Positions 1-64,000 of a stretch of 64,000 bases of DNA are shown here, piece by piece. Positions within the stretch are counted from its first letter, which is position 1, and each line of letters starts with the position of its first letter. The stretch is from Lentilactobacillus sunkii DSM 19904. Its GTDB lineage: Bacteria > Bacillota > Bacilli > Lactobacillales > Lactobacillaceae. The notes beneath the pieces are model-generated. The model worked only from the letters and a program-made list of their open reading frames with translations. It was not told the origin of the DNA and searched no databases. Where the stretch lies: the NCBI RefSeq assembly GCF_001435575.1, contig NZ_AZEA01000006.1, forward strand, positions 712 to 64,711, read 5' to 3'. Both the position numbers and the translations under genes were made by a program.

Positions 1-53
1 TTCTAGTCGATTTAAGAATAGCAGAGTTGAATTCTCTGTGCTACATAAAATTC

Positions 54-114
54 AAAAAAAGCCTCGGAAAATTAATTCCGAAGCTTTTTCTGTATCCACT
101 GGGACTTTTGTCCC
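54..114. terminator. Tandem hairpins, Rho-independent terminator
   Basis: The arms at 56-69 and 76-89 pair (AAAAAGCCTCGGAA with TTCCGAAGCTTTTT) and have A and T tracts on both sides, so the hairpin could work in either direction. A second small hairpin, GGGAC-TTTT-GTCCC, follows at 101-114. The same GGGACTTTTGTCCC core recurs at 27591-27604. If 129-200 is the displaced 3' end of the gene at 7016-7558, this would be that gene's original terminator. Confidence 0.7.
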
Positions 115-128
115 AGCCTCGTGTTTAC

Positions 129-200
129 TAAGCTGTTTCTTGAGGCTTCTTTGATTGTTGATGACTGCTATCATGTTTTCACAGACTTTCAGGCGCTAAA
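129..200 (-). repeat. 72-bp direct repeat, decayed copy of the 3' end of the 7016-7558 gene
   Basis: By eye this matches 7017-7088 at 67 of 72 positions in the same orientation. On the minus strand it encodes the last 23 or so residues of the 180-aa protein (LAPESL then DSSHQQSKKPQE) and that protein's stop codon. An Arg codon CGA has become TGA, so the copy is non-functional. The two copies flank the araC-symporter-GH127-GH51 module, as left and right ends of an insertion into the 3' end of a gene would do. Confidence 0.85.
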
Positions 201-234
201 TGTTGATAGTGATAATATTCTCTGGATGTGGCTA

Positions 235-1197
235 TCATGACGTTAAGTTATCTTCTAACCTTGCATCTACCGATTCATTAATTGAGTCTGCAATCCGCGA
301 AGGTACCGGGATGAATGGATCAACGTGGGTATTATTCAAATGGATATTGCTGTAGAGCCCACGATATTCACTGGGTGACAATCCGGTATCCTTTTTAAAC
401 CGTCGCATAAACACTTTTGGATTTGTGAAGTAAGAACTGTAAGCAATTTCTTTAATTGACATTTCTGTGCGAACTAATAGGAGTGAAGCCACATCGATTC
501 GTTGCTTGTTGATGTATTGCAAGATCGTCATTCCAGTTTGCTTCTTAAAAATACGAGTCAAATAATCCCTATTCAGGTTCACACTATTTGCAACAACCTC
601 AACGTTGATTTTGTTAGACATGTGGGCACGAATCCATTCCTTGATATAGTCAATCTTGGCATTTTCTTCGTTCGGATTATGTTGGTTCACATAAGAATCA
701 AATAATTCAATTAGTAACGCAGAGGTCAAGAAATCACGTTTCTCCATATAAGTAATTTTCTTCTTGGCTGCTAAAATCTTGTGAATAGTAACGACCGCAT
801 CTTCATAGTCAGGAAGGTCAAAAATAATTGGCAAAGTAACATCATCATGTTTTCCAGACGTGTTTGTCTTCAAACGGCTAATCACATCACTTTCTTTAGC
901 GTCAAATTCTGACACTTTCTCCTGTGGGAAAAAATGTAGCCAATAAAAATCTGCACCGCTTGGGTTTTTACGATACCCAAAATAATGAGTAAATGGGGGC
1001 ACAATTAACACTTGATTTTTGTTCAATATATACTTATCGTCACCTACTTGTAAATATATTGGTCCACGATTACAAAAAATAATTTCATAATCACCTTTAT
1101 GAAACAATGCCCGGTGTTGCCAAGACTCGTTAACCTTAAATTCACCACCCATGTAATACAAGACAGGTTTTGCGAGTACAAAAGAATAAAATTTCAT
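235..1197 (-). CDS. AraC-family transcriptional regulator of the arabinoside module
   Basis: This 320-aa protein has an N-terminal cupin-like sensor domain (about residues 10-150) and a C-terminal AraC double helix-turn-helix (about 185-285), visible as NLNRDYLTRIFKKQTG and YFTNPKVFMRRFKKDTG followed by LSPSEYR. It is divergent from the symporter at 1451, with a 253-bp intergenic region between them, so it probably activates the symporter-GH127-GH51 operon when an arabinose-containing oligosaccharide binds. The ATG start at 1197 is preceded on the minus strand by an AGGAGGG-like ribosome binding site. The ligand is not known from sequence. It lies just inside the 72-bp repeat that bounds the putative island. 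Confidence 0.85.
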   Translation of the reverse strand: MKFYSFVLAKPVLYYMGGEFKVNESWQHRALFHKGDYEIIFCNRGPIYLQVGDDKYILNKNQVLIVPPFTHYFGYRKNPSGADFYWLHFFPQEKVSEFDAKESDVISRLKTNTSGKHDDVTLPIIFDLPDYEDAVVTIHKILAAKKKITYMEKRDFLTSALLIELFDSYVNQHNPNEENAKIDYIKEWIRAHMSNKINVEVVANSVNLNRDYLTRIFKKQTGMTILQYINKQRIDVASLLLVRTEMSIKEIAYSSYFTNPKVFMRRFKKDTGLSPSEYRGLYSNIHLNNTHVDPFIPVPSRIADSINESVDARLEDNLTS

Positions 1198-1345
1198 GAA
1201 ACCGCCCTCCTAAGTGTATCCACATAATTCACGTATCGTAAATGAACACCATATGTTCAAAAAAAACGACCAACTATGATTAGTGTACTAAATACAAGTC
1301 GTATATTGATACCATTGGTGATATTATAGACCTTTTTTTAAAATA

Positions 1346-1381
1346 TGTAAGCGGTTAATATATAAAATGTAATCGTTATCA
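1346..1381 (+). promoter_or_regulatory. Two tandem CRE (CcpA) sites upstream of the arabinoside operon
   Basis: TGTAAGCGGTTAAT (1346-1359) and TGTAATCGTTATCA (1368-1381) each fit the CRE consensus TGWAARCGYTWNCW with one or two mismatches. They start 22 bp apart in the divergent araC/symporter intergenic region, which suggests glucose repression of the operon. CcpA binding is inferred from the motif only. Confidence 0.6.
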
Positions 1382-1450
1382 ATGCGCATTGAGACTGATT
1401 CACTTTTCAATTTATTTGTTTTGACTTTACACATAAGGGAGACGTAATCA

Positions 1451-2866
1451 ATGGAAAGTTCAGATCAAAAAGCAGCTGCGGCTGTTTCTAACATCAGTAG
1501 CCATGGGGCGGTCAAGCTACCATTATCAGAAAAGCTTGGTTATTCATTCACTGATATGGCCGGGAATCTGCTATACGTTACTATCACAAGTTATATTCTT
1601 TATTTCTATACAGATGTTTTTCAAATTTCAGTCGCTGGAGCGGGATTAATTTTACTGGTTGCCCGAGTAGTGGACGCAATTAGTGCACCTGTTTGGGGAT
1701 CAATTGTTGACCACACACACACCAAATGGGGACAAAGTCGACCATTCTTCTTATGGTTGGCCATCCCATTTGCAATTGCAACCTTTTTGGCATTTACTGC
1801 ACCAAATCTTCATGGAACATCAAAACTTATATACGCTGGTGTGACTTATATCTTAGCAGCAGGCATTATCTATACAGGAATTCAAACACCTATCACTGCT
1901 ATCCTACCAAGTTTAACCTCTGATCCAACAGAACGAATCAGTGCCAATACCTGGCGAATGGCCGGTGGATCAATTGGTGCCTTCATTACCAGTAGTTTTG
2001 CGTTACCACTAGTTGCCTTCTTCGGAAAAGGAAACGATAAAGTTGGGTTCATGTGGGTTACTGCTATCTTTGGTGTAATTGGTGTCCTTATGTTATTCTT
2101 CGCCTTTAGTCACTTAAAGGAACGAACAGTTGCTGTCACCAAGTCCTTACCGTTCAAGGACAGTTTGAAAGCAACTGTTGGTAACAAGCCTTGGTTCATC
2201 TTAGTTATCTCATTTGTCATTTACTGGATTGCACAATCAGATCGGAATGGGATTGCCGTTTACTACGCTAAATACAATTTAGGAAACGAACAATTAACTT
2301 CTATTTTTAACGGTGTTGGTATTTTAGGCCTCTTTGCAACAATTTGTATTCCATTAATTGTTAAAGTAACAAATAAAACCACAACTATGCTTATTGGGCT
2401 CGCCGTTGGTGCCTTTGGTCAAATGATGGTTGCCTTCGTTGGTAATAACTTTGCGTTAGTGATCACTGCATGGATCATCGGAACCCTTGGCGCTTCAGTT
2501 GCCTGTGCAATGCCATTTGCCATGTTGGCTGATACCGTTGATTTTGGTGAGTGGAAGACGGGTATTCGCGCTTCCGGATTCTTAACCGCCGTTGGATCCG
2601 CTTTCTGTATCCAATTAGGTTCAGGATTTGGTAGCTTTATCCCCTCAAAGATTATGGCCGCCGCTGGTTTCGTTGCCAATAAGAGTCAAAGTGCTGCTTC
2701 ACTTGCTTCAATTCACTTCTGCTTCGTTTGGCTACCAGTTATCATTTACGCAATTGTTGCCGCAATCATGCTTCTCTATTTTAAGTATGAAAGAAACGAA
2801 CCGGTTGTGAAGGCCGATCTCGATAAACGCCATGCACTTGCTGAACAAGCTGCTCAAGAAAATTAG
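1451..2866 (+). CDS. GPH-family sugar:cation symporter (probable arabinoside importer)
   Basis: This is a 471-aa polytopic membrane protein with about 12 predicted membrane segments. It has glycoside-pentoside-hexuronide (GPH) hallmarks: an early LSEKLGYSFTDMAGNLLY segment, the RVVDAISAPVWGSIVDHT stretch after helix 2, and WGQSRPFFLW in the following loop. GPH symporters import mono- or oligosaccharides with H+ or Na+. It is first in an operon with GH127 (28 bp downstream) and GH51, both lacking signal peptides, so it probably imports short arabino-oligosaccharides or hydroxyproline/aryl arabinosides. The ATG follows AAGGGAGA. The exact substrate is inferred from its neighbours. Confidence 0.88.
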   Translation: MESSDQKAAAAVSNISSHGAVKLPLSEKLGYSFTDMAGNLLYVTITSYILYFYTDVFQISVAGAGLILLVARVVDAISAPVWGSIVDHTHTKWGQSRPFFLWLAIPFAIATFLAFTAPNLHGTSKLIYAGVTYILAAGIIYTGIQTPITAILPSLTSDPTERISANTWRMAGGSIGAFITSSFALPLVAFFGKGNDKVGFMWVTAIFGVIGVLMLFFAFSHLKERTVAVTKSLPFKDSLKATVGNKPWFILVISFVIYWIAQSDRNGIAVYYAKYNLGNEQLTSIFNGVGILGLFATICIPLIVKVTNKTTTMLIGLAVGAFGQMMVAFVGNNFALVITAWIIGTLGASVACAMPFAMLADTVDFGEWKTGIRASGFLTAVGSAFCIQLGSGFGSFIPSKIMAAAGFVANKSQSAASLASIHFCFVWLPVIIYAIVAAIMLLYFKYERNEPVVKADLDKRHALAEQAAQEN

Positions 2867-2894
2867 TAATTTGAATTTAGAAAGGTTGAGATAA

Positions 2895-4856
2895 ATGGAC
2901 ATCGCAAACAAAATAAGATTAAAAAATGTTGAAGTTACCTCCGACTTTTGGAAACGATACCGCGAATTGGTTGTCAAAGAGGTATTACCCTACCAATGGA
3001 AAGTTATGAACGACGAGGCTGACATTTCAATTTCCGAGGATCCACAAAACAATGGCCGTGATCAAAACAGCCATGCGGTTGCTAATTTGAAAATTGCTGC
3101 TGGTAAAATGTCCGGTCACCACTATGGTTTCCCGTTTCAAGATACGGATGTTTATAAATGGCTGGAAGCAGCCGCTTATTCCTTTGGGTATCACCCAAAT
3201 GCCGATTTGCAAAAAATTACAAATAGCTTAATTGATCTCATTGCTGAAGCTCAAGATGATGACGGCTATCTGTCCACCTATTTTCAAATTGATGCCCCTG
3301 AAAGAAAGTTCAAGCGCCTTCAACAGTCTCATGAATTGTACACCATGGGACACTATATTGAAGCTGGGGTTGCCTATTATCAAGCAACCGGCAATCAAAA
3401 GGCGTTAGACATTGCCACACGAATGGCCGACTGTATCGATGATCACTTTGGCCTTGAGGAAGGTAAAATTCCCGGCTACGATGGCCATCCAGAGATCGAG
3501 TTGGCACTTTCACGCCTATATGAAGAAACAGGCAAACAAAAATATATTGATTTAGCACATTACTTTTTAAAGCAACGTGGTCAGGATCCCGATTTTTTTG
3601 ATAAGCAAAACCGCGCTGATGGTTGGGATAACGACATTCTTGAAGGGATGCGGAACTTACCAAAATCCTACTATCAGGCTGCAGAACCAATTATTGATCA
3701 ACAAACAGCGGACGGTCACGCTGTTCGGGTTGTCTATCTATGTACAGGAATGGCTTACGTTGCCCGATTTACCGGTGATAAAGACCTATTGGCCGCCTGT
3801 CACCGTTTCTGGAAGGACATCGTACGACGAAGAATGTACATCACTGGAAATATCGGTTCCACAACAATTGGTGAAGCGTTCACTTATGACTATGATTTAC
3901 CAAACGATACGATGTATGGTGAAACCTGTGCGTCAGTTGGAATGTCTTTCTTCGCCCGTCAAATGTTAAACATTGAAGCAAAGGGAGAATATGCGGACAT
4001 TCTTGAAAAGGAATTATTCAACGGTGCCTTGAGCGGAATGGCCTTGGATGGTAAGCACTTCTTCTACGTTAATCCACTGGAAGCCGACCCAGCTGCCAGC
4101 AAAGGCAATCCGGGAAAGTCACACGTTCTGACTCATCGTGCGGATTGGTTTGGTTGTGCTTGCTGCCCGGCAAATTTAGCCCGACTCATTACGTCTGTTG
4201 ACCAATATCTATATACGGTTAACGGTGACACAATTTTATCTCACCAATTTATTTCTAATAAGGCTGAGTTCGATGATCATGTTGAGGTTGTCCAAACAAA
4301 CCATTTCCCATGGAGTGGCGACATTCACTATGAGGTACGTAATCCCGAACAACACGCTTTCAAGCTTGGCATTCGAATCCCAAGTTGGTCAGCTAAAACG
4401 GAAATTGCAATCAACGGAGCAATTCAATCCCTGCCAGTTAAAGACGGCTTCATTTACTTAAATGTCACTGAAAAATCACTCGTCATTGATTTAAAACTGG
4501 ATATGAGTGTCAAGATAATGCAAGCCAGTACTAGAGTTGAATCAGACTTTGGAAAAGTTGCGGTTCAACGCGGTCCTGTGATTTACGCGACTGAAGAAAC
4601 TGACAATCAGGCTCCACTTTGGTTGTACAAGGTTTCCCCAGAAGCAAAAACAACTTACCACTACGACAAGACATTGTTGAATGGTGTTGGTGTTGTTCAA
4701 ATCGCTGGAACAAGAACATCCCTAGCCGAGGATGGTGTACCACTTTACACTCCCGCTACAAAACGGGTTCAAGACCCCATTACCATGCAACTCATCCCCT
4801 ACTACGCTTGGGCTAACCGAAGCGACGGCCAGATGCGAGTTTGGTTAAATTCATAA
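2895..4856 (+). CDS. GH127 beta-L-arabinofuranosidase
   Basis: This 653-aa protein matches the glycoside hydrolase family 127 (HypBA1, DUF1680) pattern along its whole length: an (alpha/alpha)6 barrel followed by beta-sandwich domains. The Zn-thiolate catalytic set of HypBA1 can be placed: Glu343 and Cys345 in GETCASVGM, and Cys423 and Cys424 in GCACCPANLAR, the second-to-last motif supplying the nucleophilic cysteine. The enzyme removes terminal beta-L-arabinofuranose, as found on hydroxyproline-rich plant glycoproteins. No signal peptide is visible, so it acts in the cytoplasm on imported oligosaccharides. Its ribosome binding site is AGAAAGG and its start is ATG. It sits between the symporter and a GH51 enzyme. 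Confidence 0.93.
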   Translation: MDIANKIRLKNVEVTSDFWKRYRELVVKEVLPYQWKVMNDEADISISEDPQNNGRDQNSHAVANLKIAAGKMSGHHYGFPFQDTDVYKWLEAAAYSFGYHPNADLQKITNSLIDLIAEAQDDDGYLSTYFQIDAPERKFKRLQQSHELYTMGHYIEAGVAYYQATGNQKALDIATRMADCIDDHFGLEEGKIPGYDGHPEIELALSRLYEETGKQKYIDLAHYFLKQRGQDPDFFDKQNRADGWDNDILEGMRNLPKSYYQAAEPIIDQQTADGHAVRVVYLCTGMAYVARFTGDKDLLAACHRFWKDIVRRRMYITGNIGSTTIGEAFTYDYDLPNDTMYGETCASVGMSFFARQMLNIEAKGEYADILEKELFNGALSGMALDGKHFFYVNPLEADPAASKGNPGKSHVLTHRADWFGCACCPANLARLITSVDQYLYTVNGDTILSHQFISNKAEFDDHVEVVQTNHFPWSGDIHYEVRNPEQHAFKLGIRIPSWSAKTEIAINGAIQSLPVKDGFIYLNVTEKSLVIDLKLDMSVKIMQASTRVESDFGKVAVQRGPVIYATEETDNQAPLWLYKVSPEAKTTYHYDKTLLNGVGVVQIAGTRTSLAEDGVPLYTPATKRVQDPITMQLIPYYAWANRSDGQMRVWLNS

Positions 4857-4895
4857 CCTTAGTTTGATTTACAGAGAGAAATGATTGGAGGACTG

Positions 4896-6398
4896 ATGAT
4901 TATCAAATCGACATTATCCATTGATTTAAATGAACAAATTTCGAAAATTGATCCAAGAATTTGGGGATCGTTTACCGAACACCTTGGTCGCTGCATATAC
5001 GAAGGTATTTATCAACCAGAACACAAGACCGCTGATGAGGATGGCTTCCGACAAGATGTGATTGAGGCCGTTAAGAAGCTTCACGTTCCGTTAATTCGCT
5101 ATCCAGGTGGCAACTTTGTCTCCGGTTATAATTGGCAAGACGGAATTGGGCCTAAAGACCAGCGTCCAACTCGCCTAGACTTGGCCTGGCGCAGTATGGA
5201 AACCAACCAGTTTGGCCTCCACGAATTTATGAAATGGTGTGCCAAAGTAAATGCAAAGCCCGACATGGCGGTAAATTTGGGTACTCGTGGTGTTGATGAG
5301 GCCCGCAATTTGGTCGAATATTGCAACTTCCCAAAGGGTACTTATTGGAGTGATCTCCGTCGCAAAAATGGAGCTGAGGAACCTTTCAATATCAAGGTCT
5401 GGTCCGTGGGTAATGAAATGGACGGCGATTGGCAAATTGGTCATAAAACCGCTCATGAATACGGTCGGTTAGTTCACGAAACTGCTAAGGCAATGAGATT
5501 AGTTGATCCAAGTGTCGAATTAGTTGCTTGTGGGAGTTCTAACCATCAAAACACGACTTTTGGCACCTGGGAAGAGACTGTGCTTGATAATGCATATGCC
5601 GACGTGGATTATCTGTCACTACACCAGTACTATGATAATTTTGATGACAACTTAGAAGAATTTCTTGGTAAGTCAGTCGACTTCGATCGCTTCATTACGG
5701 ATGTCGTAGCCATTTGCGACGCTGTCAAAGCTCGCAAGCACAGTGACAAACAAATTAACCTCGCACTTGATGAGTGGAATGTTTGGTATCATTCAATGGA
5801 AGATGATAAAAAGCAAAAGCCTTGGACAAAAGCACCCCATTTGCTCGAAGATCATTACAACTTCGAAGATGCTTTATTAGTTGGCAGTTTAGCAATTACG
5901 TTATTGAAACACGCTGATAGAGTCAAAATTGGTTGTCTCGCCCAATTAATCAACGTAATCGCCCCAATCATGACAAAAACTAGTGGTGATCCATCCGTTT
6001 GGTATCAATCAATCTTCTACCCATTTATGCAAGTCTCCAATTATGGTCAAGGCATCGCCTTAGCGCAAAAAACAGATGTGCCAACCTATAAATCTAAGAC
6101 TTATGAAGTGCCATACACCGACTCAATTGCTGTTTATAATCCAAAAACTCATGAGACTGTTGTTTTCATTGTGAATAAGGCAAAAGACAAGATCCCTTTC
6201 ACGCTTAATTTAGCCAATGCTCAATTTGATAGTCTTGTTGCTGCAACACAATTTGCGGGATATGACATTCATCAAACTAATGAAGACCAATCGATGAAGC
6301 TCACCCCACTAAATAATCTGACAGTATCGAAAGATCATGTTAATGCTGACCTTGAACCATTGTCATGGAATATGATCCGCATTAAGACGGAGGTTTAG
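4896..6398 (+). CDS. GH51 alpha-L-arabinofuranosidase
   Basis: The family is identified by the acid/base motif GNEMDG (Glu174 counting from 4896) and the nucleophile motif ALDEWNVWY (Glu293), on a TIM barrel with a C-terminal beta-domain. It hydrolyses terminal alpha-L-arabinofuranosyl residues, complementing the beta-specific GH127 upstream. There is no signal peptide, so it is intracellular. The frame is also open from an ATG at 4881, but a GGAGG at 4887-4891 lies inside that extension and just before the ATG at 4896, so 4896 (500 aa) is preferred although the spacing is only 4 nt. It is the last gene of the operon and is followed by a terminator at 6615-6665. Confidence 0.93.
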   Translation: MIIKSTLSIDLNEQISKIDPRIWGSFTEHLGRCIYEGIYQPEHKTADEDGFRQDVIEAVKKLHVPLIRYPGGNFVSGYNWQDGIGPKDQRPTRLDLAWRSMETNQFGLHEFMKWCAKVNAKPDMAVNLGTRGVDEARNLVEYCNFPKGTYWSDLRRKNGAEEPFNIKVWSVGNEMDGDWQIGHKTAHEYGRLVHETAKAMRLVDPSVELVACGSSNHQNTTFGTWEETVLDNAYADVDYLSLHQYYDNFDDNLEEFLGKSVDFDRFITDVVAICDAVKARKHSDKQINLALDEWNVWYHSMEDDKKQKPWTKAPHLLEDHYNFEDALLVGSLAITLLKHADRVKIGCLAQLINVIAPIMTKTSGDPSVWYQSIFYPFMQVSNYGQGIALAQKTDVPTYKSKTYEVPYTDSIAVYNPKTHETVVFIVNKAKDKIPFTLNLANAQFDSLVAATQFAGYDIHQTNEDQSMKLTPLNNLTVSKDHVNADLEPLSWNMIRIKTEV

Positions 6399-6614
6399 CA
6401 CATATTTGATTGTGTATCTTTAGCACCCCCAAAACAACCGATCAGATAGCCTTCACTGGCGATGAGCTGGAAGTAATTAACTCTTACAAATGTCATTACA
6501 AAAGCATTCACTTGCTGCGAACATTAGGAATCCATCTGCACCAAATGGTTGACGAAACTAAATTCTTTTACAGTTCAAAACTGGTCATTATTCCCATCGT
6601 ATGATAAATCTACT

Positions 6615-6665
6615 CAATCCCACATCAATTTTCTGCACCCCAGAAACTGATGTGGGATTGTTTTT
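6615..6665 (+). terminator. Rho-independent terminator of the arabinoside operon
   Basis: The arms CAATCCCACATCA and TGATGTGGGATTG (extended by TTTC/AAAC-like pairing) are separated by a short loop and followed by TTTTT. The hairpin lies 217 bp after the GH51 stop codon. Confidence 0.85.
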
Positions 6666-6942
6666 AAGGACCTAAGTCAAAATGTATTGATAAGATCACT
6701 CAAGCTCACAGGGTAGACAGCCCAACTCATTATTAAGTTTCTCATCAAAACAAACTATCGTTGAAGAAGGTCACTGAATTACAAAAAAGCTCTTCACAAA
6801 CTTAAAAATCAAAAGATAGATCCTAACAATCCATGGCCAACAACCATTTATAAAAAATAATTATAAAAAACAGCCTCGGCATCTTTACCTAGACTGTTTT
6901 TTATACATCTATCTTTTTATAATCATTGTTGCTTTAAAACCC

Positions 6943-6984
6943 GAATTGTTCCAATGAACTTTCTTTTACTAATTGGAACAATTC
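6943..6984. repeat. 13-bp perfect inverted repeat near the island junction
   Basis: GAATTGTTCCAAT (6943-6955) and ATTGGAACAATTC (6972-6984) are perfect inverted copies around a 16-nt AT-rich loop. They lie downstream of the minus-strand gene ending at 7016. They could form a terminator-like hairpin for that gene or mark an element end. No T tract follows immediately on either strand. Confidence 0.6.
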
Positions 6985-7015
6985 AGACTACCACTGCATT
7001 TAACTTGTATATGCG

Positions 7016-7558
7016 CTAAGCCATTTCTTGAGGCTTCTTTGATTGTTGATGACTGCTATCAAGTTTTCGCAGACTTTCTGGCGCTAAAATAACATCATCC
7101 AACGGCACATCGTCTACGTCGGGATAGTTCTCAGTAATTGGCAAATATTCAGGAGCACTTAGAAGCTCTCGCTGCTCATCATCAAAAGAAACGATCACGT
7201 CATCACTGGCGTTATCCGTATCGTGACTTAACGAACCAAGGGGATGATATTCCTTAACAGTGCCAACCAAGCCTCGGTAATCTTCCACCGGCTCGACAAC
7301 TTGTACTCGATCCCCGTATGCAAACGGGGCATGATACTCGAGAAAGTCCAAGGTTTGATCTAAATGAACTAATTCTTCAGGATAAAATGGAATTGCTGCA
7401 GTCGGTACTTCTTCGGCATACCCACCATACGCATCAACCATTGTGTCAATTTCTTCTTGAGTTAGTAGTGGTTGATAATCTTCAAAATCTACTCGAATTA
7501 CTAAATGATCCTTACCATTATCATCTGACTGCACTTCCTCCTTTCGTGGATAATTCAT
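7016..7558 (-). CDS. Hypothetical acidic protein with a KOW/SH3-like segment
   Basis: This 180-aa acidic protein has no enzyme motif I recognise. Residues of about 100-150 (FAYGDRVQVVEPVEDYRGLVGTV, then DVIVSFDDEQRELL) look like a KOW- or SH3-type small beta-barrel. The gene starts 5 nt after the stop codon of the lipoate-protein ligase gene, so the two are probably cotranscribed. Its last 72 bp (7017-7088) are duplicated at 129-200, with the araC-GH51 module between the copies. The C-terminus is therefore intact here and has a nonsense mutation there. Function unknown. Confidence 0.75.
   Translation of the reverse strand: MNYPRKEEVQSDDNGKDHLVIRVDFEDYQPLLTQEEIDTMVDAYGGYAEEVPTAAIPFYPEELVHLDQTLDFLEYHAPFAYGDRVQVVEPVEDYRGLVGTVKEYHPLGSLSHDTDNASDDVIVSFDDEQRELLSAPEYLPITENYPDVDDVPLDDVILAPESLRKLDSSHQQSKKPQEMA
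7017..7088 (-). repeat. 72-bp direct repeat, intact copy (right junction of putative island)
   Basis: This is the partner of 129-200, with 5 differences in 72 positions. It forms the intact 3' end of the 180-aa gene, including its stop codon. The arrangement (intact gene end on one side, displaced gene end plus native terminator on the other) resembles attL/attR sites of elements that integrate into gene 3' ends. No integrase gene is present between the copies. Confidence 0.8.
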
Positions 7559-7563
7559 AAAAA

Positions 7564-8622
7564 CTATTTATTCTGTCCAATATTTTCAAAATCAGGGTTG
7601 ACCATCAACTCTGCGAGTTCCTTTGGGTTCACGTTGCCAATATTGTCTGTCAGATGGCTGTTTTCAAATGCTTCGATTAAATTATCACGTTCAAATGGGA
7701 CTCCAGTAATGTGTTCTTCGATCTCTGCCAGATTCCCGTTGGCCTTGTTAAAGTCGCCAAAAATTTTAGCATGGGTCACAATGCCGTTATTGACCGAAAA
7801 GCTGACTTCAACATTGCCGACACCATCAAAGTGGTTTGAATGGAAGTAGTTGTCATGAAGTTTCTTACCCATGATCCAATCATCACCCGGATAGTCTTTT
7901 TGACGCATGGCTTCAATCTTGTCCCAGTCTTTCGAGTCAAATCGGTAGGTTGGAACATCTGCCAAGTCATCAACTTGAAAGATTTCTTTTAAAATCATCC
8001 CAAGAATATCTTCGATTGAGATATCTTTGTATTGGTCGCTGAAGTATGGCCGCAGGTTGGTCACCCGGCTGTGCACGGACTGGACACCCTTGGACGCCAG
8101 TTTTGATTTGGTTGGGTTCAGTGCTTTGGCAGCTGCGTCCAGATCAACGTCGATCATTAAAGTACCGCCGACATAAAACCGGCTGCCGGCTTTAAACGTT
8201 GCCATCCCGGAGAATTTCTTACCATCAACCGTTAAGTCATTTCTCCCACTTAATTCAGCATCGACTCCCAAACGCTTGAGAACGTTAATGACAGGGGTCG
8301 CATATTTTTTGAAATTCATGTAATTGGTGCCGTCATCGGTATCGATAAATGAATAGGTGAGGTTACCCGAATCCACATAGACGGCACCACCACCGCCTGC
8401 TCGACGGGCAATTTGAATATCATGGGCTTTGATATAATCCAAGTTCAGTTCTGAGTAAATATTTTGATTGCCGCCAATGATCACAGAAGGTTTCATTGGC
8501 CGGGACCAGTTGAACAACGTTTCGTCAAAACGATCGTCAGCCATTAGGTAACGAGAGGCGATTTCAAAGGTCATTGGATTGCCGGAATAGTCGGCTTTTG
8601 AAGACAGATCAGTATAAAGCAA
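7564..8622 (-). CDS. lplA: Lipoate-protein ligase (LplA type)
   Basis: This 352-aa protein activates lipoate with ATP and attaches it to lipoyl domains of 2-oxoacid dehydrogenases or GcvH. The lipoate-binding loop RRAGGGGAVYVDSGN is at about residues 73-87, and the catalytic lysine lies in DGKKFSGMATF (Lys136 most likely). The C-terminal about 100 residues form the LplA accessory domain. The minus-strand ATG at 8622 has an AGGGAGTG-like site upstream. The 180-aa hypothetical gene follows 5 nt after its stop codon. Nothing in the sequence looks defective. Confidence 0.92.
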   Translation of the reverse strand: MLYTDLSSKADYSGNPMTFEIASRYLMADDRFDETLFNWSRPMKPSVIIGGNQNIYSELNLDYIKAHDIQIARRAGGGGAVYVDSGNLTYSFIDTDDGTNYMNFKKYATPVINVLKRLGVDAELSGRNDLTVDGKKFSGMATFKAGSRFYVGGTLMIDVDLDAAAKALNPTKSKLASKGVQSVHSRVTNLRPYFSDQYKDISIEDILGMILKEIFQVDDLADVPTYRFDSKDWDKIEAMRQKDYPGDDWIMGKKLHDNYFHSNHFDGVGNVEVSFSVNNGIVTHAKIFGDFNKANGNLAEIEEHITGVPFERDNLIEAFENSHLTDNIGNVNPKELAELMVNPDFENIGQNK

Positions 8623-8721
8623 AGTATCACTCCCTTACATTAAGTAACCGTTTATGGCGCTAAGTATAGCATCTTATCGGCTTACTCAGGATGAATTTGC
8701 TTGCTTCAATGTCCAAGGGAT

Positions 8722-9915
8722 TTATCGATACATGACCAATTTTCCGTGCATGGTGTTCCATAGGATAATAATCCCTATCAGGACCAGTAAAACAGCGCTG
8801 GTAGCGATTATAAACAGGGCGGTGTACGAAGACATCTCAATGACCAGACCGCCAAATAGAGGGCCGAGAGCCCGTCCTGCAGATGCCCAGGATTGAATCA
8901 GACCTTGGTATCTGCCTTTTGCTTCAATCGGTGTCAATGTATTGACCAAGGCAGGAATGGTTGGCAGGGCGGTTGCCTCGCCAATTGTCAGGGTGACCAT
9001 TGCCAACACGAAGAAAGGATAGGTTTTTGCGAAGATCAAGACCACAAAGGATAACGACATCATGAAAACCCCGAAGAAAATCTCCAGAATCATATTTTCG
9101 TGGTACCTTGAGATCCAATTAATGATGATTTGAGCAATTACAATCACCCCACCATTAATCGTCCAAAGCAGACTGTAATTACGAAGTGGAATACCAATTC
9201 CGGTCATATAGACAGATAAGTTGGACACCCATTGCTGGTACATAATCCAAATAATGAATAATGAGAGAAAAAATGTAAAAAGCATAATTGCGTTGGGCTT
9301 TGGCAGACTTTTCGACGACCAAGTGGTTTTTTCGGTGTCGGAGACCTTCTTGCGTGATTCATTGGCAGCGGGCTTAAACTTCAGCACGACAATCAGCAGG
9401 AATATGGCAAAGAGGGTTGTTGCAACAATGAACATCAACGTGACACTGATACTGTAAATGAAGCCAACCAGAGAAGTACCAATGACAATCCCCAAATTTT
9501 GAGCGAAGTACAGCATATTGAAAACATAGCGGCTGTCCTGAGATCTAATCCCGGTTCCAATCGAATTGACAACAGCGATGTTCCAGCCACCGGCAATTCC
9601 ATTGAAGAAAAGGATGATTCCAAATGCCGGCCAACCATGGAAAAAGACCAGCATGATCAAGGTCAGCGTTGTGGAGGCGACCCCACCAATCAATAGGTGA
9701 TAAGGATTCTTCCGGTCATATAGGTACCCGCCGAGATAACTGCCCAACACACTTGCCAGGGAGTTGAACAACAGAACAATCCCAATGACAGTCAGAGAAA
9801 CACCCAACCGATCATGCAGATAAACACTGGTTAACGGCCAGACAAAGCTCATTCCAATACTACTGAACATGCCACCGATGATCAGCCATTTTAATTTCAT
9901 TTCATTTGCGGGCAT
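8722..9915 (-). CDS. MFS transporter, DHA1/MdtG-like drug exporter
   Basis: This is a 397-aa protein with 12 predicted membrane segments. The MFS motif is visible in the loop after helix 2 (GSYLGGYLYDRKNPY), and RYQGLIQSWASAGRALGPLFGG lies in the C-terminal half, as in MdtG/YfmO-type exporters. The ATG at 9915 is preferred because AGAAGG lies 9 nt upstream on the minus strand. It is divergent from the OsmC gene at 10107 and shares an intergenic region of about 190 bp with it. The exported compound cannot be predicted. Confidence 0.82.
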   Translation of the reverse strand: MPANEMKLKWLIIGGMFSSIGMSFVWPLTSVYLHDRLGVSLTVIGIVLLFNSLASVLGSYLGGYLYDRKNPYHLLIGGVASTTLTLIMLVFFHGWPAFGIILFFNGIAGGWNIAVVNSIGTGIRSQDSRYVFNMLYFAQNLGIVIGTSLVGFIYSISVTLMFIVATTLFAIFLLIVVLKFKPAANESRKKVSDTEKTTWSSKSLPKPNAIMLFTFFLSLFIIWIMYQQWVSNLSVYMTGIGIPLRNYSLLWTINGGVIVIAQIIINWISRYHENMILEIFFGVFMMSLSFVVLIFAKTYPFFVLAMVTLTIGEATALPTIPALVNTLTPIEAKGRYQGLIQSWASAGRALGPLFGGLVIEMSSYTALFIIATSAVLLVLIGIIILWNTMHGKLVMYR

Positions 9916-10106
9916 TTAATTGACCTTCTTTCATTCGTTTTTTGCGCCAAGGTCCAGTGTATCAAAAATAGACAGGGAATGGGGCACATTTGCGATAGTA
10001 AGCGCTAACAATTACAAGTGCTGTTTGATGGACTTCACCAATTAAATCACATATGATTAAGGCGTTGGATGAAGTATTGAGTTTGTTAAATTAGGAGGAA
10101 TAAGAT

Positions 10107-10532
10107 ATGGCTGTTGACGGATCACTTTATCACACTGAAGTCGTTAATGAACATGGATTAGTTGGTGAGAGTTTTGTTCGAGGTAATGAAGGCCTGGCAT
10201 TGGGTGTAAGTAGTTCATTGATTAATAGCCCAGGTACCAACCCGGAACAATTCATCGGCTTTGCTTTGAGTACTTGTTTTAATGCAACTATTGGCTTAGT
10301 TGAGCGGGGCCACAATTTGAAACCGGATACGGTTATTCACACCGCAGTGGATAACTTGAAGGATACCCAAGGATATAAATTCGTAGTTCGTTGTCAGATT
10401 CTTTTCCATGAGTTGGATAACGAGCAGGCTCAACAAATGGTCGACGAAGCCTTGGATACATGCCCAGTAGCCAAATTGTTGAAGGCAAATGAGGATGTAA
10501 CGTTTGAGGTAGTGGATAAGTTCTCGTTTTAG
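10107..10532 (+). CDS. OsmC/Ohr-family organic hydroperoxide reductase
   Basis: This 141-aa protein has both redox cysteines of the Ohr subgroup: Cys57 in FALSTCFNAT and Cys119 in LDTCPVAKLLKAN. The length fits Ohr (about 140 aa). It reduces organic hydroperoxides in the cytoplasm with thiol reductants, normally dihydrolipoamide-linked, and a lipoate ligase gene lies nearby at 7564-8622. Its start ATG has AGGAGGAA at a good distance. The 130-bp repeat element A begins 6 nt after its stop codon. An Ohr assignment is likely; a more general OsmC role is the alternative. Confidence 0.88.
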   Translation: MAVDGSLYHTEVVNEHGLVGESFVRGNEGLALGVSSSLINSPGTNPEQFIGFALSTCFNATIGLVERGHNLKPDTVIHTAVDNLKDTQGYKFVVRCQILFHELDNEQAQQMVDEALDTCPVAKLLKANEDVTFEVVDKFSF

Positions 10533-10537
10533 GAACC

Positions 10538-10667
10538 AGAGTGTGAGCCGGAGCGGTTAGCAACTGGAGTCTAAGCCAGCTTTGGTTGAAATCGAGTTTG
10601 ATTTCGACCAAAGCTGACTTAGATGCAAGTTGCTGCTCCGGCGAACACGTTTCGGCTAAGTACCAGT
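10538..10667 (+). repeat. Dispersed hairpin element, copy A (130 bp)
   Basis: The element begins AGAGTGTGAG six nt after the osmC stop codon and ends with GAACACGTTTCGGCTAAGTA then CCAGT. Between these ends is a long interrupted hairpin: GCCGGAGC pairs with GCTCCGGC, AGCAACT with AGTTGCT, TCTAAG with CTTAGA, CAGCTTTGGT with ACCAAAGCTG, and GAAATC with GATTTC. Copy B at 48799-48928 has the same length and ends, with compensating base changes in the stem. It may act as a 3' UTR structure or be a small mobile repeat. Confidence 0.85.
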
Positions 10668-10734
10668 GAACAAATAAACAAAATCAACCACAAACAAGTA
10701 CCACAAACAAGCACCACCCAACTCAATTCTACGA

Positions 10735-10779
10735 AAAAAGCACCAGCAGCAAACCATTCGGTCTGTTGCTGGTGCTTTA
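10735..10779 (-). terminator. Terminator of the NlpC/P60 gene
   Basis: AAGCACCAGCA pairs with TGCTGGTGCTT around a loop of about 20 nt. On the minus strand the stem is followed by a T tract (AAAAAA on the plus strand at 10734-10739), so it terminates transcription of the gene at 10794-11288. The 70 bp between it and repeat copy A hold only an A/C-rich stretch with ACAAACAAG repeats. Confidence 0.8.
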
Positions 10780-10793
10780 CTGTATCTATTTAA

Positions 10794-11288
10794 TTAATCG
10801 TCATAACTTAAAGTAGCAGGACGTGAGAATCCAACAACGTGCCACCATGGTGAGTAAACTTTTTCAGTGATCACACCGCGGTTTTGTGAATCGATCATCT
10901 TACCATTACCGATATACATACCAACGTGTGAGATGCTGTGTTTGCTGCCGCCGAAGTATACCAAATCACCTTTTTTGATGTTGCTCTTTGAAACTTTCTT
11001 TGTTCCGTTGTATTGTGCTTGAGCAGTTCTAGGAATTGATTTTTTGATTGAATGCTTGTAAACATATTTGGTGAAACCTGAACAATCAAAATGAGTAGGA
11101 CCAACAGCGCCATATACGTAGCTTGCGCCAAGATGCTTCTTGGCAACTTTCAGAACCTTTGAATATGATTGGTTTGAAGAGTCGGCGTTTGCGCTGGTTG
11201 CTGAAGTATATGATGTTACAGCGAATGCAAACAATGCTGCGAGCAATAATACTGGTTTTAAGATTGATTTGATAATACTGTGTGACAA
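10794..11288 (-). CDS. Secreted NlpC/P60 peptidoglycan endopeptidase
   Basis: This 164-aa protein has a signal peptide (positive SIIKSILKP start, hydrophobic VLLLAALFAFAV core, cleavage near residue 36) and then a single NlpC/P60 domain. The catalytic Cys69 lies in HFDCSGF and His121 in ISHVGMYIG. No SH3b or LysM cell-wall-binding domain is present. It cuts D-Glu-diamino acid bonds in peptidoglycan stem peptides. The start is a TTG at 11288, supported by AAAGGGGAA 7-8 nt upstream on the minus strand. It lies 36 bp downstream of the GH25 gene on the same strand, so the two wall hydrolases may be cotranscribed. Confidence 0.9.
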   Translation of the reverse strand: MSHSIIKSILKPVLLLAALFAFAVTSYTSATSANADSSNQSYSKVLKVAKKHLGASYVYGAVGPTHFDCSGFTKYVYKHSIKKSIPRTAQAQYNGTKKVSKSNIKKGDLVYFGGSKHSISHVGMYIGNGKMIDSQNRGVITEKVYSPWWHVVGFSRPATLSYDD

Positions 11289-11324
11289 GATAAATTCCCC
11301 TTTACTTTGCGTAGTTTCGTTAAA

Positions 11325-12224
11325 TTAGTCTGTTACGTATGCTTTATTAGCTGTGATGTAATTTCCGTTTGAAAGTTGGAACCGATAAGCTCCACCGTTT
11401 GAACGAGTGATTGATTTAACTGAAAGCTTCTTGCCTGCAGTAACCTTTGAAACCCGACTCTTGAAATTAGCATCGTTATATTCATAGATGTTTTTTGATA
11501 CTGAAACTTCTTTATCACTTGGAAGTGATGTGAAGTAGGTTGGCTTTGCGGTGTCTGCGGATGAAGTTTTGAGCCATGAGTTAACGACTGAACTGTTAAC
11601 CACTTTACTCAAATCAACTCGACCGCTGATTCCACTTAACGAACCGTGTGACGTATATTGCCAAAGATCAGTTGAAACATTTGGCTTGGCGGAATAATTT
11701 GCAATCCATGAACCGTCAAACTTGGAATAGTTGATCTTGTGGACATTGACGTAGTTTTGGTATGAGTAGTAAACCAAAGGCTTATTGGTTAACTTTCTCA
11801 TCTGAGCAAGCCATGCGTTCACGTATGACTGTTCCGAGCCGCTGCCTTTACGATGCTCGTTATCCAAGACGTAGAAACGCGCTTTGGAACTTGAACGTTT
11901 GTAAAAATCTTTGGCTTCTTTTTTGGCGTCGGCCACGCTGCTGAACTCTGCGTAACCATATTGGCCGAATGGCACGTTATATTTATATGCGCCGTTTGCG
12001 TTGATATCTTTATGAGTATCAATTCTGAAATCTGCATCGCCGGTGTCACCATGTTGAACCCGGATGATTGCAAATTTTAATTGCTTAGAAGCTTTGCTCC
12101 AATTGATATTTCCTTGATACTGGGAAACATCAGCAATCTTTGTCTTGGCAGCGGATGCGTTAATCGCAAATGTGAATGCTGCCATAGCACCCATTAATAG
12201 GCCGGCTATCTTTTTAAATTTCAT
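11325..12224 (-). CDS. Secreted GH25 muramidase with C-terminal DUF5776-like domain
   Basis: This 299-aa protein has a signal peptide (residues 1-26, ending NASAA) and a GH25 lysozyme barrel, with Asp32 in IADVSQYQG, the DxE pair Asp121/Glu123 in YVLDNEHRKG, and DLWQYTSHG near the end of the domain. GH25 enzymes cut the beta-1,4 bond between MurNAc and GlcNAc. The last about 65 residues (KSRVSKVTAGKKLSVKSI, then [16 protein letters not shown]) resemble the DUF5776 units at the C-terminus of the large surface protein at 54949-57864. That shared segment is probably a wall-association module. Confidence 0.9.
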   Translation of the reverse strand: MKFKKIAGLLMGAMAAFTFAINASAAKTKIADVSQYQGNINWSKASKQLKFAIIRVQHGDTGDADFRIDTHKDINANGAYKYNVPFGQYGYAEFSSVADAKKEAKDFYKRSSSKARFYVLDNEHRKGSGSEQSYVNAWLAQMRKLTNKPLVYYSYQNYVNVHKINYSKFDGSWIANYSAKPNVSTDLWQYTSHGSLSGISGRVDLSKVVNSSVVNSWLKTSSADTAKPTYFTSLPSDKEVSVSKNIYEYNDANFKSRVSKVTAGKKLSVKSITRSNGGAYRFQLSNGNYITANKAYVTD

Positions 12225-12620
12225 ATCAGTAATAGTCCTCCTCTAAAAACTTACAAGTACAATTATATGAAATGAATGCTACCAACCAGTATCAGGATTG
12301 TTTCATAAATGTTAAGAAAAATTTCACACTTTCTTCGTATGTGTGTGATCCCCATGAGGACGGCCATCCCCGTGGTAATTTAATGTCATTAAAAGAATGG
12401 ATTTATTCGATATATTTTGGAAATAGTCTTAATATCATGACAAATTGACCAGAAATTGCTTGTTTGTTACAAGTTAAGGGGGTTAAGTGTAACAAAACAT
12501 CTAATTTCTTTAATAGTTGGTAAAACAAGTTGGCTATATTAACAGTGTGATTGTGTGAAAAGCTATAATTAAGCATAGATATAGCAACTCGGTGACTTTT
12601 TCGGCCACTGGGAATTCATT
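12225..12620. other. 396-bp AT-rich intergenic region between divergent genes
   Basis: This region holds the promoters of the GH25 gene (minus) and the YfhO gene (plus), and no open frame of interest. A short inverted repeat, TTGTTAC (12464-12470) with GTAACAA (12489-12495), flanks a G-rich centre and could be a regulatory site. No terminator, tRNA or riboswitch was recognised. Confidence 0.5.
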
Positions 12621-12629
12621 TTGGGGTGG

Positions 12630-15230
12630 ATGCATATGCTGTTACAGCGTGGCCGTCATGCGAAACGTAACTTCTATATATTAGCGGTACTGATTCCAAT
12701 CTTATTGGTCAGTGCTTTATTTGTGATGATCGGGATTGCACCTTTTGGGCCCCACAATCTGCTGGTCAGTGACCTTTCAACTCAATATTTACAATTCTTT
12801 TCTGAATTAAAGCGCCAACTGACCCACTTTTCATTTTCAGGATATTCATTTCTGATGTCGCTTGGTGACAATCTGGTGCCAATTTATGCTTACTATTTGT
12901 TGAGTCCACTGAACATCATTACTTTGTTCTTTGGGAATGCCCAGCTTCCAATTGCCATTGATCTAATCATCTGGATCAAGCTCATCTTGTGCTCAATTAG
13001 TATGAGCTGGTTTCTCGCCAAAAAGTACCAAGCCTATGATTTGATGGCCGTATATGGCGGCGTGGCATATGGCCTCTGTGGTTTTGTCTCGATGTATTTC
13101 TACGATCTGATGTGGCTGGATGCTTTGATCTGGCTGCCGGTAATGGTTTATGGCTTGGAAAAGCTGTATTACAGGGGCAAACCTGCGATTTACATCATTG
13201 GGCTGATCGCAATCATCATGACCAACTTCTACATGGGATATATCATCTGCATCTTTAATGTCTTATATTTGGCCTTTTTGATAAAGAAAAATCAACCATT
13301 CAACCTCACGTTCACTCAGAACCTGGATGCCAACCGAAGCAAAATTATCCGGTTTATCTGGTATTCATTACTTTCGGCGATGTCAGCAGCTGTTGTGCTG
13401 ATACCAACTGCAATTAGCATGTTGGCAACTGGCAAGAAAAATTTATTGAGTGCAAACTTTTTATTCAAGGGAACTTTCGGTCTCAGTTTTCCGGTCAATC
13501 TGGGTGTTGGCGGAAACGACTTTGCCGGCCGACTGGTCCATAATCCCAGCTTTTTCACTGGTTCACTGTTCATTATTGGTTCAGTCGTCTACTTCTTTTC
13601 CAAATTCATCAGCAAGCGGGATAAGCAGGCGGCCGGAATATTGATTGGCGGCATTTTTGTTGGGATGTGGTTTCTACCATTTAACACAATCTGGCACATG
13701 ATGCAGCAGCCGGCCGGCTTTCCGTTCCGAATGGTTTTTCTCTTCAGCTTTGCGATTATCATGATTACATATGAAGGATATCTTCAGGGGATGTTTGCCG
13801 AAGAAAAGCTGTTGATTCGTTCATCAATCGGGATTGCTGCTGCCATTTTGATTGGCTATGTTTTTGCTAACATTGAAGGTCAGAAACTGATGGAATTTCG
13901 CTTTGACATTCCCCAATTATCCGTGCGGAACATTGTCTTTGCCTTTGTTGCCGGATTTATGATTGTGACGACCATTGTCATGATTGGGGTCGGTAAGCAT
14001 CAGCGGATCAGTACAATCCTTCTTGGGTTTATTTTGGCTGCAGAGCTTGGACTGAACTTTATGATTGCGACAGATGGCGCACCATTTGGGAATCAAAAAG
14101 ATTTTGAACAGACGTATGCCCAATCAACGAAAAAAATCGGCGCTGTTGAGAAACGATACCGATCGGATGATGGCTTTTATCGTTTTCTGGTGATTAATAA
14201 GCCGTTCCGAAATTTGTTCAAGGTTCCTTATAATGGATACAACGATTCGTTCCTCTATCGAAATCACGGCATCAGCTCATACAGCTCAACGTTAAACGCC
14301 AATACTCACCATGTTCTGGGCGACCTTGGATTTTCCACAAGAAATATTCGCAGAATTGATTTACTTGGTGGAACGACCATTACCAATTATTTCTTTGGCT
14401 TGAAATACTTCTATTTCATTGGAAATCAAAGCCAGCATTTGATTGTTAGAAAGCAGACTTCCGGACTTGGATTCATGGCAAATGACCAGATTCAACATCT
14501 TAAGCTAAAGCGGGACCGGACTTTTGACAATCTGAATCACTTTGTGCAGGCAGTTTCCGGCACCAACAAACAATATTTGGTTAAACCAACGATTGTCAGT
14601 ACTGCAAAATATGTCACCCGAGACTACTTTGGGTATAAAGTGCAGTTTATGGCTAACACCAAGGGACCTCACTATTTGTATATTCCGAGAACACGGCTGA
14701 TTGGTGTGTCGTTTTACGTAAATGGGCAAAAATTATCCAATCTATATAGTGGGTTGGGAACTGAAATGATCCCAATGGGTTACATGCAAAAAGGGCAGGT
14801 CTCCACGGTTACAATTCATGCCAATAAAGAGCTGTCGAAGATTCCCCAAGACCTGAGCGGAATCAATATGACCAATTTGAGACGCGTAGAAGCTTATCAA
14901 AATACCCACAAATTCAAGTTGCAGCAGCCAAATCAACTTAATGAACATGGGGCTCATTTTAAAGGTCATGTTAATGTGTCAGGCAGGGCGAAGACATTGG
15001 TGCTTACAATTCCGTTCGATAAGGGATGGCGGGTTAAAGTGGACGGTCATCAACAAGCAGTCAAGAAAGCTGCCGGTGGACTGGTCGGCGTTCAATTGTC
15101 GCCCGGTCGACATGAAATTGCCTTTAATTATCATATAAAGGGGCTCTTGGCAGGCGCCCTTGTAACGCTGGCAGGCCTGCTGGGACTATGTGGTACTGCA
15201 GTTTGGCGGCGCTTTCAGCAAAAACTGTAA
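12630..15230 (+). CDS. YfhO-family polytopic membrane protein (probable GT-C-like glycosyltransferase)
   Basis: This protein of about 866 aa has some 12 or more hydrophobic segments in the first 480 residues, a large outward-facing domain of about 330 residues, and a final membrane helix (GLLAGALVTLAGLLGLCG). It matches YfhO in length and in early motifs such as SDLSTQYLQFF, SLGDNLVP and YGLCGFVSMYFYDLMWLDALIWLP. YfhO proteins are linked to glycosylation of lipoteichoic acid outside the membrane, using lipid-linked sugars made by a CsbB-type enzyme; no such partner is adjacent. The frame is open from a TTG at 12621, but the GGGGTGG at 12623-12629 suggests initiation at ATG 12630 or, with better spacing, 12636. 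Confidence 0.85.
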   Translation: MHMLLQRGRHAKRNFYILAVLIPILLVSALFVMIGIAPFGPHNLLVSDLSTQYLQFFSELKRQLTHFSFSGYSFLMSLGDNLVPIYAYYLLSPLNIITLFFGNAQLPIAIDLIIWIKLILCSISMSWFLAKKYQAYDLMAVYGGVAYGLCGFVSMYFYDLMWLDALIWLPVMVYGLEKLYYRGKPAIYIIGLIAIIMTNFYMGYIICIFNVLYLAFLIKKNQPFNLTFTQNLDANRSKIIRFIWYSLLSAMSAAVVLIPTAISMLATGKKNLLSANFLFKGTFGLSFPVNLGVGGNDFAGRLVHNPSFFTGSLFIIGSVVYFFSKFISKRDKQAAGILIGGIFVGMWFLPFNTIWHMMQQPAGFPFRMVFLFSFAIIMITYEGYLQGMFAEEKLLIRSSIGIAAAILIGYVFANIEGQKLMEFRFDIPQLSVRNIVFAFVAGFMIVTTIVMIGVGKHQRISTILLGFILAAELGLNFMIATDGAPFGNQKDFEQTYAQSTKKIGAVEKRYRSDDGFYRFLVINKPFRNLFKVPYNGYNDSFLYRNHGISSYSSTLNANTHHVLGDLGFSTRNIRRIDLLGGTTITNYFFGLKYFYFIGNQSQHLIVRKQTSGLGFMANDQIQHLKLKRDRTFDNLNHFVQAVSGTNKQYLVKPTIVSTAKYVTRDYFGYKVQFMANTKGPHYLYIPRTRLIGVSFYVNGQKLSNLYSGLGTEMIPMGYMQKGQVSTVTIHANKELSKIPQDLSGINMTNLRRVEAYQNTHKFKLQQPNQLNEHGAHFKGHVNVSGRAKTLVLTIPFDKGWRVKVDGHQQAVKKAAGGLVGVQLSPGRHEIAFNYHIKGLLAGALVTLAGLLGLCGTAVWRRFQQKL

Positions 15231-15351
15231 ATCATTTTCAACAAACGCCGTTGCCGGTGATATGGGTAATGGACTGACAAGATGATTAATAATCCTAATG
15301 TAGCAGTGTTTGAAAAGGATGCTTGTCTGTCTTTTTCAGAATTATCAATCT

Positions 15352-15405
15352 TTTTGAAAATAATTATCAATAATGCTTGCGAAAATTCTTTTCAAAATAT
15401 ATAAT
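15352..15405 (+). promoter_or_regulatory. gnd promoter with an overlapping 14-bp dyad
   Basis: The -35 TTGCGA (15377-15382) and -10 TATAAT (15400-15405) are separated by 17 bp. TTTTGAAAATAATT (15352-15365) and AATTCTTTTCAAAA (15384-15397) are inverted copies with one mismatch, the second lying in the promoter spacer. ATTATCAAT occurs twice upstream at 15341-15349 and 15363-15371. A repressor or activator site is plausible; the protein is unknown. Confidence 0.6.
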
Positions 15406-15459
15406 ATGTTTGTAGTCAAGTAACTAACTAATATATAAGACGAAAGAGGTACAATTATT

Positions 15460-16362
15460 ATGCAAATTGGTATGATTGGTCTCGGAAAAATGGGTCTTAA
15501 CCTTGTTAAGAACATGATCCGTAACGGTAACGAAGTTGTTGCATTTGATTTGGACGAAGCAAACATCAAATTAGCTCAAGAAGCCGGTGCAACTCCAGCT
15601 TCAAGCAACAAAGATCTTGTAAGCAAGTTGGATGCACCACGCACTGTCTGGATCATGGTTCCAGCAGGCAAGCCAACTGACTCAACTGTTACTGAACTCG
15701 TTGGCCTTCTTTCAAAGGGTGATTACCTCATTGATGGTGGTAACTCATTCTATCAAGACTCAATTCGTCATGGTAAGATTGCTGAAGAAAAAGACATTAA
15801 CTTCTTCGATTGTGGTACTTCAGGTGGTAAGAACGGTGCCCTTAATGGTGGTAACTTCATGATCGGTGGTACCAGTGCTGAAGCATTTGAACACATCAAG
15901 CCATTATTCGAAGGAATTTCACAAAAAGACGGCTACCTTTACACTGGCAAGCCAGGTTCAGGTCACTACTTGAAGATGGTTCATAACGGTATCGAATACG
16001 GTATGATGGAAGCCATCGGTGAAGGATACGACGTTTTGGACCACAGCCCATACGACTATGACAACGAAGCAGTTGCCAAAGTTTGGGTAAACGGATCAGT
16101 TATCCGTGGATGGCTCATGGAATTGGCCCAAGAAGCATTCGCAAACGATGCCAACTTGGATCAAATCAGCGGCAAGATGTTCTCATCAGGTGAAGGTAAG
16201 TGGACTGTTCAAGAAGCCCTTAAGCAAGGCATCCCAGTTCCAGTTATCACTGATTCATTGTTCGCACGTAACCGTTCAATGGAACAAGATACATTTACAG
16301 GTAAAGTCGTATCAGCATTGCGTCACGGATTCGGTGGCCATGCGATGGATATGAAAAAATAA
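15460..16362 (+). CDS. gnd: 6-phosphogluconate dehydrogenase, decarboxylating, short form
   Basis: This 300-aa protein oxidises and decarboxylates 6-phosphogluconate to ribulose 5-phosphate. The N-terminal Rossmann motif is GLGKMGLNLVKNM, and the substrate-binding signature is GTSGGKNGALNGGNFMIGG, followed by the catalytic-lysine region KMVHNGIEYGMM. It is the short GndA/YqeC-type subunit (about 300 aa) rather than the 470-aa form. In a heterofermenter it is the step that feeds phosphoketolase and it works with the gluconokinase at 35353-36897. Its ATG has GAAAGAGG upstream, and its stop codon overlaps the first base of repeat copy C. Confidence 0.93.
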   Translation: MQIGMIGLGKMGLNLVKNMIRNGNEVVAFDLDEANIKLAQEAGATPASSNKDLVSKLDAPRTVWIMVPAGKPTDSTVTELVGLLSKGDYLIDGGNSFYQDSIRHGKIAEEKDINFFDCGTSGGKNGALNGGNFMIGGTSAEAFEHIKPLFEGISQKDGYLYTGKPGSGHYLKMVHNGIEYGMMEAIGEGYDVLDHSPYDYDNEAVAKVWVNGSVIRGWLMELAQEAFANDANLDQISGKMFSSGEGKWTVQEALKQGIPVPVITDSLFARNRSMEQDTFTGKVVSALRHGFGGHAMDMKK

Positions 16363-16493
16363 GAGTGCAACAAAGCCCGGTTAACCCCGGTGTATAAGGA
16401 AAGAAGGTCAATGATGAACTTGTTCATCGTTGACCTTCTTTTCTTATACATTAGGGGTTGGGCTGCAGGCGCACGTTTCCGCTAAATAACAGT
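16362..16493 (+). repeat. Dispersed hairpin element, copy C, serving as gnd terminator
   Basis: It starts AGAGTGCAAC on the last base of the gnd stop codon and ends GCACGTTTCCGCTAAATAAC then AGT. The interior is a nearly perfect hairpin: TGTATAAG-AAAGAAGGTCAA-GATGAA pairs with TTCATC-TTGACCTTCTTT-CTTATACA, with the outer pairs AACCCC/GGGGTT and GCCC/GGGC. The stem sequence is unrelated to that of copies A and B, but the two ends are the same. It is well placed to end gnd transcription or stabilise the mRNA. Confidence 0.78.
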
Positions 16494-16691
16494 AAAGCTG
16501 AGGTCAGGGCTGTAGCCGAGTAGGCTAGGCAGGCTTTCGGCCGGTCGTCGGAGCTGTCCTTAAAGGCCGACTAAATCAGAATAGATGCTTAAATATCTAA
16601 CTTATTCATGTTGATATGCAGTGTGACGACAAGCATTACCGGAATAACGGGTAGCGATGTGCGGATTATGCACATCGCTACCCGTTTGAAT

Positions 16692-17543
16692 TTATCGTTG
16701 ATACTTCTTCTTATACTTTCCAGGCGAAATTCCAACAATATTATTGAATGTTCGAATAAAATTACTGTAATTTCCAAAGCCGGATTTTTCACAAACTAAT
16801 GTCACGCTGGTGCCTTTTCGCAAGAGCTGTTTGGCAAGCTCAATGCGCTTTTCAATGACATAACGGTGAATTGATAAACCCGTGTACTTTTTAAATGAAC
16901 GGTCCAAGTAATTTGGATTCATAAAGAATTGATCAGCAAATGCAGACAAGCTTAGGTTTTTAGCCAAGTTCTCGTCTATAAACGATGTTACTTTTTCCAA
17001 AAACGGTGGCATAACATTTTTGGGTTGTTCTTTTACAGGTTGGATTTTATTTGCAAGAAGCAAAATTTGAGAAAGAAGAATTCTTATTTTGACATCATTT
17101 CCATAACTGTTTTTATTTAAGCTTGAAATAATTTGATCAGCAAATCCAATATAATCGTCTATAAAGTCCTGATCAGGATTAAGAATATTAACATCCTTAG
17201 CGCTACTGGTCTTAAAGCAATCGAACAAATTAGTTTTTGGGGTGGATAGTTCATCAATTAAGTTGACTTTGATATTTAAAAAAATTCTTTCATATGGGTC
17301 TGCATTTTTTGTAACTACGCGGTGCCACACGCCATTGGGAATGGCAATCAGATATCCCGGCTTTATCGGGAACGCTTTGTGAGGTGTGTAGAATGTGACA
17401 TCACCTGAAATGAATAAAATGAGTTCAATATGATCTGTATGTTGATGAAAAGGACTGTCATGGTGCCGGCTTCTGTTATGGGAACAGACAATGTCGGTTG
17501 GAAGAGTTCCATCCAATGGTAAATCAATGATCATTAATGTCAC
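16692..17543 (-). CDS. AraC-family regulator of the glucuronide/rhamnoside module
   Basis: This 283-aa protein has an N-terminal cupin sensor (about residues 15-130; SRHHDSPFHQHTDHIELILF and YLIAIPNGVWHRV are typical) and a C-terminal AraC DNA-binding domain (about 180-280; FFMNPNYLDRSFKKYTG and GFGNYSNFIRTFNNIVGISPGKYKK). It is divergent from the GPH symporter at 18045, with an SGNH pseudogene remnant and about 320 bp of regulatory DNA between them. It probably activates that operon in response to an imported sugar or uronide. A second AraC gene lies in the same cluster at 23266-24288. Confidence 0.85.
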   Translation of the reverse strand: MTLMIIDLPLDGTLPTDIVCSHNRSRHHDSPFHQHTDHIELILFISGDVTFYTPHKAFPIKPGYLIAIPNGVWHRVVTKNADPYERIFLNIKVNLIDELSTPKTNLFDCFKTSSAKDVNILNPDQDFIDDYIGFADQIISSLNKNSYGNDVKIRILLSQILLLANKIQPVKEQPKNVMPPFLEKVTSFIDENLAKNLSLSAFADQFFMNPNYLDRSFKKYTGLSIHRYVIEKRIELAKQLLRKGTSVTLVCEKSGFGNYSNFIRTFNNIVGISPGKYKKKYQR

Positions 17544-17565
17544 CTACCTTTTTGCAATATTTCAG

Positions 17566-17724
17566 TATAGTATGCCGGTAATCGACTTATTCAATACGAG
17601 TGGAATCTCGCCATTTTTGAGCAATAGTGAACGTTACATGCCAGATGGCACTTATTATAGTCCGCTAGGGTATAAAAAACTTGACCATCGAATTGTTGGC
17701 GAATTGATTAGGTACATGACTTAA
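17566..17724 (+). pseudogene. Remnant of an SGNH/GDSL hydrolase (C-terminal about 52 codons)
   Basis: The open frame ends in MPVIDLFNTSG, then ERYMPDGTYYSPLGYKKLDHRI, which resembles the C-terminal end of SGNH/GDSL esterases (PVIDLY..SG, then DGxHPNxxGY). The catalytic His of the DGxH block is Tyr here. There is no ribosome binding site or start for the piece, and the rest of the gene is missing: the upstream DNA belongs to the divergent AraC gene. The functional esterase of the cluster may be the one at 22293-23111. Confidence 0.6.
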
Positions 17725-18044
17725 GGGGCTGGGAAAAGAGTTTCAGATCGAAATTTATCTGTATTCTAGTATATTACCTACGTTTTTGCAATATTATTGT
17801 CAAAATTTGCAAAGAATGTACCTTATAAAGCGTTTACAATTTTAGTTGTGGTAAAAGTTAACGCATTGTAATTTATTGGCCAGATTTAGCTATTATTTCT
17901 TTCGATACTTAGGATTGCTTATTCCAAGGATCAACGGTCATTTGATTGCAATGCATGAGATAGATACATTTGTGTCTGTCTTTACTTTTTACAGCAAGCT
18001 GTAAACGGATACAAAATTATATGTAATTTTTAGGAGGTTACAAA
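17725..18044. promoter_or_regulatory. 320-bp regulatory region with two CRE sites and an 18-bp palindrome
   Basis: ATAAAGCGTTTACA at 17825-17838 is a CRE on the reverse strand. TTTACAGCAAGCTGTAAA at 17988-18005 is an 8+2+8 perfect palindrome that overlaps a second CRE, TGTAAACGGATACA (18000-18013). AGGAGGT precedes the symporter ATG at 18045. This suggests CcpA repression plus a specific regulator, possibly the divergent AraC protein. No gene is seen in this interval. Confidence 0.6.
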
Positions 18045-19640
18045 ATGGACAGTCAAAAGCAAGTTGTTCACGATGGCTGGGATGAATATGCCAACAAACG
18101 GATTTATAAAAGTCGTGGAAAGATCGGAATTTGGCGATCACTAGGGTTTGGTGCATTTTCATTCTTTAGTATTTCGATGCAGGGATTAGTTGGTGCCTGG
18201 TTGATGTTCTTCTATACCACATTTGCCGGCTTAAGCGCTGGGCAAGGTGCCACGATCTTCTTAATCGGTCGTGTGGCCGATGCCATTGTTTCTCTGGTTA
18301 TGGGTAACATTTCCGATAACATTTACAAGTACAAGCTCGGTCGGATGTTTGGTCGCCGCCACATTTTTATTTTAGCAGCGGCACCATCAGTTCTGATTGC
18401 TATTACAATGTGGGTTGCCGGAATGAATTTCTGGTACTACCTGATTACTTACTTGATCGTTACTGTTTTGATGTCAACCTTACAAATTCCTTGGGAGACA
18501 TTACCAAATGAAATGACCAAGGACTTCAACGAACGGACTAAGATGTCGACTACCCGGATGGTACTTGCCGGATTAGGTGGAATGTTGACACAATTCGTTC
18601 CAGCTCAGTTATTCAAATACTTCCCAAAGACTTCACCAGAACCATACCTGTTGATGCAGGTTATTTTCTCAGTTGCCACCTTCTTCCTGGTATTGGTTAC
18701 TTACCATACCACTTGGGAACATTTTGTTACCAAGGCAGAAGCTAAGAAATTGGAAGCTGAAGCGCTCGCTGAGAATAACGGCCAGAAGCCTAACTTGAAG
18801 TCTGAGTTAAAGAATTACTTCTCAACCTTTAAGATCAAGACTTTCCGTCTTCACATGGGTATTTATTTAAGTTCATACTTCGCAACAATTTTATTCTCAA
18901 CAGTGTTCGTTTACTACATTGTTTATGTTTTAAAGATGTCAACTAGTGTTTCCGGATTCCTACAATCATTGAGTATTGTATCAATTCCAGTTACCATTAT
19001 TGCTGGGTTTGCGGTTACCAAGTTCACCTATCGTTCACTTTATCTGTTTGGTTACTCATTAATTTTAGTGAGTGCTGCCAACTGGGCATTCGTTGCTTTG
19101 ACCCGTCCAGCCCACATGATGGTTTGGTTGATCGTTGGTATGTCATTCTATGAAGTTGGTCTGTACATCTTGTACTTCGCTCCATGGAACGTCTTCCCAT
19201 TCATTCCTGATTTGGATACTTTGGTTACAGGTAAGAACCGTGCCGGATTATTTGCATCAGTTATGACTTTCATTAACCAAATCAGTCAAGGACTGGCATC
19301 AGTTGTTGCCGGATACTTACTTGACTTTGCACACTTCCGTCAGTCAGCCAGCGGTGCCGTTTCACAGCCTGCCAGTGCCACCAACATGATTATCTTCATT
19401 GTTTCCGGTGGTGTTGGTTTCATGATCTTATTGGCAATGTTCTTTGCTGCTCGTTTCCACTTAAGCAAGAAGACCTTTAAAGTTTTGGCTCAAGAATTGG
19501 GTCGTCTTCAAAAGGGTGGCAGCATGAAAGATGTTGACCCACATACCAAAGCAGTTTGTGAAGATTTGACTGGTGTTAAATATGATTCAATTGATTTCTG
19601 GAAGAAGAATGATCAATCAAAACAAGACGCTAAAGAATAA
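18045..19640 (+). CDS. GPH-family symporter, probable importer of glucuronic acid- or rhamnose-containing oligosaccharides
   Basis: This 531-aa protein has about 12 membrane segments and the GPH pattern, seen in GRVADAIVSLVMGNISDN after helix 2, FGRRHIFILAAAP in the next loop, and IPWETLPNEMTKDFNERTKMSTTRM. A charged cytoplasmic insertion of about 45 residues lies mid-protein (AEAKKLEAEALAEN), and a hydrophilic C-terminal tail follows the last helix. It is the first gene of the module and is followed by a 120-aa unknown, GH115, an esterase, an AraC regulator and GH78. Because all those enzymes lack signal peptides, it is the probable uptake route for their substrate. The substrate is inferred from the neighbours. 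Confidence 0.86.
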   Translation: MDSQKQVVHDGWDEYANKRIYKSRGKIGIWRSLGFGAFSFFSISMQGLVGAWLMFFYTTFAGLSAGQGATIFLIGRVADAIVSLVMGNISDNIYKYKLGRMFGRRHIFILAAAPSVLIAITMWVAGMNFWYYLITYLIVTVLMSTLQIPWETLPNEMTKDFNERTKMSTTRMVLAGLGGMLTQFVPAQLFKYFPKTSPEPYLLMQVIFSVATFFLVLVTYHTTWEHFVTKAEAKKLEAEALAENNGQKPNLKSELKNYFSTFKIKTFRLHMGIYLSSYFATILFSTVFVYYIVYVLKMSTSVSGFLQSLSIVSIPVTIIAGFAVTKFTYRSLYLFGYSLILVSAANWAFVALTRPAHMMVWLIVGMSFYEVGLYILYFAPWNVFPFIPDLDTLVTGKNRAGLFASVMTFINQISQGLASVVAGYLLDFAHFRQSASGAVSQPASATNMIIFIVSGGVGFMILLAMFFAARFHLSKKTFKVLAQELGRLQKGGSMKDVDPHTKAVCEDLTGVKYDSIDFWKKNDQSKQDAKE

Positions 19641-19684
19641 TTTTGACTGATTGACTTCTACTTCTATAGAGGGGAGATATTAAT

Positions 19685-20047
19685 ATGGCTGATAGTAACA
19701 AATCAAGCTGGAAAGAAGCACTTAAGTCAAAAGATGCTTTTGCCGACTTTATCACTGATTACTTTAAAGAGCATAAAGAACTGACTGGTTCGTATGATAT
19801 TCCATCATATTATGAACACTATACTGTTCATCTGGATAGTCATGACGGCATTGTTATCGCGCTGATCACTGGCGTTAACCAAGTGGGTGAAAGTGCTGCA
19901 TCCGCGCTTCCATTCAAACAAAAAGAAACGATGAGCATCGAGGACTTTCGAAATTTGATTCTGCATAAGAAGTTTGCCGATCAAGACATGTCTCTTGCAG
20001 ACGTATTTCAAACTGTTGCAGGTGTTCCGGATTCAGATGACAAATAA
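19685..20047 (+). CDS. Small hypothetical protein in the glucuronidase module
   Basis: This 120-aa soluble acidic protein begins 44 bp after the symporter and has a strong site (GAGGGGAGAT) before its ATG. It has no signal peptide, no membrane segment and no motif I recognise. Its position between the importer and the alpha-glucuronidase suggests a role with this pathway, such as an accessory or substrate-handling protein, but function is unknown. A hairpin at 20082-20128 separates it from the next gene. Confidence 0.7.
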   Translation: MADSNKSSWKEALKSKDAFADFITDYFKEHKELTGSYDIPSYYEHYTVHLDSHDGIVIALITGVNQVGESAASALPFKQKETMSIEDFRNLILHKKFADQDMSLADVFQTVAGVPDSDDK

Positions 20048-20081
20048 ATTATCGTGTTATGAAACTGATTCATAGCTCGGC

Positions 20082-20128
20082 GACAAGGCGGCTATAACGA
20101 GGCAAATACCTTGCATAGCCGCCTTGTT
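20082..20128. repeat. Intergenic hairpin with 12-bp perfect arms
   Basis: CAAGGCGGCTAT (20084-20095) pairs with ATAGCCGCCTTG (20115-20126) around a 19-nt loop that holds a smaller AGG/CCT pair. There is no T tract, so it is not a typical terminator. It may stabilise or partition the polycistronic mRNA between the 120-aa gene and the GH115 gene. Confidence 0.65.
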
Positions 20129-20193
20129 GACATTAAAACCATGATTACTTCGAACTGGATATAGAATAAAGAAGCCATGAAAGGATGGAAATA

Positions 20194-22245
20194 TTGTCTA
20201 ATAAAGAATTTACAATCTCACAGGGGACAAAAGTTGTTGCCCAGGATTTACGTAATTCGGTACTAAAATATGCCTGCGAAATTCTTCAACGGGATGTCAA
20301 CAAAGTAACTACCGAAAAAGATGTCGATAACGAAATCTATTTGACTGTTGATCCGCAAGCACCGGTAGACGGCGATGATTTTCAAATAGATCTTACATCT
20401 CCTGATAAGGTAACAGTTTCGTCAAAAACTTCACTTGGTGTGATGTACGGTGCCCTCGCAATTTCACGAGACATCTTGAAAATTGATGACTTTTGGTACT
20501 GGATGGATACAGTAGCACAGGTTAAAAAGACCATTGAGTGGACCAATTTTGACTTGCATCTTCCAGACTATCAAACAGAATATCGTGGCTGGTTTGTCAA
20601 CGATGAACTGCTTCTTCGGGGATGGAACGATCATGATTCTCAACAGTATATTTGGCAAAGAGTCTTTGAAACAGCCTTACGAGTGGGATGCAATGTAATT
20701 GTTCCCGGAACCGACGTTCAATCGCAGGTTAACCGTCAGCCGGCTAAAGAATTTGGCCTGATGATTGCCCAACATCACGCTGAGCCACTTGGTGCCAAAA
20801 TGTTTGCTCGTGAGTATCCGGACTTGGAAGCCTCATTCTTAAAGTATCCTGATTTGTTCAGAAAGCTTTGGCGCGATGCAATCAACGAACAAAAGGGAAC
20901 CCCAACCATTTATAGTTTGGGATTCCGTGGCCAAGGCGACAAGCCGTTTTGGGAAGATGATACCAGCAGAAAATGGGACGACAAGGCCATCGCCGATGTT
21001 GTTAATGGCGTTATCAAAGAACAATATGACATGATTCAAGAATTGGATCCCGGTGCTCCAATGGCACTGAATGTCTATGGAGAATTGGCCGGTCTGTATA
21101 AGAAAGGATTGGTTGATGTTCCTGGTGACTTGATTGAAATCTGGGCCGATAGTGGTTATGGCAAAATGGTTTCAAGACGACAGGGATTAGATAATCCGCG
21201 TTCACCATTATTGGACATTCCAAATCCTCACAACCGTAAACGCGGCCTCTATTACCACGTTGCCTTTCATGACTTGCAAGCATCCAACTTCTTGGGATTA
21301 CTTTCAAACAGCCCAGAATTTGTCTCATCAGAATTGATGAAGGCTCGAAGCAAGGGGCTTGATACACTTGAATTGGTTAACACAGGAAATATCAAACCAC
21401 ACGTTCTTTATCTACGAGAAGTTGCCAAGACTTGGGTAAAAGGATACAAGGCTCGCACCAATGATGAGATTCTTGATGACTATGTCAAACACTACTATTC
21501 AGAACATCAAAAAGAGATTGTGTCATTGTATGAGGATTACTGGAAATCCGTTGTTCAATACGGTACTCACTCAGACGAAACTGCCGGTGACGAGCTTTCC
21601 CCATTCTTAATCAGGCGGATTATCAAGACCTGGCTAAGCGGTAAAGACAAGCTGTCGGACGCAGGTTGGATTGTTGGCGATGATTCATTAGCTGATGGTG
21701 TTAAAAAGATTGATGGTATGATCACACCCAAACTTCCTAATTGGGAAAAATTAGTTGTAAACCTTAAAAAGTTAATGCTGGATCAAAACGAGCAGGATGC
21801 CAAGACACTTTATGGTGATTTATACTTGAGTACGCTTTATCAGGCAGACGGTCTCAAAGCACTGCATCTTGTCATTCAAGCCTATGAATTGTCAATGGCT
21901 GCAAAAAAGGACGACGATTACCTGAAGCCATTCCTGCTTGCTGATGAAGCTTACCACACGATGGACGAAATCAATTTTGCTCAGAGTCATCACAAATCAA
22001 CAAAGTGGTATGACTTTTACAAGAATGATGGTTACGATGATATGCCACTTACAGCGATCAAGCTGCGGTTCTTGCGTCATTACCTAAGAACACTTGGTGA
22101 TACTGCCGATGAGGATGACTGGGAACGTCGCTTCATCAAAGCACCTGGTGATGCCCGAGTCATGACACTTTGGACGATTGCACGAGAATTTTCTGATGAT
22201 GATCTCGCAAAGAAATTACGTGAACGATTAATTGATAAGCTTTAA
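20194..22245 (+). CDS. GH115-type alpha-glucuronidase
   Basis: This protein of about 683 aa resembles glycoside hydrolase family 115 in order and motifs: YRGWFVNDE near residue 130, MALNVYGELAGLY, EIWADSGYGKMVSR, YYHVAFHDLQASNFLGL, and TLELVNTGNIKPHVLYLREVA. GH115 enzymes release glucuronic acid or 4-O-methylglucuronic acid from polymers or oligosaccharides. No signal peptide is seen, so it acts in the cytoplasm. It is shorter than many secreted GH115 enzymes (800-1000 aa). An ATG at 20185 also opens the frame, but AAAGGA at 20180-20185 fits a TTG start at 20194 better. Its glucuronate product would enter the UxaC/UxuB route encoded at 30-33 kb. Confidence 0.8.
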   Translation: MSNKEFTISQGTKVVAQDLRNSVLKYACEILQRDVNKVTTEKDVDNEIYLTVDPQAPVDGDDFQIDLTSPDKVTVSSKTSLGVMYGALAISRDILKIDDFWYWMDTVAQVKKTIEWTNFDLHLPDYQTEYRGWFVNDELLLRGWNDHDSQQYIWQRVFETALRVGCNVIVPGTDVQSQVNRQPAKEFGLMIAQHHAEPLGAKMFAREYPDLEASFLKYPDLFRKLWRDAINEQKGTPTIYSLGFRGQGDKPFWEDDTSRKWDDKAIADVVNGVIKEQYDMIQELDPGAPMALNVYGELAGLYKKGLVDVPGDLIEIWADSGYGKMVSRRQGLDNPRSPLLDIPNPHNRKRGLYYHVAFHDLQASNFLGLLSNSPEFVSSELMKARSKGLDTLELVNTGNIKPHVLYLREVAKTWVKGYKARTNDEILDDYVKHYYSEHQKEIVSLYEDYWKSVVQYGTHSDETAGDELSPFLIRRIIKTWLSGKDKLSDAGWIVGDDSLADGVKKIDGMITPKLPNWEKLVVNLKKLMLDQNEQDAKTLYGDLYLSTLYQADGLKALHLVIQAYELSMAAKKDDDYLKPFLLADEAYHTMDEINFAQSHHKSTKWYDFYKNDGYDDMPLTAIKLRFLRHYLRTLGDTADEDDWERRFIKAPGDARVMTLWTIAREFSDDDLAKKLRERLIDKL

Positions 22246-22292
22246 CATGTTGGATTCATGCAAACCTGTCAACGATCAGAAGGGAGAAAGAA

Positions 22293-23111
22293 ATGGAAAC
22301 TGAACGTAAACCACTGACTGTCATTTCAGCCGGACAATCAAATATTGATGGTCGAGTTCCGATTGCGGAACTGCCAGATCCAATTTCATTACCACTAGCT
22401 GACTGTCACTACTGCAGTAACTACACACCAAAGCATGAGGAAGGGGTCTTCCAGGATTCAATTAAAGTGAGTGACCTTTCCGATAAGCGCTGGGGCTTTG
22501 ACCTGGTAACCTATTACTATCTGACGAAGATAGCTCATTATGATTTGCACGTCATGAAATGTTCTGAAGGTGGAACTTCGGTTGCCCCAACCGGTGAAGG
22601 CGGCCATCAAGGCCATAATCATTGGACAACTCATATTGATCAGTTGGACAGCCCAAGTAATTCCTTGTTGCTTCAATTTAAGCAAATCATTGAAGCGTGT
22701 GAGAAAAATGCCAAGGAAAATTTGGATGTCAAAGCAATGATTTGGCATCAAGGCGAAGGTGATCGAGCTACGTTCTCACAAGAAGCGGCTGATAACTACT
22801 ACCAGAACTTAAAGGATGTATTTGAGGCTTGCAGAAGCTATGTCAACAAGCCGGACTTACCGATTTTCTGTGGGACAGTTAGTCACAACTCTGAACAATA
22901 TGATGCCAAAGTTGAAGCTGGGCTATTGAAAATTGCTAAGGAAGATCCAAATGTTCACGTGGTTGATATGCAAAAGGGAACTTTGCTTGATCAATTCCAT
23001 TTCGATCCTAAATCCAGCATGTATTTTGGCAAAGCCATTTATAATGCTATGATCGATCAACATATTATTGAAGGCCCACATGCTGATATTGGTGAATATC
23101 GGGTATATTAA
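22293..23111 (+). CDS. SASA/CE6-type carbohydrate acetylesterase
   Basis: This 272-aa SGNH-fold esterase has Ser16 in SAGQSNIDGR, the QGEGDR block in IWHQGEGDRATF, and the Asp233/His236 pair in LDQFHFD, as in the sialate-O-acetylesterase (SASA)/CE6 group. It would remove acetyl groups from imported oligosaccharides so that the glucuronidase and rhamnosidase can act. There is no signal peptide. The ATG has AGAAGGGAG upstream and starts 47 bp after the GH115 stop codon, so the genes are probably cotranscribed. A terminator follows at 23120-23168. Confidence 0.85.
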   Translation: METERKPLTVISAGQSNIDGRVPIAELPDPISLPLADCHYCSNYTPKHEEGVFQDSIKVSDLSDKRWGFDLVTYYYLTKIAHYDLHVMKCSEGGTSVAPTGEGGHQGHNHWTTHIDQLDSPSNSLLLQFKQIIEACEKNAKENLDVKAMIWHQGEGDRATFSQEAADNYYQNLKDVFEACRSYVNKPDLPIFCGTVSHNSEQYDAKVEAGLLKIAKEDPNVHVVDMQKGTLLDQFHFDPKSSMYFGKAIYNAMIDQHIIEGPHADIGEYRVY

Positions 23112-23119
23112 TAAAAACG

Positions 23120-23168
23120 TAAAAGTGCTTTAATGATCCACTGATAGGGTGGTCATTAGAGTACTTTT
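23120..23168 (+). terminator. Terminator after the esterase gene
   Basis: AAAAGTGCT-AATGATCCAC pairs with GTGGTCATT-AGTACTTTT around a short loop, with flanking A and T tracts. It probably works in both directions and closes the symporter-GH115-esterase operon. Confidence 0.8.
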
Positions 23169-23265
23169 GTTTGTCTGGCGATGTTATCAAAATAAATAGA
23201 TAGGCAATTGTAATTTAAACGCGTTATCATACTATAAAAGCGTCTAAAAGGGGGAAACAGATAAT

Positions 23266-24288
23266 ATGCTCGATACAATCCTTAACACGCTGATGAAGCC
23301 GACAGAGTTGGAAAAAAAGCAACTTAAGAGTTTGGAATTTCATAACGACATGCCAATCGATGCGTATGATACGGCATTATCGCAGAAAGAACAGACACCG
23401 ATTATTAGTGACGCGTTGTTCAAAAACAAGAATATTTATGTTAGCAAGCACAATCGCTATGCGCCATATCCAACTCATTCGCATACTTTTTTGGAGATCA
23501 ATTATATGCTTCGGGGATCTTGTGATGAAGTGGTGGAGGGGCAAAAAGTTCATCTGGAGCAGGGGGATGTACTGCTTCTTGATGTCGGTAGCAAGCATTC
23601 GGTTGGGTATTTGGGCACCAATGATTTGTTGATCAACGTGTTGTTCAGAGATAAAGAAATTAACTTGGACTTGTTAAGCGACTTACGAAGCAGTAAAAGT
23701 GTTTTATATGAGTTCTTGTTGAACCGTCGGATTGGCGATGACAGTAAAATTCATTTTCTGATCTTCGGTCATGAAGACGAGAAGGAAGTTCAGGAAACAT
23801 TGGATAGAATTATTGAGGAGTATTTCCTTGAGCGGGATTTCTCTGATACCATCATCAGCTCGTATTTATCTATTTTGATTGCTCAATTGGTTCGAAATTA
23901 TAAGGTGGATATGAACAAACCAATGTCCAAGCCCCAACAGATTGCCGTTCAGATGCTTAAAGAAATTAATACCAATTACCAAGATATTTCCCTTGAAAAA
24001 TTGGCTGCGAAATACGATTATAACCGCAACTATCTTAGCAATCTATTCAAAAAGGAAGTCGGCGACACCTTTTCAAACGTCCTCACAAAGCAGCGATTGA
24101 TCAACGCAAACATCCTCCTTACGTCAACTACCCTACCAGTTGCCAAAATTATTACCAAGGTTGGGATCAAGAATCGGACATTTTTCTATAAGAAGTATAT
24201 CAGTTACTATAAAGTAGCTCCGGGATCTAGCCGAAAAAAAGTTTCGAGTCCAGTTGAATTCACACAAGAAGACCGCCATAATCATTGA
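23266..24288 (+). CDS. AraC-family regulator (second regulator of the module)
   Basis: This 340-aa protein has a cupin sensor (residues of about 70-130: HNRYAPYPTHSHTFLEINYML, HLEQGDVLLLDVGSKHSV) and a C-terminal AraC domain (about 225-325: YDYNRNYLSNLFKKEVG, GIKNRTFFYKKYISYYKVAPG). Its site AAAGGGGGAA precedes the ATG at 23266. It sits alone between two terminators, with the GH78 gene next downstream, so it may control the rhamnosidase gene or the whole cluster. The long N-terminal extension of about 60 residues before the cupin is of unknown use. Confidence 0.83.
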   Translation: MLDTILNTLMKPTELEKKQLKSLEFHNDMPIDAYDTALSQKEQTPIISDALFKNKNIYVSKHNRYAPYPTHSHTFLEINYMLRGSCDEVVEGQKVHLEQGDVLLLDVGSKHSVGYLGTNDLLINVLFRDKEINLDLLSDLRSSKSVLYEFLLNRRIGDDSKIHFLIFGHEDEKEVQETLDRIIEEYFLERDFSDTIISSYLSILIAQLVRNYKVDMNKPMSKPQQIAVQMLKEINTNYQDISLEKLAAKYDYNRNYLSNLFKKEVGDTFSNVLTKQRLINANILLTSTTLPVAKIITKVGIKNRTFFYKKYISYYKVAPGSSRKKVSSPVEFTQEDRHNH

Positions 24289-24340
24289 TCGTTTGCTTTT
24301 TTACAGCGCAAGCGAACGATCAATGATTGAGGCTTTTTTA
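24280..24340 (+). terminator. Terminator of the second AraC gene
   Basis: A 19-bp stem (AATCATTGATCGTTTGCTT with AAGCGAACGATCAATGATT, one wobble or mismatch) is followed by GAGGC and a run of six or more T. The stem starts inside the end of the coding sequence. Confidence 0.88.
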
Positions 24341-24670
24341 ATTGTAACTGTGCATTATTAATGTTTTGGGCAGTGTGAAATGGTAACCCATCTTCTTTAC
24401 ACCTGTATCATATATACATATTTCGGTTGGCTAAGAAGAATTCAATAGTTGTCGAAAACTCCGTCAACTTGGCATGTCAAAGGCAACTGATAAGAAATTA
24501 TCAGATTTTTTGAAAACGCTTTATTGACCAATTGTATATCACAAGATAAGCTAAAGAATGTTCATATATCAGTTTTATGCAATTGAAGAAATACGCTTCT
24601 GTTGATGGTTTGATATATGAATAAGTAATTTTAAATTAATTCACTAGGAAAACTCTCAGGAGGTATTATT
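24289..24670 (+). promoter_or_regulatory. 382-bp region upstream of the rhamnosidase gene, with a CRE
   Basis: After the terminator there is no gene. TGAAAACGCTTTAT at 24511-24524 is a strong CRE match, and TTGACC overlaps its end at 24525-24530 as a possible -35. AGGAGGT lies just before the GTG start at 24671. I see no convincing -10 or specific operator. Confidence 0.55.
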
Positions 24671-27400
24671 GTGTCTACTAAACAACAGCAGTCTTTATTA
24701 ATTCCAACCCACTTAAATGTGAACTTAATGCCATTTGCATATAACGTTGATCAATCCCCACAGTTTAGTTGGTGGGATCACAGCAACATCTCCAATAGTA
24801 TTCAAACAGCCTATCAGATTGTTGTTTCCAAACGACTTCACCAGCTGATCAATCAAGAATTTGTCTTTGACAGTGGCTGGGTCGATTCTTCAAAAAACAC
24901 TGGTGTTGTGGTTCCTGGGATTGAAAAGGATCTTAAAGCAGGCGAACTTTATTATTGGCAGGTTCGGGTTAAAGATAACTTTGGCAATGAAAGTGGGTTC
25001 TCACAACCTGACAAATTTATCTGTACAGATCCGCATGAATCGACACCTAAGAAGGGAATCTGGGCAAAAGCCACCCCTAAAAAAGACAATGAACTACCAA
25101 AGTTGGGCAATGTTGTTTTCATTCGTAGTCCTAAATTTAATATTAATATGAATAATGTCGACACTGCGATTGTTACAGCATTCTCACGTGGAAATGAACC
25201 GCTCTTTATCCAAGGGTTTGATCTCTTTGTTAATGGCACCAATGTTGGCGTTGGCTCAGCTCATCAGCAAGCTCATTACCTCGGATCTGATAAAACAGGT
25301 ATTTACTATAACAAGTACGATGTAACTGAAAACTTAACCAGTGGCGAAAATGTCATTTCTGCACTGGCAACTGCTGAATCGGACAGAAAAGCTTTTTGGG
25401 CGAAGTTGGAAGTTTATCTAAATGATGGTTCAAAAAAACAAATTCTTCTCACTAATGATGACTGGAAAGTCTTGGACGGCAGTACCGCATTTGGTGATTA
25501 TGGTGTGAAAATTCGAAGCATTTACTTCGGCATGATTTCGGAAAACGTTGACATGCGATACTATCCACAGAATTGGTCTGAGGTGGATTTCAACGATGAT
25601 ACATGGGACCAGGCATGGATTAATCCGGAACCTGCAATTTCTAATGATGAAGTTTTGATTCCATATCGAAGTCAAAACACCCATCGTTTCGAAACCAACG
25701 AACCCAGCAAAAAAATTATCAAGTTGGGTGAGCAGGATTATCTGATTGATCTTGGAAAAGAAATCATTGGAAGCCTAAAAGTTAATCTGAACAGTCCAAT
25801 TGACCAACGAGTAACAGTATTAATGGGTGAGCAGCTTCAAGACGATGGTCATGTTCGTCATGAATTGGCTGCTGGACCGGACTATGTTGAAAACTGGACC
25901 TTTGTCAAAGGTTCCAACGAGTTCACAACGCTTCAGGTCAAAAACTTCCGTTACATTGAGTTGGTCGGTTTCCAAGGCGATTTACATGAAAACGATATTA
26001 ATGGTTGGGCAATTGAACAGCCATTCGAGTCGCAAGAATCAAAGTTTGATAGTGATAATGACCTACTAAATCGTGAATACGAAATGTCAAAATATACAAT
26101 CAAAGCGACTAACCAGGATGTGTATGTTGATTCTCAGGCTCGAGAAAGACGACCATACGAAGGCGACCTTTTAGTCAACGGGAATACCAGTTTTGTCGTT
26201 TCCTCAAATTATTCTCTTAACCGGCATAGTATGGATTATTTGATTGACAATCCAACCTGGCCGGAAGATTACAAGCTTTATAGTATTGAGATGGCTTGGC
26301 AGGATTACTTGTATACCGGAAATGATGAGTTTATGAAATCACGATATAAAGATTTAACATACAAGCTAAACCGAGGAAAGAATGAGGAAAGCTTTGACGG
26401 TGCTTCGGAGAGTTTTACCGGTTCACTGAAAAATACTAAAGGCGTTGACAACTTTGACGAAAAAGTCGGTTTGGTTACCAACGATGGCTTGATCGATTGG
26501 CCGATTCCAGAACGTGACGGCTTTGTCGAAGGGGAATATAACGCACCGTTCAATGCAATTTTCTATGGTGCATATCTGAGCATGAGCAAGATTGCTGAAG
26601 CCACCAGGCACACTGCCGATGCCGAACACTATCGCAGTCGGGCAGCTCGAATTAAGAAAGAAATGATTGACCGTTTGTACAACCCCGAAACCGGCCGTTT
26701 CTACGATTCTTTAAATGCCGATCTCTCAGTTAACAAGCATACAGCTCATCACTCTACCGCATATGCACTTTGCTACGGCGTATATGATGACCAGGCAATG
26801 GCTGATAAGATGAGTAAATTTGTGGCCAATGATGGTAAATTTGTCGGCAGCATTTACTTCATCTACTTCATGCTTAAAGGTTTGATTGACAGTGGGCACG
26901 CTGATGATGCAGTTCGCTTGTTGACGAACCCCGATGATCGTAAAGACCAAAAAACGTTTGCTGCCATTTTGAACACTTTGAAGGCTACCATTGCCCCAGA
27001 AGCCTGGAGCAATCACTACAAGCCAAATATGACAATGTCTCATCCTTGGGGTGCCACACCCGGGTTGACAATTGTCCAAGGAATTATGGGAATTAACCCA
27101 ACTAAGCCGGGATTTGAAACGTTTAATGTTAAGATTCGTTCCGGGAACGTCCAGCACGTAAACGTTGAAACACCATCTTCAAAAGGAATCATCAAAGCCG
27201 CTTTGTCAGCCAATGGTGAAAAACAAATCGTTACCGTAGATGTCCCAATGAATTCAAAGGCCACTGTTATTCTTCCTGAAAATAGTGAATCGGTTGAAGT
27301 AACCTCAGGTAAGGGTAGAACTGATGCGATGTCCGAAGATTCCGTCCACATTGTCCTTGGTTCTGGCAAATATCGTATTTCGTATAAAGCAGAGAGCTAG
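24671..27400 (+). CDS. GH78 alpha-L-rhamnosidase
   Basis: This 909-aa protein has the GH78 order: an N-terminal fibronectin-like segment (WQVRVKDNFGNES), two beta-sandwich domains, an (alpha/alpha)6 barrel from about residue 460, and a C-terminal beta-domain. The catalytic-region motif DSQARERRPYEGD spans residues 487-499, with Glu492 the likely general acid, and HPWGATPG lies near the end of the barrel. It removes terminal alpha-L-rhamnose. There is no signal peptide, so it is intracellular. The start is GTG with AGGAGGT upstream. No rhamnose catabolic genes (rhaA, rhaB, rhaD) are in the window, so the released rhamnose must be handled by distant genes or exported. Confidence 0.9.
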   Translation: MSTKQQQSLLIPTHLNVNLMPFAYNVDQSPQFSWWDHSNISNSIQTAYQIVVSKRLHQLINQEFVFDSGWVDSSKNTGVVVPGIEKDLKAGELYYWQVRVKDNFGNESGFSQPDKFICTDPHESTPKKGIWAKATPKKDNELPKLGNVVFIRSPKFNINMNNVDTAIVTAFSRGNEPLFIQGFDLFVNGTNVGVGSAHQQAHYLGSDKTGIYYNKYDVTENLTSGENVISALATAESDRKAFWAKLEVYLNDGSKKQILLTNDDWKVLDGSTAFGDYGVKIRSIYFGMISENVDMRYYPQNWSEVDFNDDTWDQAWINPEPAISNDEVLIPYRSQNTHRFETNEPSKKIIKLGEQDYLIDLGKEIIGSLKVNLNSPIDQRVTVLMGEQLQDDGHVRHELAAGPDYVENWTFVKGSNEFTTLQVKNFRYIELVGFQGDLHENDINGWAIEQPFESQESKFDSDNDLLNREYEMSKYTIKATNQDVYVDSQARERRPYEGDLLVNGNTSFVVSSNYSLNRHSMDYLIDNPTWPEDYKLYSIEMAWQDYLYTGNDEFMKSRYKDLTYKLNRGKNEESFDGASESFTGSLKNTKGVDNFDEKVGLVTNDGLIDWPIPERDGFVEGEYNAPFNAIFYGAYLSMSKIAEATRHTADAEHYRSRAARIKKEMIDRLYNPETGRFYDSLNADLSVNKHTAHHSTAYALCYGVYDDQAMADKMSKFVANDGKFVGSIYFIYFMLKGLIDSGHADDAVRLLTNPDDRKDQKTFAAILNTLKATIAPEAWSNHYKPNMTMSHPWGATPGLTIVQGIMGINPTKPGFETFNVKIRSGNVQHVNVETPSSKGIIKAALSANGEKQIVTVDVPMNSKATVILPENSESVEVTSGKGRTDAMSEDSVHIVLGSGKYRISYKAES

Positions 27401-27579
27401 AAGTCAGATACTAACTTGCAACAAGCATAGCTATAATCGGATTGAACACGAAATAGGATATTCAGATTTTTGATTTAGGGCCAAGAAACCACAAGGACAT
27501 CGCTTGGTTTTCAGTGTGTGAGTTGGAGTGCTTTCTGAAGCTAATTGGATCGAATAAGAAATTTAATATGTTTAGCACA

Positions 27580-27617
27580 AAATAGAAGCTGGGACTTTTG
27601 TCCCAGCTTCTATTTTG
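27580..27617. terminator. Bidirectional terminator between GH78 and the PstS-like gene
   Basis: AAATAGAAGCTGGGAC pairs with GTCCCAGCTTCTATTT around a TTTT loop, with A and T tracts at the two ends. It lies between convergent genes (24671-27400 plus, 27645-29039 minus). Its core repeats the hairpin at 101-114. Confidence 0.9.
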
Positions 27618-27644
27618 TATCATTTGACAAATTAACACCAACAT

Positions 27645-29039
27645 CTATTTAATGCCAACATACCCTGTGCGATCAATCAACTTCTGCCCCTGATTAGTTG
27701 TAAGCCAATCGATCAAACGCTGACTGTTCTGTGATGGATGGTCCCGGGTGATGGCATAGAAACTGCCAACCAGCGGATATTTACCGTTTCGGATATTAGC
27801 TGCGGTTGGGGCAACTCCATTAACTTTTATGACTTTAATCTTTTTATTCTGCTTCATTTGGGTCGCATAAAATCTGAACGAATAGCCAATGGCGTTTGAA
27901 TGATTATTGTAGCCAGCCACTTCATCAATTAAGAATCCCATGCCATCGGTACTTTGATACCTCAAAGGCTTAACCAGCTTTTTGCCTTTCATGACCTGCT
28001 GTTCCATGGCCGTCTGGCTGCCGGAGCCCTCAGCTCTCTGGAAGGCCTGAATTGGGCTAAAATTACCGCCGACGTTGGACCAGAAGATCGTCTTGCGCTG
28101 GTAGATCGATTGAATTTGAGAGATCGTTAAACTGTTGACTGGATTTTTCTTATTCACAAAGAAAACAAAAGCTTCAGTCCCGAGCTTGGTCATCTTCAAA
28201 TGCACGTGAGATTTTTTAGCCGCCTTCATTTGTACAGGTGAAGGTTGAGCCATGAAGCTGATATCAGATTTTTTATGGATTAAGCTATTGAAAGCTTTTG
28301 GTGTTGTATCAACACGGATTATCTTTTTAGCCTGCTTGGTGTTCATTCCTGAATAGACTGCCTGGGCCGCGGCTGAATATACTGGATAAAGGGCGGTTGC
28401 GCCATTTAACCTTGGGTAGTGTTGAGTGATCCGAAGCTTGGCAGGGGATCCCAGCTGGGCGAGTTGTTTGTTTTTCATGAACGGCCGATATTGTCTGAGG
28501 CTGAGCTCGCTGGACATCCCATAGTCTTGAGTAAATCGAAGGTCTGTCGCAAAGTGTTGATAGAAAGGCAGAAGACTGACGAGCACCAAGATAATCAGGG
28601 CACCAATTCTTCGATTATTCAATTTTGGCAGTTTGTGGATCTTAAGCTGATAAATCAACATGCCAATGATCGATGACCAGAACGTCCCGATGAACATCCA
28701 GCCCAAATTGTGGTAAAACATGAAGCCACCTGCGGCGATCGTTGATAGGTTATACGGAATAATTAAAAATGGATAGTAGATCGAAATTTGATAGAAATTG
28801 TAGCGGTTGACGATCAGGATAATTGAAAATATTCCGAAGTAATAAATGAACCCGATGACCAGTGCCCGAATTTCTTTTGAAAAATCTGAAATAGAAAGCT
28901 TACTGTTATACCGGTACCAATAAAGACAGTTCAACAGAAGAGCCGGAATCATTGCCCACCACCAGCCAAGGCCAAATGCCCCGGTGGAGCCGACGATGAG
29001 TGGCGAAACAATTAAAACACGAAATAACAGCCACCTCAT
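27645..29039 (-). CDS. Membrane-anchored PstS-like substrate-binding protein
   Basis: This 464-aa protein has four or five membrane helices in its first 165 residues (about 5-37, 57-77, 83-100, 104-130 and 146-162), then a periplasmic-binding-protein-like domain (about 203-464). The binding domain resembles PstS: RLNGATALYPVYSAAAQAVY at 210-229 and the oxyanion-binding block RAEGSGSQTAME at 335-346. PstS proteins normally have a lipoprotein signal and sit beside pstCAB; neither is present here. It could sense or bind phosphate or another anion at the cell surface. It is monocistronic, flanked by terminators, and its ligand is not known. Confidence 0.75.
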   Translation of the reverse strand: MRWLLFRVLIVSPLIVGSTGAFGLGWWWAMIPALLLNCLYWYRYNSKLSISDFSKEIRALVIGFIYYFGIFSIILIVNRYNFYQISIYYPFLIIPYNLSTIAAGGFMFYHNLGWMFIGTFWSSIIGMLIYQLKIHKLPKLNNRRIGALIILVLVSLLPFYQHFATDLRFTQDYGMSSELSLRQYRPFMKNKQLAQLGSPAKLRITQHYPRLNGATALYPVYSAAAQAVYSGMNTKQAKKIIRVDTTPKAFNSLIHKKSDISFMAQPSPVQMKAAKKSHVHLKMTKLGTEAFVFFVNKKNPVNSLTISQIQSIYQRKTIFWSNVGGNFSPIQAFQRAEGSGSQTAMEQQVMKGKKLVKPLRYQSTDGMGFLIDEVAGYNNHSNAIGYSFRFYATQMKQNKKIKVIKVNGVAPTAANIRNGKYPLVGSFYAITRDHPSQNSQRLIDWLTTNQGQKLIDRTGYVGIK

Positions 29040-29181
29040 GTTTTTACGATAAGATTTGTTTTTTGCGATGATGAATCCCCCTTTTAAAATATGAATGATT
29101 ACTCATAGATATTTTAGCGTAAATGGAATGGTGTGACTCACTAAACATATGTTAGTTGATTGTAAACGTTGACTTGACAGC

Positions 29182-29238
29182 AAAACGAGGACTACCAGGA
29201 TAAGCATGAGATCACTTATCTTGACAGTCCTCGTTTTT
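29182..29238 (-). terminator. Terminator of the GntR repressor gene
   Basis: AAAACGAGGACT pairs with AGTCCTCGTTTT, and an inner pair AGGATAAG/CTTATCT extends the stem. T and A tracts on both sides could stop transcription in either direction. It lies between the PstS-like gene and the GntR gene. Confidence 0.85.
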
Positions 29239-29268
29239 ATATATCGATTATTTTGAAAATTTAATTTG

Positions 29269-29931
29269 TTAGTTCTTGAAATAATCTGGGTAGGCATCGA
29301 CAACCTTCTGCTTTTCCAGCAACATCAAGTGCAGGTGTTGGGTAACCAGAAAGCTGAGATCATCGATATCTTTGTTGTTCACGGCATTAAAAATTGCCTG
29401 ATGCTGGTTGGTAAGTGTATCCCAATCCAACTCGGTTTCCTTTAACCGCAAACGACGGAAGCGGTTCAACTGGGTGTTGTTAATCTGCAGCCAATTCCAA
29501 ACAGTGTCTTTATCAACAACTTTATAAAAGGCATGGTGAAATTCCTGATCCAAATCAAAGAAATTGTCCGGCTCATTTTTCAAAGCCGTTTGTTGCTGTT
29601 GATCCAAATTCTTTTGGATTGCACTAATGTCGTCGTCAGAAATATTGACTGCAGCGTCTACCATGATTTTTGGCTCGATGCAGCTGCGAACAAAACGGGC
29701 ATTTTTGGCATCTGCCATATCAATCTTGGTGATATAGGTCCCACTCTGAGGTATCACTTCGATCAAACCCTCACGCTCAATTCGAATGATTGCCTCTCTG
29801 ACGGGGGTCCGGCCAAGGTTTAATTCTTGGGAAATCATTTTTTCCGAGATCTTTTGGCCCGGAATATAGTCAAAATGAATGATTCGATATTTAATTTCAT
29901 TGTAAGCGTCGCTGCGCATATTATCCAACAT
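29269..29931 (-). CDS. GntR/FadR-family regulator of uronate genes (UxuR-like)
   Basis: This 220-aa protein has a winged HTH (residues 5-75: SEKMISQELNLGRTPVREAIIRIEREGLIEV read in pieces) and an FCD ligand domain (about 80-210), with metal-binding residues in DLDQEFHHAFY and QHLHLM. FadR-subfamily FCD proteins often bind uronates or other sugar acids. It is divergent from the uxuB operon, whose promoter carries TGATATATCA and TGGTGTACCA, close to the TGGTATACCA operator known for E. coli UxuR/ExuR. It is therefore probably the repressor of uxuB-uxaC and of the dehydrogenase at 34207. Confidence 0.85.
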   Translation of the reverse strand: MLDNMRSDAYNEIKYRIIHFDYIPGQKISEKMISQELNLGRTPVREAIIRIEREGLIEVIPQSGTYITKIDMADAKNARFVRSCIEPKIMVDAAVNISDDDISAIQKNLDQQQQTALKNEPDNFFDLDQEFHHAFYKVVDKDTVWNWLQINNTQLNRFRRLRLKETELDWDTLTNQHQAIFNAVNNKDIDDLSFLVTQHLHLMLLEKQKVVDAYPDYFKN

Positions 29932-30010
29932 AATAACTCTCCTTTAGATACCATAATATTAGCATAGATTGGTGAAAAAGTTAACGAGGATCGTTGAAAA
30001 AACTAGGGTA

Positions 30011-30075
30011 TTGACAATCTGATATATCAGAATATAATAAAAGCGAAAGCGTATTCAGGAGACTGGTGTACCAGT
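30011..30075 (+). promoter_or_regulatory. uxuB operon promoter with two palindromic operators and a CRE
   Basis: The -35 TTGACA (30011-30016) and -10 TATAAT (about 30033-30038) have a 16-bp spacer that holds the perfect palindrome TCTGATATATCAGA (30018-30031). Downstream come a CRE, CGAAAGCGTATTCA (30044-30057), and a second palindrome, ACTGGTGTACCAGT (30062-30075). Both palindromes fit TGRTRTAYCA, a FadR/UxuR-type operator. Binding by the divergent GntR protein is inferred. Confidence 0.75.
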
Positions 30076-30139
30076 TCTGATTTTTCACTCATACGCCTCA
30101 AGTTTTAACTTATGTAACGCAATACGGGAGGTTTAATTA

Positions 30140-31765
30140 ATGGTAAAAATTACGGATGATTACCTGAACAACAAGAAGGAATTTACCGACGCTGGAATTA
30201 AGGTTCCAACCTATGATATTAAGCAAAAGAGTGGCGCCACCAAATGGGTCCACTTCGGCGGTGGTAACTTGTTCCGAGCTTTTCACGCAGCTATTGCGGA
30301 CCGCTTGCTAGAATCAGGCGATCTGGATGCAGGTATTGTCGTTGCCGAAACCCACGATAAAGACGTTGTCAAAGACGCATACAAAAAATTTAACGATCGA
30401 ATTTTAAGAGTGATTACTCACGAAGACGGCAAGTTTGAAAAAGAATTATTTGCTTCAGTTGCCGACTCGCTCTTCTTCGACCAAAGCAATCCTGATGGCT
30501 GGAAGAAATTATTCAGCATCTTCGAAAATCCAGCCCTTCAACTTGCTACTTTCTCAATTACTGAAAAAGGCTACAACCTTTGGGACAGTCAAGGTGACTT
30601 ACTTCCAGCTATCCAGGACGATATCAAGAATGGTCCCGAAGCTCCAAAGAACAACATGGCTTCACTAACTGCCTTGATGTTTGCCCGATTCAAAGCCGGC
30701 AAGTACCCAATGGCTTTACTCAGCACAGATAACTTCTCACAAAATGGTGAAAAACTGCAAAAGAGTGTCTTGACCATTGCTGAAGGATGGGAAAAGAACG
30801 GTTTGGTTCCGGCAGAATTTGTCGCCTATCTCAAAGACGACAAGTCTGTCAGCTTCCCACTTTCAATGATTGACCGAATCACACCGAACCCTTCAGACGC
30901 CGTTTCAGACAAGCTTAAAACAGACGGTTTTGAAGACTATCAGATCTTCCATACCCCAGGTCATACCAACATTGCTGCATTTACCAATACTGAAGAAGTG
31001 CATTACCTGGTTATCGAAGACGACTTTCCAAATGGCCGTCCAGCATTGGATAAAGCATCCGGCGTTACTTTAACGGATCGCCAGACAGTTAACGATGCCG
31101 ATGAGATGAAAGTAACGACTTGTTTGAACCCACTGCACACCGCATTGGCGGTTAACGGCAGTCTGCTTGGTTTTGATTCGATTGCCAAAGAAGTCAGTGA
31201 CCCCGACATGCTCAACTTGATCAAGCAAATCGGTTACGTTGAAGGCCTGCCGGTAGTTAAGGATCCCAAGGTTATCAACCCCAAGACCTTTATCGACCAA
31301 CTGGTTAACAAGCGTCTTCCCAACCCATATATTCCTGATATGCCACAACGAATTGCTTCAGACACCTCACAGAAATTGTCTGTCCGTTATGGCGTAACAA
31401 TTCAGCATTATATCGACGATCCAAAACGTGATCCTAAAGACTTGCACTTTATCCCACTTGTCCTTGCAACCTGGTGCCGTTACCTGATGGCCATTGATGA
31501 TCAGGGCAAGCCGTTTGAACCAAGTCGGGACCCAATGTTATCAGAACTCCAGCCTAAAGTTGCCGACATTAAGCTCGGTGAAAAGACTGATGTTCACGCT
31601 CATTTGAAGGACATTTTATCCAACAAGAAGATCTTTGGTCATGACCTTTATGCCATCGGCCTGGGAGAAGTTGTTGAAGGATACTTTGCCTCACAAATTG
31701 CCGGTGTCGGTGCCGTTCGAAAGACACTTGAAGATACATTGTCAAAGTACGCTAAAGAAATTTAA
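30140..31765 (+). CDS. uxuB: Fructuronate reductase / D-mannonate oxidoreductase
   Basis: This 541-aa member of the polyol-specific long-chain dehydrogenase family has the Rossmann-start motif [17 protein letters not shown] at about residues 33-49, and the length and C-terminal domain of UxuB. The catalytic-lysine region lies in [12 protein letters not shown]. It reduces D-fructuronate to D-mannonate with NADH. It is the first gene of uxuB-uxaC-lacX-like, with 17 bp to the next start. The ATG has GGGAGG upstream. The partner mannonate dehydratase (uxuA) is not found in this window. A related tagaturonate reductase activity (UxaB) is a less likely alternative. Confidence 0.88.
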
Positions 31766-31782
31766 TTAAGGAGAACGTAAAT

Positions 31783-33207
31783 ATGTCATTATTGGATGAT
31801 GATTTTCTGTTAACAACCCCAATGGCTAAAAAGTTATTCCATGATCACGCTGAAAAAATGCCGATCATTGATTTTCATTGCCACTTGGATCCTAAAGAGA
31901 TTTATGAGAACAAGAATTACAAAAATATTTCCAGAATTTGGATTAATGAAGGCAGCTTTGGTGACCACTACAAATGGCGCTTGATGCGTGCCAACGGTGT
32001 TCCTGAGGACCTCATTACCGGCGACGGTGACGATTATCAAAAGTTCCTTGCATGGGCCGGAACCATTGAAAAAGCCCTTGGTAACCCATTATTTGAGTGG
32101 ACCCACCTTGAGCTTCGCCGCTTCTTTGGCATCAATGATGTCTTCAATACCAAAACAGCTCCTGCAATTTGGGAAAAGGCCAACAAACTTTTGGCTACTG
32201 AAGACTTCAAACCCCGTAATTTGATTAAGCGTTCAAACGTTCAGGTTGTCTGCACCACTGATGACCCTGCGTCTGATTTGAAATATCATAAATTGCTCAA
32301 AGAAGATGAAGCTCGAAACGGCTTCAAAGTATTACCAGCAATGCGTCCCGATAAGGCGTTCAACCTGACTGCAGACAGCTATGGCGATTATCTTGATCAA
32401 TTAGCCAAAGTTTCCGGTAAGAAGATTACGTCATTCAAGAGCCTGGTTGGTGCTTTACGTCAACGTTTCGAATACTTTGAAAGCCTGGGCGGTCACCTTT
32501 CAGATCACGGCCTGAACTTCTTCCATTTTGTTAAAGCTTCGGATGATGAAATGAACGATATCATCGACAAAGCCCGTAACAACAAGAAACTCACCAAGAC
32601 TGAAGTTGACCAGTATCAGACGATGTTGGTTGAAGCCTTGATGCATTTGAATAAGGAGTTCAACTGGACAATGCAGTTCCATATGAATGTCATCAGAAAC
32701 GCCAACAAGCCAATGCTTAAGAGCTTTGGTACCGATGGCGGCTTTGACTCAATGGGAACTCAGCCTGATTTGGCTCAAGAATTCATGAAACTGTTAATGG
32801 ACGCTCAAGAACAGGATCAGATCCCAAAGATGATCATTTACTCATTGAATCCAAACGACTGGATGCAACTGGCAACCGGTATGGGTGACTTCCAACAAGA
32901 CGGTGTCCAAAAGTTTCAATTAGGTGCTGCTTGGTGGTTCAATGATACTTTTGACGGGATGAAACGCCAGCTGACAATTATGGCTGAGCAAAGCCTTCTG
33001 CCTAACTTTGTTGGGATGCTGACCGACTCACGAAGCTTCTTGTCATATCCACGTCACGAATACTTCAGAAGAGTATTGTGCAATGTGATTGGTGAGTGGG
33101 CCGAACGTGGCCAGGCACCTGATGATGAAGACTATCTGGGCAAGATCGTTGAAGATATTTCCTACAACAATGCCCATGACCAGTTCCATTTCTTTGATAA
33201 AGATTAG
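31783..33207 (+). CDS. uxaC: Glucuronate/galacturonate isomerase
   Basis: This 474-aa protein is a uronate isomerase of the amidohydrolase superfamily: [18 protein letters not shown] carries the HxH metal motif near residue 35, and the tail has [20 protein letters not shown]. It converts D-glucuronate to D-fructuronate (and galacturonate to tagaturonate). With the upstream UxuB it forms the first two steps of glucuronate use. AAGGAGA precedes the ATG 17 bp after uxuB. Its glucuronate would come from the GH115 enzyme at 20194-22245 or from free uronates. Confidence 0.94.
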
Positions 33208-33232
33208 TTCGACACATTAGGAGTGCGGATAG

Positions 33233-34114
33233 ATGCAAACAATAAAAAGCAGTCGGTTTACTGCAGAGATTGACGAGCATGGTGCTCAATTGACCCACCT
33301 GTATAGCAACAATGATCACTTTGACTATATCTGGAACAACCCGCTTTGGGAAAAACATGCGCCAATCCTGTTCCCAGCGATCGGTCGATCCAATGATGAC
33401 GCTTATTTGGTTGATGGCAAGAAGTATGAAATGCCACAGCATGGGTTTGCCGGTGATCACGATTTTGAGGTGGTCAGTCATCAGGATGATCAGGTTGAGT
33501 TATTGCTTCGATCTGATGGATCAACAAAAAAGTATTATCCGTTTGATTTTGAATTCACGGTAACATTTAAACTGAATGATTCAGGCCTACAAGTTGCTTT
33601 CAAGGTTGACAATAAGAGTAATGGCGACCTTTCCTACTCGCTGGGATTTCACCCGGCATTTAACGTTCCGATCAACGGTGAAGGGTCATTTGACGATTAT
33701 CGTTTGGACCTTGCACCTGCATCACAATCTTTGGACACGTACGAAATCGTGAAAAAACCCAACCCTTATCGTTCTGGGAAGGTTACCAAGTTAGTCAACT
33801 ATAAAAACGGCATTGTTGATCTTGACCACAACATGTTTGAAAAAGGCCTGGTTATTATCAAAAATACCGGTATTAAGTCGGTCAAGCTGTACTCAGACGA
33901 TACTGAGCACGCTGTTTCAATTGATGTATCAGATTTTGATCACGTCACCCTCTGGACAAAGGAAGGTGCCAACGCGCCATTCCTATGTATCGAGCCTTTT
34001 AACGGATTACCCGATGTTTATGGTGATTTGGTAGAGTTAAGCCAAAAAGAAGGGAACCACCACTTGTCTGTTGGTGATTCCAAGACATATCAGTGTTTAA
34101 TCAATCTTCACTAG
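33233..34114 (+). CDS. LacX-like aldose 1-epimerase family protein
   Basis: This 293-aa beta-sandwich protein of the galactose-mutarotase-like superfamily is closest in pattern to LacX/YeaD proteins: LYSNNDHFDYIWNNPLWEKHAPILFPAIGRS read in pieces, MPQHGFAGDHDFEV, and LGFHPAFNVPING with a conserved His. It begins 25 bp after uxaC and probably mutarotates a sugar or uronate used by this operon, for example alpha to beta glucuronate as released by glycosidases. It differs from the GalM protein at 43219-44235. Substrate unproven. Confidence 0.8.
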   Translation: MQTIKSSRFTAEIDEHGAQLTHLYSNNDHFDYIWNNPLWEKHAPILFPAIGRSNDDAYLVDGKKYEMPQHGFAGDHDFEVVSHQDDQVELLLRSDGSTKKYYPFDFEFTVTFKLNDSGLQVAFKVDNKSNGDLSYSLGFHPAFNVPINGEGSFDDYRLDLAPASQSLDTYEIVKKPNPYRSGKVTKLVNYKNGIVDLDHNMFEKGLVIIKNTGIKSVKLYSDDTEHAVSIDVSDFDHVTLWTKEGANAPFLCIEPFNGLPDVYGDLVELSQKEGNHHLSVGDSKTYQCLINLH

Positions 34115-34121
34115 AAATAGA

Positions 34122-34185
34122 TTGACAATGTGGTTTTTGAAAACTAGTATATCAGTAGACAGTGAATCAATGATTTTTTGATTCA
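34122..34185 (+). promoter_or_regulatory. Promoter, GntR-type operator and leader hairpin of the dehydrogenase gene
   Basis: The -35 TTGACA (34122-34127) and -10 TAGTAT (34145-34150) are 17 bp apart. The -10 lies inside TAGTATATCA (34145-34154), one base off the TGRTATAYCA operator seen before uxuB. A hairpin TGAATCAA (34163-34170) with TTGATTCA (34178-34185) follows in the leader. This suggests control by the same GntR protein. Confidence 0.65.
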
Positions 34186-34206
34186 TAATATAAATAAGGA
34201 GAGTTT

Positions 34207-35202
34207 ATGATGGAATACAATATTGCGGTCGTTAATTCAAACAGTTTTGGACAGGTTTTTACTGAACATTGGAAGGAACTGGAAGAAATTGGAACTGTTA
34301 AGCGTTTCATGTTACCAACTGACATCGATGGTAAATCATTAGCTGAAAAGCTTCACGGCTTCAACGTGATCATCGCCAGTGTTACCCCATTCTTCAACAA
34401 AGAATTCTTTGATAACAAAGATGATCTGCTGTTGATCTCACGTCATGGAATTGGCTTTAACAACGTTGATCTTGAAGCAGCCAAGAAGCATGGCACTCAA
34501 GTTGCTATCGTGCCACAAAAGGTTGAACGTAACTCAGTTGCCGAAAATGAACTTGCCAACTTGATGGCATTGGTTCGTCAGGTTGTTCCTTCATCAGAAC
34601 GTGAACGTGCCGGCCGCTATGAAGACCGTGCCCAATTCATGGGTAACGAATTCAGTGGTAAGACATTTGGTGTTATCGGCTGTGGAAACATCGGTAGCCG
34701 GGTTGCTGAATTATTCAGTATCTTTGGCGGTCCTGTCTTAGTTAACGATCCACATCCCGCAACTGAACCAGAATGGTTTACCAACAATAACGTTGAACGA
34801 GTAGATCTTGAAACTTTGCTCAGCCGTTGTGACTACATTTCATTGAATGCTTCACTTGATGACACCAGTCTTCATATGATCAATTCAAAGACCATCAAGA
34901 GCCTTAAAAAGGGTGCTTACATCTGTAATAACGCTCGTGGTGCTTTGGTTGAAGAAGACGCTATCAGTGCTGCAATCAAGTCTGGTCAACTCTCAGGTTA
35001 CGCTGCCGATGCAATGGAAGTTGAACCTGTTAAGGCAGACCATCCATTCTTGAAGAACGACCGTATCCTGGTTACACCACATACTTCTGCTTATACTTAC
35101 GAATGTCTTCACGGCATGGGCGAAAAATGTGTCAGCGACGTTAAGGCAATTGTTGCCGGCAAACGTCCTGGACGTGAATTGACTCATACTTTAGACGACT
35201 AA
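34207..35202 (+). CDS. D-isomer-specific 2-hydroxyacid dehydrogenase (candidate mannonate/2-ketogluconate/gluconate oxidoreductase)
   Basis: This 331-aa protein has the NAD-binding motif GVIGCGNIGS (about 155-164) with Asp181 after strand 2, which favours NAD(H). The catalytic triad is Arg244 in CNNARGA, Glu273 in AMEVEPV and His292 in VTPHTSAY. The family reduces 2-keto acids; members include glyoxylate and 2-ketogluconate reductases. It lies between the uxuB-uxaC-lacX genes and gluconokinase and has a uxuB-like operator. I infer that it may oxidise D-mannonate to 2-ketogluconate and/or reduce that to D-gluconate. ATG codons at 34207 and 34210 are both possible after AAGGAGAG. Confidence 0.85.
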   Translation: MMEYNIAVVNSNSFGQVFTEHWKELEEIGTVKRFMLPTDIDGKSLAEKLHGFNVIIASVTPFFNKEFFDNKDDLLLISRHGIGFNNVDLEAAKKHGTQVAIVPQKVERNSVAENELANLMALVRQVVPSSERERAGRYEDRAQFMGNEFSGKTFGVIGCGNIGSRVAELFSIFGGPVLVNDPHPATEPEWFTNNNVERVDLETLLSRCDYISLNASLDDTSLHMINSKTIKSLKKGAYICNNARGALVEEDAISAAIKSGQLSGYAADAMEVEPVKADHPFLKNDRILVTPHTSAYTYECLHGMGEKCVSDVKAIVAGKRPGRELTHTLDD

Positions 35203-35232
35203 AGGAAACCCAGCTCGGATTCCTTGCCACTA

Positions 35233-35295
35233 AGCCATGGACATGATGGAGCGCAGTCGTGCGTTTGATTACTGCTTCATGGCTTAGATGTTGAA
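35233..35295. repeat. Intergenic inverted repeat between the dehydrogenase and gluconokinase genes
   Basis: CTAAGCCATG (35230-35239) pairs with CATGGCTTAG (35278-35287) around a long internal loop that contains GTGCGTTTGATTAC, similar to the CGAGTTTGATTTC loop of repeat copies A and B. The AGAGTG and ACGTTTCGGCTAA ends of that family are not clear here, so I keep it apart. It may be a hairpin that sets relative expression of the two genes. Confidence 0.55.
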
Positions 35296-35352
35296 AAAGG
35301 TCGTTTGAGTACGTTATGACAGAGTTACATTGAAGCTGAAACGGAGATTATT

Positions 35353-36897
35353 ATGGACTATATTATTGGAATTGACGTTGGGACCACCAGCACAAAGGCG
35401 TTGATTTATGATACCGATGGAAATATCTACGGCAAGGCCAATAAAGGCTATCCACTTTACCAGGATACCCCTGACATGGCCGAAGAAGATCCCGATGAGA
35501 TCTTCAATGCCACTGTGTCTGCAATGCAGGAAGTTGTCGCCAAAGCCAACATTACAGATGGTAAAGTGATTGCTATTTCTTGGTCGGCCCAACAACACAG
35601 CTTGATCGCACTTGATAAAGATTTTAAGCCATTGACCAGATCCTTAACTTGGGCAGACAACCGTTCACAAAAGTATGCTGCTGAATATAAGGAAAACGGT
35701 CGCGGAATGGAAATGTATAAGCGAACCGGCTTACCGATTCACCCAATGGGACCATTTTATAAGCTGCTGTACTTCAAGAATGAACAGCCGGAAGTCTTCA
35801 AACAGGCAGCCTACTGGGTTGGAATCAAAGAATATATCATTTGGAAGTATACCGGCGTCCTTAAAGAAGAAGTGTCAATGGCAGCCGCAACCGGCTTGTT
35901 GAACATGAATTCTTCCGAATGGGATGTGGAAGCACTCAAAGAAACCGGCATTACTGAAAAACAACTTCCTGAATTGGTTGATACAACTGATAAGTTCCAA
36001 GGAATCAAATCAGAGTATGCAAAGGTTATCGGCATTGACAAGGATGTGTACTTTGTCATGGGGGCAACTGATGGTGCCCTGTCAACAATTGGCGTCGGCG
36101 CCATTCAAACTGGTGTATTAGCCATTAATATCGGAACATCAGCTGCAGTCAGAACCTTTGTGGACAAGCCACGGGTTGATCCCAAAGCGCGTCTATACTG
36201 TTATCCTGTCATGAAGGGTAAGTACTTGATCGGGGGCCCAATCAACAATGGTGGAATTGTCCTTAATTGGGCTCATGATTCACTGTTTGGCGGTGAAGTC
36301 GAAGCAGCCAAACTGCTGAACATTGATTCGTATGACATGCTTTCAAAGATTGCTGCGACAGTTCCTGCTGGATCAGACGGCTTGATCTTCCATCCATATC
36401 TTGGTGGAGAACGGGCACCACTGTGGGATGCCAACGCACGGGGTTCATTCTTTGGCCTCAACCGTAAGCATACCCGAGCTCACATGATTCGTGCTGTAAT
36501 GGAAGGTATTATGTACAATCTATATTCAGTTACTCTGGCACTCAAAGAAGTTACCGGTGAACCCAAAGCAGTTCTGGCTGCCGGCGGTTTTGCCCGTTCG
36601 ACTCTTTGGACTCAGATGATGGCTGACATTTTTGAACACAATATCGTGATTCCTGAATCATACGAAAGTGGCAGTTTAGCAGCAATGTTTCTTGCCAAGA
36701 TGGCCTTGGGGATGGAAGACAACCTTGAAGACATCAAGAAGTACATGGGCAAAGAAACCGTTTATAAGCCAAATGAAGACGTCTTTAAACGTTACAGAAC
36801 ATTGATGCCGATTTATTTGCGGCTGAGTCGCGATCTCTCTAAGGAATATCAGGGAATCGCGGATTATCAACGTGAATTTACCGACCTGGATGATTAA
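35353..36897 (+). CDS. gntK: Gluconokinase, FGGY family
   Basis: This 514-aa kinase has the N-terminal phosphate loop GIDVGTTSTKALIYDTDG (residues 5-22), the substrate region SWSAQQHSLIALD, and the FGGY-type C-terminal block AVLAAGGFARSTLWTQMMADIF. It phosphorylates gluconate to 6-phosphogluconate, the substrate of Gnd at 15460-16362. The sequence is of the GntK type rather than ribulokinase (530-560 aa), so it is not the missing araB. It follows the dehydrogenase by 150 bp. No gluconate permease is adjacent, which suggests that gluconate may arise inside the cell. A CGGAG site precedes the ATG. Confidence 0.87.
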   Translation: MDYIIGIDVGTTSTKALIYDTDGNIYGKANKGYPLYQDTPDMAEEDPDEIFNATVSAMQEVVAKANITDGKVIAISWSAQQHSLIALDKDFKPLTRSLTWADNRSQKYAAEYKENGRGMEMYKRTGLPIHPMGPFYKLLYFKNEQPEVFKQAAYWVGIKEYIIWKYTGVLKEEVSMAAATGLLNMNSSEWDVEALKETGITEKQLPELVDTTDKFQGIKSEYAKVIGIDKDVYFVMGATDGALSTIGVGAIQTGVLAINIGTSAAVRTFVDKPRVDPKARLYCYPVMKGKYLIGGPINNGGIVLNWAHDSLFGGEVEAAKLLNIDSYDMLSKIAATVPAGSDGLIFHPYLGGERAPLWDANARGSFFGLNRKHTRAHMIRAVMEGIMYNLYSVTLALKEVTGEPKAVLAAGGFARSTLWTQMMADIFEHNIVIPESYESGSLAAMFLAKMALGMEDNLEDIKKYMGKETVYKPNEDVFKRYRTLMPIYLRLSRDLSKEYQGIADYQREFTDLDD

Positions 36898-36903
36898 ATA
36901 ATT

Positions 36904-36957
36904 GAAGCACTTAACCAACCGGCTGTTTTCAGTGGCCGATTGGTTGGGTGCTTTTTT
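36904..36957 (+). terminator. Terminator of gntK
   Basis: GAAGCAC-AACCAA-CGGC pairs with GCCG-TTGGTT-GGTGCTTTTTT, with a GTTTTCAGTG loop and a clear T tract. Confidence 0.88.
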
Positions 36958-37029
36958 GCTGCTTCCTGTGGAGTTGTCCTACCTTGTTTCAGTTTGTTAG
37001 TAATCCGTTGAAATTAAAAATAGCTAATG

Positions 37030-37081
37030 TTGTCACAAGGTGTTAACAAATAGTATACTTTTAGTTGTGGTTACGTTTTCA
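37030..37081 (+). promoter_or_regulatory. ackA promoter with CRE
   Basis: The -35-like TTGTCA (37030-37035) and -10 TATACT (37054-37059) are 18 bp apart. TGGTTACGTTTTCA at 37068-37081 is a CRE on the reverse strand (TGAAAACGTAACCA). It lies just downstream of the -10, where bound CcpA would repress, although CRE sites upstream of ackA in other Firmicutes activate; the position here favours repression. Confidence 0.65.
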
Positions 37082-37125
37082 TTTCGAAAGAAAGTTTCCA
37101 ATTTAAAACAACGGAGGTACTGATT

Positions 37126-38295
37126 ATGTCCAAAGTTCTGATTGTTAATGCAGGAAGTTCGTCTTTAAAATTCAAGTTATTCGATATGCCTCAAGAAACC
37201 GTGCTGGCCGATGGTGAAGTTGAACGGCTGAACATGCCGGGTTCAAAGGTTAAAATCAAGTATGGCGATGGTAAAGTATACAAATCCGAAGAAGACAAAA
37301 TCGACTACGAACGCTCAGCTGCGATCATGCTGAACAATCTCAAGGATCTGGGTGTCATCGATCACTTGAGAGATATTGACGCCATTGGTAACCGGGTTGT
37401 TGCCGGAAGCGATATCTTTGATAAAGTGGTTAAAATTGATGACGACAGCTTGTCTCAGATTGTCGAATTGGGAGATATTGCCCCCATTCATAATCCGGTT
37501 GAAGCTGAATACATTGAAATCATTCGGCGAATTCTTCCTGATACTGATCAGTACGCGGTCTTTGACAGTGCCTTCTTTAAAGACGTGCCGGAAGTCAACT
37601 CGATTTATGGGATTCCCTATGAGCTGACCAAGAAATTTACTATCCGCCGCTATGGTGAACATGGAATTAATCATGGCTTTATTACCCAGGAAGCCCAAGA
37701 AATGTTGGGCAATGACAAGGCTAAGCTGGTAACCCTTCATTTGGGCTCAGGAGCGTCTGTGGCCGCTGAGAAAAATGGCAAGTGTTATGACACCTCAATG
37801 GGCTTCACACCGATGAACGGCCTTGTAATGGGGACACGTTCGGGGGATGTTGACCCGGCTCTGGTTCCGTTCTTTATGAAGAAAATGGGCGCCAGTGCTG
37901 ACGAAGTGATCGACATGTTCAACAAGCGTTCAGGCTTGCTTGGTGTCTCCGGTGTCTCCTCTGATATGCGTGATTTGGAGGATTCGGATGCTGATCGGGC
38001 TAAATTAGCATTGGACATGTTCGTCAATCGAACGGTTAAGTTTGCCGCCAGCTACATCACTGAACTCGGTGGTGTTGACGCCATTGTCTTTTCTGGTGGA
38101 ATTGGTGAGCACGACAAATGGGTTCGTGAACAGGTCTGCGAGAAGCTTGGGATTTTTGGCATCAAGCTCGATGGTCAATTGAATGAAGAACAAAAACCCG
38201 GTGATCTTGGAGCTAAAGATTCATCTGCACGAATCTTGTTAATTCCTGCTAATGAGGAATTGGCAATGGTGCGGGATGTGGCAAAAGAACTTTAA
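37126..38295 (+). CDS. ackA: Acetate kinase
   Basis: This 389-aa ASKHA-fold kinase has the signature VNAGSSSLKFKLF at the N-terminus, HHLGSGAS-like TLHLGSGASVAAEKNG in mid-protein, the acetate-binding region MGTRSGDVDPALV, and VFSGGIGEH near the C-terminus. It converts acetyl phosphate and ADP to acetate and ATP. In heterofermenters acetyl phosphate comes from phosphoketolase acting on xylulose 5-phosphate, so this placement after gluconate and uronate genes fits pentose-phosphate flux. It has its own promoter and an ACGGAGG site, and is followed by a terminator. Confidence 0.95.
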   Translation: MSKVLIVNAGSSSLKFKLFDMPQETVLADGEVERLNMPGSKVKIKYGDGKVYKSEEDKIDYERSAAIMLNNLKDLGVIDHLRDIDAIGNRVVAGSDIFDKVVKIDDDSLSQIVELGDIAPIHNPVEAEYIEIIRRILPDTDQYAVFDSAFFKDVPEVNSIYGIPYELTKKFTIRRYGEHGINHGFITQEAQEMLGNDKAKLVTLHLGSGASVAAEKNGKCYDTSMGFTPMNGLVMGTRSGDVDPALVPFFMKKMGASADEVIDMFNKRSGLLGVSGVSSDMRDLEDSDADRAKLALDMFVNRTVKFAASYITELGGVDAIVFSGGIGEHDKWVREQVCEKLGIFGIKLDGQLNEEQKPGDLGAKDSSARILLIPANEELAMVRDVAKEL

Positions 38296-38308
38296 TAGGA
38301 AATCAACG

Positions 38309-38354
38309 AGAGGCTGGGACAAAAGTGTAAACTTTTGCCTCAGCCTCATTTTTG
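38309..38354 (+). terminator. Terminator of ackA
   Basis: GAGGCTGGGACAAAAGT pairs with ACTTTTGCCTCAGCCTC (one internal mismatch) and is followed by ATTTTTGG. It belongs to the same GCTGGGAC-type hairpin group as 27580-27617 and 49040-49084. Confidence 0.85.
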
Positions 38355-38362
38355 GTGGTGTC

Positions 38363-38496
38363 ATTATTACTTAGCAAAAACGTGCTCAAATCGGCTGATC
38401 CCGGCCATTTAAGGGAATACACCAACCATTCCAGAACCGGGAATAATTGATGTATTCCCTTAAATTCTGGGATCAAATCGCCTCTTTTCTCACTCT
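38363..38496 (-). repeat. Dispersed hairpin element, copy E (134 bp, minus strand)
   Basis: Read on the minus strand it begins AGAGTGAG at 38496 and ends GCACGTTTTTGCTAAGTAAT then AAT at 38363. Inside, ATTTAAGGGAATACA (38407-38421) is the exact inverse of TGTATTCCCTTAAAT (38451-38465), and TGATCCC (38396-38402) of GGGATCA (38469-38475). The ends match copies A, B and C while the stem sequence is different. It lies between the ackA terminator and the ABC transporter promoter. Confidence 0.8.
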
Positions 38497-38526
38497 CTTT
38501 TTGTGACATTTGTCATGTTAGATAGT

Positions 38527-38604
38527 GACAATAGAATCTATTGTCCAACCCCAAAATTTTATATTCTATATACATCAAGAACACATAGGAAAGAGGTTGG
38601 ACAA
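38527..38604 (+). promoter_or_regulatory. Nested inverted repeats in the ABC/two-component operon leader
   Basis: GACAATAGA-A-TCTATTGTC (38527-38545) is a perfect 9+1+9 palindrome. Overlapping it, TTGTCCAACC (38541-38550) is the exact inverse of GGTTGGACAA (38595-38604), and the second arm covers the ribosome binding site AAGAGG (38591-38596) and runs to 2 nt before the ATG at 38606. The first could be a binding site for the LuxR-type regulator of the operon. The second could hide the ribosome binding site in a hairpin. Confidence 0.65.
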
Positions 38605-38605
38605 C

Positions 38606-39496
38606 ATGGCAACAATTGTTAAAGCAAATAATATTTCAAAACATTTTGGTCAGAAATTAGTATTAGATGGTGTGAGCTTTGGGATTCACAAAGGCGAAAT
38701 TGTTGGATTAATTGGTGAAAACGGTGCTGGTAAAAGCACGTTAATCAACATTATCCTTGGACTGGATTCTCCTTCAAGTGGACACGTTAGTTTGTTTGAT
38801 AAGAAGAATGATGATAAGTCTGTTAAAGACAAAGTAGGGGTTATGTTTCAAGATAGCTACGGACTAAGTCGAATTCGGGGTACTGAAATGGTAGAACTTG
38901 TTCGAAGCCACTTTGCCAATCCATTACCCATCGCAACGATTAACGAATTGGCTGGATTAGGCCCGGATATGCGCACGATGGTTCTCAAAATGTCAGGTGG
39001 TCAAAGACGAAAGCTTAATTTTGCACTCGCAATGGCCGGAGATCCCGATATTTTGTTTTTGGATGAACCCACTGCGGGAATGGACTCCACAAGCCGGTAT
39101 GAGTTTTGGAATCAGGTAAGGCAACTCTCACAAGCGGGCAAAACAATCTTTGTCACCAGCCATTATTTGGAAGAGATTGAAGATATTGCAAGTCGCATTA
39201 TATTTTTGAGAAATCATCAGATCTTGTTTGATGGGACGATGGCTAATCTGAAAAATCGGTTTACCAAGTCGATTGTTGAATTTGACACTCGGAAGCCGGA
39301 GAAAGAAATAATTGCTTATGTTCATACGGGCAGCCTGGATTCTGATAACCAAGGCCACTATACATTCACAACTGATGACCCTGATAAATTAATTCAGGAA
39401 TTGGTGCCAGTCATTTCTGAAATTCAGCATATCAAAATTACTCAGAATACTTTAGACCAGATATTTAGAGAAGTTATGAAAGAAGGACAAAACTGA
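38606..39496 (+). CDS. ABC transporter ATP-binding protein
   Basis: This 296-aa ATPase has Walker A GENGAGKST, signature MSGGQRRKL and Walker B ILFLDEPTAGMD, with the H-loop in TSHYLEEIE. The C-terminal 80 residues match drug or bacteriocin-export ATPases (CcmA/NatA type). The frame is open from a GTG at 38525, but the first 27 codons cross the regulatory palindromes and the AAGAGG site points to the ATG at 38606. It overlaps the permease start by one nucleotide. With the permease it probably exports a lipid, peptide or drug, under control of the kinase-regulator pair in the same operon. Confidence 0.92.
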   Translation: MATIVKANNISKHFGQKLVLDGVSFGIHKGEIVGLIGENGAGKSTLINIILGLDSPSSGHVSLFDKKNDDKSVKDKVGVMFQDSYGLSRIRGTEMVELVRSHFANPLPIATINELAGLGPDMRTMVLKMSGGQRRKLNFALAMAGDPDILFLDEPTAGMDSTSRYEFWNQVRQLSQAGKTIFVTSHYLEEIEDIASRIIFLRNHQILFDGTMANLKNRFTKSIVEFDTRKPEKEIIAYVHTGSLDSDNQGHYTFTTDDPDKLIQELVPVISEIQHIKITQNTLDQIFREVMKEGQN

Positions 39497-40239
39497 TGAA
39501 ATCATATACTACACAATTAAAAATGGATATTAAACGCTTGATTATGCGTAATCCGAAATTTGTCATATTTGATGTTGGAATTCCGGTTGCCTTCTACGTC
39601 TTGTTCACCAAAGTGTTGAATGCTGGAATGCCGAGTTCTTTTGACAAGTCATATATGGTCAACATGGCAATCTATGCGACGCTATTATCTTCGATTGTAA
39701 CCGTTGCAAATAATGTTTTGTCCGATCAGGAAGAAAAGTATCTCCGCTTTATTGATGTATCTCCAGTCTCTCGAATCGTGTACTATACTTCTATCGGAAC
39801 GGCACTGATGATTCTAACATTACTTGAAGTGTTGGTAATCGAACTGGTTGGATATTTTTATGTCGGGGTTTCCCTGCCGATTAGCAGTTTGTTGTGGGCG
39901 CTCGTTATCGTGACGATCGCCAGTATTCCACTGACAGTGTTTGGTGTCCTTCTGGCGTATACAGGATCAAGCAGTTTAGTAAATCTCCTTGTTTATCTGA
40001 TCGTATTTCCTGTAGCAATTTTGAGTGGCCTTTGGTGGCCGTTACAAATGCTCCCAGCTTGGGGTCAACATATTGGTAAACTCTTACCAACTTATCAAAC
40101 TTCTGTTATTGTTAATAATGTGATACAGAATCAGTCATTTTCTATGAAGCCGATCATTATTTTACTGAGTTGGTTGATAGTTGGGGCTTTTGCGATAATC
40201 GGTACCCAGAAAATCCAAAAGATGCGAGTAAGTAAATGA
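39496..40239 (+). CDS. ABC-2 type transporter permease
   Basis: This 247-aa protein has six predicted membrane helices in the ABC-2 pattern, with a cytoplasmic N-terminal stretch (KMDIKRLIMRNPKF) and the coupling-helix region NVLSDQEEKYLRFIDVSPVSR after helix 2. Its ATG overlaps the last base of the ATPase stop codon and its end overlaps the kinase start by 4 nt, so the four genes are translationally coupled. It should form the membrane part of the exporter. The substrate cannot be read from sequence. Similar arrangements occur with DesKR, LiaRS-like and YvfTU systems. Confidence 0.88.
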   Translation: MKSYTTQLKMDIKRLIMRNPKFVIFDVGIPVAFYVLFTKVLNAGMPSSFDKSYMVNMAIYATLLSSIVTVANNVLSDQEEKYLRFIDVSPVSRIVYYTSIGTALMILTLLEVLVIELVGYFYVGVSLPISSLLWALVIVTIASIPLTVFGVLLAYTGSSSLVNLLVYLIVFPVAILSGLWWPLQMLPAWGQHIGKLLPTYQTSVIVNNVIQNQSFSMKPIIILLSWLIVGAFAIIGTQKIQKMRVSK

Positions 40240-41360
40240 AATTTTTAAAGGAACACATTTTATTTCCAAAGCGCTTCGGAGTCTATCCATACTTCTGGTT
40301 ACTTTGGATTACATTCCCGGCGATGGAGATTTGGCCGTTTGATTCGATCAAAAAGATTGTGGCAACACTTTTCCTGCTTACATTTTTACTTTTTTATCGA
40401 AATGGCTTTTTAGTGACAAAGTATTTGTCAGTGTGGATATATGGCCAATATGCGATTGCCATCATATTGACAATTACTAACCAGTGGCAATATCTCTTAT
40501 TGTTCACAGCTTGGGAAATCGGTTCACTGCCGATCACTCAAAGATTGTTTTATCGATACCTGATTGCCTACTATTTAACAGTGTTTTTAACAGTGGGATC
40601 TGTTATCTATCTATACCAGGTTAACGTATTTGACTTAAATGGTTCATCATCTGTCAATTTCATTATGGTTCTGTTTGAACTGTTCTCACCTTTGGCGGCT
40701 AAATCCATTTCAAATTCGTATCGGCGGACTCAGGAATTGCGGATGCAGAATTCACGTTATGCTGATCTGATTAAGCGAGGTGAACGTGAGCGAATTGCCA
40801 GAGACTTACATGATACGCTTGGCCAATCATTTTCAACTATTACAATAAAAGCTGAATTGGCCTCAAAACTCTTAGAGAAAAAGCCGGAGCAGGTAAAGAC
40901 TGAATTGAATCAGATTGCTGAAGCATCAAGAAATAATCTTCAAGTGGTTCGTGAGATTGTAACTGGATTGCGGCAATTATCGATTTCCGAGATGATGATT
41001 GAATTGACGGATTCATTTGATCCCGCCAATATCATGATGGATAGTGAAGGTGAAGAAACAGCTCAAACCTGGCCTGCCAAAGTTCAAACTGCCATTGCAG
41101 AGGTTTTAAGAGAGGCTGGAACAAACATTATTAACTATAGTCATGCACGCAATGTCCAAGTATCTTTTAAAGAGGAATCAGATACCTACATTGCTCTGAT
41201 AGCTGATAATGGTATTGGAATTGGAACGGTTCGAAAGAATGCTCATGGTATATCCGGTATGAAGGAACGAGTAAGTATTGCGGGCGGGAAAATTGACATT
41301 CAAACTAGCACAAAAGGGACGACGATTCGCATCGCCTTGCCAAAGGAGAGTGTTAAATGA
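40236..41360 (+). CDS. Sensor histidine kinase, DesK/NarL-partner type (HisKA_3)
   Basis: This 374-aa kinase has five or six N-terminal membrane helices (residues of about 15-150) and no large extracellular domain, suggesting that it senses the membrane itself. The dimerisation and phosphoacceptor motif ERERIARDLHDTLGQS places the phosphorylated His at 192. An HATPase_c domain follows (EVLREAGTNIINYSHA, LIADNGIGI, HGISGMKERV). ATGA overlaps join it to the permease before it and to the regulator after it. Its signal may be membrane fluidity or damage, by analogy with DesK and LiaS. Confidence 0.92.
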   Translation: MKFLKEHILFPKRFGVYPYFWLLWITFPAMEIWPFDSIKKIVATLFLLTFLLFYRNGFLVTKYLSVWIYGQYAIAIILTITNQWQYLLLFTAWEIGSLPITQRLFYRYLIAYYLTVFLTVGSVIYLYQVNVFDLNGSSSVNFIMVLFELFSPLAAKSISNSYRRTQELRMQNSRYADLIKRGERERIARDLHDTLGQSFSTITIKAELASKLLEKKPEQVKTELNQIAEASRNNLQVVREIVTGLRQLSISEMMIELTDSFDPANIMMDSEGEETAQTWPAKVQTAIAEVLREAGTNIINYSHARNVQVSFKEESDTYIALIADNGIGIGTVRKNAHGISGMKERVSIAGGKIDIQTSTKGTTIRIALPKESVK

Positions 41361-41965
41361 CAATTCGAATTATCTTAGCTGAAGACCAAAGCTTATTAAG
41401 CAGTGCCTTATCACAGCTTCTGAATTTAGAAGATGATCTTGAAGTAATTGGGACTTATTCCAATGGTGAAGATGCATATAGCCATATTAAATATGAATTG
41501 CCAGATGTTGCTATTTTAGATATTGAGATGCCTAAAAAAACAGGACTCGAAGTTGCGGAACAAATCGCTGAAGAGCAATTGAATGTAAAAACGATTATTT
41601 TAACCACTTTTGCTAACAAACAGTATTTCCAAACTGCTGTTAAAGCTAACGTTAAGGGATACTTGCTTAAGGATATTCCAAGCGATGAACTTGTTCAGTC
41701 AATTCGTGATGTTGTTGAAGGCAAAACGATTTATTCTCCTGAGTTGGTTAGTTCAATTTTGGGGGATGTTGCTAATCCACTTACCACAAAGGAAACCCAA
41801 ATTCTCAAAGAAATACACAAAGGGAAGTCCACCGCACAAATTGCAAGTACCTTGTTTCTTTCCAACGGAACCGTTCGGAATTACATTTCTTCGATTCTTA
41901 GCAAGCTAGGTGCTGCAAATCGTATTGAAGCGTTGAATATTGCTGAAAAACGTAATTGGATATAA
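41357..41965 (+). CDS. LuxR/NarL-family response regulator
   Basis: This 202-aa regulator has a receiver domain with acidic pocket AEDQ (Glu-Asp near residue 9-10), phosphoacceptor Asp55 in AILDIEMPKKTG, Thr in ILTTFAN and Lys in YLLKDIP. It ends with a LuxR-type HTH (residues of about 140-200: LTTKETQILKEIHKGKSTAQIA, LFLSNGTVRNYISSILSKLGA read in pieces). It is phosphorylated by the kinase encoded just upstream and probably binds the palindrome at 38527-38545 to control its own operon. A bidirectional terminator follows at 41983-42021. Confidence 0.93.
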   Translation: MTIRIILAEDQSLLSSALSQLLNLEDDLEVIGTYSNGEDAYSHIKYELPDVAILDIEMPKKTGLEVAEQIAEEQLNVKTIILTTFANKQYFQTAVKANVKGYLLKDIPSDELVQSIRDVVEGKTIYSPELVSSILGDVANPLTTKETQILKEIHKGKSTAQIASTLFLSNGTVRNYISSILSKLGAANRIEALNIAEKRNWI

Positions 41966-41982
41966 TAAAGAAATCTGTAACT

Positions 41983-42021
41983 GAAAAGCGGCAGCCAATT
42001 TAAATTGGCTACCACTTTTCT
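41983..42021. terminator. Bidirectional terminator between the regulator and Abi genes
   Basis: GAAAAG-GG-AGCCAATT pairs with AATTGGCT-CC-CTTTTC, with a TA centre and short mismatches. A and T runs flank it on both sides, and it lies between convergent genes. Confidence 0.85.
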
Positions 42022-42033
42022 TTGATCAATTGC

Positions 42034-43044
42034 TTAGCTTTGAATTTGTAATGAACTCTCCCAATTATTTGGGAAACCCATTAAATTGAGTATCGCTTCA
42101 AGCTTTACATTAACTAAAGCTCTTTCTAAGTCGGAGAATGTCAACTTAATAGATGAAATCATCTGTTCGAAATGTTCAGGGGTTAACAACAGTGCCATCA
42201 TTGAGATCATTGTGAACAGATCAGTTTTATTGTTGTCCGTATTGGAGAAGATAGGGTTGCTGATAAAAAACTTATTGAATAGGGAAAGTTTTAATCTAGA
42301 TTTCACCTTAAACGTATAAAGGCGTTCATCATGGGCACATTTATTTCTGAAAAAATTAGCAGCTTGAATAGTAGCCTTTAGTTCTGTTATATCAATTTTT
42401 TGAGTGGAAGACCATCGCTTTTTAAAGTGCAAACTGAAATCTTTTGCTATCGATTGTTTAACCTTGTCCTCTAACGAATCAAAAAAGTGCTGGACTTCAC
42501 CAAAGGTCATGCTGTTAATTAGCACCCATATGGGCACATGATCATATTGTTTCACATAATGCTTTATGTAATCTAATCCATTCCAGGAACTAGACCCGTT
42601 TTTTAAGCGCCGACTTAATGAGTTTAGGTTGTTTAGTACTAGATTGAATGATTTTTTATCATCACGATAGGAGTGTATATCTAAGTATGCATATGGCTCA
42701 CTGTGATATTTTGCAAATTCATATGCAACAATAGATTTCAATTTCACTTCAATCAAAAGCAAGTATTCCAACAAGATACTTCGTAATTTTGAATCCATTA
42801 TATATACGGAAAAGAGTTCATCAAAAAGTGCATTGGTAATGAAGACTTCAGGTTTTACGACCTGCCCTAAAGTATCTTTTTTCAAGAATGGATCTTTATA
42901 GCCATTGATAACATTGTAATAGTTGTTGTTTAACAGTAGTTCCTTCGTGGAATCTGGGTCAGTAATTGTAAGGCCTCTTGTTTCTAAAACTTTGATTTGA
43001 TCATCAAGTGATTTGAATGGTCTTTTACTTAATCGGTTCATCAT
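42034..43044 (-). CDS. Abi-family (AbiD/AbiF, Abi_2) abortive-infection protein
   Basis: This 336-aa protein fits the Abi_2 family: the N-terminus RPFKSLDDQIKVLETRGL, then NNNYYNVINGYKDPFL, and RNKCAHDERLY at residues 233-243. The Arg233-x4-His238 spacing is the HEPN RNase motif, so it may cleave RNA and stop growth when phage infection is sensed. ATG codons at 43044 and 43041 both follow AGGAGATT on the minus strand. It is a single gene between terminators, as is common for acquired defence genes. No partner or antitoxin gene is adjacent. Defence activity is inferred from family only. Confidence 0.85.
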   Translation of the reverse strand: MMNRLSKRPFKSLDDQIKVLETRGLTITDPDSTKELLLNNNYYNVINGYKDPFLKKDTLGQVVKPEVFITNALFDELFSVYIMDSKLRSILLEYLLLIEVKLKSIVAYEFAKYHSEPYAYLDIHSYRDDKKSFNLVLNNLNSLSRRLKNGSSSWNGLDYIKHYVKQYDHVPIWVLINSMTFGEVQHFFDSLEDKVKQSIAKDFSLHFKKRWSSTQKIDITELKATIQAANFFRNKCAHDERLYTFKVKSRLKLSLFNKFFISNPIFSNTDNNKTDLFTMISMMALLLTPEHFEQMISSIKLTFSDLERALVNVKLEAILNLMGFPNNWESSLQIQS

Positions 43045-43153
43045 AATCTCCTAAAAAAAAGCGCCAGTCCGCGGACGGAATCTGGCAAGGTCTCTTCATG
43101 TATTATATCAGATCCGTCAATTGTTCCACAAGCTTTTTTATTTAATCAAATAA

Positions 43154-43196
43154 TAAAAAACGAGGATGCAAAGTTTTTGACTTTACATCCTCGTTG
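43154..43196 (-). terminator. Terminator of galM
   Basis: AACGAGGATG-AAAGT pairs with ACTTT-CATCCTCGTT, and on the minus strand the stem is followed by TTTTTTATTATTT. The Abi gene upstream on the same strand starts about 110 bp away (start 43044). A smaller hairpin, GCCAG/CTGGC, lies at 43068-43087. Confidence 0.85.
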
Positions 43197-43218
43197 CGTT
43201 ATCAAAGGTACTGAAGAA

Positions 43219-44235
43219 TTAGAATTCCACCTTGTACTTAATTGAATAAGTCTTCTCTTCACCAGCTGGCAAAGTAACATCACCAAAGCCTTCATGGTTA
43301 GGTGTATCCGGCAGGTTCTGGGCTTCCAAAGCAATTGCCATGTAAGGACCGCCTTGGCCTCGTAAGTAATTAGTCCCGGTTAAATCATCAGGTGTGAAGA
43401 CAACCAGAGCGTTACGGTTTGAGCTGATTGAAACGCTGCGGCCACTTTCTGGGTCTGATAATTTAGCAACTGGTTCATCATCTTTGTGCTGATTAATTTC
43501 AAAGACTTCATCGTAACTGTGGCCAACTTCAGCCTTCATGTCGTCAATTCCAACTTTTAAGTTCTGGTTGTCACGGAAGTCGTATGGTGTGTCATCAACG
43601 GCGACCTTTTTGCCTGAAGGAGTCTTGTCAGAGTTGAGCTCCAAGTAGTGATCAGCATTGATTTGGAGTGACTGGCCATTGATGCTGTCGCCTTCACTCA
43701 AGTTGAAGTACATATGTTGAGTTGGGTTGAACAGGGTATCGGCGTCACTCTTGGCACTGTATGTTGCAGTTAATTCATTATCATTGTTAAGTGAGAATGT
43801 AATCTTAACGTCAATGTTGCCAGGGAATGAATCCTCGGAAGAATCGATGTGTTTGGTAAAGACGATTGTGTCACCGTCAAATGAGCCATCCCAAATCTGG
43901 GTATTGAATCCGTGAGGGCCACCATGCAAAGTGGTTGTGCCTTCGTTTGAATCAACGTGATACTCTTTGCCCTTGATCTTGAAAGTTCCATTAGTGATTC
44001 GGCCGGCAGTTCGTCCAATTGCTTGGCAGAAATATTGATTCTTCATCAATTCTTCACTACTTGGGACGCTGACTAAAATGTTAGTGGGCTTACCATCAGG
44101 ACCCGGAACGTTGAATTCTTCCAGGGTTGCACCAAAGGTGATTGCAGAAACGGAAACATCATGATCGTTGGTGATCGTGAACTTTTGAATATCTTGACCG
44201 TCTAACTTATCGAACAATTCTTTCTTTGTATTCAT
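43219..44235 (-). CDS. galM: Aldose 1-epimerase (galactose mutarotase)
   Basis: This 338-aa protein has GalM motifs: FCQAIGRTAGRITNGTF, TTLHGGPHGFNTQIWDG with a substrate-binding His, FNPTQHMYFNLSEG with the catalytic His, and a late GHSYDEVFE with the base Glu region. It interconverts alpha and beta aldoses (arabinose, galactose or glucose). The frame is open to 44325, but AAGGAGAT on the minus strand selects the ATG at 44235. Its promoter region is shared with the 58-aa gene and araR and holds AraR-like and CRE sites, so it is probably part of the arabinose response. Confidence 0.9.
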   Translation of the reverse strand: MNTKKELFDKLDGQDIQKFTITNDHDVSVSAITFGATLEEFNVPGPDGKPTNILVSVPSSEELMKNQYFCQAIGRTAGRITNGTFKIKGKEYHVDSNEGTTTLHGGPHGFNTQIWDGSFDGDTIVFTKHIDSSEDSFPGNIDVKITFSLNNDNELTATYSAKSDADTLFNPTQHMYFNLSEGDSINGQSLQINADHYLELNSDKTPSGKKVAVDDTPYDFRDNQNLKVGIDDMKAEVGHSYDEVFEINQHKDDEPVAKLSDPESGRSVSISSNRNALVVFTPDDLTGTNYLRGQGGPYMAIALEAQNLPDTPNHEGFGDVTLPAGEEKTYSIKYKVEF

Positions 44236-44268
44236 ATAGATAAATCTCCTTAGAAAATAAATTGTGGT

Positions 44269-44348
44269 TGTGAAACCGCTTTTATATGTATTATAATATG
44301 TTTTTGTACGGTGATGCAATACCAATTCTTTAATTTATCCGTATAATT
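44269..44348. promoter_or_regulatory. Divergent galM / araR-region promoter with CRE and AraR-like operator
   Basis: On the minus strand, -35 TTGCAT (44319-44314) and -10 TATAAT (44295-44290) are 18 bp apart. A CRE-like TGAAACCGCTTTTA (44269-44282) lies downstream of that -10, within the galM leader. ATTTATCCGTATAATT (44333-44348) is a near-palindrome that matches the operator before araE (ATTTATGCGTATAAAT), and a half site TTTTTGTACGG is at 44301-44311. AraR control of galM and of its own gene is inferred. Confidence 0.65.
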
Positions 44349-44420
44349 CTATATTAATTTTCACCAAAGTATGATATTTTTATTACTAGAGTGATTTAAC
44401 GAAACGCGAGAGGGAATACG

Positions 44421-44597
44421 ATGAAAACTTTATTGTACGGATTATCAGGCTTTACAGATTTATTGATTATTGTTTTTATTTTCATGGGAATGTATGAATT
44501 TGCCCGTAAGGATCAGACTAAACGCAACCATCATTTCATTATATGGGCATTTGTTTGCGTATTCATCACCTATGGTTTGTTAATGTTAACAGAGTAG
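44421..44597 (+). CDS. Small 58-aa membrane protein upstream of araR
   Basis: The frame starts ATG with GAGAGGGA 6 nt upstream and encodes 58 residues: MKTLLYGLSGFTDLLII, a helix to MGMYEF, a short basic loop ARKDQTKRNHHF, and a second helix IIWAFVCVFITYGLLML. Two membrane helices with a positive loop between them suggest a hairpin membrane protein. It ends 32 bp before the araR start, and is probably cotranscribed with it. Genes this short are often missed. Function unknown; no similarity that I can name. Confidence 0.7.
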   Translation: MKTLLYGLSGFTDLLIIVFIFMGMYEFARKDQTKRNHHFIIWAFVCVFITYGLLMLTE

Positions 44598-44629
44598 AAC
44601 CAGCAATTTGAACGCGGGGGGATAGTATC

Positions 44630-45712
44630 ATGGAAACAAAGTATGTCATGGTCAAAAAAAGCATCAAATCAAACATCATTAACGGAAAATACAAGATTAA
44701 CGATAAGATCCCTACCGAGTCTGAATTGATGGCGATGTACAAGGTCAGTCGGTACACGATTCGACGGGCAGTTGGTGATCTTGAACACGAAGGTTACATC
44801 TATCGGGTTCAGGGCGGCGGGATGTATGTCAATGACTGGATCAACAATAAGGTGTCGTCCGATCGTTCCAACCAGAACGTTGGGGTTGTTACAACCCATA
44901 TTGCCAATTATATTTTCCCAAGCATCATTAGTGGGATTGACCAAGTCATTTCTGATGAGGGACTTTCCATATTAATTGGCAATACCCATGATGAGTACGA
45001 GAAAGAACGTCACAACTTATTGAATATGTTGGACAATGATGTCGTTGGCTTCATCATTGAACCAACCAGAAGTACATTGGACAACCCCAACCTGGACGTC
45101 TATCAGATGATTGTCGACTCGGGAAAGCCGGCTGTATTCATTAATGCGCATTATCCACAATTGAACTTTCCATATGTGGAGACCAATGATACTGATGCCG
45201 AAAAGGCTTTGGTTGATTACTTACTGGATAACGGTCATGAACGAGTCCTTGGTGTTTTCCAAGTAGACGACCTTCAGGGAGTTCACCGGATGAACGGTTT
45301 CATCAAGTCGTATCAAACTCATCCGACTGTTTCAACCTCTGGCGATATTATGATGTATCGTTCAAGCGATAACATCAACGATGTCCTGGAAAAAATTAAA
45401 AATCGGGTTAAAGTCGAGATGAACAATCTGCCGACAGCCATCGTTTGCTATAATGATCAACTCGCCATTGAGGTGATTGGGATGTTAAGCAAAGAAGGAG
45501 TTGCTGTTCCTGATCAGGTGTCTGTTGCCGGGTTCGATGACTATCAAATTTCGAAGTATATTGATCCAACTTTGACCACGATGATTCACCCTAAGCGAAA
45601 AATGGGTCATACAGCTGCTCAGTTGTTATTGGATATGCTGGATGGTAAGGATGGCGAGTCAAAGATTTTGGATTCGGAATTGATTGTCAGAGGCTCAACA
45701 AAAAGTATTTAA
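44630..45712 (+). CDS. araR: Arabinose repressor AraR (GntR-type HTH with LacI-type sensor)
   Basis: This 360-aa chimeric regulator has an N-terminal GntR winged HTH (residues 1-75: KINDKIPTESELMAMYKVSRYTIRRAVGDLEHEGYIYR read in pieces) and a LacI/GalR-type sugar-binding domain (about 85-360). This order is characteristic of AraR of Bacillus and lactobacilli, which is released from DNA by L-arabinose. It sits next to araE and araA, and ATTTATNCGTATAANT operators occur before galM/araR (44333) and araE (45835). The ATG follows GCGGGGGGAT. The arabinosidase island at 0.2-6.4 kb has its own AraC regulator, and I saw no clear AraR operator there. Confidence 0.92.
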   Translation: METKYVMVKKSIKSNIINGKYKINDKIPTESELMAMYKVSRYTIRRAVGDLEHEGYIYRVQGGGMYVNDWINNKVSSDRSNQNVGVVTTHIANYIFPSIISGIDQVISDEGLSILIGNTHDEYEKERHNLLNMLDNDVVGFIIEPTRSTLDNPNLDVYQMIVDSGKPAVFINAHYPQLNFPYVETNDTDAEKALVDYLLDNGHERVLGVFQVDDLQGVHRMNGFIKSYQTHPTVSTSGDIMMYRSSDNINDVLEKIKNRVKVEMNNLPTAIVCYNDQLAIEVIGMLSKEGVAVPDQVSVAGFDDYQISKYIDPTLTTMIHPKRKMGHTAAQLLLDMLDGKDGESKILDSELIVRGSTKSI

Positions 45713-45831
45713 CTCAAGTCACACAAATAATTTAGTATGATCACTTTCCATGAAAGGGGGTGACACACCGCGGATTATCCCATCCGTGTTTTATTTTCCT
45801 AAAAATTTTGTGCTAACAAATAAAATATATC

Positions 45832-45892
45832 TTGATTTATGCGTATAAATATTTTATACTCTTTTTGTAAGCGATGTCAGAAACCGTTTACA
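45832..45892 (+). promoter_or_regulatory. araE promoter with AraR operator and two CRE sites
   Basis: The -35 TTGATT (45832-45837) and -10 TATACT (45855-45860) are 17 bp apart. ATTTATGCGTATAAAT (45835-45850) is a near-perfect palindrome that fills the spacer and fits AraR operators. Two CRE-like sites follow the -10: TGTAAGCGATGTCA (45866-45879) and AGAAACCGTTTACA (45879-45892). The layout predicts arabinose induction with strong catabolite repression. Confidence 0.75.
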
Positions 45893-45952
45893 GTGCGCAC
45901 AGAGTTTTTGCAATACATTTTGGAAATATAAATTACGAATGGGGTGCTCGTT

Positions 45953-47314
45953 TTGAAAAAGGTCACAAACAATGGCTTTATCTATACATTTGGAGCCTTA
46001 GGCGGTTTGCTCTTCGGTTACGATATCGCGTCAGTTTCAGGTGCGATTCTGTTTATTGAAAAGCAGCTTCACTTAGGACCATGGGAACAAGGTTGGGTTG
46101 TTAGTTCAGTTTTAATTGGTGCCATTATCGGTGCCTTGGCAACCAGTAAGTTTTTGGATACGTACGGACGTCGTAAATTATTGATCTGGGCTTCAGTTAT
46201 CTTCTTCATCGGAGCCATTACATCAGGATTTGCGCCTAACTTTGAGATTTTGGTTGGAACGCGTGTTGTCTTAGGTATTGGTGTTGGTATTACATCAGCA
46301 TTGATTCCTGCCTACCTGCATGAACTTGCACCAAAGAGCATGCATGGTGCGGTTGCCACAATGTTCCAGCTGATGATCATGATTGGTATTTTGTTAGCCT
46401 ACATTTTGAACTACACATTTGCTCATATGTACACTGGCTGGCGTTGGATGTTAGGATTCGCTGCTTTACCTGCCTTCATTCTTTTCGTCGGAGCGCTCTT
46501 CCTTCCAGAAAGCCCTCGATTCCTTGTTAAGATTGGTAAGCTTGATGAAGCACGTGAAGTTTTGATGGATACCAACAAACATGATACCAAAGCTGTTGAT
46601 ACAGCCCTTGGCGAAATCGAAGAAACTGCCAAGCAACCTGTTGGCGGCTGGAAAGAATTATTTGGTAAAGGCGTTCGTCCAGCATTGATTACCGGACTTG
46701 GCGTTGCGATTTTCCAACAAGTTATTGGTAGTAACAGTGTTATCTTCTATGCACCAACAATCTTTACTGATGTTGGTTGGGGAGTTATCGCCGCATTGCT
46801 TGCCCATATCGGAATTGGTGTTGTTAACGTTATTGTTACCGTTGTTGCTATGTTGCTCATGGATAAAGTTGACCGTAAAAAGATGCTTGAGTTTGGTGCT
46901 GCAGGAATGGGTCTTTCACTGATCGTAATGTACACCGTTCTTAAGTTCGATAACGGATCACACACTGCCGCTATTGTTAGTGCCCTTGCACTGACTGTTT
47001 ACATTGCCTTTTATGCAACAACTTGGGCACCAGTTACCTGGGTTCTGATTGGTGAAGTCTTCCCATTGAACATTCGTGGGTTGGGAACATCACTTTGTTC
47101 AGCAACCAACTGGTTGGCCGACATGGTTGTTTCATTAACATTCCCAATGATGTTAAGCTCATGGGGATTGGATAATGCCTTCCTGTTCTACGCAGTCATC
47201 TGTGGAATTGCCATTTGGGTATGCCACAGCAAGTTCCTTGAAACCCGTGGTAAATCACTTGAAGAGATCGAACTTGATCTTCACAAGGCCGCTGGAACGG
47301 AAACTACAAATTAG
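45953..47314 (+). CDS. araE: Sugar porter family MFS, arabinose/xylose:H+ symporter
   Basis: This protein of about 453 aa has 12 membrane helices and sugar-porter signatures: GGLLFGYDIASVSGA in helix 1, DTYGRRKLL after helix 2, PESPRFLV after helix 6, DKVDRKKMLEFG in the middle of the C-terminal half, and WVLIGEVFPLNIRG (PETKG-region equivalent ends FLETRGKSLEEIE). It probably imports L-arabinose, because it sits between araR and araA; xylose is also possible. A GTG at 45944 opens the frame, but GGGG at 45941-45944 is better spaced for the TTG at 45953. Confidence 0.9.
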   Translation: MKKVTNNGFIYTFGALGGLLFGYDIASVSGAILFIEKQLHLGPWEQGWVVSSVLIGAIIGALATSKFLDTYGRRKLLIWASVIFFIGAITSGFAPNFEILVGTRVVLGIGVGITSALIPAYLHELAPKSMHGAVATMFQLMIMIGILLAYILNYTFAHMYTGWRWMLGFAALPAFILFVGALFLPESPRFLVKIGKLDEAREVLMDTNKHDTKAVDTALGEIEETAKQPVGGWKELFGKGVRPALITGLGVAIFQQVIGSNSVIFYAPTIFTDVGWGVIAALLAHIGIGVVNVIVTVVAMLLMDKVDRKKMLEFGAAGMGLSLIVMYTVLKFDNGSHTAAIVSALALTVYIAFYATTWAPVTWVLIGEVFPLNIRGLGTSLCSATNWLADMVVSLTFPMMLSSWGLDNAFLFYAVICGIAIWVCHSKFLETRGKSLEEIELDLHKAAGTETTN

Positions 47315-47322
47315 TTAACCAT

Positions 47323-47343
47323 TTTTAGACAATCTGTCTAAAA
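47323..47343. repeat. 9-bp inverted repeat between araE and araA
   Basis: TTTTAGACA (47323-47331) and TGTCTAAAA (47335-47343) flank ATC. The repeat lies in the 58-bp gap between araE and araA, 29 bp before the araA start. It could be an mRNA hairpin that sets the two genes' relative levels or an operator. Confidence 0.55.
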
Positions 47344-47372
47344 TTAATAAATCATCAAGAGGAGAGAAAACT

Positions 47373-48797
47373 ATGTTACAAGTACCTGATTATGAATTTT
47401 GGTTTGTTACTGGTAGTCAACATCTTTACGGAGAGGAACAATTAAAGTCCGTTGAAAAAGATGCCCGAGACATGGTTGATAAGTTAAACGCTTCTAAGAA
47501 GCTACCTTACCCAATCGTGTTCAAGATGGTAGCTACAACTGCTGACAGTATTACTCAGTTAATGAAAGATGTTAACTACAATGATAAAGTAGCCGGTGTG
47601 ATTACTTGGATGCACACATTCTCACCAGCTAAGAACTGGATCCGTGGTACTAAGTTACTCCAAAAGCCATTACTTCACTTGGCAACTCAATACTTGGATC
47701 ACATTCCATATGACACCATTGATTTCGATTACATGAACCTTAACCAAAGTGCTCATGGTGACCGTGAATACGGCTTTATCAATGCTCGTCTTCAAAAGCA
47801 CAACAAGATCGTTTACGGCTGGTGGGGAGATCCAGAAGTCCAAGACGAAATTGCTGATTGGGAAGATGTTGCAGTTGCTTACGACGAAAGCTTCAAGATC
47901 AAGGTTGCTCGTTTCGGTGACAACATGCGTAACGTTGCTGTTACTGAAGGTGACAAAGTTGAAGCTCAAATCCAATTTGGCTGGACTGTTGACTACTACG
48001 CACTTGGCGACTTGGTAGAATCAGTTAATGCTGTTCCTGAAAGTGACATTGACAAGAAGTACAAGGAATTACAAGATAAGTATGAACTTGTACAAGGCGA
48101 CAATGACAAAGACAAGTACGAACATTCAGTTCGTTACCAAATCCGTGAATACTTCGGAATCAAGAACTTCTTGGACAAAGGTAACTACTCAGCATTTACT
48201 ACTAACTTCGAAGACCTTTATGGTTTGGAACAATTACCTGGCCTTGCAGCACAATTGCTCATGGACGAAGGTTATGGTTTCGGTGCCGAAGGTGACTGGA
48301 AGACAGCTGCTCTTGACCGCTTAGTTAAGATCTTAACTCATAATCAAGCTACTGCATTCATGGAAGACTACACTCTTGAATTACAAAAGGGTAAAGAAGC
48401 TATCCTTGGATCACATATGCTCGAAGTTGACCCTGGTATTGCCAGTGACAAGCCTCGTGTTGAAGTTCACCCATTGGATATCGGTGGTAAAGCTGATCCT
48501 GCACGTCTGGTATTTACTGGTCGTGAAGGCGATGCAATGGACATCACCATTTCAGACTTCGGTACTGAATACCGTATGATCGGATATGCTGTTGAAGGAC
48601 ACAAAGCTCCAAAGCCAACTCCACATCTTCCTGTTGCAAAACAAATGTGGACTCCAAAGATGGGCTTGAAGAACGGTGCCACTCAATGGATCCAAGATGG
48701 TGGTGGACACCATACCGTATTGACATTTGCTGCTAATGAAACTCAAATCCAAGACTTGGCAACAATGTTTGGTTTGAAGTTTAACGATATCAAGTAG
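47373..48797 (+). CDS. araA: L-arabinose isomerase
   Basis: This 474-aa enzyme converts L-arabinose to L-ribulose. It matches AraA over its full length: [14 protein letters not shown] at the N-terminus, the metal-binding Glu residues in [11 protein letters not shown] and FMEDYTLEL, and the metal-binding His residues in GSHMLEVDP and the final [17 protein letters not shown] precedes the ATG. Codon use looks biased to a highly expressed set. It is last in its operon: repeat copy B starts 2 nt after its stop codon. Neither ribulokinase (araB) nor ribulose-5-phosphate epimerase (araD) is in the window. Confidence 0.96.
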
Positions 48798-48798
48798 C

Positions 48799-48928
48799 AG
48801 AGTGTGAGCCGGGGCGGTTAATAACCGGAGCCTAAGCTGACTTTTGGTAAAATCGAGTTTGATTTTGCCAAAAGTTGGCTTAGGTGCAGGTTATTGCCCT
48901 GGGGAACACGTTTCGGCTAAGTAATAGT
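48799..48928 (+). repeat. Dispersed hairpin element, copy B (130 bp)
   Basis: Starts AGAGTGTGAG and ends GAACACGTTTCGGCTAAGTA then ATAGT, beginning 2 nt after the araA stop codon. The interior pairs GCCTAAGC with GCTTAGG, ACTTTTGG with CCAAAAGT, and AAAATC with GATTTT around GAGTTT. It is the same length as copy A; stem changes such as G-C to A-T in the GAAATC/GATTTC arm are compensated. It may end or protect the araA mRNA. Confidence 0.85.
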
Positions 48929-49120
48929 AGTGTGTGTGAATAAAAATCACCTGCCCTAAGAGTAACCCCGAGAGATTACTCACTATAAAGTTCCAATAAC
49001 AAAGTTCCGAGAGACTTATAATGGAACTTAATGAAAATTGAAATGAGGTTGAGACAAATTTGCGTTTGCCTCGACCTCATTTTGTACATATCTGTTTTAA
49101 ATTATAGGAGGAAATTGATA
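48929..49120. other. Intergenic region upstream of the acetyltransferase gene
   Basis: It holds repeated pieces (AAAGTTCC twice, CGAGAGA twice) and an inverted pair AAGTTCC/GGAACTT around 49002-49030, followed by the terminator at 49040-49084. AGGAGGAA precedes the acetyltransferase ATG. I see no open frame; a small regulatory RNA or leader is possible but not shown. Confidence 0.45.
49040..49084. terminator. Terminator before the acetyltransferase gene
   Basis: AAATGAGGTTGAGACAAA pairs with TTTGCCTCGACCTCATTT, with one bulge, a short loop and a T-rich end. It would stop transcription from araA or of a leader RNA of the acetyltransferase gene, since the coding start lies only 37 bp downstream. 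Confidence 0.8.
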
Positions 49121-49678
49121 ATGCTTACTGAAAAAGAGAAGATGTTGGCTGGCGAGAAGTACCTGAACATTAGTGAGGAGCTGGCTGAAGATCGCCGCAC
49201 CAACCGACTGCTGGTTGATAAATTCAACCGGGTTGCCAGAGAGGATCCAAAGCAAGGCAGTGAGATCATTAAACAGATGTTCCACCACACAGGTGAAAAA
49301 GTCGACATCCAATCACCGTTTCAGTGTGATTATGGGTACACGGTTTCTGTCGGTGAGAATTTCTTTGCCAACTATGGCTGTACTTTTATTGATGTTGGTA
49401 AGATTACCATTGGTGACAATGCCTTATTGGGACCGAATGTTCAAATCTTCTCGGTTAACCATCCACTCGACGTTGACGATCGAAAAGCCGGGTATGAGTA
49501 TCCAGCCGATGTGACGATCGGTGACAACCTATGGGCCGGCGGCGGTGCCATTATTGTGCCCGGTGTTACTTTAGGAGATAATGTTATAATTGCAGCAGGC
49601 GCTGTTGTCACCAAATCATTTGGCGACAACGTTTTGATTGGCGGAAATCCTGCCAGAGTCATTAAAAAATTGAAATAG
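49121..49678 (+). CDS. Sugar O-acetyltransferase, maltose/galactoside acetyltransferase type
   Basis: This 185-aa protein has the Maa/LacA N-terminal segment (EKEKMLAGEKYLN, then ELAEDRRTNRLLVDKFN) and a left-handed beta-helix of hexapeptide repeats, with the acetyl-CoA/catalytic region FSVNHPLDVDDRKAGYEY. It transfers acetyl from acetyl-CoA to a sugar hydroxyl, probably to detoxify non-metabolised sugars. The open frame extends upstream to 49031 through the terminator, but AGGAGGAA at 49106-49113 points to the ATG at 49121. The aldo/keto reductase gene starts 14 bp after its stop codon, so the two form an operon. Confidence 0.92.
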   Translation: MLTEKEKMLAGEKYLNISEELAEDRRTNRLLVDKFNRVAREDPKQGSEIIKQMFHHTGEKVDIQSPFQCDYGYTVSVGENFFANYGCTFIDVGKITIGDNALLGPNVQIFSVNHPLDVDDRKAGYEYPADVTIGDNLWAGGGAIIVPGVTLGDNVIIAAGAVVTKSFGDNVLIGGNPARVIKKLK

Positions 49679-49692
49679 CACGGAGGATTTGC

Positions 49693-50550
49693 ATGAGTAA
49701 AGAGAATATTGGAAGCAGAATTGAATTGGCAGATGGCAATAAGATGCCCCAAGAAGGTCTTGGTGTTTATCGGATGACTGATGAAGATGAATTAATTAAG
49801 TCGGTTAAATCCGCATACTCCGACGGTTATCGGTTGTTTGATACCGCCCAGATGTACGGTAATGAAGCAGCGGTTGGTAAAGCCATTAAAGATCTTGATG
49901 TTCCTCGTGACGATGTCTTTATTACCACTAAGATTGCCGAAGACAACCAAGGATACGACAAGGTTATGTCTTCATTTGAGGAATCATTGAAGAAATTACA
50001 GTTGGACTATGTTGATATGTTGATGGTTCACTGGCCGATTCATACCCACTTCTTTGAAACTTGGCGCGCATTTGAAGCTCTCAAAGAACAAGGATTGGTT
50101 AAGTCAATTGCAACCAGCAACTATGGCATGCTTCACCTGCAGTATTTAGCAACCAAAGCTAATGAAATGCCGGTTGTTAACCAGTTGGAAGTTCACCCAT
50201 ACTTGTCACAGAAGGCGATGATTGATTTTGATCGTGAAAATCACATTGTCACCCAGGCCTGGGCACCACTTGGACGAGGCAAAATTTTTGATGATCCAGT
50301 AATTGTTAAAATTGCTAAGGAACATGGTAAGTCAGCTGCTCAAGTCATTTTGAGATGGCATTTCCAACGTGGAGATGCATTTATTCCCAAGTCAGTCCAT
50401 CCAGAACGGATTAGGCAGAACGCTGACATTTATGACTTTGAGTTGAGCACGGATGAAATGAAACAGGTCGATGGGTTGAATCGGAATACCCGGATCAGTC
50501 AGGAGCCTGAGATGGTGTATGAGATTGGGCATCAGTATCCGCATCATTAA
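49693..50550 (+). CDS. Aldo/keto reductase (2,5-diketo-D-gluconate reductase-like)
   Basis: This 285-aa TIM-barrel reductase has the catalytic tetrad in place: Asp in RLFDTAQMYGNE with Tyr four residues on, Lys in ITTKIAEDN, and His in LMVHWPIH. The cofactor motif IPKSVHPERIRQN near the C-terminus binds NADP(H). AKR5-type enzymes reduce small aldehydes, methylglyoxal or keto sugars. Its partner is the acetyltransferase 14 bp upstream. Substrate not determinable; a role in keto-gluconate chemistry is possible but speculative. A terminator follows at 50563-50618. Confidence 0.9.
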   Translation: MSKENIGSRIELADGNKMPQEGLGVYRMTDEDELIKSVKSAYSDGYRLFDTAQMYGNEAAVGKAIKDLDVPRDDVFITTKIAEDNQGYDKVMSSFEESLKKLQLDYVDMLMVHWPIHTHFFETWRAFEALKEQGLVKSIATSNYGMLHLQYLATKANEMPVVNQLEVHPYLSQKAMIDFDRENHIVTQAWAPLGRGKIFDDPVIVKIAKEHGKSAAQVILRWHFQRGDAFIPKSVHPERIRQNADIYDFELSTDEMKQVDGLNRNTRISQEPEMVYEIGHQYPHH

Positions 50551-50562
50551 TATGTTTTGAAA

Positions 50563-50618
50563 AGAAGGGCTTCGTTGATGAACTTGCTGGTTTTAGAGTT
50601 CATTACGAAGCCTTTTTG
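50563..50618 (+). terminator. Terminator of the aldo/keto reductase operon
   Basis: AGGCTTCGT-ATGAACT-type arms (AAGGGCTTCGTTGATGAACT with AGAGTTCATTACGAAGCCTT) form a stem of about 18 bp, followed by TTTTT. Confidence 0.88.
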
Positions 50619-50721
50619 AATAATCATTTAAGCTTGATTTATTCTCAATGAGCGATATAACGGAATTGGGTTTCAACTTTTTGCTTTTAGACAATAAATT
50701 ATGTGCTTGGGAGATAATAGA

Positions 50722-51084
50722 TTGGATGCAAGGAACAGGAAGTTATCTAAAATATTGATTGGACTACTGCTGATACTGGCTGGTGGGGTTGTCATATTCT
50801 TCAGCATTTTCGCCATGGGTCCACTACCAGTTTCCAAAGGCATGGCAGCCATTTATTGGCTTATATTCACCGGTGGAATGAATGTCGTTGGCGGAATTGG
50901 CTACTTGTTCTTACATAATAGGGCGATTGTGTTAACACTTGCTGGTGTGCTAATCATTGTGAATTTAATTCCAGCTGTTCAGCAGGCAATGTCGGGGAAT
51001 TACTTTTTGTTCCCAATGATTGTCATGCTCATCATTTTAGCAGTTGCGGTTGGTGCAATATCTTTATGGAATGAATCAAAATAA
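50722..51084 (+). CDS. Small hypothetical integral membrane protein
   Basis: This protein of about 120 aa has four predicted membrane helices: LSKILIGLLLILAGGVVIFF, a second beginning AIYWLIFTGGMNVVGGIGYLF, IVLTLAGVLIIVNLIPA, and FPMIVMLIILAVAVGAISL. No family is recognised. An ATG at 50701 opens the frame but lacks a ribosome binding site; GGGAGA at 50709-50714 fits the TTG at 50722. It is a single gene between the reductase terminator and a terminator at 51081-51125. Confidence 0.65.
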   Translation: MDARNRKLSKILIGLLLILAGGVVIFFSIFAMGPLPVSKGMAAIYWLIFTGGMNVVGGIGYLFLHNRAIVLTLAGVLIIVNLIPAVQQAMSGNYFLFPMIVMLIILAVAVGAISLWNESK

Positions 51085-51125
51085 GCCTTGGTGAAAGCAA
51101 ACCCAGCTTCCATCAAGGCTTTTGT
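51081..51125. terminator. Bidirectional terminator between the membrane protein and ZIP genes
   Basis: AAGCCTTGGTG pairs with CATCAAGGCTT around a loop of about 20 nt, with TTTTG after it on the plus strand and ATTTT-like sequence on the minus strand. The genes on its two sides converge. Confidence 0.75.
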
Positions 51126-51136
51126 TATGATCATTT

Positions 51137-51958
51137 TTACCCCAGTGCTACGTCTAGCACCATCATCAACGTGAACCCGGCCATAATCCCAAAGATTGCC
51201 CAGTGGGATTCTTCTTTGGTTCTGGCATGGGCTTCCGGAATTAGTTCCTTACATGCAACGTAGATCATCGCACCGGCCGCAAATGACAACGCATATGGCA
51301 ACAGTGAGTTGACCGACGCCACCAGCAATGCGCCCAAGACACCCGCAATTGGCTCAACGGCACCACTTGCCTGACCATACATAAATGCTCGAAAGCGACT
51401 CATCCCGTTTTGACGCAGGGGAATCGAGACCGCGGCTCCTTCAGGAAAATTCTGCAGCCCAATTCCGATGGCAACCGTGGTGGCCGCAAGAAGCATCGCC
51501 GCCTGCTCACCATCTGCGGCAGCCCCGATCGCCCCAAAGGCAACTCCGACTGCCAGTCCTTCCGGGATGTTGTGCAGTGTGATGGAGAAGACCAGTAGAA
51601 TGGCACGTTTAACTGCTGCCCGAGAGCCACCCTCTGTTCGGGCCCGTTTCAAATAAATTGCCGGAATAATTTTGTCAGCTAAATATAAGAAGAAACCACC
51701 GGCTGCAAATCCAATGCCAACTACCAGCCAAGGAATGCGGTCCTGAGTTTCAGCTAAATTAATTGCAGGATCCAGCAATGACCAAAACGATGCCGCGATC
51801 ATCACGCCGGCTGCAAACCCATACATCAACGCCAGTGCGTGACTGCGGATTGTTTTGAAGGCAAATACCAATGCGGAACCCAAAGCAGTGACTGCCCACG
51901 TGAATAGCGTGGCGAAAAGGGCCTGCTGCCAAGGGACAAAATTTGTTAGTGTGTCCAT
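51137..51958 (-). CDS. ZIP-family divalent metal (zinc) transporter
   Basis: This 273-aa protein has about eight membrane helices and the paired ZIP metal-site motifs HNIPEGLAVGVAFGA (helix 4) and QNFPEGAAVSIPL (helix 5). It belongs to the GufA/ZupT-like group that imports zinc or other divalent metals. A charged loop KRARTEGGSRAAVKR lies between helices 3 and 4. It is monocistronic on the minus strand, with its start ATG at 51958 and an AGCGAGGTAT-type site upstream. Metal specificity cannot be told from sequence. Confidence 0.92.
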   Translation of the reverse strand: MDTLTNFVPWQQALFATLFTWAVTALGSALVFAFKTIRSHALALMYGFAAGVMIAASFWSLLDPAINLAETQDRIPWLVVGIGFAAGGFFLYLADKIIPAIYLKRARTEGGSRAAVKRAILLVFSITLHNIPEGLAVGVAFGAIGAAADGEQAAMLLAATTVAIGIGLQNFPEGAAVSIPLRQNGMSRFRAFMYGQASGAVEPIAGVLGALLVASVNSLLPYALSFAAGAMIYVACKELIPEAHARTKEESHWAIFGIMAGFTLMMVLDVALG

Positions 51959-52143
51959 ATATACCTCGCTTTATAAGTAAAGTTCAGTTCCTATGATAAG
52001 TATAACAAGAAGCATTCTATGAAAGCCAGTCAGTTCTCGTTAGAAATTTTGTTGAATTCAAAGTGACTTTTAATGTCAAATAATCACTTATCCGCTATAC
52101 TTGATGTATGTGAAAGCAAATTTTTGAGAAATGGGATGATTTT

Positions 52144-52803
52144 TTGACAAAGGTTACTGCTTACTTGGTCCGACATGGTCAGACATACTTGAACATGTAC
52201 AACAAGGTTCAGGGCTGGATTGATTCTCCGTTGACTGAAAAAGGAATTCAAGATGCTAAGAGCGCTGGTAAACGACTTGCCAAGATTGACTTTGCCGCTT
52301 CATTTACGAGTGATTCAGGTCGGGCAATCGACACTGGCAAGTTGATCCTGCGGGCCAACCCACATAACATGAACATAGTAAGTTACCAATATCCCGAATT
52401 ACGAGAACAATTTCACGGTTATTTCGAAGGAAATGACCTTAACCAAATGTGGCAGTTCGTTGGTGCCCAGGTTCAAGAGACTACTGAAAAGGAAGTCTTG
52501 ACCAACTTCGGGTTGGAACGTGCCAGAGACTTGATTCACCGGGCGGATTTGTACAACAACGCTGAAAATAACGCAATGTTCTGGGAACGTCTCGATCATG
52601 GGTTTGAAAAAATTCGTCAAAACACTCATGACGGCGAGGATATTCTGATTGTGTCCCATGGGATGACAATTCGATCAATCGTTGATCGTTATGCGCCAAA
52701 GCTGGATTTGGGTGTTGCAACCAAGAACGGCAGTGTGACCAAATTGATTATTACCGATGACGATATCAAAGTCGAATACTTTAATAATCTCGGCGAAGTC
52801 TAG
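52144..52803 (+). CDS. Histidine phosphatase family protein (phosphoglycerate mutase-like)
   Basis: This 219-aa protein has the RHG motif LVRHGQTYLN with the phosphorylated His11, the second catalytic His in IVSHGMTIRSI, and a proton-donor Glu in YPELREQFHGYFEG. It is a cofactor-independent-of-name branched phosphatase group member (GpmB/CobC-like), probably acting on a small phosphorylated metabolite rather than on glycolytic phosphoglycerate. It starts with TTG at 52144 after GAAATGGGATG. It is a single gene; repeat copy F lies downstream. The true substrate is unknown. Confidence 0.88.
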   Translation: MTKVTAYLVRHGQTYLNMYNKVQGWIDSPLTEKGIQDAKSAGKRLAKIDFAASFTSDSGRAIDTGKLILRANPHNMNIVSYQYPELREQFHGYFEGNDLNQMWQFVGAQVQETTEKEVLTNFGLERARDLIHRADLYNNAENNAMFWERLDHGFEKIRQNTHDGEDILIVSHGMTIRSIVDRYAPKLDLGVATKNGSVTKLIITDDDIKVEYFNNLGEV

Positions 52804-52879
52804 TTGTTTAGTACCATTTAATATGATATATTTATAAGACATGTGTTGGTCAGGACAATTATGCCCTGGCTTTTATTTT

Positions 52880-52946
52880 AGAGTGCAACGAGAACCAGCT
52901 TAGAGGGTATCATCTGGTTCATCGGCACCCTTTTCGGTAGAACAGT
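52880..52946 (+). repeat. Dispersed hairpin element, copy F (short, 67 bp)
   Basis: It starts AGAGTGCAAC, as copy C does, and ends GGCACCCTTTTCGGTAGAAC then AGT, a variant of the GCACGTTTCCGCTAAATAAC tail. Between them GAACCAG (52892-52898) pairs with CTGGTTC (52914-52920). It lies between the phosphatase gene and the ABC-F gene and ends 14 bp before the ABC-F start, so its tail is in the leader of that mRNA. Confidence 0.6.
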
Positions 52947-52960
52947 GAGGTACTATATTA

Positions 52961-54586
52961 ATGATTACGATTCAAGACATGGGACTACAACTCTCAGGTA
53001 AAAAACTGTATGATGACGTGAATTTGAAGTTCACCCAAGGTAACTGTTACGGTGTCATTGGCGCTAACGGTGCCGGAAAATCAACCTTTTTGAAATTGCT
53101 TCGGGGTGATTTGACACCAACCACTGGTGAGATTCATATCGACAAGAACGAACGGATTTCCAGCTTGAGCCAGGATCATTATGGCTTTGAAGAACAGACT
53201 GTGATGCAAACTGTGATTCAGGGTTACAAGCATTTGGCTGATGTCATGGAAGAAAAAGATGCTTTGTACGCCAAGGCTGACTTTTCGGATGAAGATGGTA
53301 TTCAGGCGGCTAATTTAGAGGCTGAATTTGCCGAGATGGATGGCTGGAACGCTGAAGCCGACGCGTCACAACTGTTACAGTCATTGGATATTCCAGAAGA
53401 ACTTCACCAACAGTTGATGAGTGAACTGACTGAGGGCCAAAAAGTTAAAGTGCTGCTGGCACGGGCATTATTTGGTGAGCCTGACATCCTACTTTTGGAT
53501 GAGCCAACCAACGGACTTGATGTGTACAGTATTGAATGGTTGGAAAACTTCTTGGCAGACTATCCCAAAATTACGATCATCGTTTCTCATGACCGTCATT
53601 TTCTGAACCAGACCTGTACCATGATGTGTGACGTCGATTTTGGTGAAATCCGCATGTACGTCGGAAACTACGATTTCTGGCTTCAGTCCAGTCAATTGGC
53701 TGCCAAGATGAAGGCAGATTCCAATGCTAAAAAAGAAGACAAGATAAAGGAGCTCCAAGCCTTCGTTGACCGATTCAGTGCCAATGCCTCCAAGTCAAAG
53801 CAGGCAACGTCCCGAAAGAAACAATTGGAAAAGATTTCTCTGGATGACATCAAGCCATCTTCAAGAAAATATCCATTTATTAAATTTGAAGAAAACCGAC
53901 CATTAGGGAATGATTTACTCCGAGTCGATAAGGTTTCCAAATCAATCGACGGCGTTAAGATTCTTGATAATGTCACCTTCACCTTGCGTCCCGGCGATAA
54001 GACGGCCTTGGTCAGCCGAAACGATTTGGCAACTACGACCTTAATGCAAATCTTGGCAGGTGTCATCAAACCCGATACCGGTGAAATCAAGTGGGGTCAA
54101 ACGGTTGAGATATCTTCATTGATGAAGGACTTTGCTTCTGAATTTAACAACAACGACCAACGGATCATTGACTGGCTGCGTCAGTTTGCCGAGAAGGGCA
54201 GTGACGATGATGCATTCCTTCGTGGATTCCTTGGGAGAATGCTGTTCTCTGGGGATGATGTGAACAAAGAAGTCAGTGTTCTATCCGGTGGCGAAAAGGT
54301 TCGTTGTGTGTTATCCAAGATGATGCTGCAAAAGGGCAATACGCTGCTCATGGATGACCCAACCAACCATTTGGATTTGGAATCAATCACCGCTTTGAAC
54401 GAAGCCTTGGTTTCATTCCCAGGCTCGATTATCTTTACCTCTCATGATCATGAATTCATTCAAACCATTGCCAATCATATTATCGAAGTATCCAACAATG
54501 GGATCATTGATAAGGCGGATACCAATTATGATGAGTTCATTAATCACCCTGATGTTCAGAAAAAGTTAAGTGATCTATATAGCTAA
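52961..54586 (+). CDS. ABC-F family ATPase (YkpA/YbiT-like)
   Basis: This 541-aa protein has two ABC domains and no membrane segment. Domain 1 has Walker A GANGAGKST, a degenerate signature LTEGQKVKV and Walker B ILLLDEPTNGLD. A linker of about 80 residues follows, rich in Lys (NAKKEDKIKELQAF, SKSKQATSRKKQLEK). Domain 2 has signature LSGGEKVRC and Walker B LLMDDPTNHLD, but its Walker A reads VSRNDLATTT, with neither the Gly nor the Lys, so ATP handling there is probably altered. ABC-F proteins act on ribosomes in translation or antibiotic protection. The linker type suggests YkpA/YbiT rather than a resistance factor. Confidence 0.9.
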   Translation: MITIQDMGLQLSGKKLYDDVNLKFTQGNCYGVIGANGAGKSTFLKLLRGDLTPTTGEIHIDKNERISSLSQDHYGFEEQTVMQTVIQGYKHLADVMEEKDALYAKADFSDEDGIQAANLEAEFAEMDGWNAEADASQLLQSLDIPEELHQQLMSELTEGQKVKVLLARALFGEPDILLLDEPTNGLDVYSIEWLENFLADYPKITIIVSHDRHFLNQTCTMMCDVDFGEIRMYVGNYDFWLQSSQLAAKMKADSNAKKEDKIKELQAFVDRFSANASKSKQATSRKKQLEKISLDDIKPSSRKYPFIKFEENRPLGNDLLRVDKVSKSIDGVKILDNVTFTLRPGDKTALVSRNDLATTTLMQILAGVIKPDTGEIKWGQTVEISSLMKDFASEFNNNDQRIIDWLRQFAEKGSDDDAFLRGFLGRMLFSGDDVNKEVSVLSGGEKVRCVLSKMMLQKGNTLLMDDPTNHLDLESITALNEALVSFPGSIIFTSHDHEFIQTIANHIIEVSNNGIIDKADTNYDEFINHPDVQKKLSDLYS

Positions 54587-54595
54587 ATTGCATCG

Positions 54596-54637
54596 CAAAG
54601 CCGTTTCCGGGGTTCTCGGAGAAGGCTTTTTCTTTTA
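54596..54637 (+). terminator. Terminator of the ABC-F gene
   Basis: AAAGCC-TT-CCG pairs with CGG-GAAGGCTTTTT with small internal mismatches and a GGTTCT loop; a T run follows 11 nt after the stop codon. Confidence 0.8.
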
Positions 54638-54948
54638 CACAAAAGTATTAACAATTGTCCAGCTCTGACTAAATATTGGCGCATCCCGATACTGCAATTA
54701 AAGAGTCAAAATATCACATTTAATGAACGGTTTCATGTAGAATACAGATGTAGGAATAGGTAATAGTTTCTATAATTAATTCAGCATTTTATCGTGGGAT
54801 CTTTTAACCGAGGTGGCCTAATGAAATGGATCATATTTTTTAAAAGGCAAAAATGAAAGCGCAACCATTAATGACTAAAAGATAATAATGATGTTTTATT
54901 AAATTGCATGGCAATATGAATTGTTGATTCAGGAGGGGGATGATTCAT
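54638..54948 (+). promoter_or_regulatory. 311-bp leader region of the surface-protein gene
   Basis: No large gene is seen. A short frame ATG-TGA at 54821-54856 (11 codons, MKWIIFFKRQK) has GAGGTGG 6 nt upstream and could be a leader peptide, but it may be chance. AGGAGGGG at 54931-54938 is the ribosome binding site of the downstream gene. Confidence 0.4.
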
Positions 54949-57864
54949 TTGAAAATTGCTAATTACTTGGGGATTGTTATTTTTGGGCTTGGTTCGGCTT
55001 TTGGTTTGATGTTGATGGATCAGCATACTGACTCTTTTTATAGTCCACAGACTGTTCAGGCTGCCGATGGTCAGAACAATGTGGCTGCTGATGCAGATGG
55101 CACAATCATTACGCCAACAAAAATTGTTAAGGCACCGGACCCAGCAGATAAAACCAATAATCCAACGATTGATCCGAAGCAGCATACAGATGCAGCCGAT
55201 ACCAATTTTTATCAGGGAAGCAGATTTCATCAAGCACCAGTCTATATTGATGGTAAGTTAGCCAACCCGATGGGAAAAAATGCTGTAGTTGGGGGTCAAA
55301 CGATTTCTGACGTTCAAGGAACGATTAATGAAAATGATTATATTGATCCGCCAATAGAGAACGAGGTTATCAACTATGGATACTACAGCGGGTCGAACGC
55401 TTGGATGATTGGCTGGACTGAAGATAATAAGACTGCCTACATTCATAAAGTAAATGAGGCGGGAACCCTTTTGGAGACCATCAAAGTGCCGGCACCCGGT
55501 TCTCCAGATTTTAATGCAAATTGGACAACTGGTGGGGATGGGCTGACTTTTTCCTGGCTGGGAGATAAAATTCATATTTCCTTTGATCGAGGCTCATTAC
55601 GTTCCTCAAGTACAGCAGGTTCTTTGGAATTCCTCACTGGGATTCCAGTTAAGTTTGTTGATGCCAGAGGAAACGAACTGGCACCAACTCAAACAGTTTC
55701 TGGCCATTCAGGAACCTTTGTAAATGTCGATTATCCAACGATTTCCGGTTATCGATTAGTTCGGGTTCCATATATGAACAATGCTCATAAGTTCTTAATT
55801 AATAACACGACGGCAACAAAGCCCTCAACAGATTGGTTCTCCTCGCAAATCAATCAATATGTGACCCTTTACCAGAAGATAATTGATGATAATAATACTC
55901 GTCAAATGTACATGGTGTTTGATTACAGCAAAGTGACAGGCGCTGGTTTCTCCGGTACTGAAACCAGTAAAACTGTGACGGTGAAGGCAACTCAGGGTGG
56001 GGCAATCGCTGCCGCATTTTCAAATGGGATTGTTCGGGCAACATCCACAGCATCGATGCCGACACCTGTCGGCAACCCACTCACATTTGTTTACGAACCA
56101 ATCACCGAGTATCATTTAACCATCAATTATCTCGAAAAGGGCACCGATAAAGTGATGGCCGACCCTTACAAGGCCAGCGGAGCCGGTACCTATGAGATCG
56201 AATCTCCAGTGATTTCGGGATACACTGCCGATAAAGCAACTGTCAAAGGTGTTTTGGGTTCCGATTCAACAATTAACGTTTATTATGATAAAAAAGATGT
56301 TCCGCCAGTTGAAGATACTTCATTAAACATTAAGTATATCGACGAGGAAAGCAACAAGCCCCTCAAGACTGAGACCCTAAAAGGCAAAGTTGGCGATGAC
56401 TACCACGCAGATGGCCAATATCAATTGGAAACAATCACAGTTGATGGCACCACCTATGAACTGAACAAGACTAACTTACCGACGAACGCAACCGGCAAGT
56501 TTGCCAAGACCAACGCTGACGTTAATTACTACTACAAGAAGAAAGCTGCTCCAGTTGAACAATCTTCATTACTGATCAATTACATTAATGAAGATGGCAA
56601 CAAGATTCTTAAAACCGATTCACTTGATGGTAAAGTTGGGAATCCATACGAAGTTGACAGCAAATACCAGCTGGAAACCCTGACGATTGATGGGGTGACC
56701 TACAAATTAAACAAAGGTCGTCTTCCATCAAACACCAAGGGTACTTTTGCGACAAAGAACGATCCGGTCAATTACTATTACACGAAGCAGAATGACCCGG
56801 TAGACACGAATTCTTCACTGATTATTAACTACATCAATGAGGAAAATAACGGACTGTTAAAAGTTCAGACCATTCAAGGCAAAGTTGGCGATCCTTATCA
56901 GGCTGACGGTCAGTACCAACTTCAAAACATCACAGTCAATGGCGTCACATACGTTTTGAATACGACCAGACTTCCCGGCAACATGCGGGGAACTTTCAGC
57001 AGTCAAAATGCCCCGGTCAACTATTATTACAAGAAGAAGACCAACCCGGTTGATCCAATTATTCCCGTCATTCCAATTATCCCAGTAACACCAGTGACGC
57101 CTGTAACGCCAGTTGCTCCCGTAACGCCGGTTACGCCAACGCCAGATGGGACAGATGTTCTTCCTGGAAAGATTGCCAAAAAAGGGATGGCTGTCTACGC
57201 CCTGAAGAAGGTTTATCTATACCAGAATCCGACGTTCAAGAAATTAGAACGGAAATCCGGCTATGTTAAGAAGCCACGGGTATTCCGACCGATGTTTGTG
57301 GTCACGGATTATGCCCGTTCAAATGAAGGACGGCTTCGTTATAAAGTCCGTGACGTCAATCATTTGAGCAAAACCGATGGCTGGACAGGATACGTCACAA
57401 CTAATTATGAATATATCCGTCCGGTATATTATCAAAGCAAACATTCAACGTTGACGGTTATCAATCCGCGCGGGGTTAACGAATACACCAGGGTTAATCT
57501 GACTGGTAAGGTAAAGAACTTTAAGCAGGGAACTATTCTTAAAGTGAAGGGCTTTGTGACTCACAACTTAACAACCCGGTACCTATTAAGTAATGGCAAC
57601 TACATTACCGGTAACCGGAAGCTGGTCAAGATGGGCAAGCACAAGCAGCCAAAACAACTTGTGGTGAAGAAATCCATCAACCGTTATAAGACTGCAAATC
57701 TGACTCAGCGTAACGGGCATTTCAAGAAGGGCCAAAAGTTAACGATCAAACGTTATACATTTAGCCATGAAGGTTCAATCACCAAGTCTGGAACCAAGCG
57801 TTATGTTGTTAAAGGCGGGTATATTACTGCTAACAACAAATTTGTCAAAGTGGTAAAATATTAA
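54949..57864 (+). CDS. Large secreted MucBP-repeat surface protein with C-terminal DUF5776-like domains
   Basis: This protein of about 971 aa has an N-terminal signal or anchor helix ([19 protein letters not shown], likely cleavage after VQAA), a beta-rich head of about 340 residues, a MucBP-like unit (about 387-452), three similar repeats of about 80 residues (coding 56317-56553, 56563-56793 and 56812-57039), a Pro/Val/Thr-rich stalk, and about 230 basic residues of DUF5776-type units ([28 protein letters not shown]). There is no LPxTG motif, so the basic tail probably holds it on the wall. The ATG at 54940 is 1 nt from AGGAGGGG, so the TTG at 54949 is preferred. A role in adhesion to mucus or plant polymers is likely. 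Confidence 0.85.
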
Positions 57865-57874
57865 GCTTTTCAGG

Positions 57875-57910
57875 TGAAGGCGATCCTCATTTTTACGGAC
57901 CGTCTTTTTC
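57875..57910 (+). terminator. Terminator of the surface-protein gene
   Basis: AAGGCGATCC pairs with GGACCGTCTT (two non-Watson-Crick positions) around TCATTTTTAC, followed by TTTC. Confidence 0.7.
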
Positions 57911-58002
57911 CTGTAAGCTAATTTTCCCTATAAATACCTAAATCAATATATAATCATATTATGAACTATCGAGTTACTGGTTATATTTAGGAGGGGAATA
58001 AT

Positions 58003-58401
58003 TTGACACGAGAACTTGGTGCAAATGATTTGGGGACTTATGAGTATGTATCACGCGTATACAACGAAAACATTCAACTGCCGGACTACAAATTGCCAAC
58101 CACTGCCGAGGATGGCACTCAAGTATTTTTTGACAACTCGGACATTTACCTTTCAATGGAAATTCAAGATGAGCGGGTTCAAAAAATCACGATGGTGACG
58201 CCAAAACCACAGTCACTCACATACATGCGGGTGTTTGAAGGCTTTGAATTTGGCATGGAAGCACTTGGAACATGGATCAACACTTACAACCGTTCAATTG
58301 CCAGTCATGGACCGGCTTCTGATGCGGTGAATGGCATCTTGGCCAGTTACAATACAACAAAAGATAATGTATTAACGGTTCATTTAACCAGAGAGAAATA
58401 A
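58003..58401 (+). CDS. Hypothetical protein, 132 aa
   Basis: This soluble acidic protein has no signal peptide and no motif I recognise. It starts with TTG at 58003 after GGAGGGGAAT, and it ends just before a bidirectional terminator. Predicted secondary structure is mixed, with a beta-rich middle (QVFFDNSDIYLSMEIQ, KITMVTPK) and helices near the C-terminus. It is a single gene between the surface-protein gene and gap. Function unknown. Confidence 0.7.
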   Translation: MTRELGANDLGTYEYVSRVYNENIQLPDYKLPTTAEDGTQVFFDNSDIYLSMEIQDERVQKITMVTPKPQSLTYMRVFEGFEFGMEALGTWINTYNRSIASHGPASDAVNGILASYNTTKDNVLTVHLTREK

Positions 58402-58452
58402 AAAATCGTCACGCTTCTATCTATCAGGATAAGAAGAGTGGCGATTATTTTA
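58401..58452. terminator. Bidirectional terminator between the 132-aa gene and gap
   Basis: AAATCG-CAC-CTTCT pairs with AGAAG-GTG-CGATT with mismatches, with TATC/GATA inside. A and T tracts flank the stem between convergent genes. Confidence 0.82.
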
Positions 58453-58465
58453 TTTGTTGCGTAAA

Positions 58466-59485
58466 TTAGTTCAAGCCGGATACTTCTGCGAATTTCTTAG
58501 CAGTCCGAACCATGTTTGAAACAAATCCGTATTCATTATCGAACCAGGTTGCTGTTTTAACAACTTGGAAATCACCGTTGGTAGTGACTTCGGTAAGGGT
58601 TGGGTCATAGACTGCCCCGTGGGTGTCGCCGATGATGTCGGATGAAACAATTTCATCTTCATTCCAGCCAAATGCCGGGTTATCAACGGTATGAGGTTTA
58701 ATTGCTTCATTAACCTGATCCGCATTGACCTTGGTCTTGAGAACGGAAACCAACTCGCAGACAGAACCGTCAACGACAGGAACTCTTTGAGCATGTCCTT
58801 GAAGATGGCCGTCCAGTTCTGGAATAACCAATCCGATGGCTTTAGCAGCACCGGTTGAATGAGGAATCGTGTTTGCTGAAGCAGTTCGGTTTGGACGAAG
58901 CTTCTTGCCTTTAGGGCCGTCAAGAATCATTTGTGAACTGGTGAATGCGTGAATTGCTGTCATGGTACCAACTTCAACGCCGAATTCCTTGTTCAGGAAG
59001 TAAGCCATTGGTGCCAAGGCGTTAGTCGTGCATGAGCCGGCAGAAATGATTTGGTCGTCAGCGTCCAAAGTATCATCGTTCACGTTGAACACGATCGTCT
59101 TCATTGGACCGGCAGGAGCAGAAATCAGAACTTTCTTCACACCGGCATCCAAATGAGCTTGTGACTTTTCTTTTGAGGTGTAAAATCCGGTACATTCAAG
59201 AACCAAATCAACCCTGTTATCCTTTACCCAAGGAATATTGGCAGCATCTCTTTCTGCATAGACTCGGTAGTTCTTACCGTCTACCACCAATGAATCATCG
59301 GTTGAAGAAACTTCATGAGGCAATCTGCCATGAGTTGAGTCGTATTTGAAGAGGTATGCCAGCATTGATGGGCTGGTCAAATCATTAATCGCAACAACTT
59401 CCAAATCGGGATCGTTCACTTCTAATATCCGACGTAAAAGTAAACGACCAATTCTACCAAAACCATTAATTCCTATCTTTACCAT
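58466..59485 (-). CDS. gap: Glyceraldehyde-3-phosphate dehydrogenase
   Basis: This 339-aa type I GAPDH has the Rossmann motif [13 protein letters not shown], Asp35 in VAINDL (NAD preference), catalytic Cys152 in [12 protein letters not shown] and His179 in [11 protein letters not shown]. It oxidises glyceraldehyde 3-phosphate, the C3 product of phosphoketolase, to 1,3-bisphosphoglycerate. It is monocistronic here: pgk, tpi and cggR are not adjacent, unlike the gap operon of many Firmicutes. The ATG at 59485 follows AAGGGGGATT on the minus strand. The length and the active site look intact. A second gap gene elsewhere cannot be excluded. Confidence 0.95.
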
Positions 59486-59726
59486 GAGTGGAATCCCCCT
59501 TAATTATTCTGGGTGACAGTCGACGTGATAATTATATTGTGTGCAACCTTTCATAATCATCAAACAAATTTTAAGCGCATTCCACCTGAAATTCAATCAA
59601 AGAGACTTTGCAGAATTGACTATCAATCAGTTCCTTTGTGCAGTAGGGGATGACAAAACAATAAAAATGGTCATGATCATTGAACAGATTCAGTGACCAT
59701 AACCATTATTGAATATTGATGAGAAA

Positions 59727-61133
59727 TTATTTTAATTGAGCTTTATGCTTTTGAATTCTAAAGTTGATAATCGCTGCGATTAAAGCAGCTGCACTCAACA
59801 TCGTTGCCAGCAGGAAGTCATATCTTCCACCAGTAAATGAACGAGCTGCCAAGTTACCGGCGCCGTTGTTTTGATTAATGGCCATCACAGCAGCCATGAT
59901 ACCAACTCCGATTGAGCCGGCGAATTGCTGGAGCATACTGAACAGTGAGTTGATGTCCGTTCGAAACTTGTGCGGCACATTCAACATCGCGTTGGAAATC
60001 GTGTTGGAAAAGCCCATGTTAAAGCCGAAACGCAGGAATGAGTAAACCAGTAAAATGATCCAGGCAGTCAAAAACTCCTGAATGCCAAAGAAGATGAGGC
60101 CACCCAAAGTCATCGAACATAAGCCAATGTAGATTGGCAACGCGTAGCCTTTGACATCGGCAAGGCGTCCGGCAAATGGTGAGATGGCGGCTCCAACCAA
60201 TGATCCAGGCAGCAGAACTAGTCCGGCGATGAATGGGGAACTATGCAGTGCATACTGGCAATATACCGGAATCAGGAATGAAACGCCAATGTTAACAAAC
60301 TGCAGAACGAAGTAAGTAAACGCCGAAAGAGAAGTCGACAGCCATTTCAAAACGCGGATGTCCAGTAGCTGAGAACTCCCATGAGTGTCGGAATAAATGA
60401 ATAGTCCCAAGGCGATGAGGCCAATCATAAATGGGATCAGAACCTGTGAACTGAACACATCGTACTTTCCGGCCTTGCTGACAGCGAAGACCAGGGAGAA
60501 CAGGGTGGCCGCTAACAGCCCGAGGCTTAAAACATCAAAGGAGCCCGTGCCAACAGGATCAATTCGAATGAAGTGTGAGCCCAACCACCAGCTGACGACG
60601 ATAATCGGCAAGATCAGCCAGAAGATCATCCGCCAAGACATGAGTGAAGAAATCGTACCACCATAAGTCGGCCCCAGAGCGGGTGCCAAGGAAATCACCA
60701 TGCCGGCAAGACCGGTCATAGCACCAACTTTTTGCGCCGGGATTCGACTAAAGATGATGTGAAACATGAGAGGCGTTGAAAGCCCGGTGGCGATGGCTTG
60801 AATCAGACGGCCACTCATGAGAATTGGAAAGTTGGGGGAGAGCGCACACATAACATCACCTATGACAAAGGCAATTGCGGCCGATAAGTGAATCGTTTGT
60901 GATTTGAACTTTTTCAGTAGGAAAGCGGTTGTTGCCATCACAATCGTTACCATCAACAGGTAGCCGGTGGTGATCCATTGAATGGTGTCCAAAGTGACAT
61001 TGAAGACTCTGGTCAATTCCGGGAAAGTGACGTTCATCGAAGTTTCAGTCAAAATTCCGGTAAATGAAAGTAGTGCAGCAGCCAGCAGGGCAAGGTAAGT
61101 CTGTAGGCTGATTTTTTCGTTGCTGTTAGACAT
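59727..61133 (-). CDS. MFS efflux pump, DHA2 family (EmrB/LmrB-like, 14 TMS)
   Basis: This 468-aa protein has 14 predicted membrane helices, with TLDTIQWITTGYLLMV in helix 2, a loop with LIQAIATGLSTPLMFHIIF, motif C-like GAMTGLAGMVISLAPALGPTYGG in helix 5, and PHKFRTDINSLFSMLQQFAGSIGVG in the C-terminal half. This pattern is that of EmrB/QacA-type drug:H+ antiporters. It is monocistronic with a minus-strand AAAGAAGATG site. A regulator is not adjacent. The exported compounds are unknown. Confidence 0.88.
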   Translation of the reverse strand: MSNSNEKISLQTYLALLAAALLSFTGILTETSMNVTFPELTRVFNVTLDTIQWITTGYLLMVTIVMATTAFLLKKFKSQTIHLSAAIAFVIGDVMCALSPNFPILMSGRLIQAIATGLSTPLMFHIIFSRIPAQKVGAMTGLAGMVISLAPALGPTYGGTISSLMSWRMIFWLILPIIVVSWWLGSHFIRIDPVGTGSFDVLSLGLLAATLFSLVFAVSKAGKYDVFSSQVLIPFMIGLIALGLFIYSDTHGSSQLLDIRVLKWLSTSLSAFTYFVLQFVNIGVSFLIPVYCQYALHSSPFIAGLVLLPGSLVGAAISPFAGRLADVKGYALPIYIGLCSMTLGGLIFFGIQEFLTAWIILLVYSFLRFGFNMGFSNTISNAMLNVPHKFRTDINSLFSMLQQFAGSIGVGIMAAVMAINQNNGAGNLAARSFTGGRYDFLLATMLSAAALIAAIINFRIQKHKAQLK

Positions 61134-61208
61134 GATTTCATCTTCTTTTATTTGATAATTTGAATAATGGCAAATAATTAATGTGAATTTGAAAGATTAA
61201 GAGCAGTA

Positions 61209-61243
61209 AAAAAGCGAGTGGCGATTCACTCACTCTCGTTCAA
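61209..61243 (-). terminator. Possible terminator of the degV gene
   Basis: On the minus strand GAGTG-type repeats pair with CACTCGC and are followed by TTTTTTACTG. The stem is short, about 6-7 bp, so this is a weaker call. Confidence 0.55.
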
Positions 61244-61251
61244 GTTACTTG

Positions 61252-62109
61252 CTAAAATTTATCCCAATCCAAGTCCCATACGACGCCCATGGCCTTTTCA
61301 CCAGTGTGGACGGTGATTGCAGGACTGATCTGGTAAGTGCTGATGTTTGCCTTGGGAAAGTGCTCCCGAAAGGCGGTTACCCAGGAACGACTGAGTTCAG
61401 GGTTGTTGGCATCAACAACTGAGATTCTCATGGGTTGGTCAAATTCGGTTTGACTAATTGAATTAATAATATGCTGGAGAGCTTGTTTCATGGTCCTCTC
61501 CTTGGCCTCTGGCACGATTTTGCCAGCTTTGTCAAATGTCAAAATTGGTTTAATTTTCAACAGATTACCAAAGAATGCTGAAGTATTGGAAATTCGACCG
61601 GTTCGCTGCAGGTGATCCAAGCTGTCAACGACCAGGGACACATGGATTGAATCACGAAGCAATTCGAGCTTGGGGATGATCGCATCCGCATTGGCACCTT
61701 TTTCTGCCATTTTGGCAGCCAGAAGACAAAGATCGGCTTCACCGGCACTGGCGATTTTTGAGTCGAATGGATAAACCTTGATGTTGGTAACATTGCGGCT
61801 GTACGCCACTAAGTTTTCATAGAAAGTGGTAATTCCGGAAGACAAGTTAACACAAATGGCTTCGTCGTAACCCTTGTCACTCAACATATCAAAGGCTTCC
61901 TGCATCTGACCCATAGTGACTTGAGCAGTCGTCGGCAGTTTCTCAGTATCTGCCAGTTTTTTCAGGAATTCCTGTGAAGTGATGTCAACACCATCATGAA
62001 ACTCCTTAGTGCCGAAAATAACGGTGATCGGCAGGACGGTAATGTTATATTTGGCAGCAACCACTGGATCCAGGTAGCTGGCACTGTCGGTAATTACGGC
62101 TGTTTTCAT
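61252..62109 (-). CDS. DegV family fatty-acid-binding protein
   Basis: This 285-aa protein has the DegV start (KTAVITDSASYLDP), the lipid-contact loop PTTAQVTMGQMQEAF, and the late SLDHLQRTGRIS and IVPEAKERT segments. In Gram-positive bacteria DegV/FakB proteins bind fatty acids so that FakA can phosphorylate them for phospholipid synthesis. The frame is open to 62238, but AGAGGATAT on the minus strand selects the ATG at 62109. It is a single gene, divergent from exoA. Specificity for a fatty acid cannot be predicted. Confidence 0.92.
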   Translation of the reverse strand: MKTAVITDSASYLDPVVAAKYNITVLPITVIFGTKEFHDGVDITSQEFLKKLADTEKLPTTAQVTMGQMQEAFDMLSDKGYDEAICVNLSSGITTFYENLVAYSRNVTNIKVYPFDSKIASAGEADLCLLAAKMAEKGANADAIIPKLELLRDSIHVSLVVDSLDHLQRTGRISNTSAFFGNLLKIKPILTFDKAGKIVPEAKERTMKQALQHIINSISQTEFDQPMRISVVDANNPELSRSWVTAFREHFPKANISTYQISPAITVHTGEKAMGVVWDLDWDKF

Positions 62110-62280
62110 TTCGATATCCTCTTTTCGGGGTTGTAAGTGTATTTTAACCCTTATTTTGTCTTTAAACAAAGATTGTATGTACAAATAAACACAAAGTTTA
62201 TGGTGTTTGGATGGCATGATTGACGGATGATCAATCATTTACGGTATAATTGACTTAAATACACAAAAGGATGGGATTAT

Positions 62281-63039
62281 ATGAAATTCATCTCGTGGAA
62301 TGTTAATGGTCTTCGCGCAGTCGTGAAGCATGATTTTGCGGAGACATTTAATCAGTTAGATGCAGACTTCTTCTGTGTTCAGGAAACTAAGATGCAGGAG
62401 GGACAGTTGGAACTGGAACTGCCCGGATATCATCAATATTTTAATTACGCAGAGCGAAAGGGTTATTCTGGTACAGCCATTTTTACCAAGCATGAACCGA
62501 TCAAGGCTATGTATGGCATTGAAAGTGATGAGTTTGATCACGAAGGACGGGCAATCACGCTTGAATATCCGAATTTTTATCTGGTCACCAGCTACGTGCC
62601 CAACTCTGGTGCCGGTTTGAAACGGTTGGATTTTCGGATGGGGTGGAATAAAGCCTTTCATGAATATTTGAATAAATTGGATAAAGCAAAGCCGGTGATC
62701 TTATGCGGTGATTTAAACGTCGCTCACAAAGAAATTGACCTGAAGAATCCCCAGTCTAACCACCACAATGCCGGCTTTACCGACGAGGAGCGGGAGTCGT
62801 TTACCAAGCTGTTGGGCGAAGGCTTCATGGATACATTCAGACATTTCTATCCAGACCAAAAGGACATTTATTCTTGGTGGAGCTATCGGTTCCATTCACG
62901 AGATCGGAACGCCGGTTGGCGGATTGACTACTTTGTCGCCAGCGAACGGTTGGCCAACAATATTCAAGATTCCAAAATTTTGACTGACGTTTTCGGGTCC
63001 GATCATTGCCCGGTAGAGTTGGATACAGGAGAATTATAG
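62281..63039 (+). CDS. exoA: Exodeoxyribonuclease III (AP endonuclease)
   Basis: This 252-aa ExoIII/Xth-type nuclease has the conserved series ISWNVNGLRA (Asn), QETKMQEG (metal-binding Glu), the Tyr/His region, LCGDLNVAH (Asp, Asn) and GSDHCPVELD (Asp-His) at the end. It cuts DNA at abasic sites and degrades 3' ends during base excision repair. The ATG has AAGGATGG upstream. It is followed by a strong terminator. All catalytic residues seem intact. Confidence 0.95.
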   Translation: MKFISWNVNGLRAVVKHDFAETFNQLDADFFCVQETKMQEGQLELELPGYHQYFNYAERKGYSGTAIFTKHEPIKAMYGIESDEFDHEGRAITLEYPNFYLVTSYVPNSGAGLKRLDFRMGWNKAFHEYLNKLDKAKPVILCGDLNVAHKEIDLKNPQSNHHNAGFTDEERESFTKLLGEGFMDTFRHFYPDQKDIYSWWSYRFHSRDRNAGWRIDYFVASERLANNIQDSKILTDVFGSDHCPVELDTGEL

Positions 63040-63040
63040 G

Positions 63041-63083
63041 TACAAAAGCACCGCAACATGGATTAAGTTGCGGTGCTTTTGTG
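63041..63083. terminator. Bidirectional terminator between exoA and the toxin gene
   Basis: ACAAAAGCACCGCAAC pairs perfectly with GTTGCGGTGCTTTTGT around ATGGATTAA. The stem has A and T runs at its base, and the genes on both sides converge. Confidence 0.92.
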
Positions 63084-63097
63084 TGATTTAGATATTT

Positions 63098-63361
63098 TTA
63101 TTTTTTATGATAATGTGTTCTGGCCTGAGCGATTATGACTTGATCGTCACTTATTTTGTAAACGAGTCGATTGGTGGAATCAATTCTTCTACTGTACCAT
63201 CCAGAGAGATTTGCATGTAATTTCTCCGGTTTACCGATTCCTTGATTGCCGTTTCTAATGATGTCTTTGATTAATTGGTTTGTTCTCTTTAATTTGGTTC
63301 GATCATGATTCTGAATGTAAAGATAGTCATCCCAAGCGGTTTCAGTCCAGGTAATCTTCAT
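63098..63361 (-). CDS. yoeB: YoeB/Txe-family mRNA-interferase toxin
   Basis: This 87-aa protein matches YoeB in length and all key residues: Glu46 in GIGKPEKL, Arg65 in DSTNRLVYKI, and His83-Tyr84 at the C-terminal THYH. YoeB cuts mRNA on the ribosome. Its start overlaps the antitoxin stop by 4 nt (ATGA), the usual toxin-antitoxin coupling. YoeB normally pairs with YefM, but the antitoxin gene here is of the RelB/DinJ type. Confidence 0.93.
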   Translation of the reverse strand: MKITWTETAWDDYLYIQNHDRTKLKRTNQLIKDIIRNGNQGIGKPEKLHANLSGWYSRRIDSTNRLVYKISDDQVIIAQARTHYHKK

Positions 63362-63627
63362 TTATCTCGGTCCATCAAATCGTGTTGGGTGATTTTTCCT
63401 TTCTCAGCTTCTTTAATAGATTTACGTAATACATCTTGATTTTCTTTTGAATAAAATGGATCCGCCTTGATTTCGAATGGAATTTTTCCTTCATTAACAA
63501 TCGCTTTTGAGAACATCGTAATTGCACTGGAATAGGTCAATCCCATGCTATTTAGCATCTCTTCTGTTTGTTTTTTTAGCTCAGGATCGATTCTTACAGA
63601 GACAGTTTCTTTCTTTTTTGTAAGCAT
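63358..63627 (-). CDS. RelB/DinJ-family antitoxin
   Basis: This 89-aa protein has an N-terminal ribbon-helix-helix (KETVSVRIDPELKKQTEEML, then NSMGLTYSSAITMFSKAIV) and a charged C-terminal toxin-binding tail, as in RelB/DinJ antitoxins. A GTG at 63636 also opens the frame, but AGAGG on the minus strand is best spaced for the ATG at 63627. It precedes and overlaps yoeB by 4 nt. It should neutralise the toxin and repress its own promoter, where a TACAAT-T-ATTGTA palindrome lies. Confidence 0.88.
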   Translation of the reverse strand: MLTKKKETVSVRIDPELKKQTEEMLNSMGLTYSSAITMFSKAIVNEGKIPFEIKADPFYSKENQDVLRKSIKEAEKGKITQHDLMDRDK

Positions 63628-63640
63628 ATGTCTCACCTCT

Positions 63641-63653
63641 TACAATTATTGTA
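63641..63653. promoter_or_regulatory. Palindromic operator of the toxin-antitoxin operon
   Basis: TACAAT-T-ATTGTA is a perfect 6+1+6 palindrome, 14 bp upstream of the antitoxin ATG on the minus strand and between it and the promoter region. Ribbon-helix-helix antitoxins usually bind such sites. Binding is inferred. Confidence 0.55.
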
Positions 63654-63727
63654 TTACATATATTGGACGATGTACACAATTGTTTGCGTGCGGGATATTG
63701 GCCTTGCCTAATAAGAAAAACACTAAC

Positions 63728-64000
63728 TTAAGGATAAATCGTCTGACTATTCACATAAAACTTCTTTCCACCAACATAATAGCGAACCGAAATTGTCACG
63801 CTGTCATCATACTTTTTATTTTGATCGGGATTGATAGTTGCCATGCGCTGATTGGTTTTTCTGATCTTAAGGCGATATCGGTTGTTGCCTTTCTTGTGGA
63901 CATGATACATTGGCAACCCACTCACTTTGGATTTGGTATACAGATATGTGGAATTGCCTTTCTTCACTGCTTTTTGAACTTTGGCAGATGAGTGGGGACG
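63728..64000 (-). CDS. C-terminal part of a basic hypothetical protein (cut by the window end)
   Basis: The frame is open through the window edge at 64000, so the gene's start lies outside. The visible 90 residues are basic and beta-rich (STYLYTKSKVSGLPMYHVHKK, then RYYVGGKKFYVNSQTIYP read in pieces), without cysteines or a membrane helix. A GTG at 63967 is only an internal Val codon candidate, because the frame continues upstream with RPHSSAKVQKA. It looks like the end of a secreted or wall-associated protein, but I do not recognise a family. Confidence 0.6.
   Translation of the reverse strand, partial: RPHSSAKVQKAVKKGNSTYLYTKSKVSGLPMYHVHKKGNNRYRLKIRKTNQRMATINPDQNKKYDDSVTISVRYYVGGKKFYVNSQTIYP

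Follow-up and report, generated by a model that had tools for sequence, protein, structure and literature searches.

A dehydrogenase and an annotated gluconokinase in a uronate operon of Lentilactobacillus sunkii as candidates for the missing steps from mannonate to 6-phosphogluconate

Uronic acids are sugar acids of plants, and the analysis of an operon for their use in the heterofermentative bacterium L. sunkii suggests that it encodes a uronate-to-phosphoketolase route of the type described in L. suebicus. A module consisting of a D-isomer 2-hydroxyacid dehydrogenase (DH) and an FGGY kinase annotated as gluconokinase (GntK) represents, on the basis of sequence comparison, a good candidate for the two enzymes missing from that route. 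The relevant features of the stretch of 64,000 nucleotides that was analysed (hereafter, the window) are the following:

15460..16362, + strand: Gnd, a 6-phosphogluconate dehydrogenase of 300 aa encoded some 14 kb upstream of uxuB (PF03446 and PF00393)
29269..29931, - strand: GntR/FCD regulator, divergent from uxuB (Pfam GntR and FCD)
30020..30029, no strand: operator-like palindrome TGATATATCA, exact TGRTATAYCA, 120 bp before uxuB
30140..31765, + strand: UxuB-type long-chain dehydrogenase, fructuronate reductase making D-mannonate (Pfam Mannitol_dh and Mannitol_dh_C)
31783..33207, + strand: uronate isomerase UxaC (NCBIfam 602 bits, cut-off 387)
33233..34114, + strand: aldose-1-epimerase-like protein (Pfam Aldose_epim)
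34145..34154, no strand: operator-like site TAGTATATCA, one mismatch, before the DH gene
34207..35202, + strand: D-isomer 2-hydroxyacid dehydrogenase (DH), 331 aa (PF02826 and PF00389 over cut-off)
35353..36897, + strand: FGGY kinase annotated gluconokinase, GntK (TIGR01314 668 bits, cut-off 649, i.e., 648.55)
37126..38295, + strand: acetate kinase AckA (TIGR00016 417 bits, cut-off 293)

The gene content read in the original prediction (UxaC, UxuB, DH, gluconokinase, acetate kinase and Gnd) was confirmed by profile searches, with UxuB called at the family level only (126 bits against the NCBIfam fructuronate reductase model, cut-off 603). The aldose-1-epimerase-like protein is probably a uronate mutarotase. 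AckA, which converts acetyl phosphate to acetate and ATP at the end of the phosphoketolase branch, directly follows GntK in three loci (L024, L025 and L026) and lies near it in a fourth (L033). As for the lower part of the predicted route, Gnd is indeed located in the window; phosphoketolase has no match there and two elsewhere in the genome, which thus encodes Gnd, phosphoketolase and acetate kinase. Since the operon carries UxaC without UxaE, glucuronate is the likelier substrate.

From the gene content, linkage, co-occurrence and phylogeny that were observed, we infer the following assignment of genes to steps: UxaC would convert glucuronate to fructuronate, UxuB would reduce the latter to D-mannonate, the FGGY kinase (35353-36897) would phosphorylate D-mannonate at C6, and DH (34207-35202) would turn 6-phosphomannonate into 6-phosphogluconate by inversion at C2, after which Gnd, phosphoketolase and AckA would yield lactate and acetate. 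It seems rather probable to us that the kinase and DH are the two missing enzymes, DH being needed for the inversion, whether it works alone or, less probably, together with a second enzyme.

The operon had originally been proposed to encode a new route, with DH acting on free mannonate. A route from mannonate to 6-phosphogluconate via phosphorylation had already been published in 2020: an L. suebicus extract converted mannonate into 6-phosphomannonate and then 6-phosphogluconate, no gluconate was formed from mannonate without ATP, so that phosphorylation precedes epimerisation, and the kinase and epimerase genes were left without assignment (PMC6978723). Because this extract phosphorylates mannonate first, we propose 6-phosphomannonate as the substrate of DH and mannonate as that of the "gluconokinase", and the proposed action on free mannonate was abandoned. 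The core of the idea, i.e., a C2 inversion leading into 6-phosphogluconate and phosphoketolase through DH and a kinase, is supported by gene order, co-occurrence and the published biochemistry. An assignment of the kinase and epimerase genes to the DH-GntK module was not found in print.

As originally read, the window contains neither uxuA nor kdgA, all their matches in the genome being located on other contigs. The genome harbors two copies of each, all four on contigs C45 and C67 (the window lies on C56), as well as a second uxuB-uxaC pair and, on other contigs, PfkB-like genes beside kdgA and uxuA that are kdgK-like by similarity and context; in a relative (L043), the score stays under all of the curated KdgK cut-offs. 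The premise that the organism has no 2-keto-3-deoxygluconate (KDG) route thus fails genome-wide. The original prediction had held that a functional uxuA-kdgK-kdgA set elsewhere in the genome would refute it, and with genes of this set present it is refuted on its own terms; we judge this demand too strict, since L. suebicus encodes both gene sets, yet none of UxuA, KdgK and KdgA was seen in its galacturonate-grown proteome (PMC6978723). Given the KDG-route genes, the hybrid route would represent an additional branch in L. sunkii.

The linkage around DH is strong in Lactobacillaceae, where UxuB and GntK each lie within 6 kb of it in 33 of 37 loci (a GntR gene in 17/37 and a Gnd gene in 14/37). 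DH adjoins UxuB, in the position taken by UxuA in KDG-type operons; in the UxaC regions of DH-less genomes (20 regions, from 20 of the 24 such genomes having UxaC), UxuB and UxuA are within 1 kb of each other in 14/20 and GntK is found in 0/20. The module occurs in seven genera (Lentilactobacillus, Levilactobacillus, Lactiplantibacillus, Secundilactobacillus, Pediococcus, Paucilactobacillus and Limosilactobacillus), its adjacency being kept despite differing gene orders, and also on a Leuconostoc plasmid. In Paucilactobacillus suebicus (L. suebicus) DSM 5007 (L050), GntK, GntR, UxuB, DH and Gnd are clustered. Pediococcus acidilactici has the order transporter-UxaE-UxaC-UxuB-DH-GntK and no UxuA or KdgA match in the genome. 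G165 and G189, two genomes of Pediococcus type of which one is a single contig, show this order together with Gnd and no UxuA or KdgA matches. Outside Lactobacillaceae, DH is located beside a mannose-type PTS in 9/9 loci, six of them from Gilliamella, and two genomes of this type that were searched have no GntK match at E 1e-60, which suggests that the DH substrate might be phosphorylated. In the UxuB tree, all 33 DH-linked rows fall into one clade of 37, to which the UxuB of the window belongs; two UxuBs of this clade come from DH-less genomes (G136 and G175), which counts against our interpretation.

Co-occurrence was assessed in 221 genomes, 24 with DH and 197 without. UxaC is present in 22/24 of the former vs 24/197 of the latter, and DH is found in 13 of the 14 UxaC genomes lacking KdgA vs 9 of the 32 possessing it (Fisher 6e-5); when genera are counted instead, 5/5 with DH vs 1/10 others show loss of KdgA (p 0.002). 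Some genomes do not conform to the proposed scheme: 10 of the 14 KdgA-less UxaC genomes retain UxuA, G130 has UxaC without UxuA, KdgA or DH, and G142 and G143, of the PTS type, have DH without UxaC. In favour of the scheme, the Lar_N domain of LarA-type epimerases has no match in the L. sunkii genome, nor in 20 of the 24 DH genomes; its presence in the other four is a further point against it.

In the GntK tree, all 37 DH-linked copies belong to a clade with 39 members, and 11 unlinked copies form a separate clade; one member of the DH clade derives from a DH-less genome (G086), contrary to expectation. The second GntK of L. sunkii, on contig C79, also falls apart from the DH-linked clade. Two GntKs with more than 40% identity are present in 10/12 Lactobacillaceae DH genomes (9/11 if G022 and G165, whose matches are identical, are counted once), and a single one in 4/4 genomes without DH. 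By linkage and phylogeny, the paralogue in the window is proposed as a candidate D-mannonate 6-kinase. Its score above the TIGR01314 gluconokinase cut-off argues against this role; in the L. suebicus extract, the KM was about 10 mM for gluconate and an estimated 0.4 mM or so for mannonate (PMC6978723).

Concerning DH itself, Arg244, Glu273 and His292 are invariant in 25/25 sequences and align with solved relatives, and the loop Gly158-x-Gly160-x-x-Gly163 (GxGxxG) is kept; we take these to be the catalytic Arg/Glu/His and the NAD-binding loop. The protein reaches no NCBIfam equivalog cut-off (best 193 bits vs 454) and has invariant residues of its own near positions 10-15, 79-80 and 106-108. 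By linkage and co-occurrence, it is proposed as a candidate 6-phosphomannonate 2-epimerase. Most simply, DH would act alone, holding 2-keto-6-phosphogluconate on the enzyme and using NAD as an internal hydride carrier. Known D-2-hydroxyacid dehydrogenases yield (R)-2-hydroxy acids and C2 of mannonate is (S), so that such an inversion would be a first for the family, of which we know no member working both ways or as an epimerase. We hold only tentatively that the 331-aa DH alone is an NAD-retaining 6-phosphomannonate/6-phosphogluconate 2-epimerase, which would stand at the junction of uronate metabolism where the nickel enzyme GntE, not homologous to it, also acts, working with a mannonate-specific FGGY kinase in the module and coupled to a PTS without the kinase outside Lactobacillaceae.

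The usual stereochemistry of the family would be preserved if two enzymes shared the inversion, a variant that we regard as unlikely: a second oxidoreductase would carry out the C2 oxidation, either of mannonate or of 6-phosphomannonate, and DH would only reduce 2-keto(-6-phospho)gluconate to the (R) form. The second enzyme might perhaps be UxuB, binding its pseudo-symmetric substrate reversed, or an unlinked protein. UxuB has the proximity to DH and the clade described above, and the UxaCs of the same regions mix somewhat more than UxuB, but the UxuB clades may mirror genus descent. In two PTS-type clusters (L065 and L102), DH is paired with an iron alcohol dehydrogenase; for the L065 copy, the best model is PRK10586, of the YbdH type (235 bits, cut-off 429). 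Against this variant, no second 2-hydroxyacid oxidoreductase common to the UxuB-type clusters was seen. Moreover, the L. suebicus extract formed 6-phosphomannonate from 6-phosphogluconate in an assay for which no NAD is listed, although the extract may contain some (PMC6978723).

An equally unlikely reading is that DH reduces 2-ketogluconate (or 2-keto-6-phosphogluconate) and that gluconate is the real substrate of the kinase, in keeping with its score above the gluconokinase cut-off, both serving ketogluconates imported from neighbouring acetic acid bacteria, the link to UxaC being only regulatory. The fold family includes a solved chain (9m0t) named "probable 2-ketogluconate reductase", the acid imported in the PTS-type loci could be any, and Lentilactobacillus dabitei and L. 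fungorum have DH-GntK without UxuB within 6 kb (L027 and L028). On the other hand, nearly all DH genomes possess UxaC, most carry another GntK that does not belong to the DH clade, and in P. acidilactici DH-GntK lies inside a complete uronate operon where, UxuA and KdgA matches being absent genome-wide, mannonate has no other known exit.

Less probable still is that the kinase acts on mannonate and another protein, either the aldose-1-epimerase-like neighbour or an unlinked one, is the epimerase, leaving DH a side role. The epimerase lead named for L. suebicus is in fact an unlinked aldose-1-epimerase homologue (PMC6978723), and the gene of this type in the window operon has counterparts within 6 kb of DH, the total being 23/37 Lactobacillaceae loci; however, such a gene also lies within 4 kb of UxaC in 8/20 regions of DH-less genomes and is absent from the DH clusters of P. 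acidilactici, L. fabifermentans and L. suebicus.

The original prediction had placed TGRTATAYCA sites before both uxuB and DH; the first is exact, the second has one mismatch. The single exact copy in the window compares with 0.23 expected by chance and 21/100 shuffles contain at least one, so that its position and conservation count rather than its presence. In the L. kefiri counterpart, exact sites precede both genes, and 23/33 UxuB genes vs 32/254 unlabelled reading frames (named loci and window) have such a site before them when no more than one mismatch is allowed. One-mismatch sites before the two uxuA genes of the genome and before its second uxuB weaken our reading and, like the uxuA, kdgA and kdgK-like genes themselves, would suit an operon feeding only the canonical KDG route via other contigs, with DH and kinase serving an unrelated adjacent gluconate function, which is very improbable given the adjacency across seven genera with differing gene orders and the presence of DH in nearly every KdgA-less UxaC genome.

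The proposed module offers one candidate gene per step for the kinase and epimerase of L. suebicus, with orthologues named in L. suebicus itself, and the gene content would predict which lactobacilli use the hybrid uronate route. If DH is a stand-alone epimerase, a new type of reaction would be added to a well-studied enzyme family, and some annotated gluconokinases would act on mannonate. The route from uronates to ribulose-5-phosphate is redox-neutral, and PMC6978723 describes it as attractive for the fermentation of pectin-rich residues.

Compared with known systems, the canonical uronate isomerase route (UxaC, UxuB, UxuA, KdgK and KdgA) shares UxaC and UxuB with the window operon; UxuA, KdgA and KdgK-like proteins are encoded outside it, and its steps would need neither DH nor GntK. 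The L. suebicus route has the same upper (UxaC and UxuB) and lower (Gnd, phosphoketolase and AckA) parts as that proposed for L. sunkii, with the difference that the epimerase lead named there is unlinked, whereas the dehydrogenase and kinase proposed here are linked. As a D-isomer 2-hydroxyacid dehydrogenase, DH shares fold, Arg/Glu/His and NAD loop with phosphoglycerate dehydrogenase and glyoxylate/2-ketogluconate reductases; its proposed net reaction would be an inversion, unlike their reduction. GntE, a nickel-pincer enzyme of the LarA family with D-gluconate 2-epimerase activity (PMC7583248; first proposal in Rodionova 2012), likewise links mannonate to gluconate metabolism, and its gene is described as sitting between those for fructuronate reductase and gluconate kinase (PMC6978723), a position that DH occupies in loci L037 and L045; GntE, however, belongs to another protein family, uses another cofactor and acts on free mannonate.

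The operon described in the original prediction was recovered by domain and family profile searches and proved to be a real and interesting module, in which the genes follow the order GntR regulator, UxuB-type reductase, UxaC, aldose-1-epimerase-like protein, D-isomer 2-hydroxyacid dehydrogenase family protein (hereafter DH, 331 aa), FGGY gluconokinase (GntK) and AckA; UxaC, the kinase and AckA passed the curated cut-offs, and UxuB was assigned at the family level only. A gnd gene is located about 14 kb upstream of uxuB. The features of the window referred to here are the following:

12621-15230, YfhO membrane protein, not a phosphoketolase
33233-34114, aldose-1-epimerase-like protein
34207-35202, + strand, DH
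35203-35352, hairpin between DH and GntK
35353-36897, + strand, GntK

The hairpin is strong (z -3.1), is perhaps a small inserted repeat and has no Rfam match; it was discarded as a shared regulator, since none was found in five Lentilactobacillus relatives (in stretches cut at approximate gene ends, two of them extending into GntK).

The route had been proposed as new, but it is already in print. In the extract experiments of Valk et al. (2020, PMC6978723), Lactobacillus suebicus converted no mannonate to gluconate without ATP; when ATP was added, mannonate gave 6-phosphomannonate and then 6-phosphogluconate, and the conversion of 6-phosphogluconate to 6-phosphomannonate was also observed. 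The step order originally put forward, with epimerisation of free mannonate, finds no support in this extract biochemistry. According to the proteome reported there (PRIDE PXD015964), UxaC, UxaE, UxuB, GntK, Gnd and phosphoketolase were present, and UxuA, KdgK and KdgA were encoded and undetected. In the main text of that paper, no gene is assigned to the kinase or to the epimerase (one of two gluconate kinase homologues being suspected as the kinase), and the words "hydroxyacid" and "2-hydroxy" do not occur. Gene names for the two steps were not found in open-access titles and abstract openings, and "phosphomannonate" appeared in this single open-access paper. We consider it rather probable that the window's kinase and DH are the two missing enzymes of an L. 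suebicus-type route, the former as D-mannonate 6-kinase and the latter, alone or together with a second enzyme, in the C2 inversion of 6-phosphomannonate; the one-enzyme form takes the larger share of this confidence and the two-enzyme form the smaller. The useful outcome is this proposed gene assignment and not the route itself. In the L. suebicus type strain DSM 5007, GntK, GntR, UxuB and DH are clustered (L050, DH at 8001-8993).

The original argument also relied on the absence of uxuA and kdgA, which holds for the window and fails for the 2.69 Mb assembly (79 contigs) to which its contig, C56, belongs. A search of the whole genome retrieved two copies of uxuA, both on contig C45, and two of kdgA (on C45 and C67), with PfkB-type, KdgK-like kinase genes adjoining them. 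A second uxuB-uxaC pair (L021:11391-14449), sharing 79% and 81% identity with the copies of the window, adjoins kdgA and a kdgK-like gene. Hence, the canonical KDG route is in principle usable by this organism, and its supposed absence is a false argument here. Phosphoketolase genes are located on contigs C8 and C12.

The scan of named genomes, performed with a single DH protein as query and therefore retrieving close relatives only, yielded 47 loci: 37 from Lactobacillaceae (at least 61% identity), nine from outside the family (49-55%) and one distant paralogue (22%, L069). The L. otakiensis, L. kefiri and L. parakefiri proteins share 98-99% identity with the DH of the window, in line with its origin from a Lentilactobacillus. 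In the 37 Lactobacillaceae loci (a count that omits the nine outside the family, all of the PTS type, and L069), the genes at most 6 kb from DH include GntK and UxuB (33 loci each), the aldose-1-epimerase-like gene (23), UxaC (16), Gnd (14) and UxuA (5); one of these loci, from Bombilactobacillus (L056), is itself of the PTS type, without UxuB or GntK. As an example, in P. acidilactici (L045) an uninterrupted row of genes codes for a transporter, UxaE (a Pfam tagaturonate epimerase), UxaC, UxuB, DH and GntK, with Gnd nearby. In UxaC regions from DH-less genomes (20 of the 24 such genomes, DH absence being the selection criterion and one region, L090, spanning only 5.3 kb), UxuB and UxuA lie no more than 1 kb apart in 14/20 and GntK is found in 0/20. 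UxuA had no match in six of the named genomes, among those of the 41 of 47 DH loci that were searched (L. fabifermentans, P. acidilactici, P. pentosaceus, Limosilactobacillus coleohominis, Ca. L. excrementigallinarum and Streptococcus caviae); in five of the six KdgA had no match either, S. caviae having two copies. The loci of the first three contain UxaC. The DH-kinase module travels on plasmids too: on a 29 kb plasmid of Leuconostoc citreum, DH adjoins an FGGY kinase (L137:903-3447), and genes for Gnd and a KDPG aldolase follow at a distance of about 4 kb. Near DH, a protein of some 400 aa with a condensation domain is encoded in L. fabifermentans (L037:11480-12724, barely over the PF00668 cut-off), in a Limosilactobacillus MAG (L053:9056-10264, under it) and on the same plasmid (L137:5611-6771, by annotation). 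A glucarate-dehydratase-like protein lies near UxuB-DH in three loci, L044, L047 and L053:1297-2625 (the last scoring 709 bits against a cut-off of 829).

A survey of 221 Lactobacillaceae genomes with a completeness of 90% or more found UxaC in 46, DH (E <= 1e-80) in 24 and UxuA in 45, including one fragment, in genome G159, which was excluded from the UxuA count. This survey and the named set overlap (G165 and G022, with identical matches) and are not independent. DH and UxaC occur together in 22 genomes (Fisher 1.5e-15, uncorrected for relatedness). The searches for KdgA and Lar_N covered 54 genomes: the 46 with UxaC, two others with DH and six named ones. DH is present in 13 of the 14 UxaC genomes without KdgA, compared with 9 of the 32 with it (p 6e-5), a contrast chosen after UxuA had turned up in 42 of the 46 genomes with UxaC; by genus, KdgA loss was seen in 5/5 genera with DH in their UxaC genomes versus 1/10 of the others (p 0.002). 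UxuA is missing from four UxaC genomes. Three of them, from one genus and with Pediococcus-matching loci, all have DH; the fourth, G130, has UxaC, no match for UxuA, KdgA or DH, and a Lar_N protein (L079). Ten of the 14 UxaC genomes without KdgA (no PF01081 aldolase) retain UxuA (G119, G249, G043, G056, G092, G147, G151, G215, G233 and G236); in these, KDG is perhaps handled by another aldolase family.

Outside Lactobacillaceae, DH adjoins mannose-type PTS IIC, IID, IIB and IIA in all nine loci (six Gilliamella, Zophobihabitans, an Aerococcaceae MAG and S. caviae; PTS proteins of L058 and L065 assigned by Pfam). The PTS phosphorylates its sugar during import, so that a kinase would be unnecessary if DH acts on a 6-phosphate; GntK had no match at E 1e-60 in the two PTS-type genomes searched (G035 and G038). 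The S. caviae cluster combines Gnd and DH with an iron alcohol dehydrogenase and this PTS. Clusters of DH, Gnd and an (iron) alcohol dehydrogenase (L065:7083-12858, L102 and L138:6932-9283, the last at the end of an Enterococcus faecium plasmid) are a kinase-free form; L065 and L102 also include a mannose-type PTS.

As for the kinase, searched in 18 genomes, two GntKs (>40% identity) were found in 10 of 12 Lactobacillaceae genomes with DH (9 of 11 with G022 and G165, whose matches are identical, counted as one); each of the four searched genomes without DH has a single copy. Quick trees were built from 50 of 72 GntK and 51 of 60 UxuB rows, identical rows and those below 40% identity being dropped. 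All 37 DH-linked GntK copies fall within a clade of 39, and 11 unlinked copies, including the second GntK of the window's genome (contig C79), form a separate one. The two unlinked members of the former are those of G151, with DH about 21 kb away on the same contig, and of G086, a long-branched row from a DH-less genome. The UxuB clades were not used as proof of specialisation, since genus descent could account for them in large part; in a control tree of UxaC, mixing was only a little greater (6 changes versus 3 to 5).

The operator-like sites had been taken as a sign of co-regulation. An exact palindrome, TGATATATCA, lies 120 bp upstream of uxuB in the window. Among the 37 named loci and the window, sites with at most one mismatch precede 23/33 UxuB, 15/35 GntK and 11/38 DH genes versus 32/254 unlabelled reading frames; in a second set of regions, including DH-less ones, the figures are 15/28 UxuB, 4/10 GntK, 0/13 DH and 1/18 UxuA versus 27/261. 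One-mismatch sites are also present upstream of both uxuA genes and of the second uxuB in the window's genome. These counts make co-regulation of uxuB and the kinase likely; a separate site before DH would be at most a Lentilactobacillus feature, and related regulators may control both routes.

Arg244, Glu273 and His292 are conserved in 25 DH orthologues and align with phosphoglycerate dehydrogenase. Residues invariant in the DH subfamily, relative to eleven same-genome paralogues, include Asn10, Ser11, Ser13, Phe14, Gly15, the Arg79-His80 pair and Val106-Glu107-Arg108; that they might bind phosphate is a guess. Structures matching the AlphaFold model (mean pLDDT 86) include glyoxylate reductases, D-lactate and phosphoglycerate dehydrogenases and McyI; the titles of some McyI entries read "with prebound NAD", which shows that this fold can retain NAD. 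The original caution that 2-ketoacid reductases of this family usually act on D-2-hydroxy acids stands, and mainly for this reason a two-enzyme inversion, with DH performing only part of the change at C2 alongside a second enzyme, is kept alive next to the assignment of DH as the epimerase. The aldose-1-epimerase-like protein was rejected as first choice for the epimerase and is kept as a weak candidate, because its gene, also near UxaC in 8 of the 20 regions from DH-less genomes, tracks UxaC. A LarA/GntE enzyme was rejected for the window's genome, where Lar_N had no match, as in 20 of the 24 DH genomes. GntE, a mannonate epimerase proposed by Rodionova (2012), as cited in PMC6978723, was shown in PMC7583248 to be a nickel-pincer enzyme whose substrate is free mannonate, whereas in the L. 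suebicus route, as reported in the extract experiments of PMC6978723, phosphorylation comes first and epimerisation follows.
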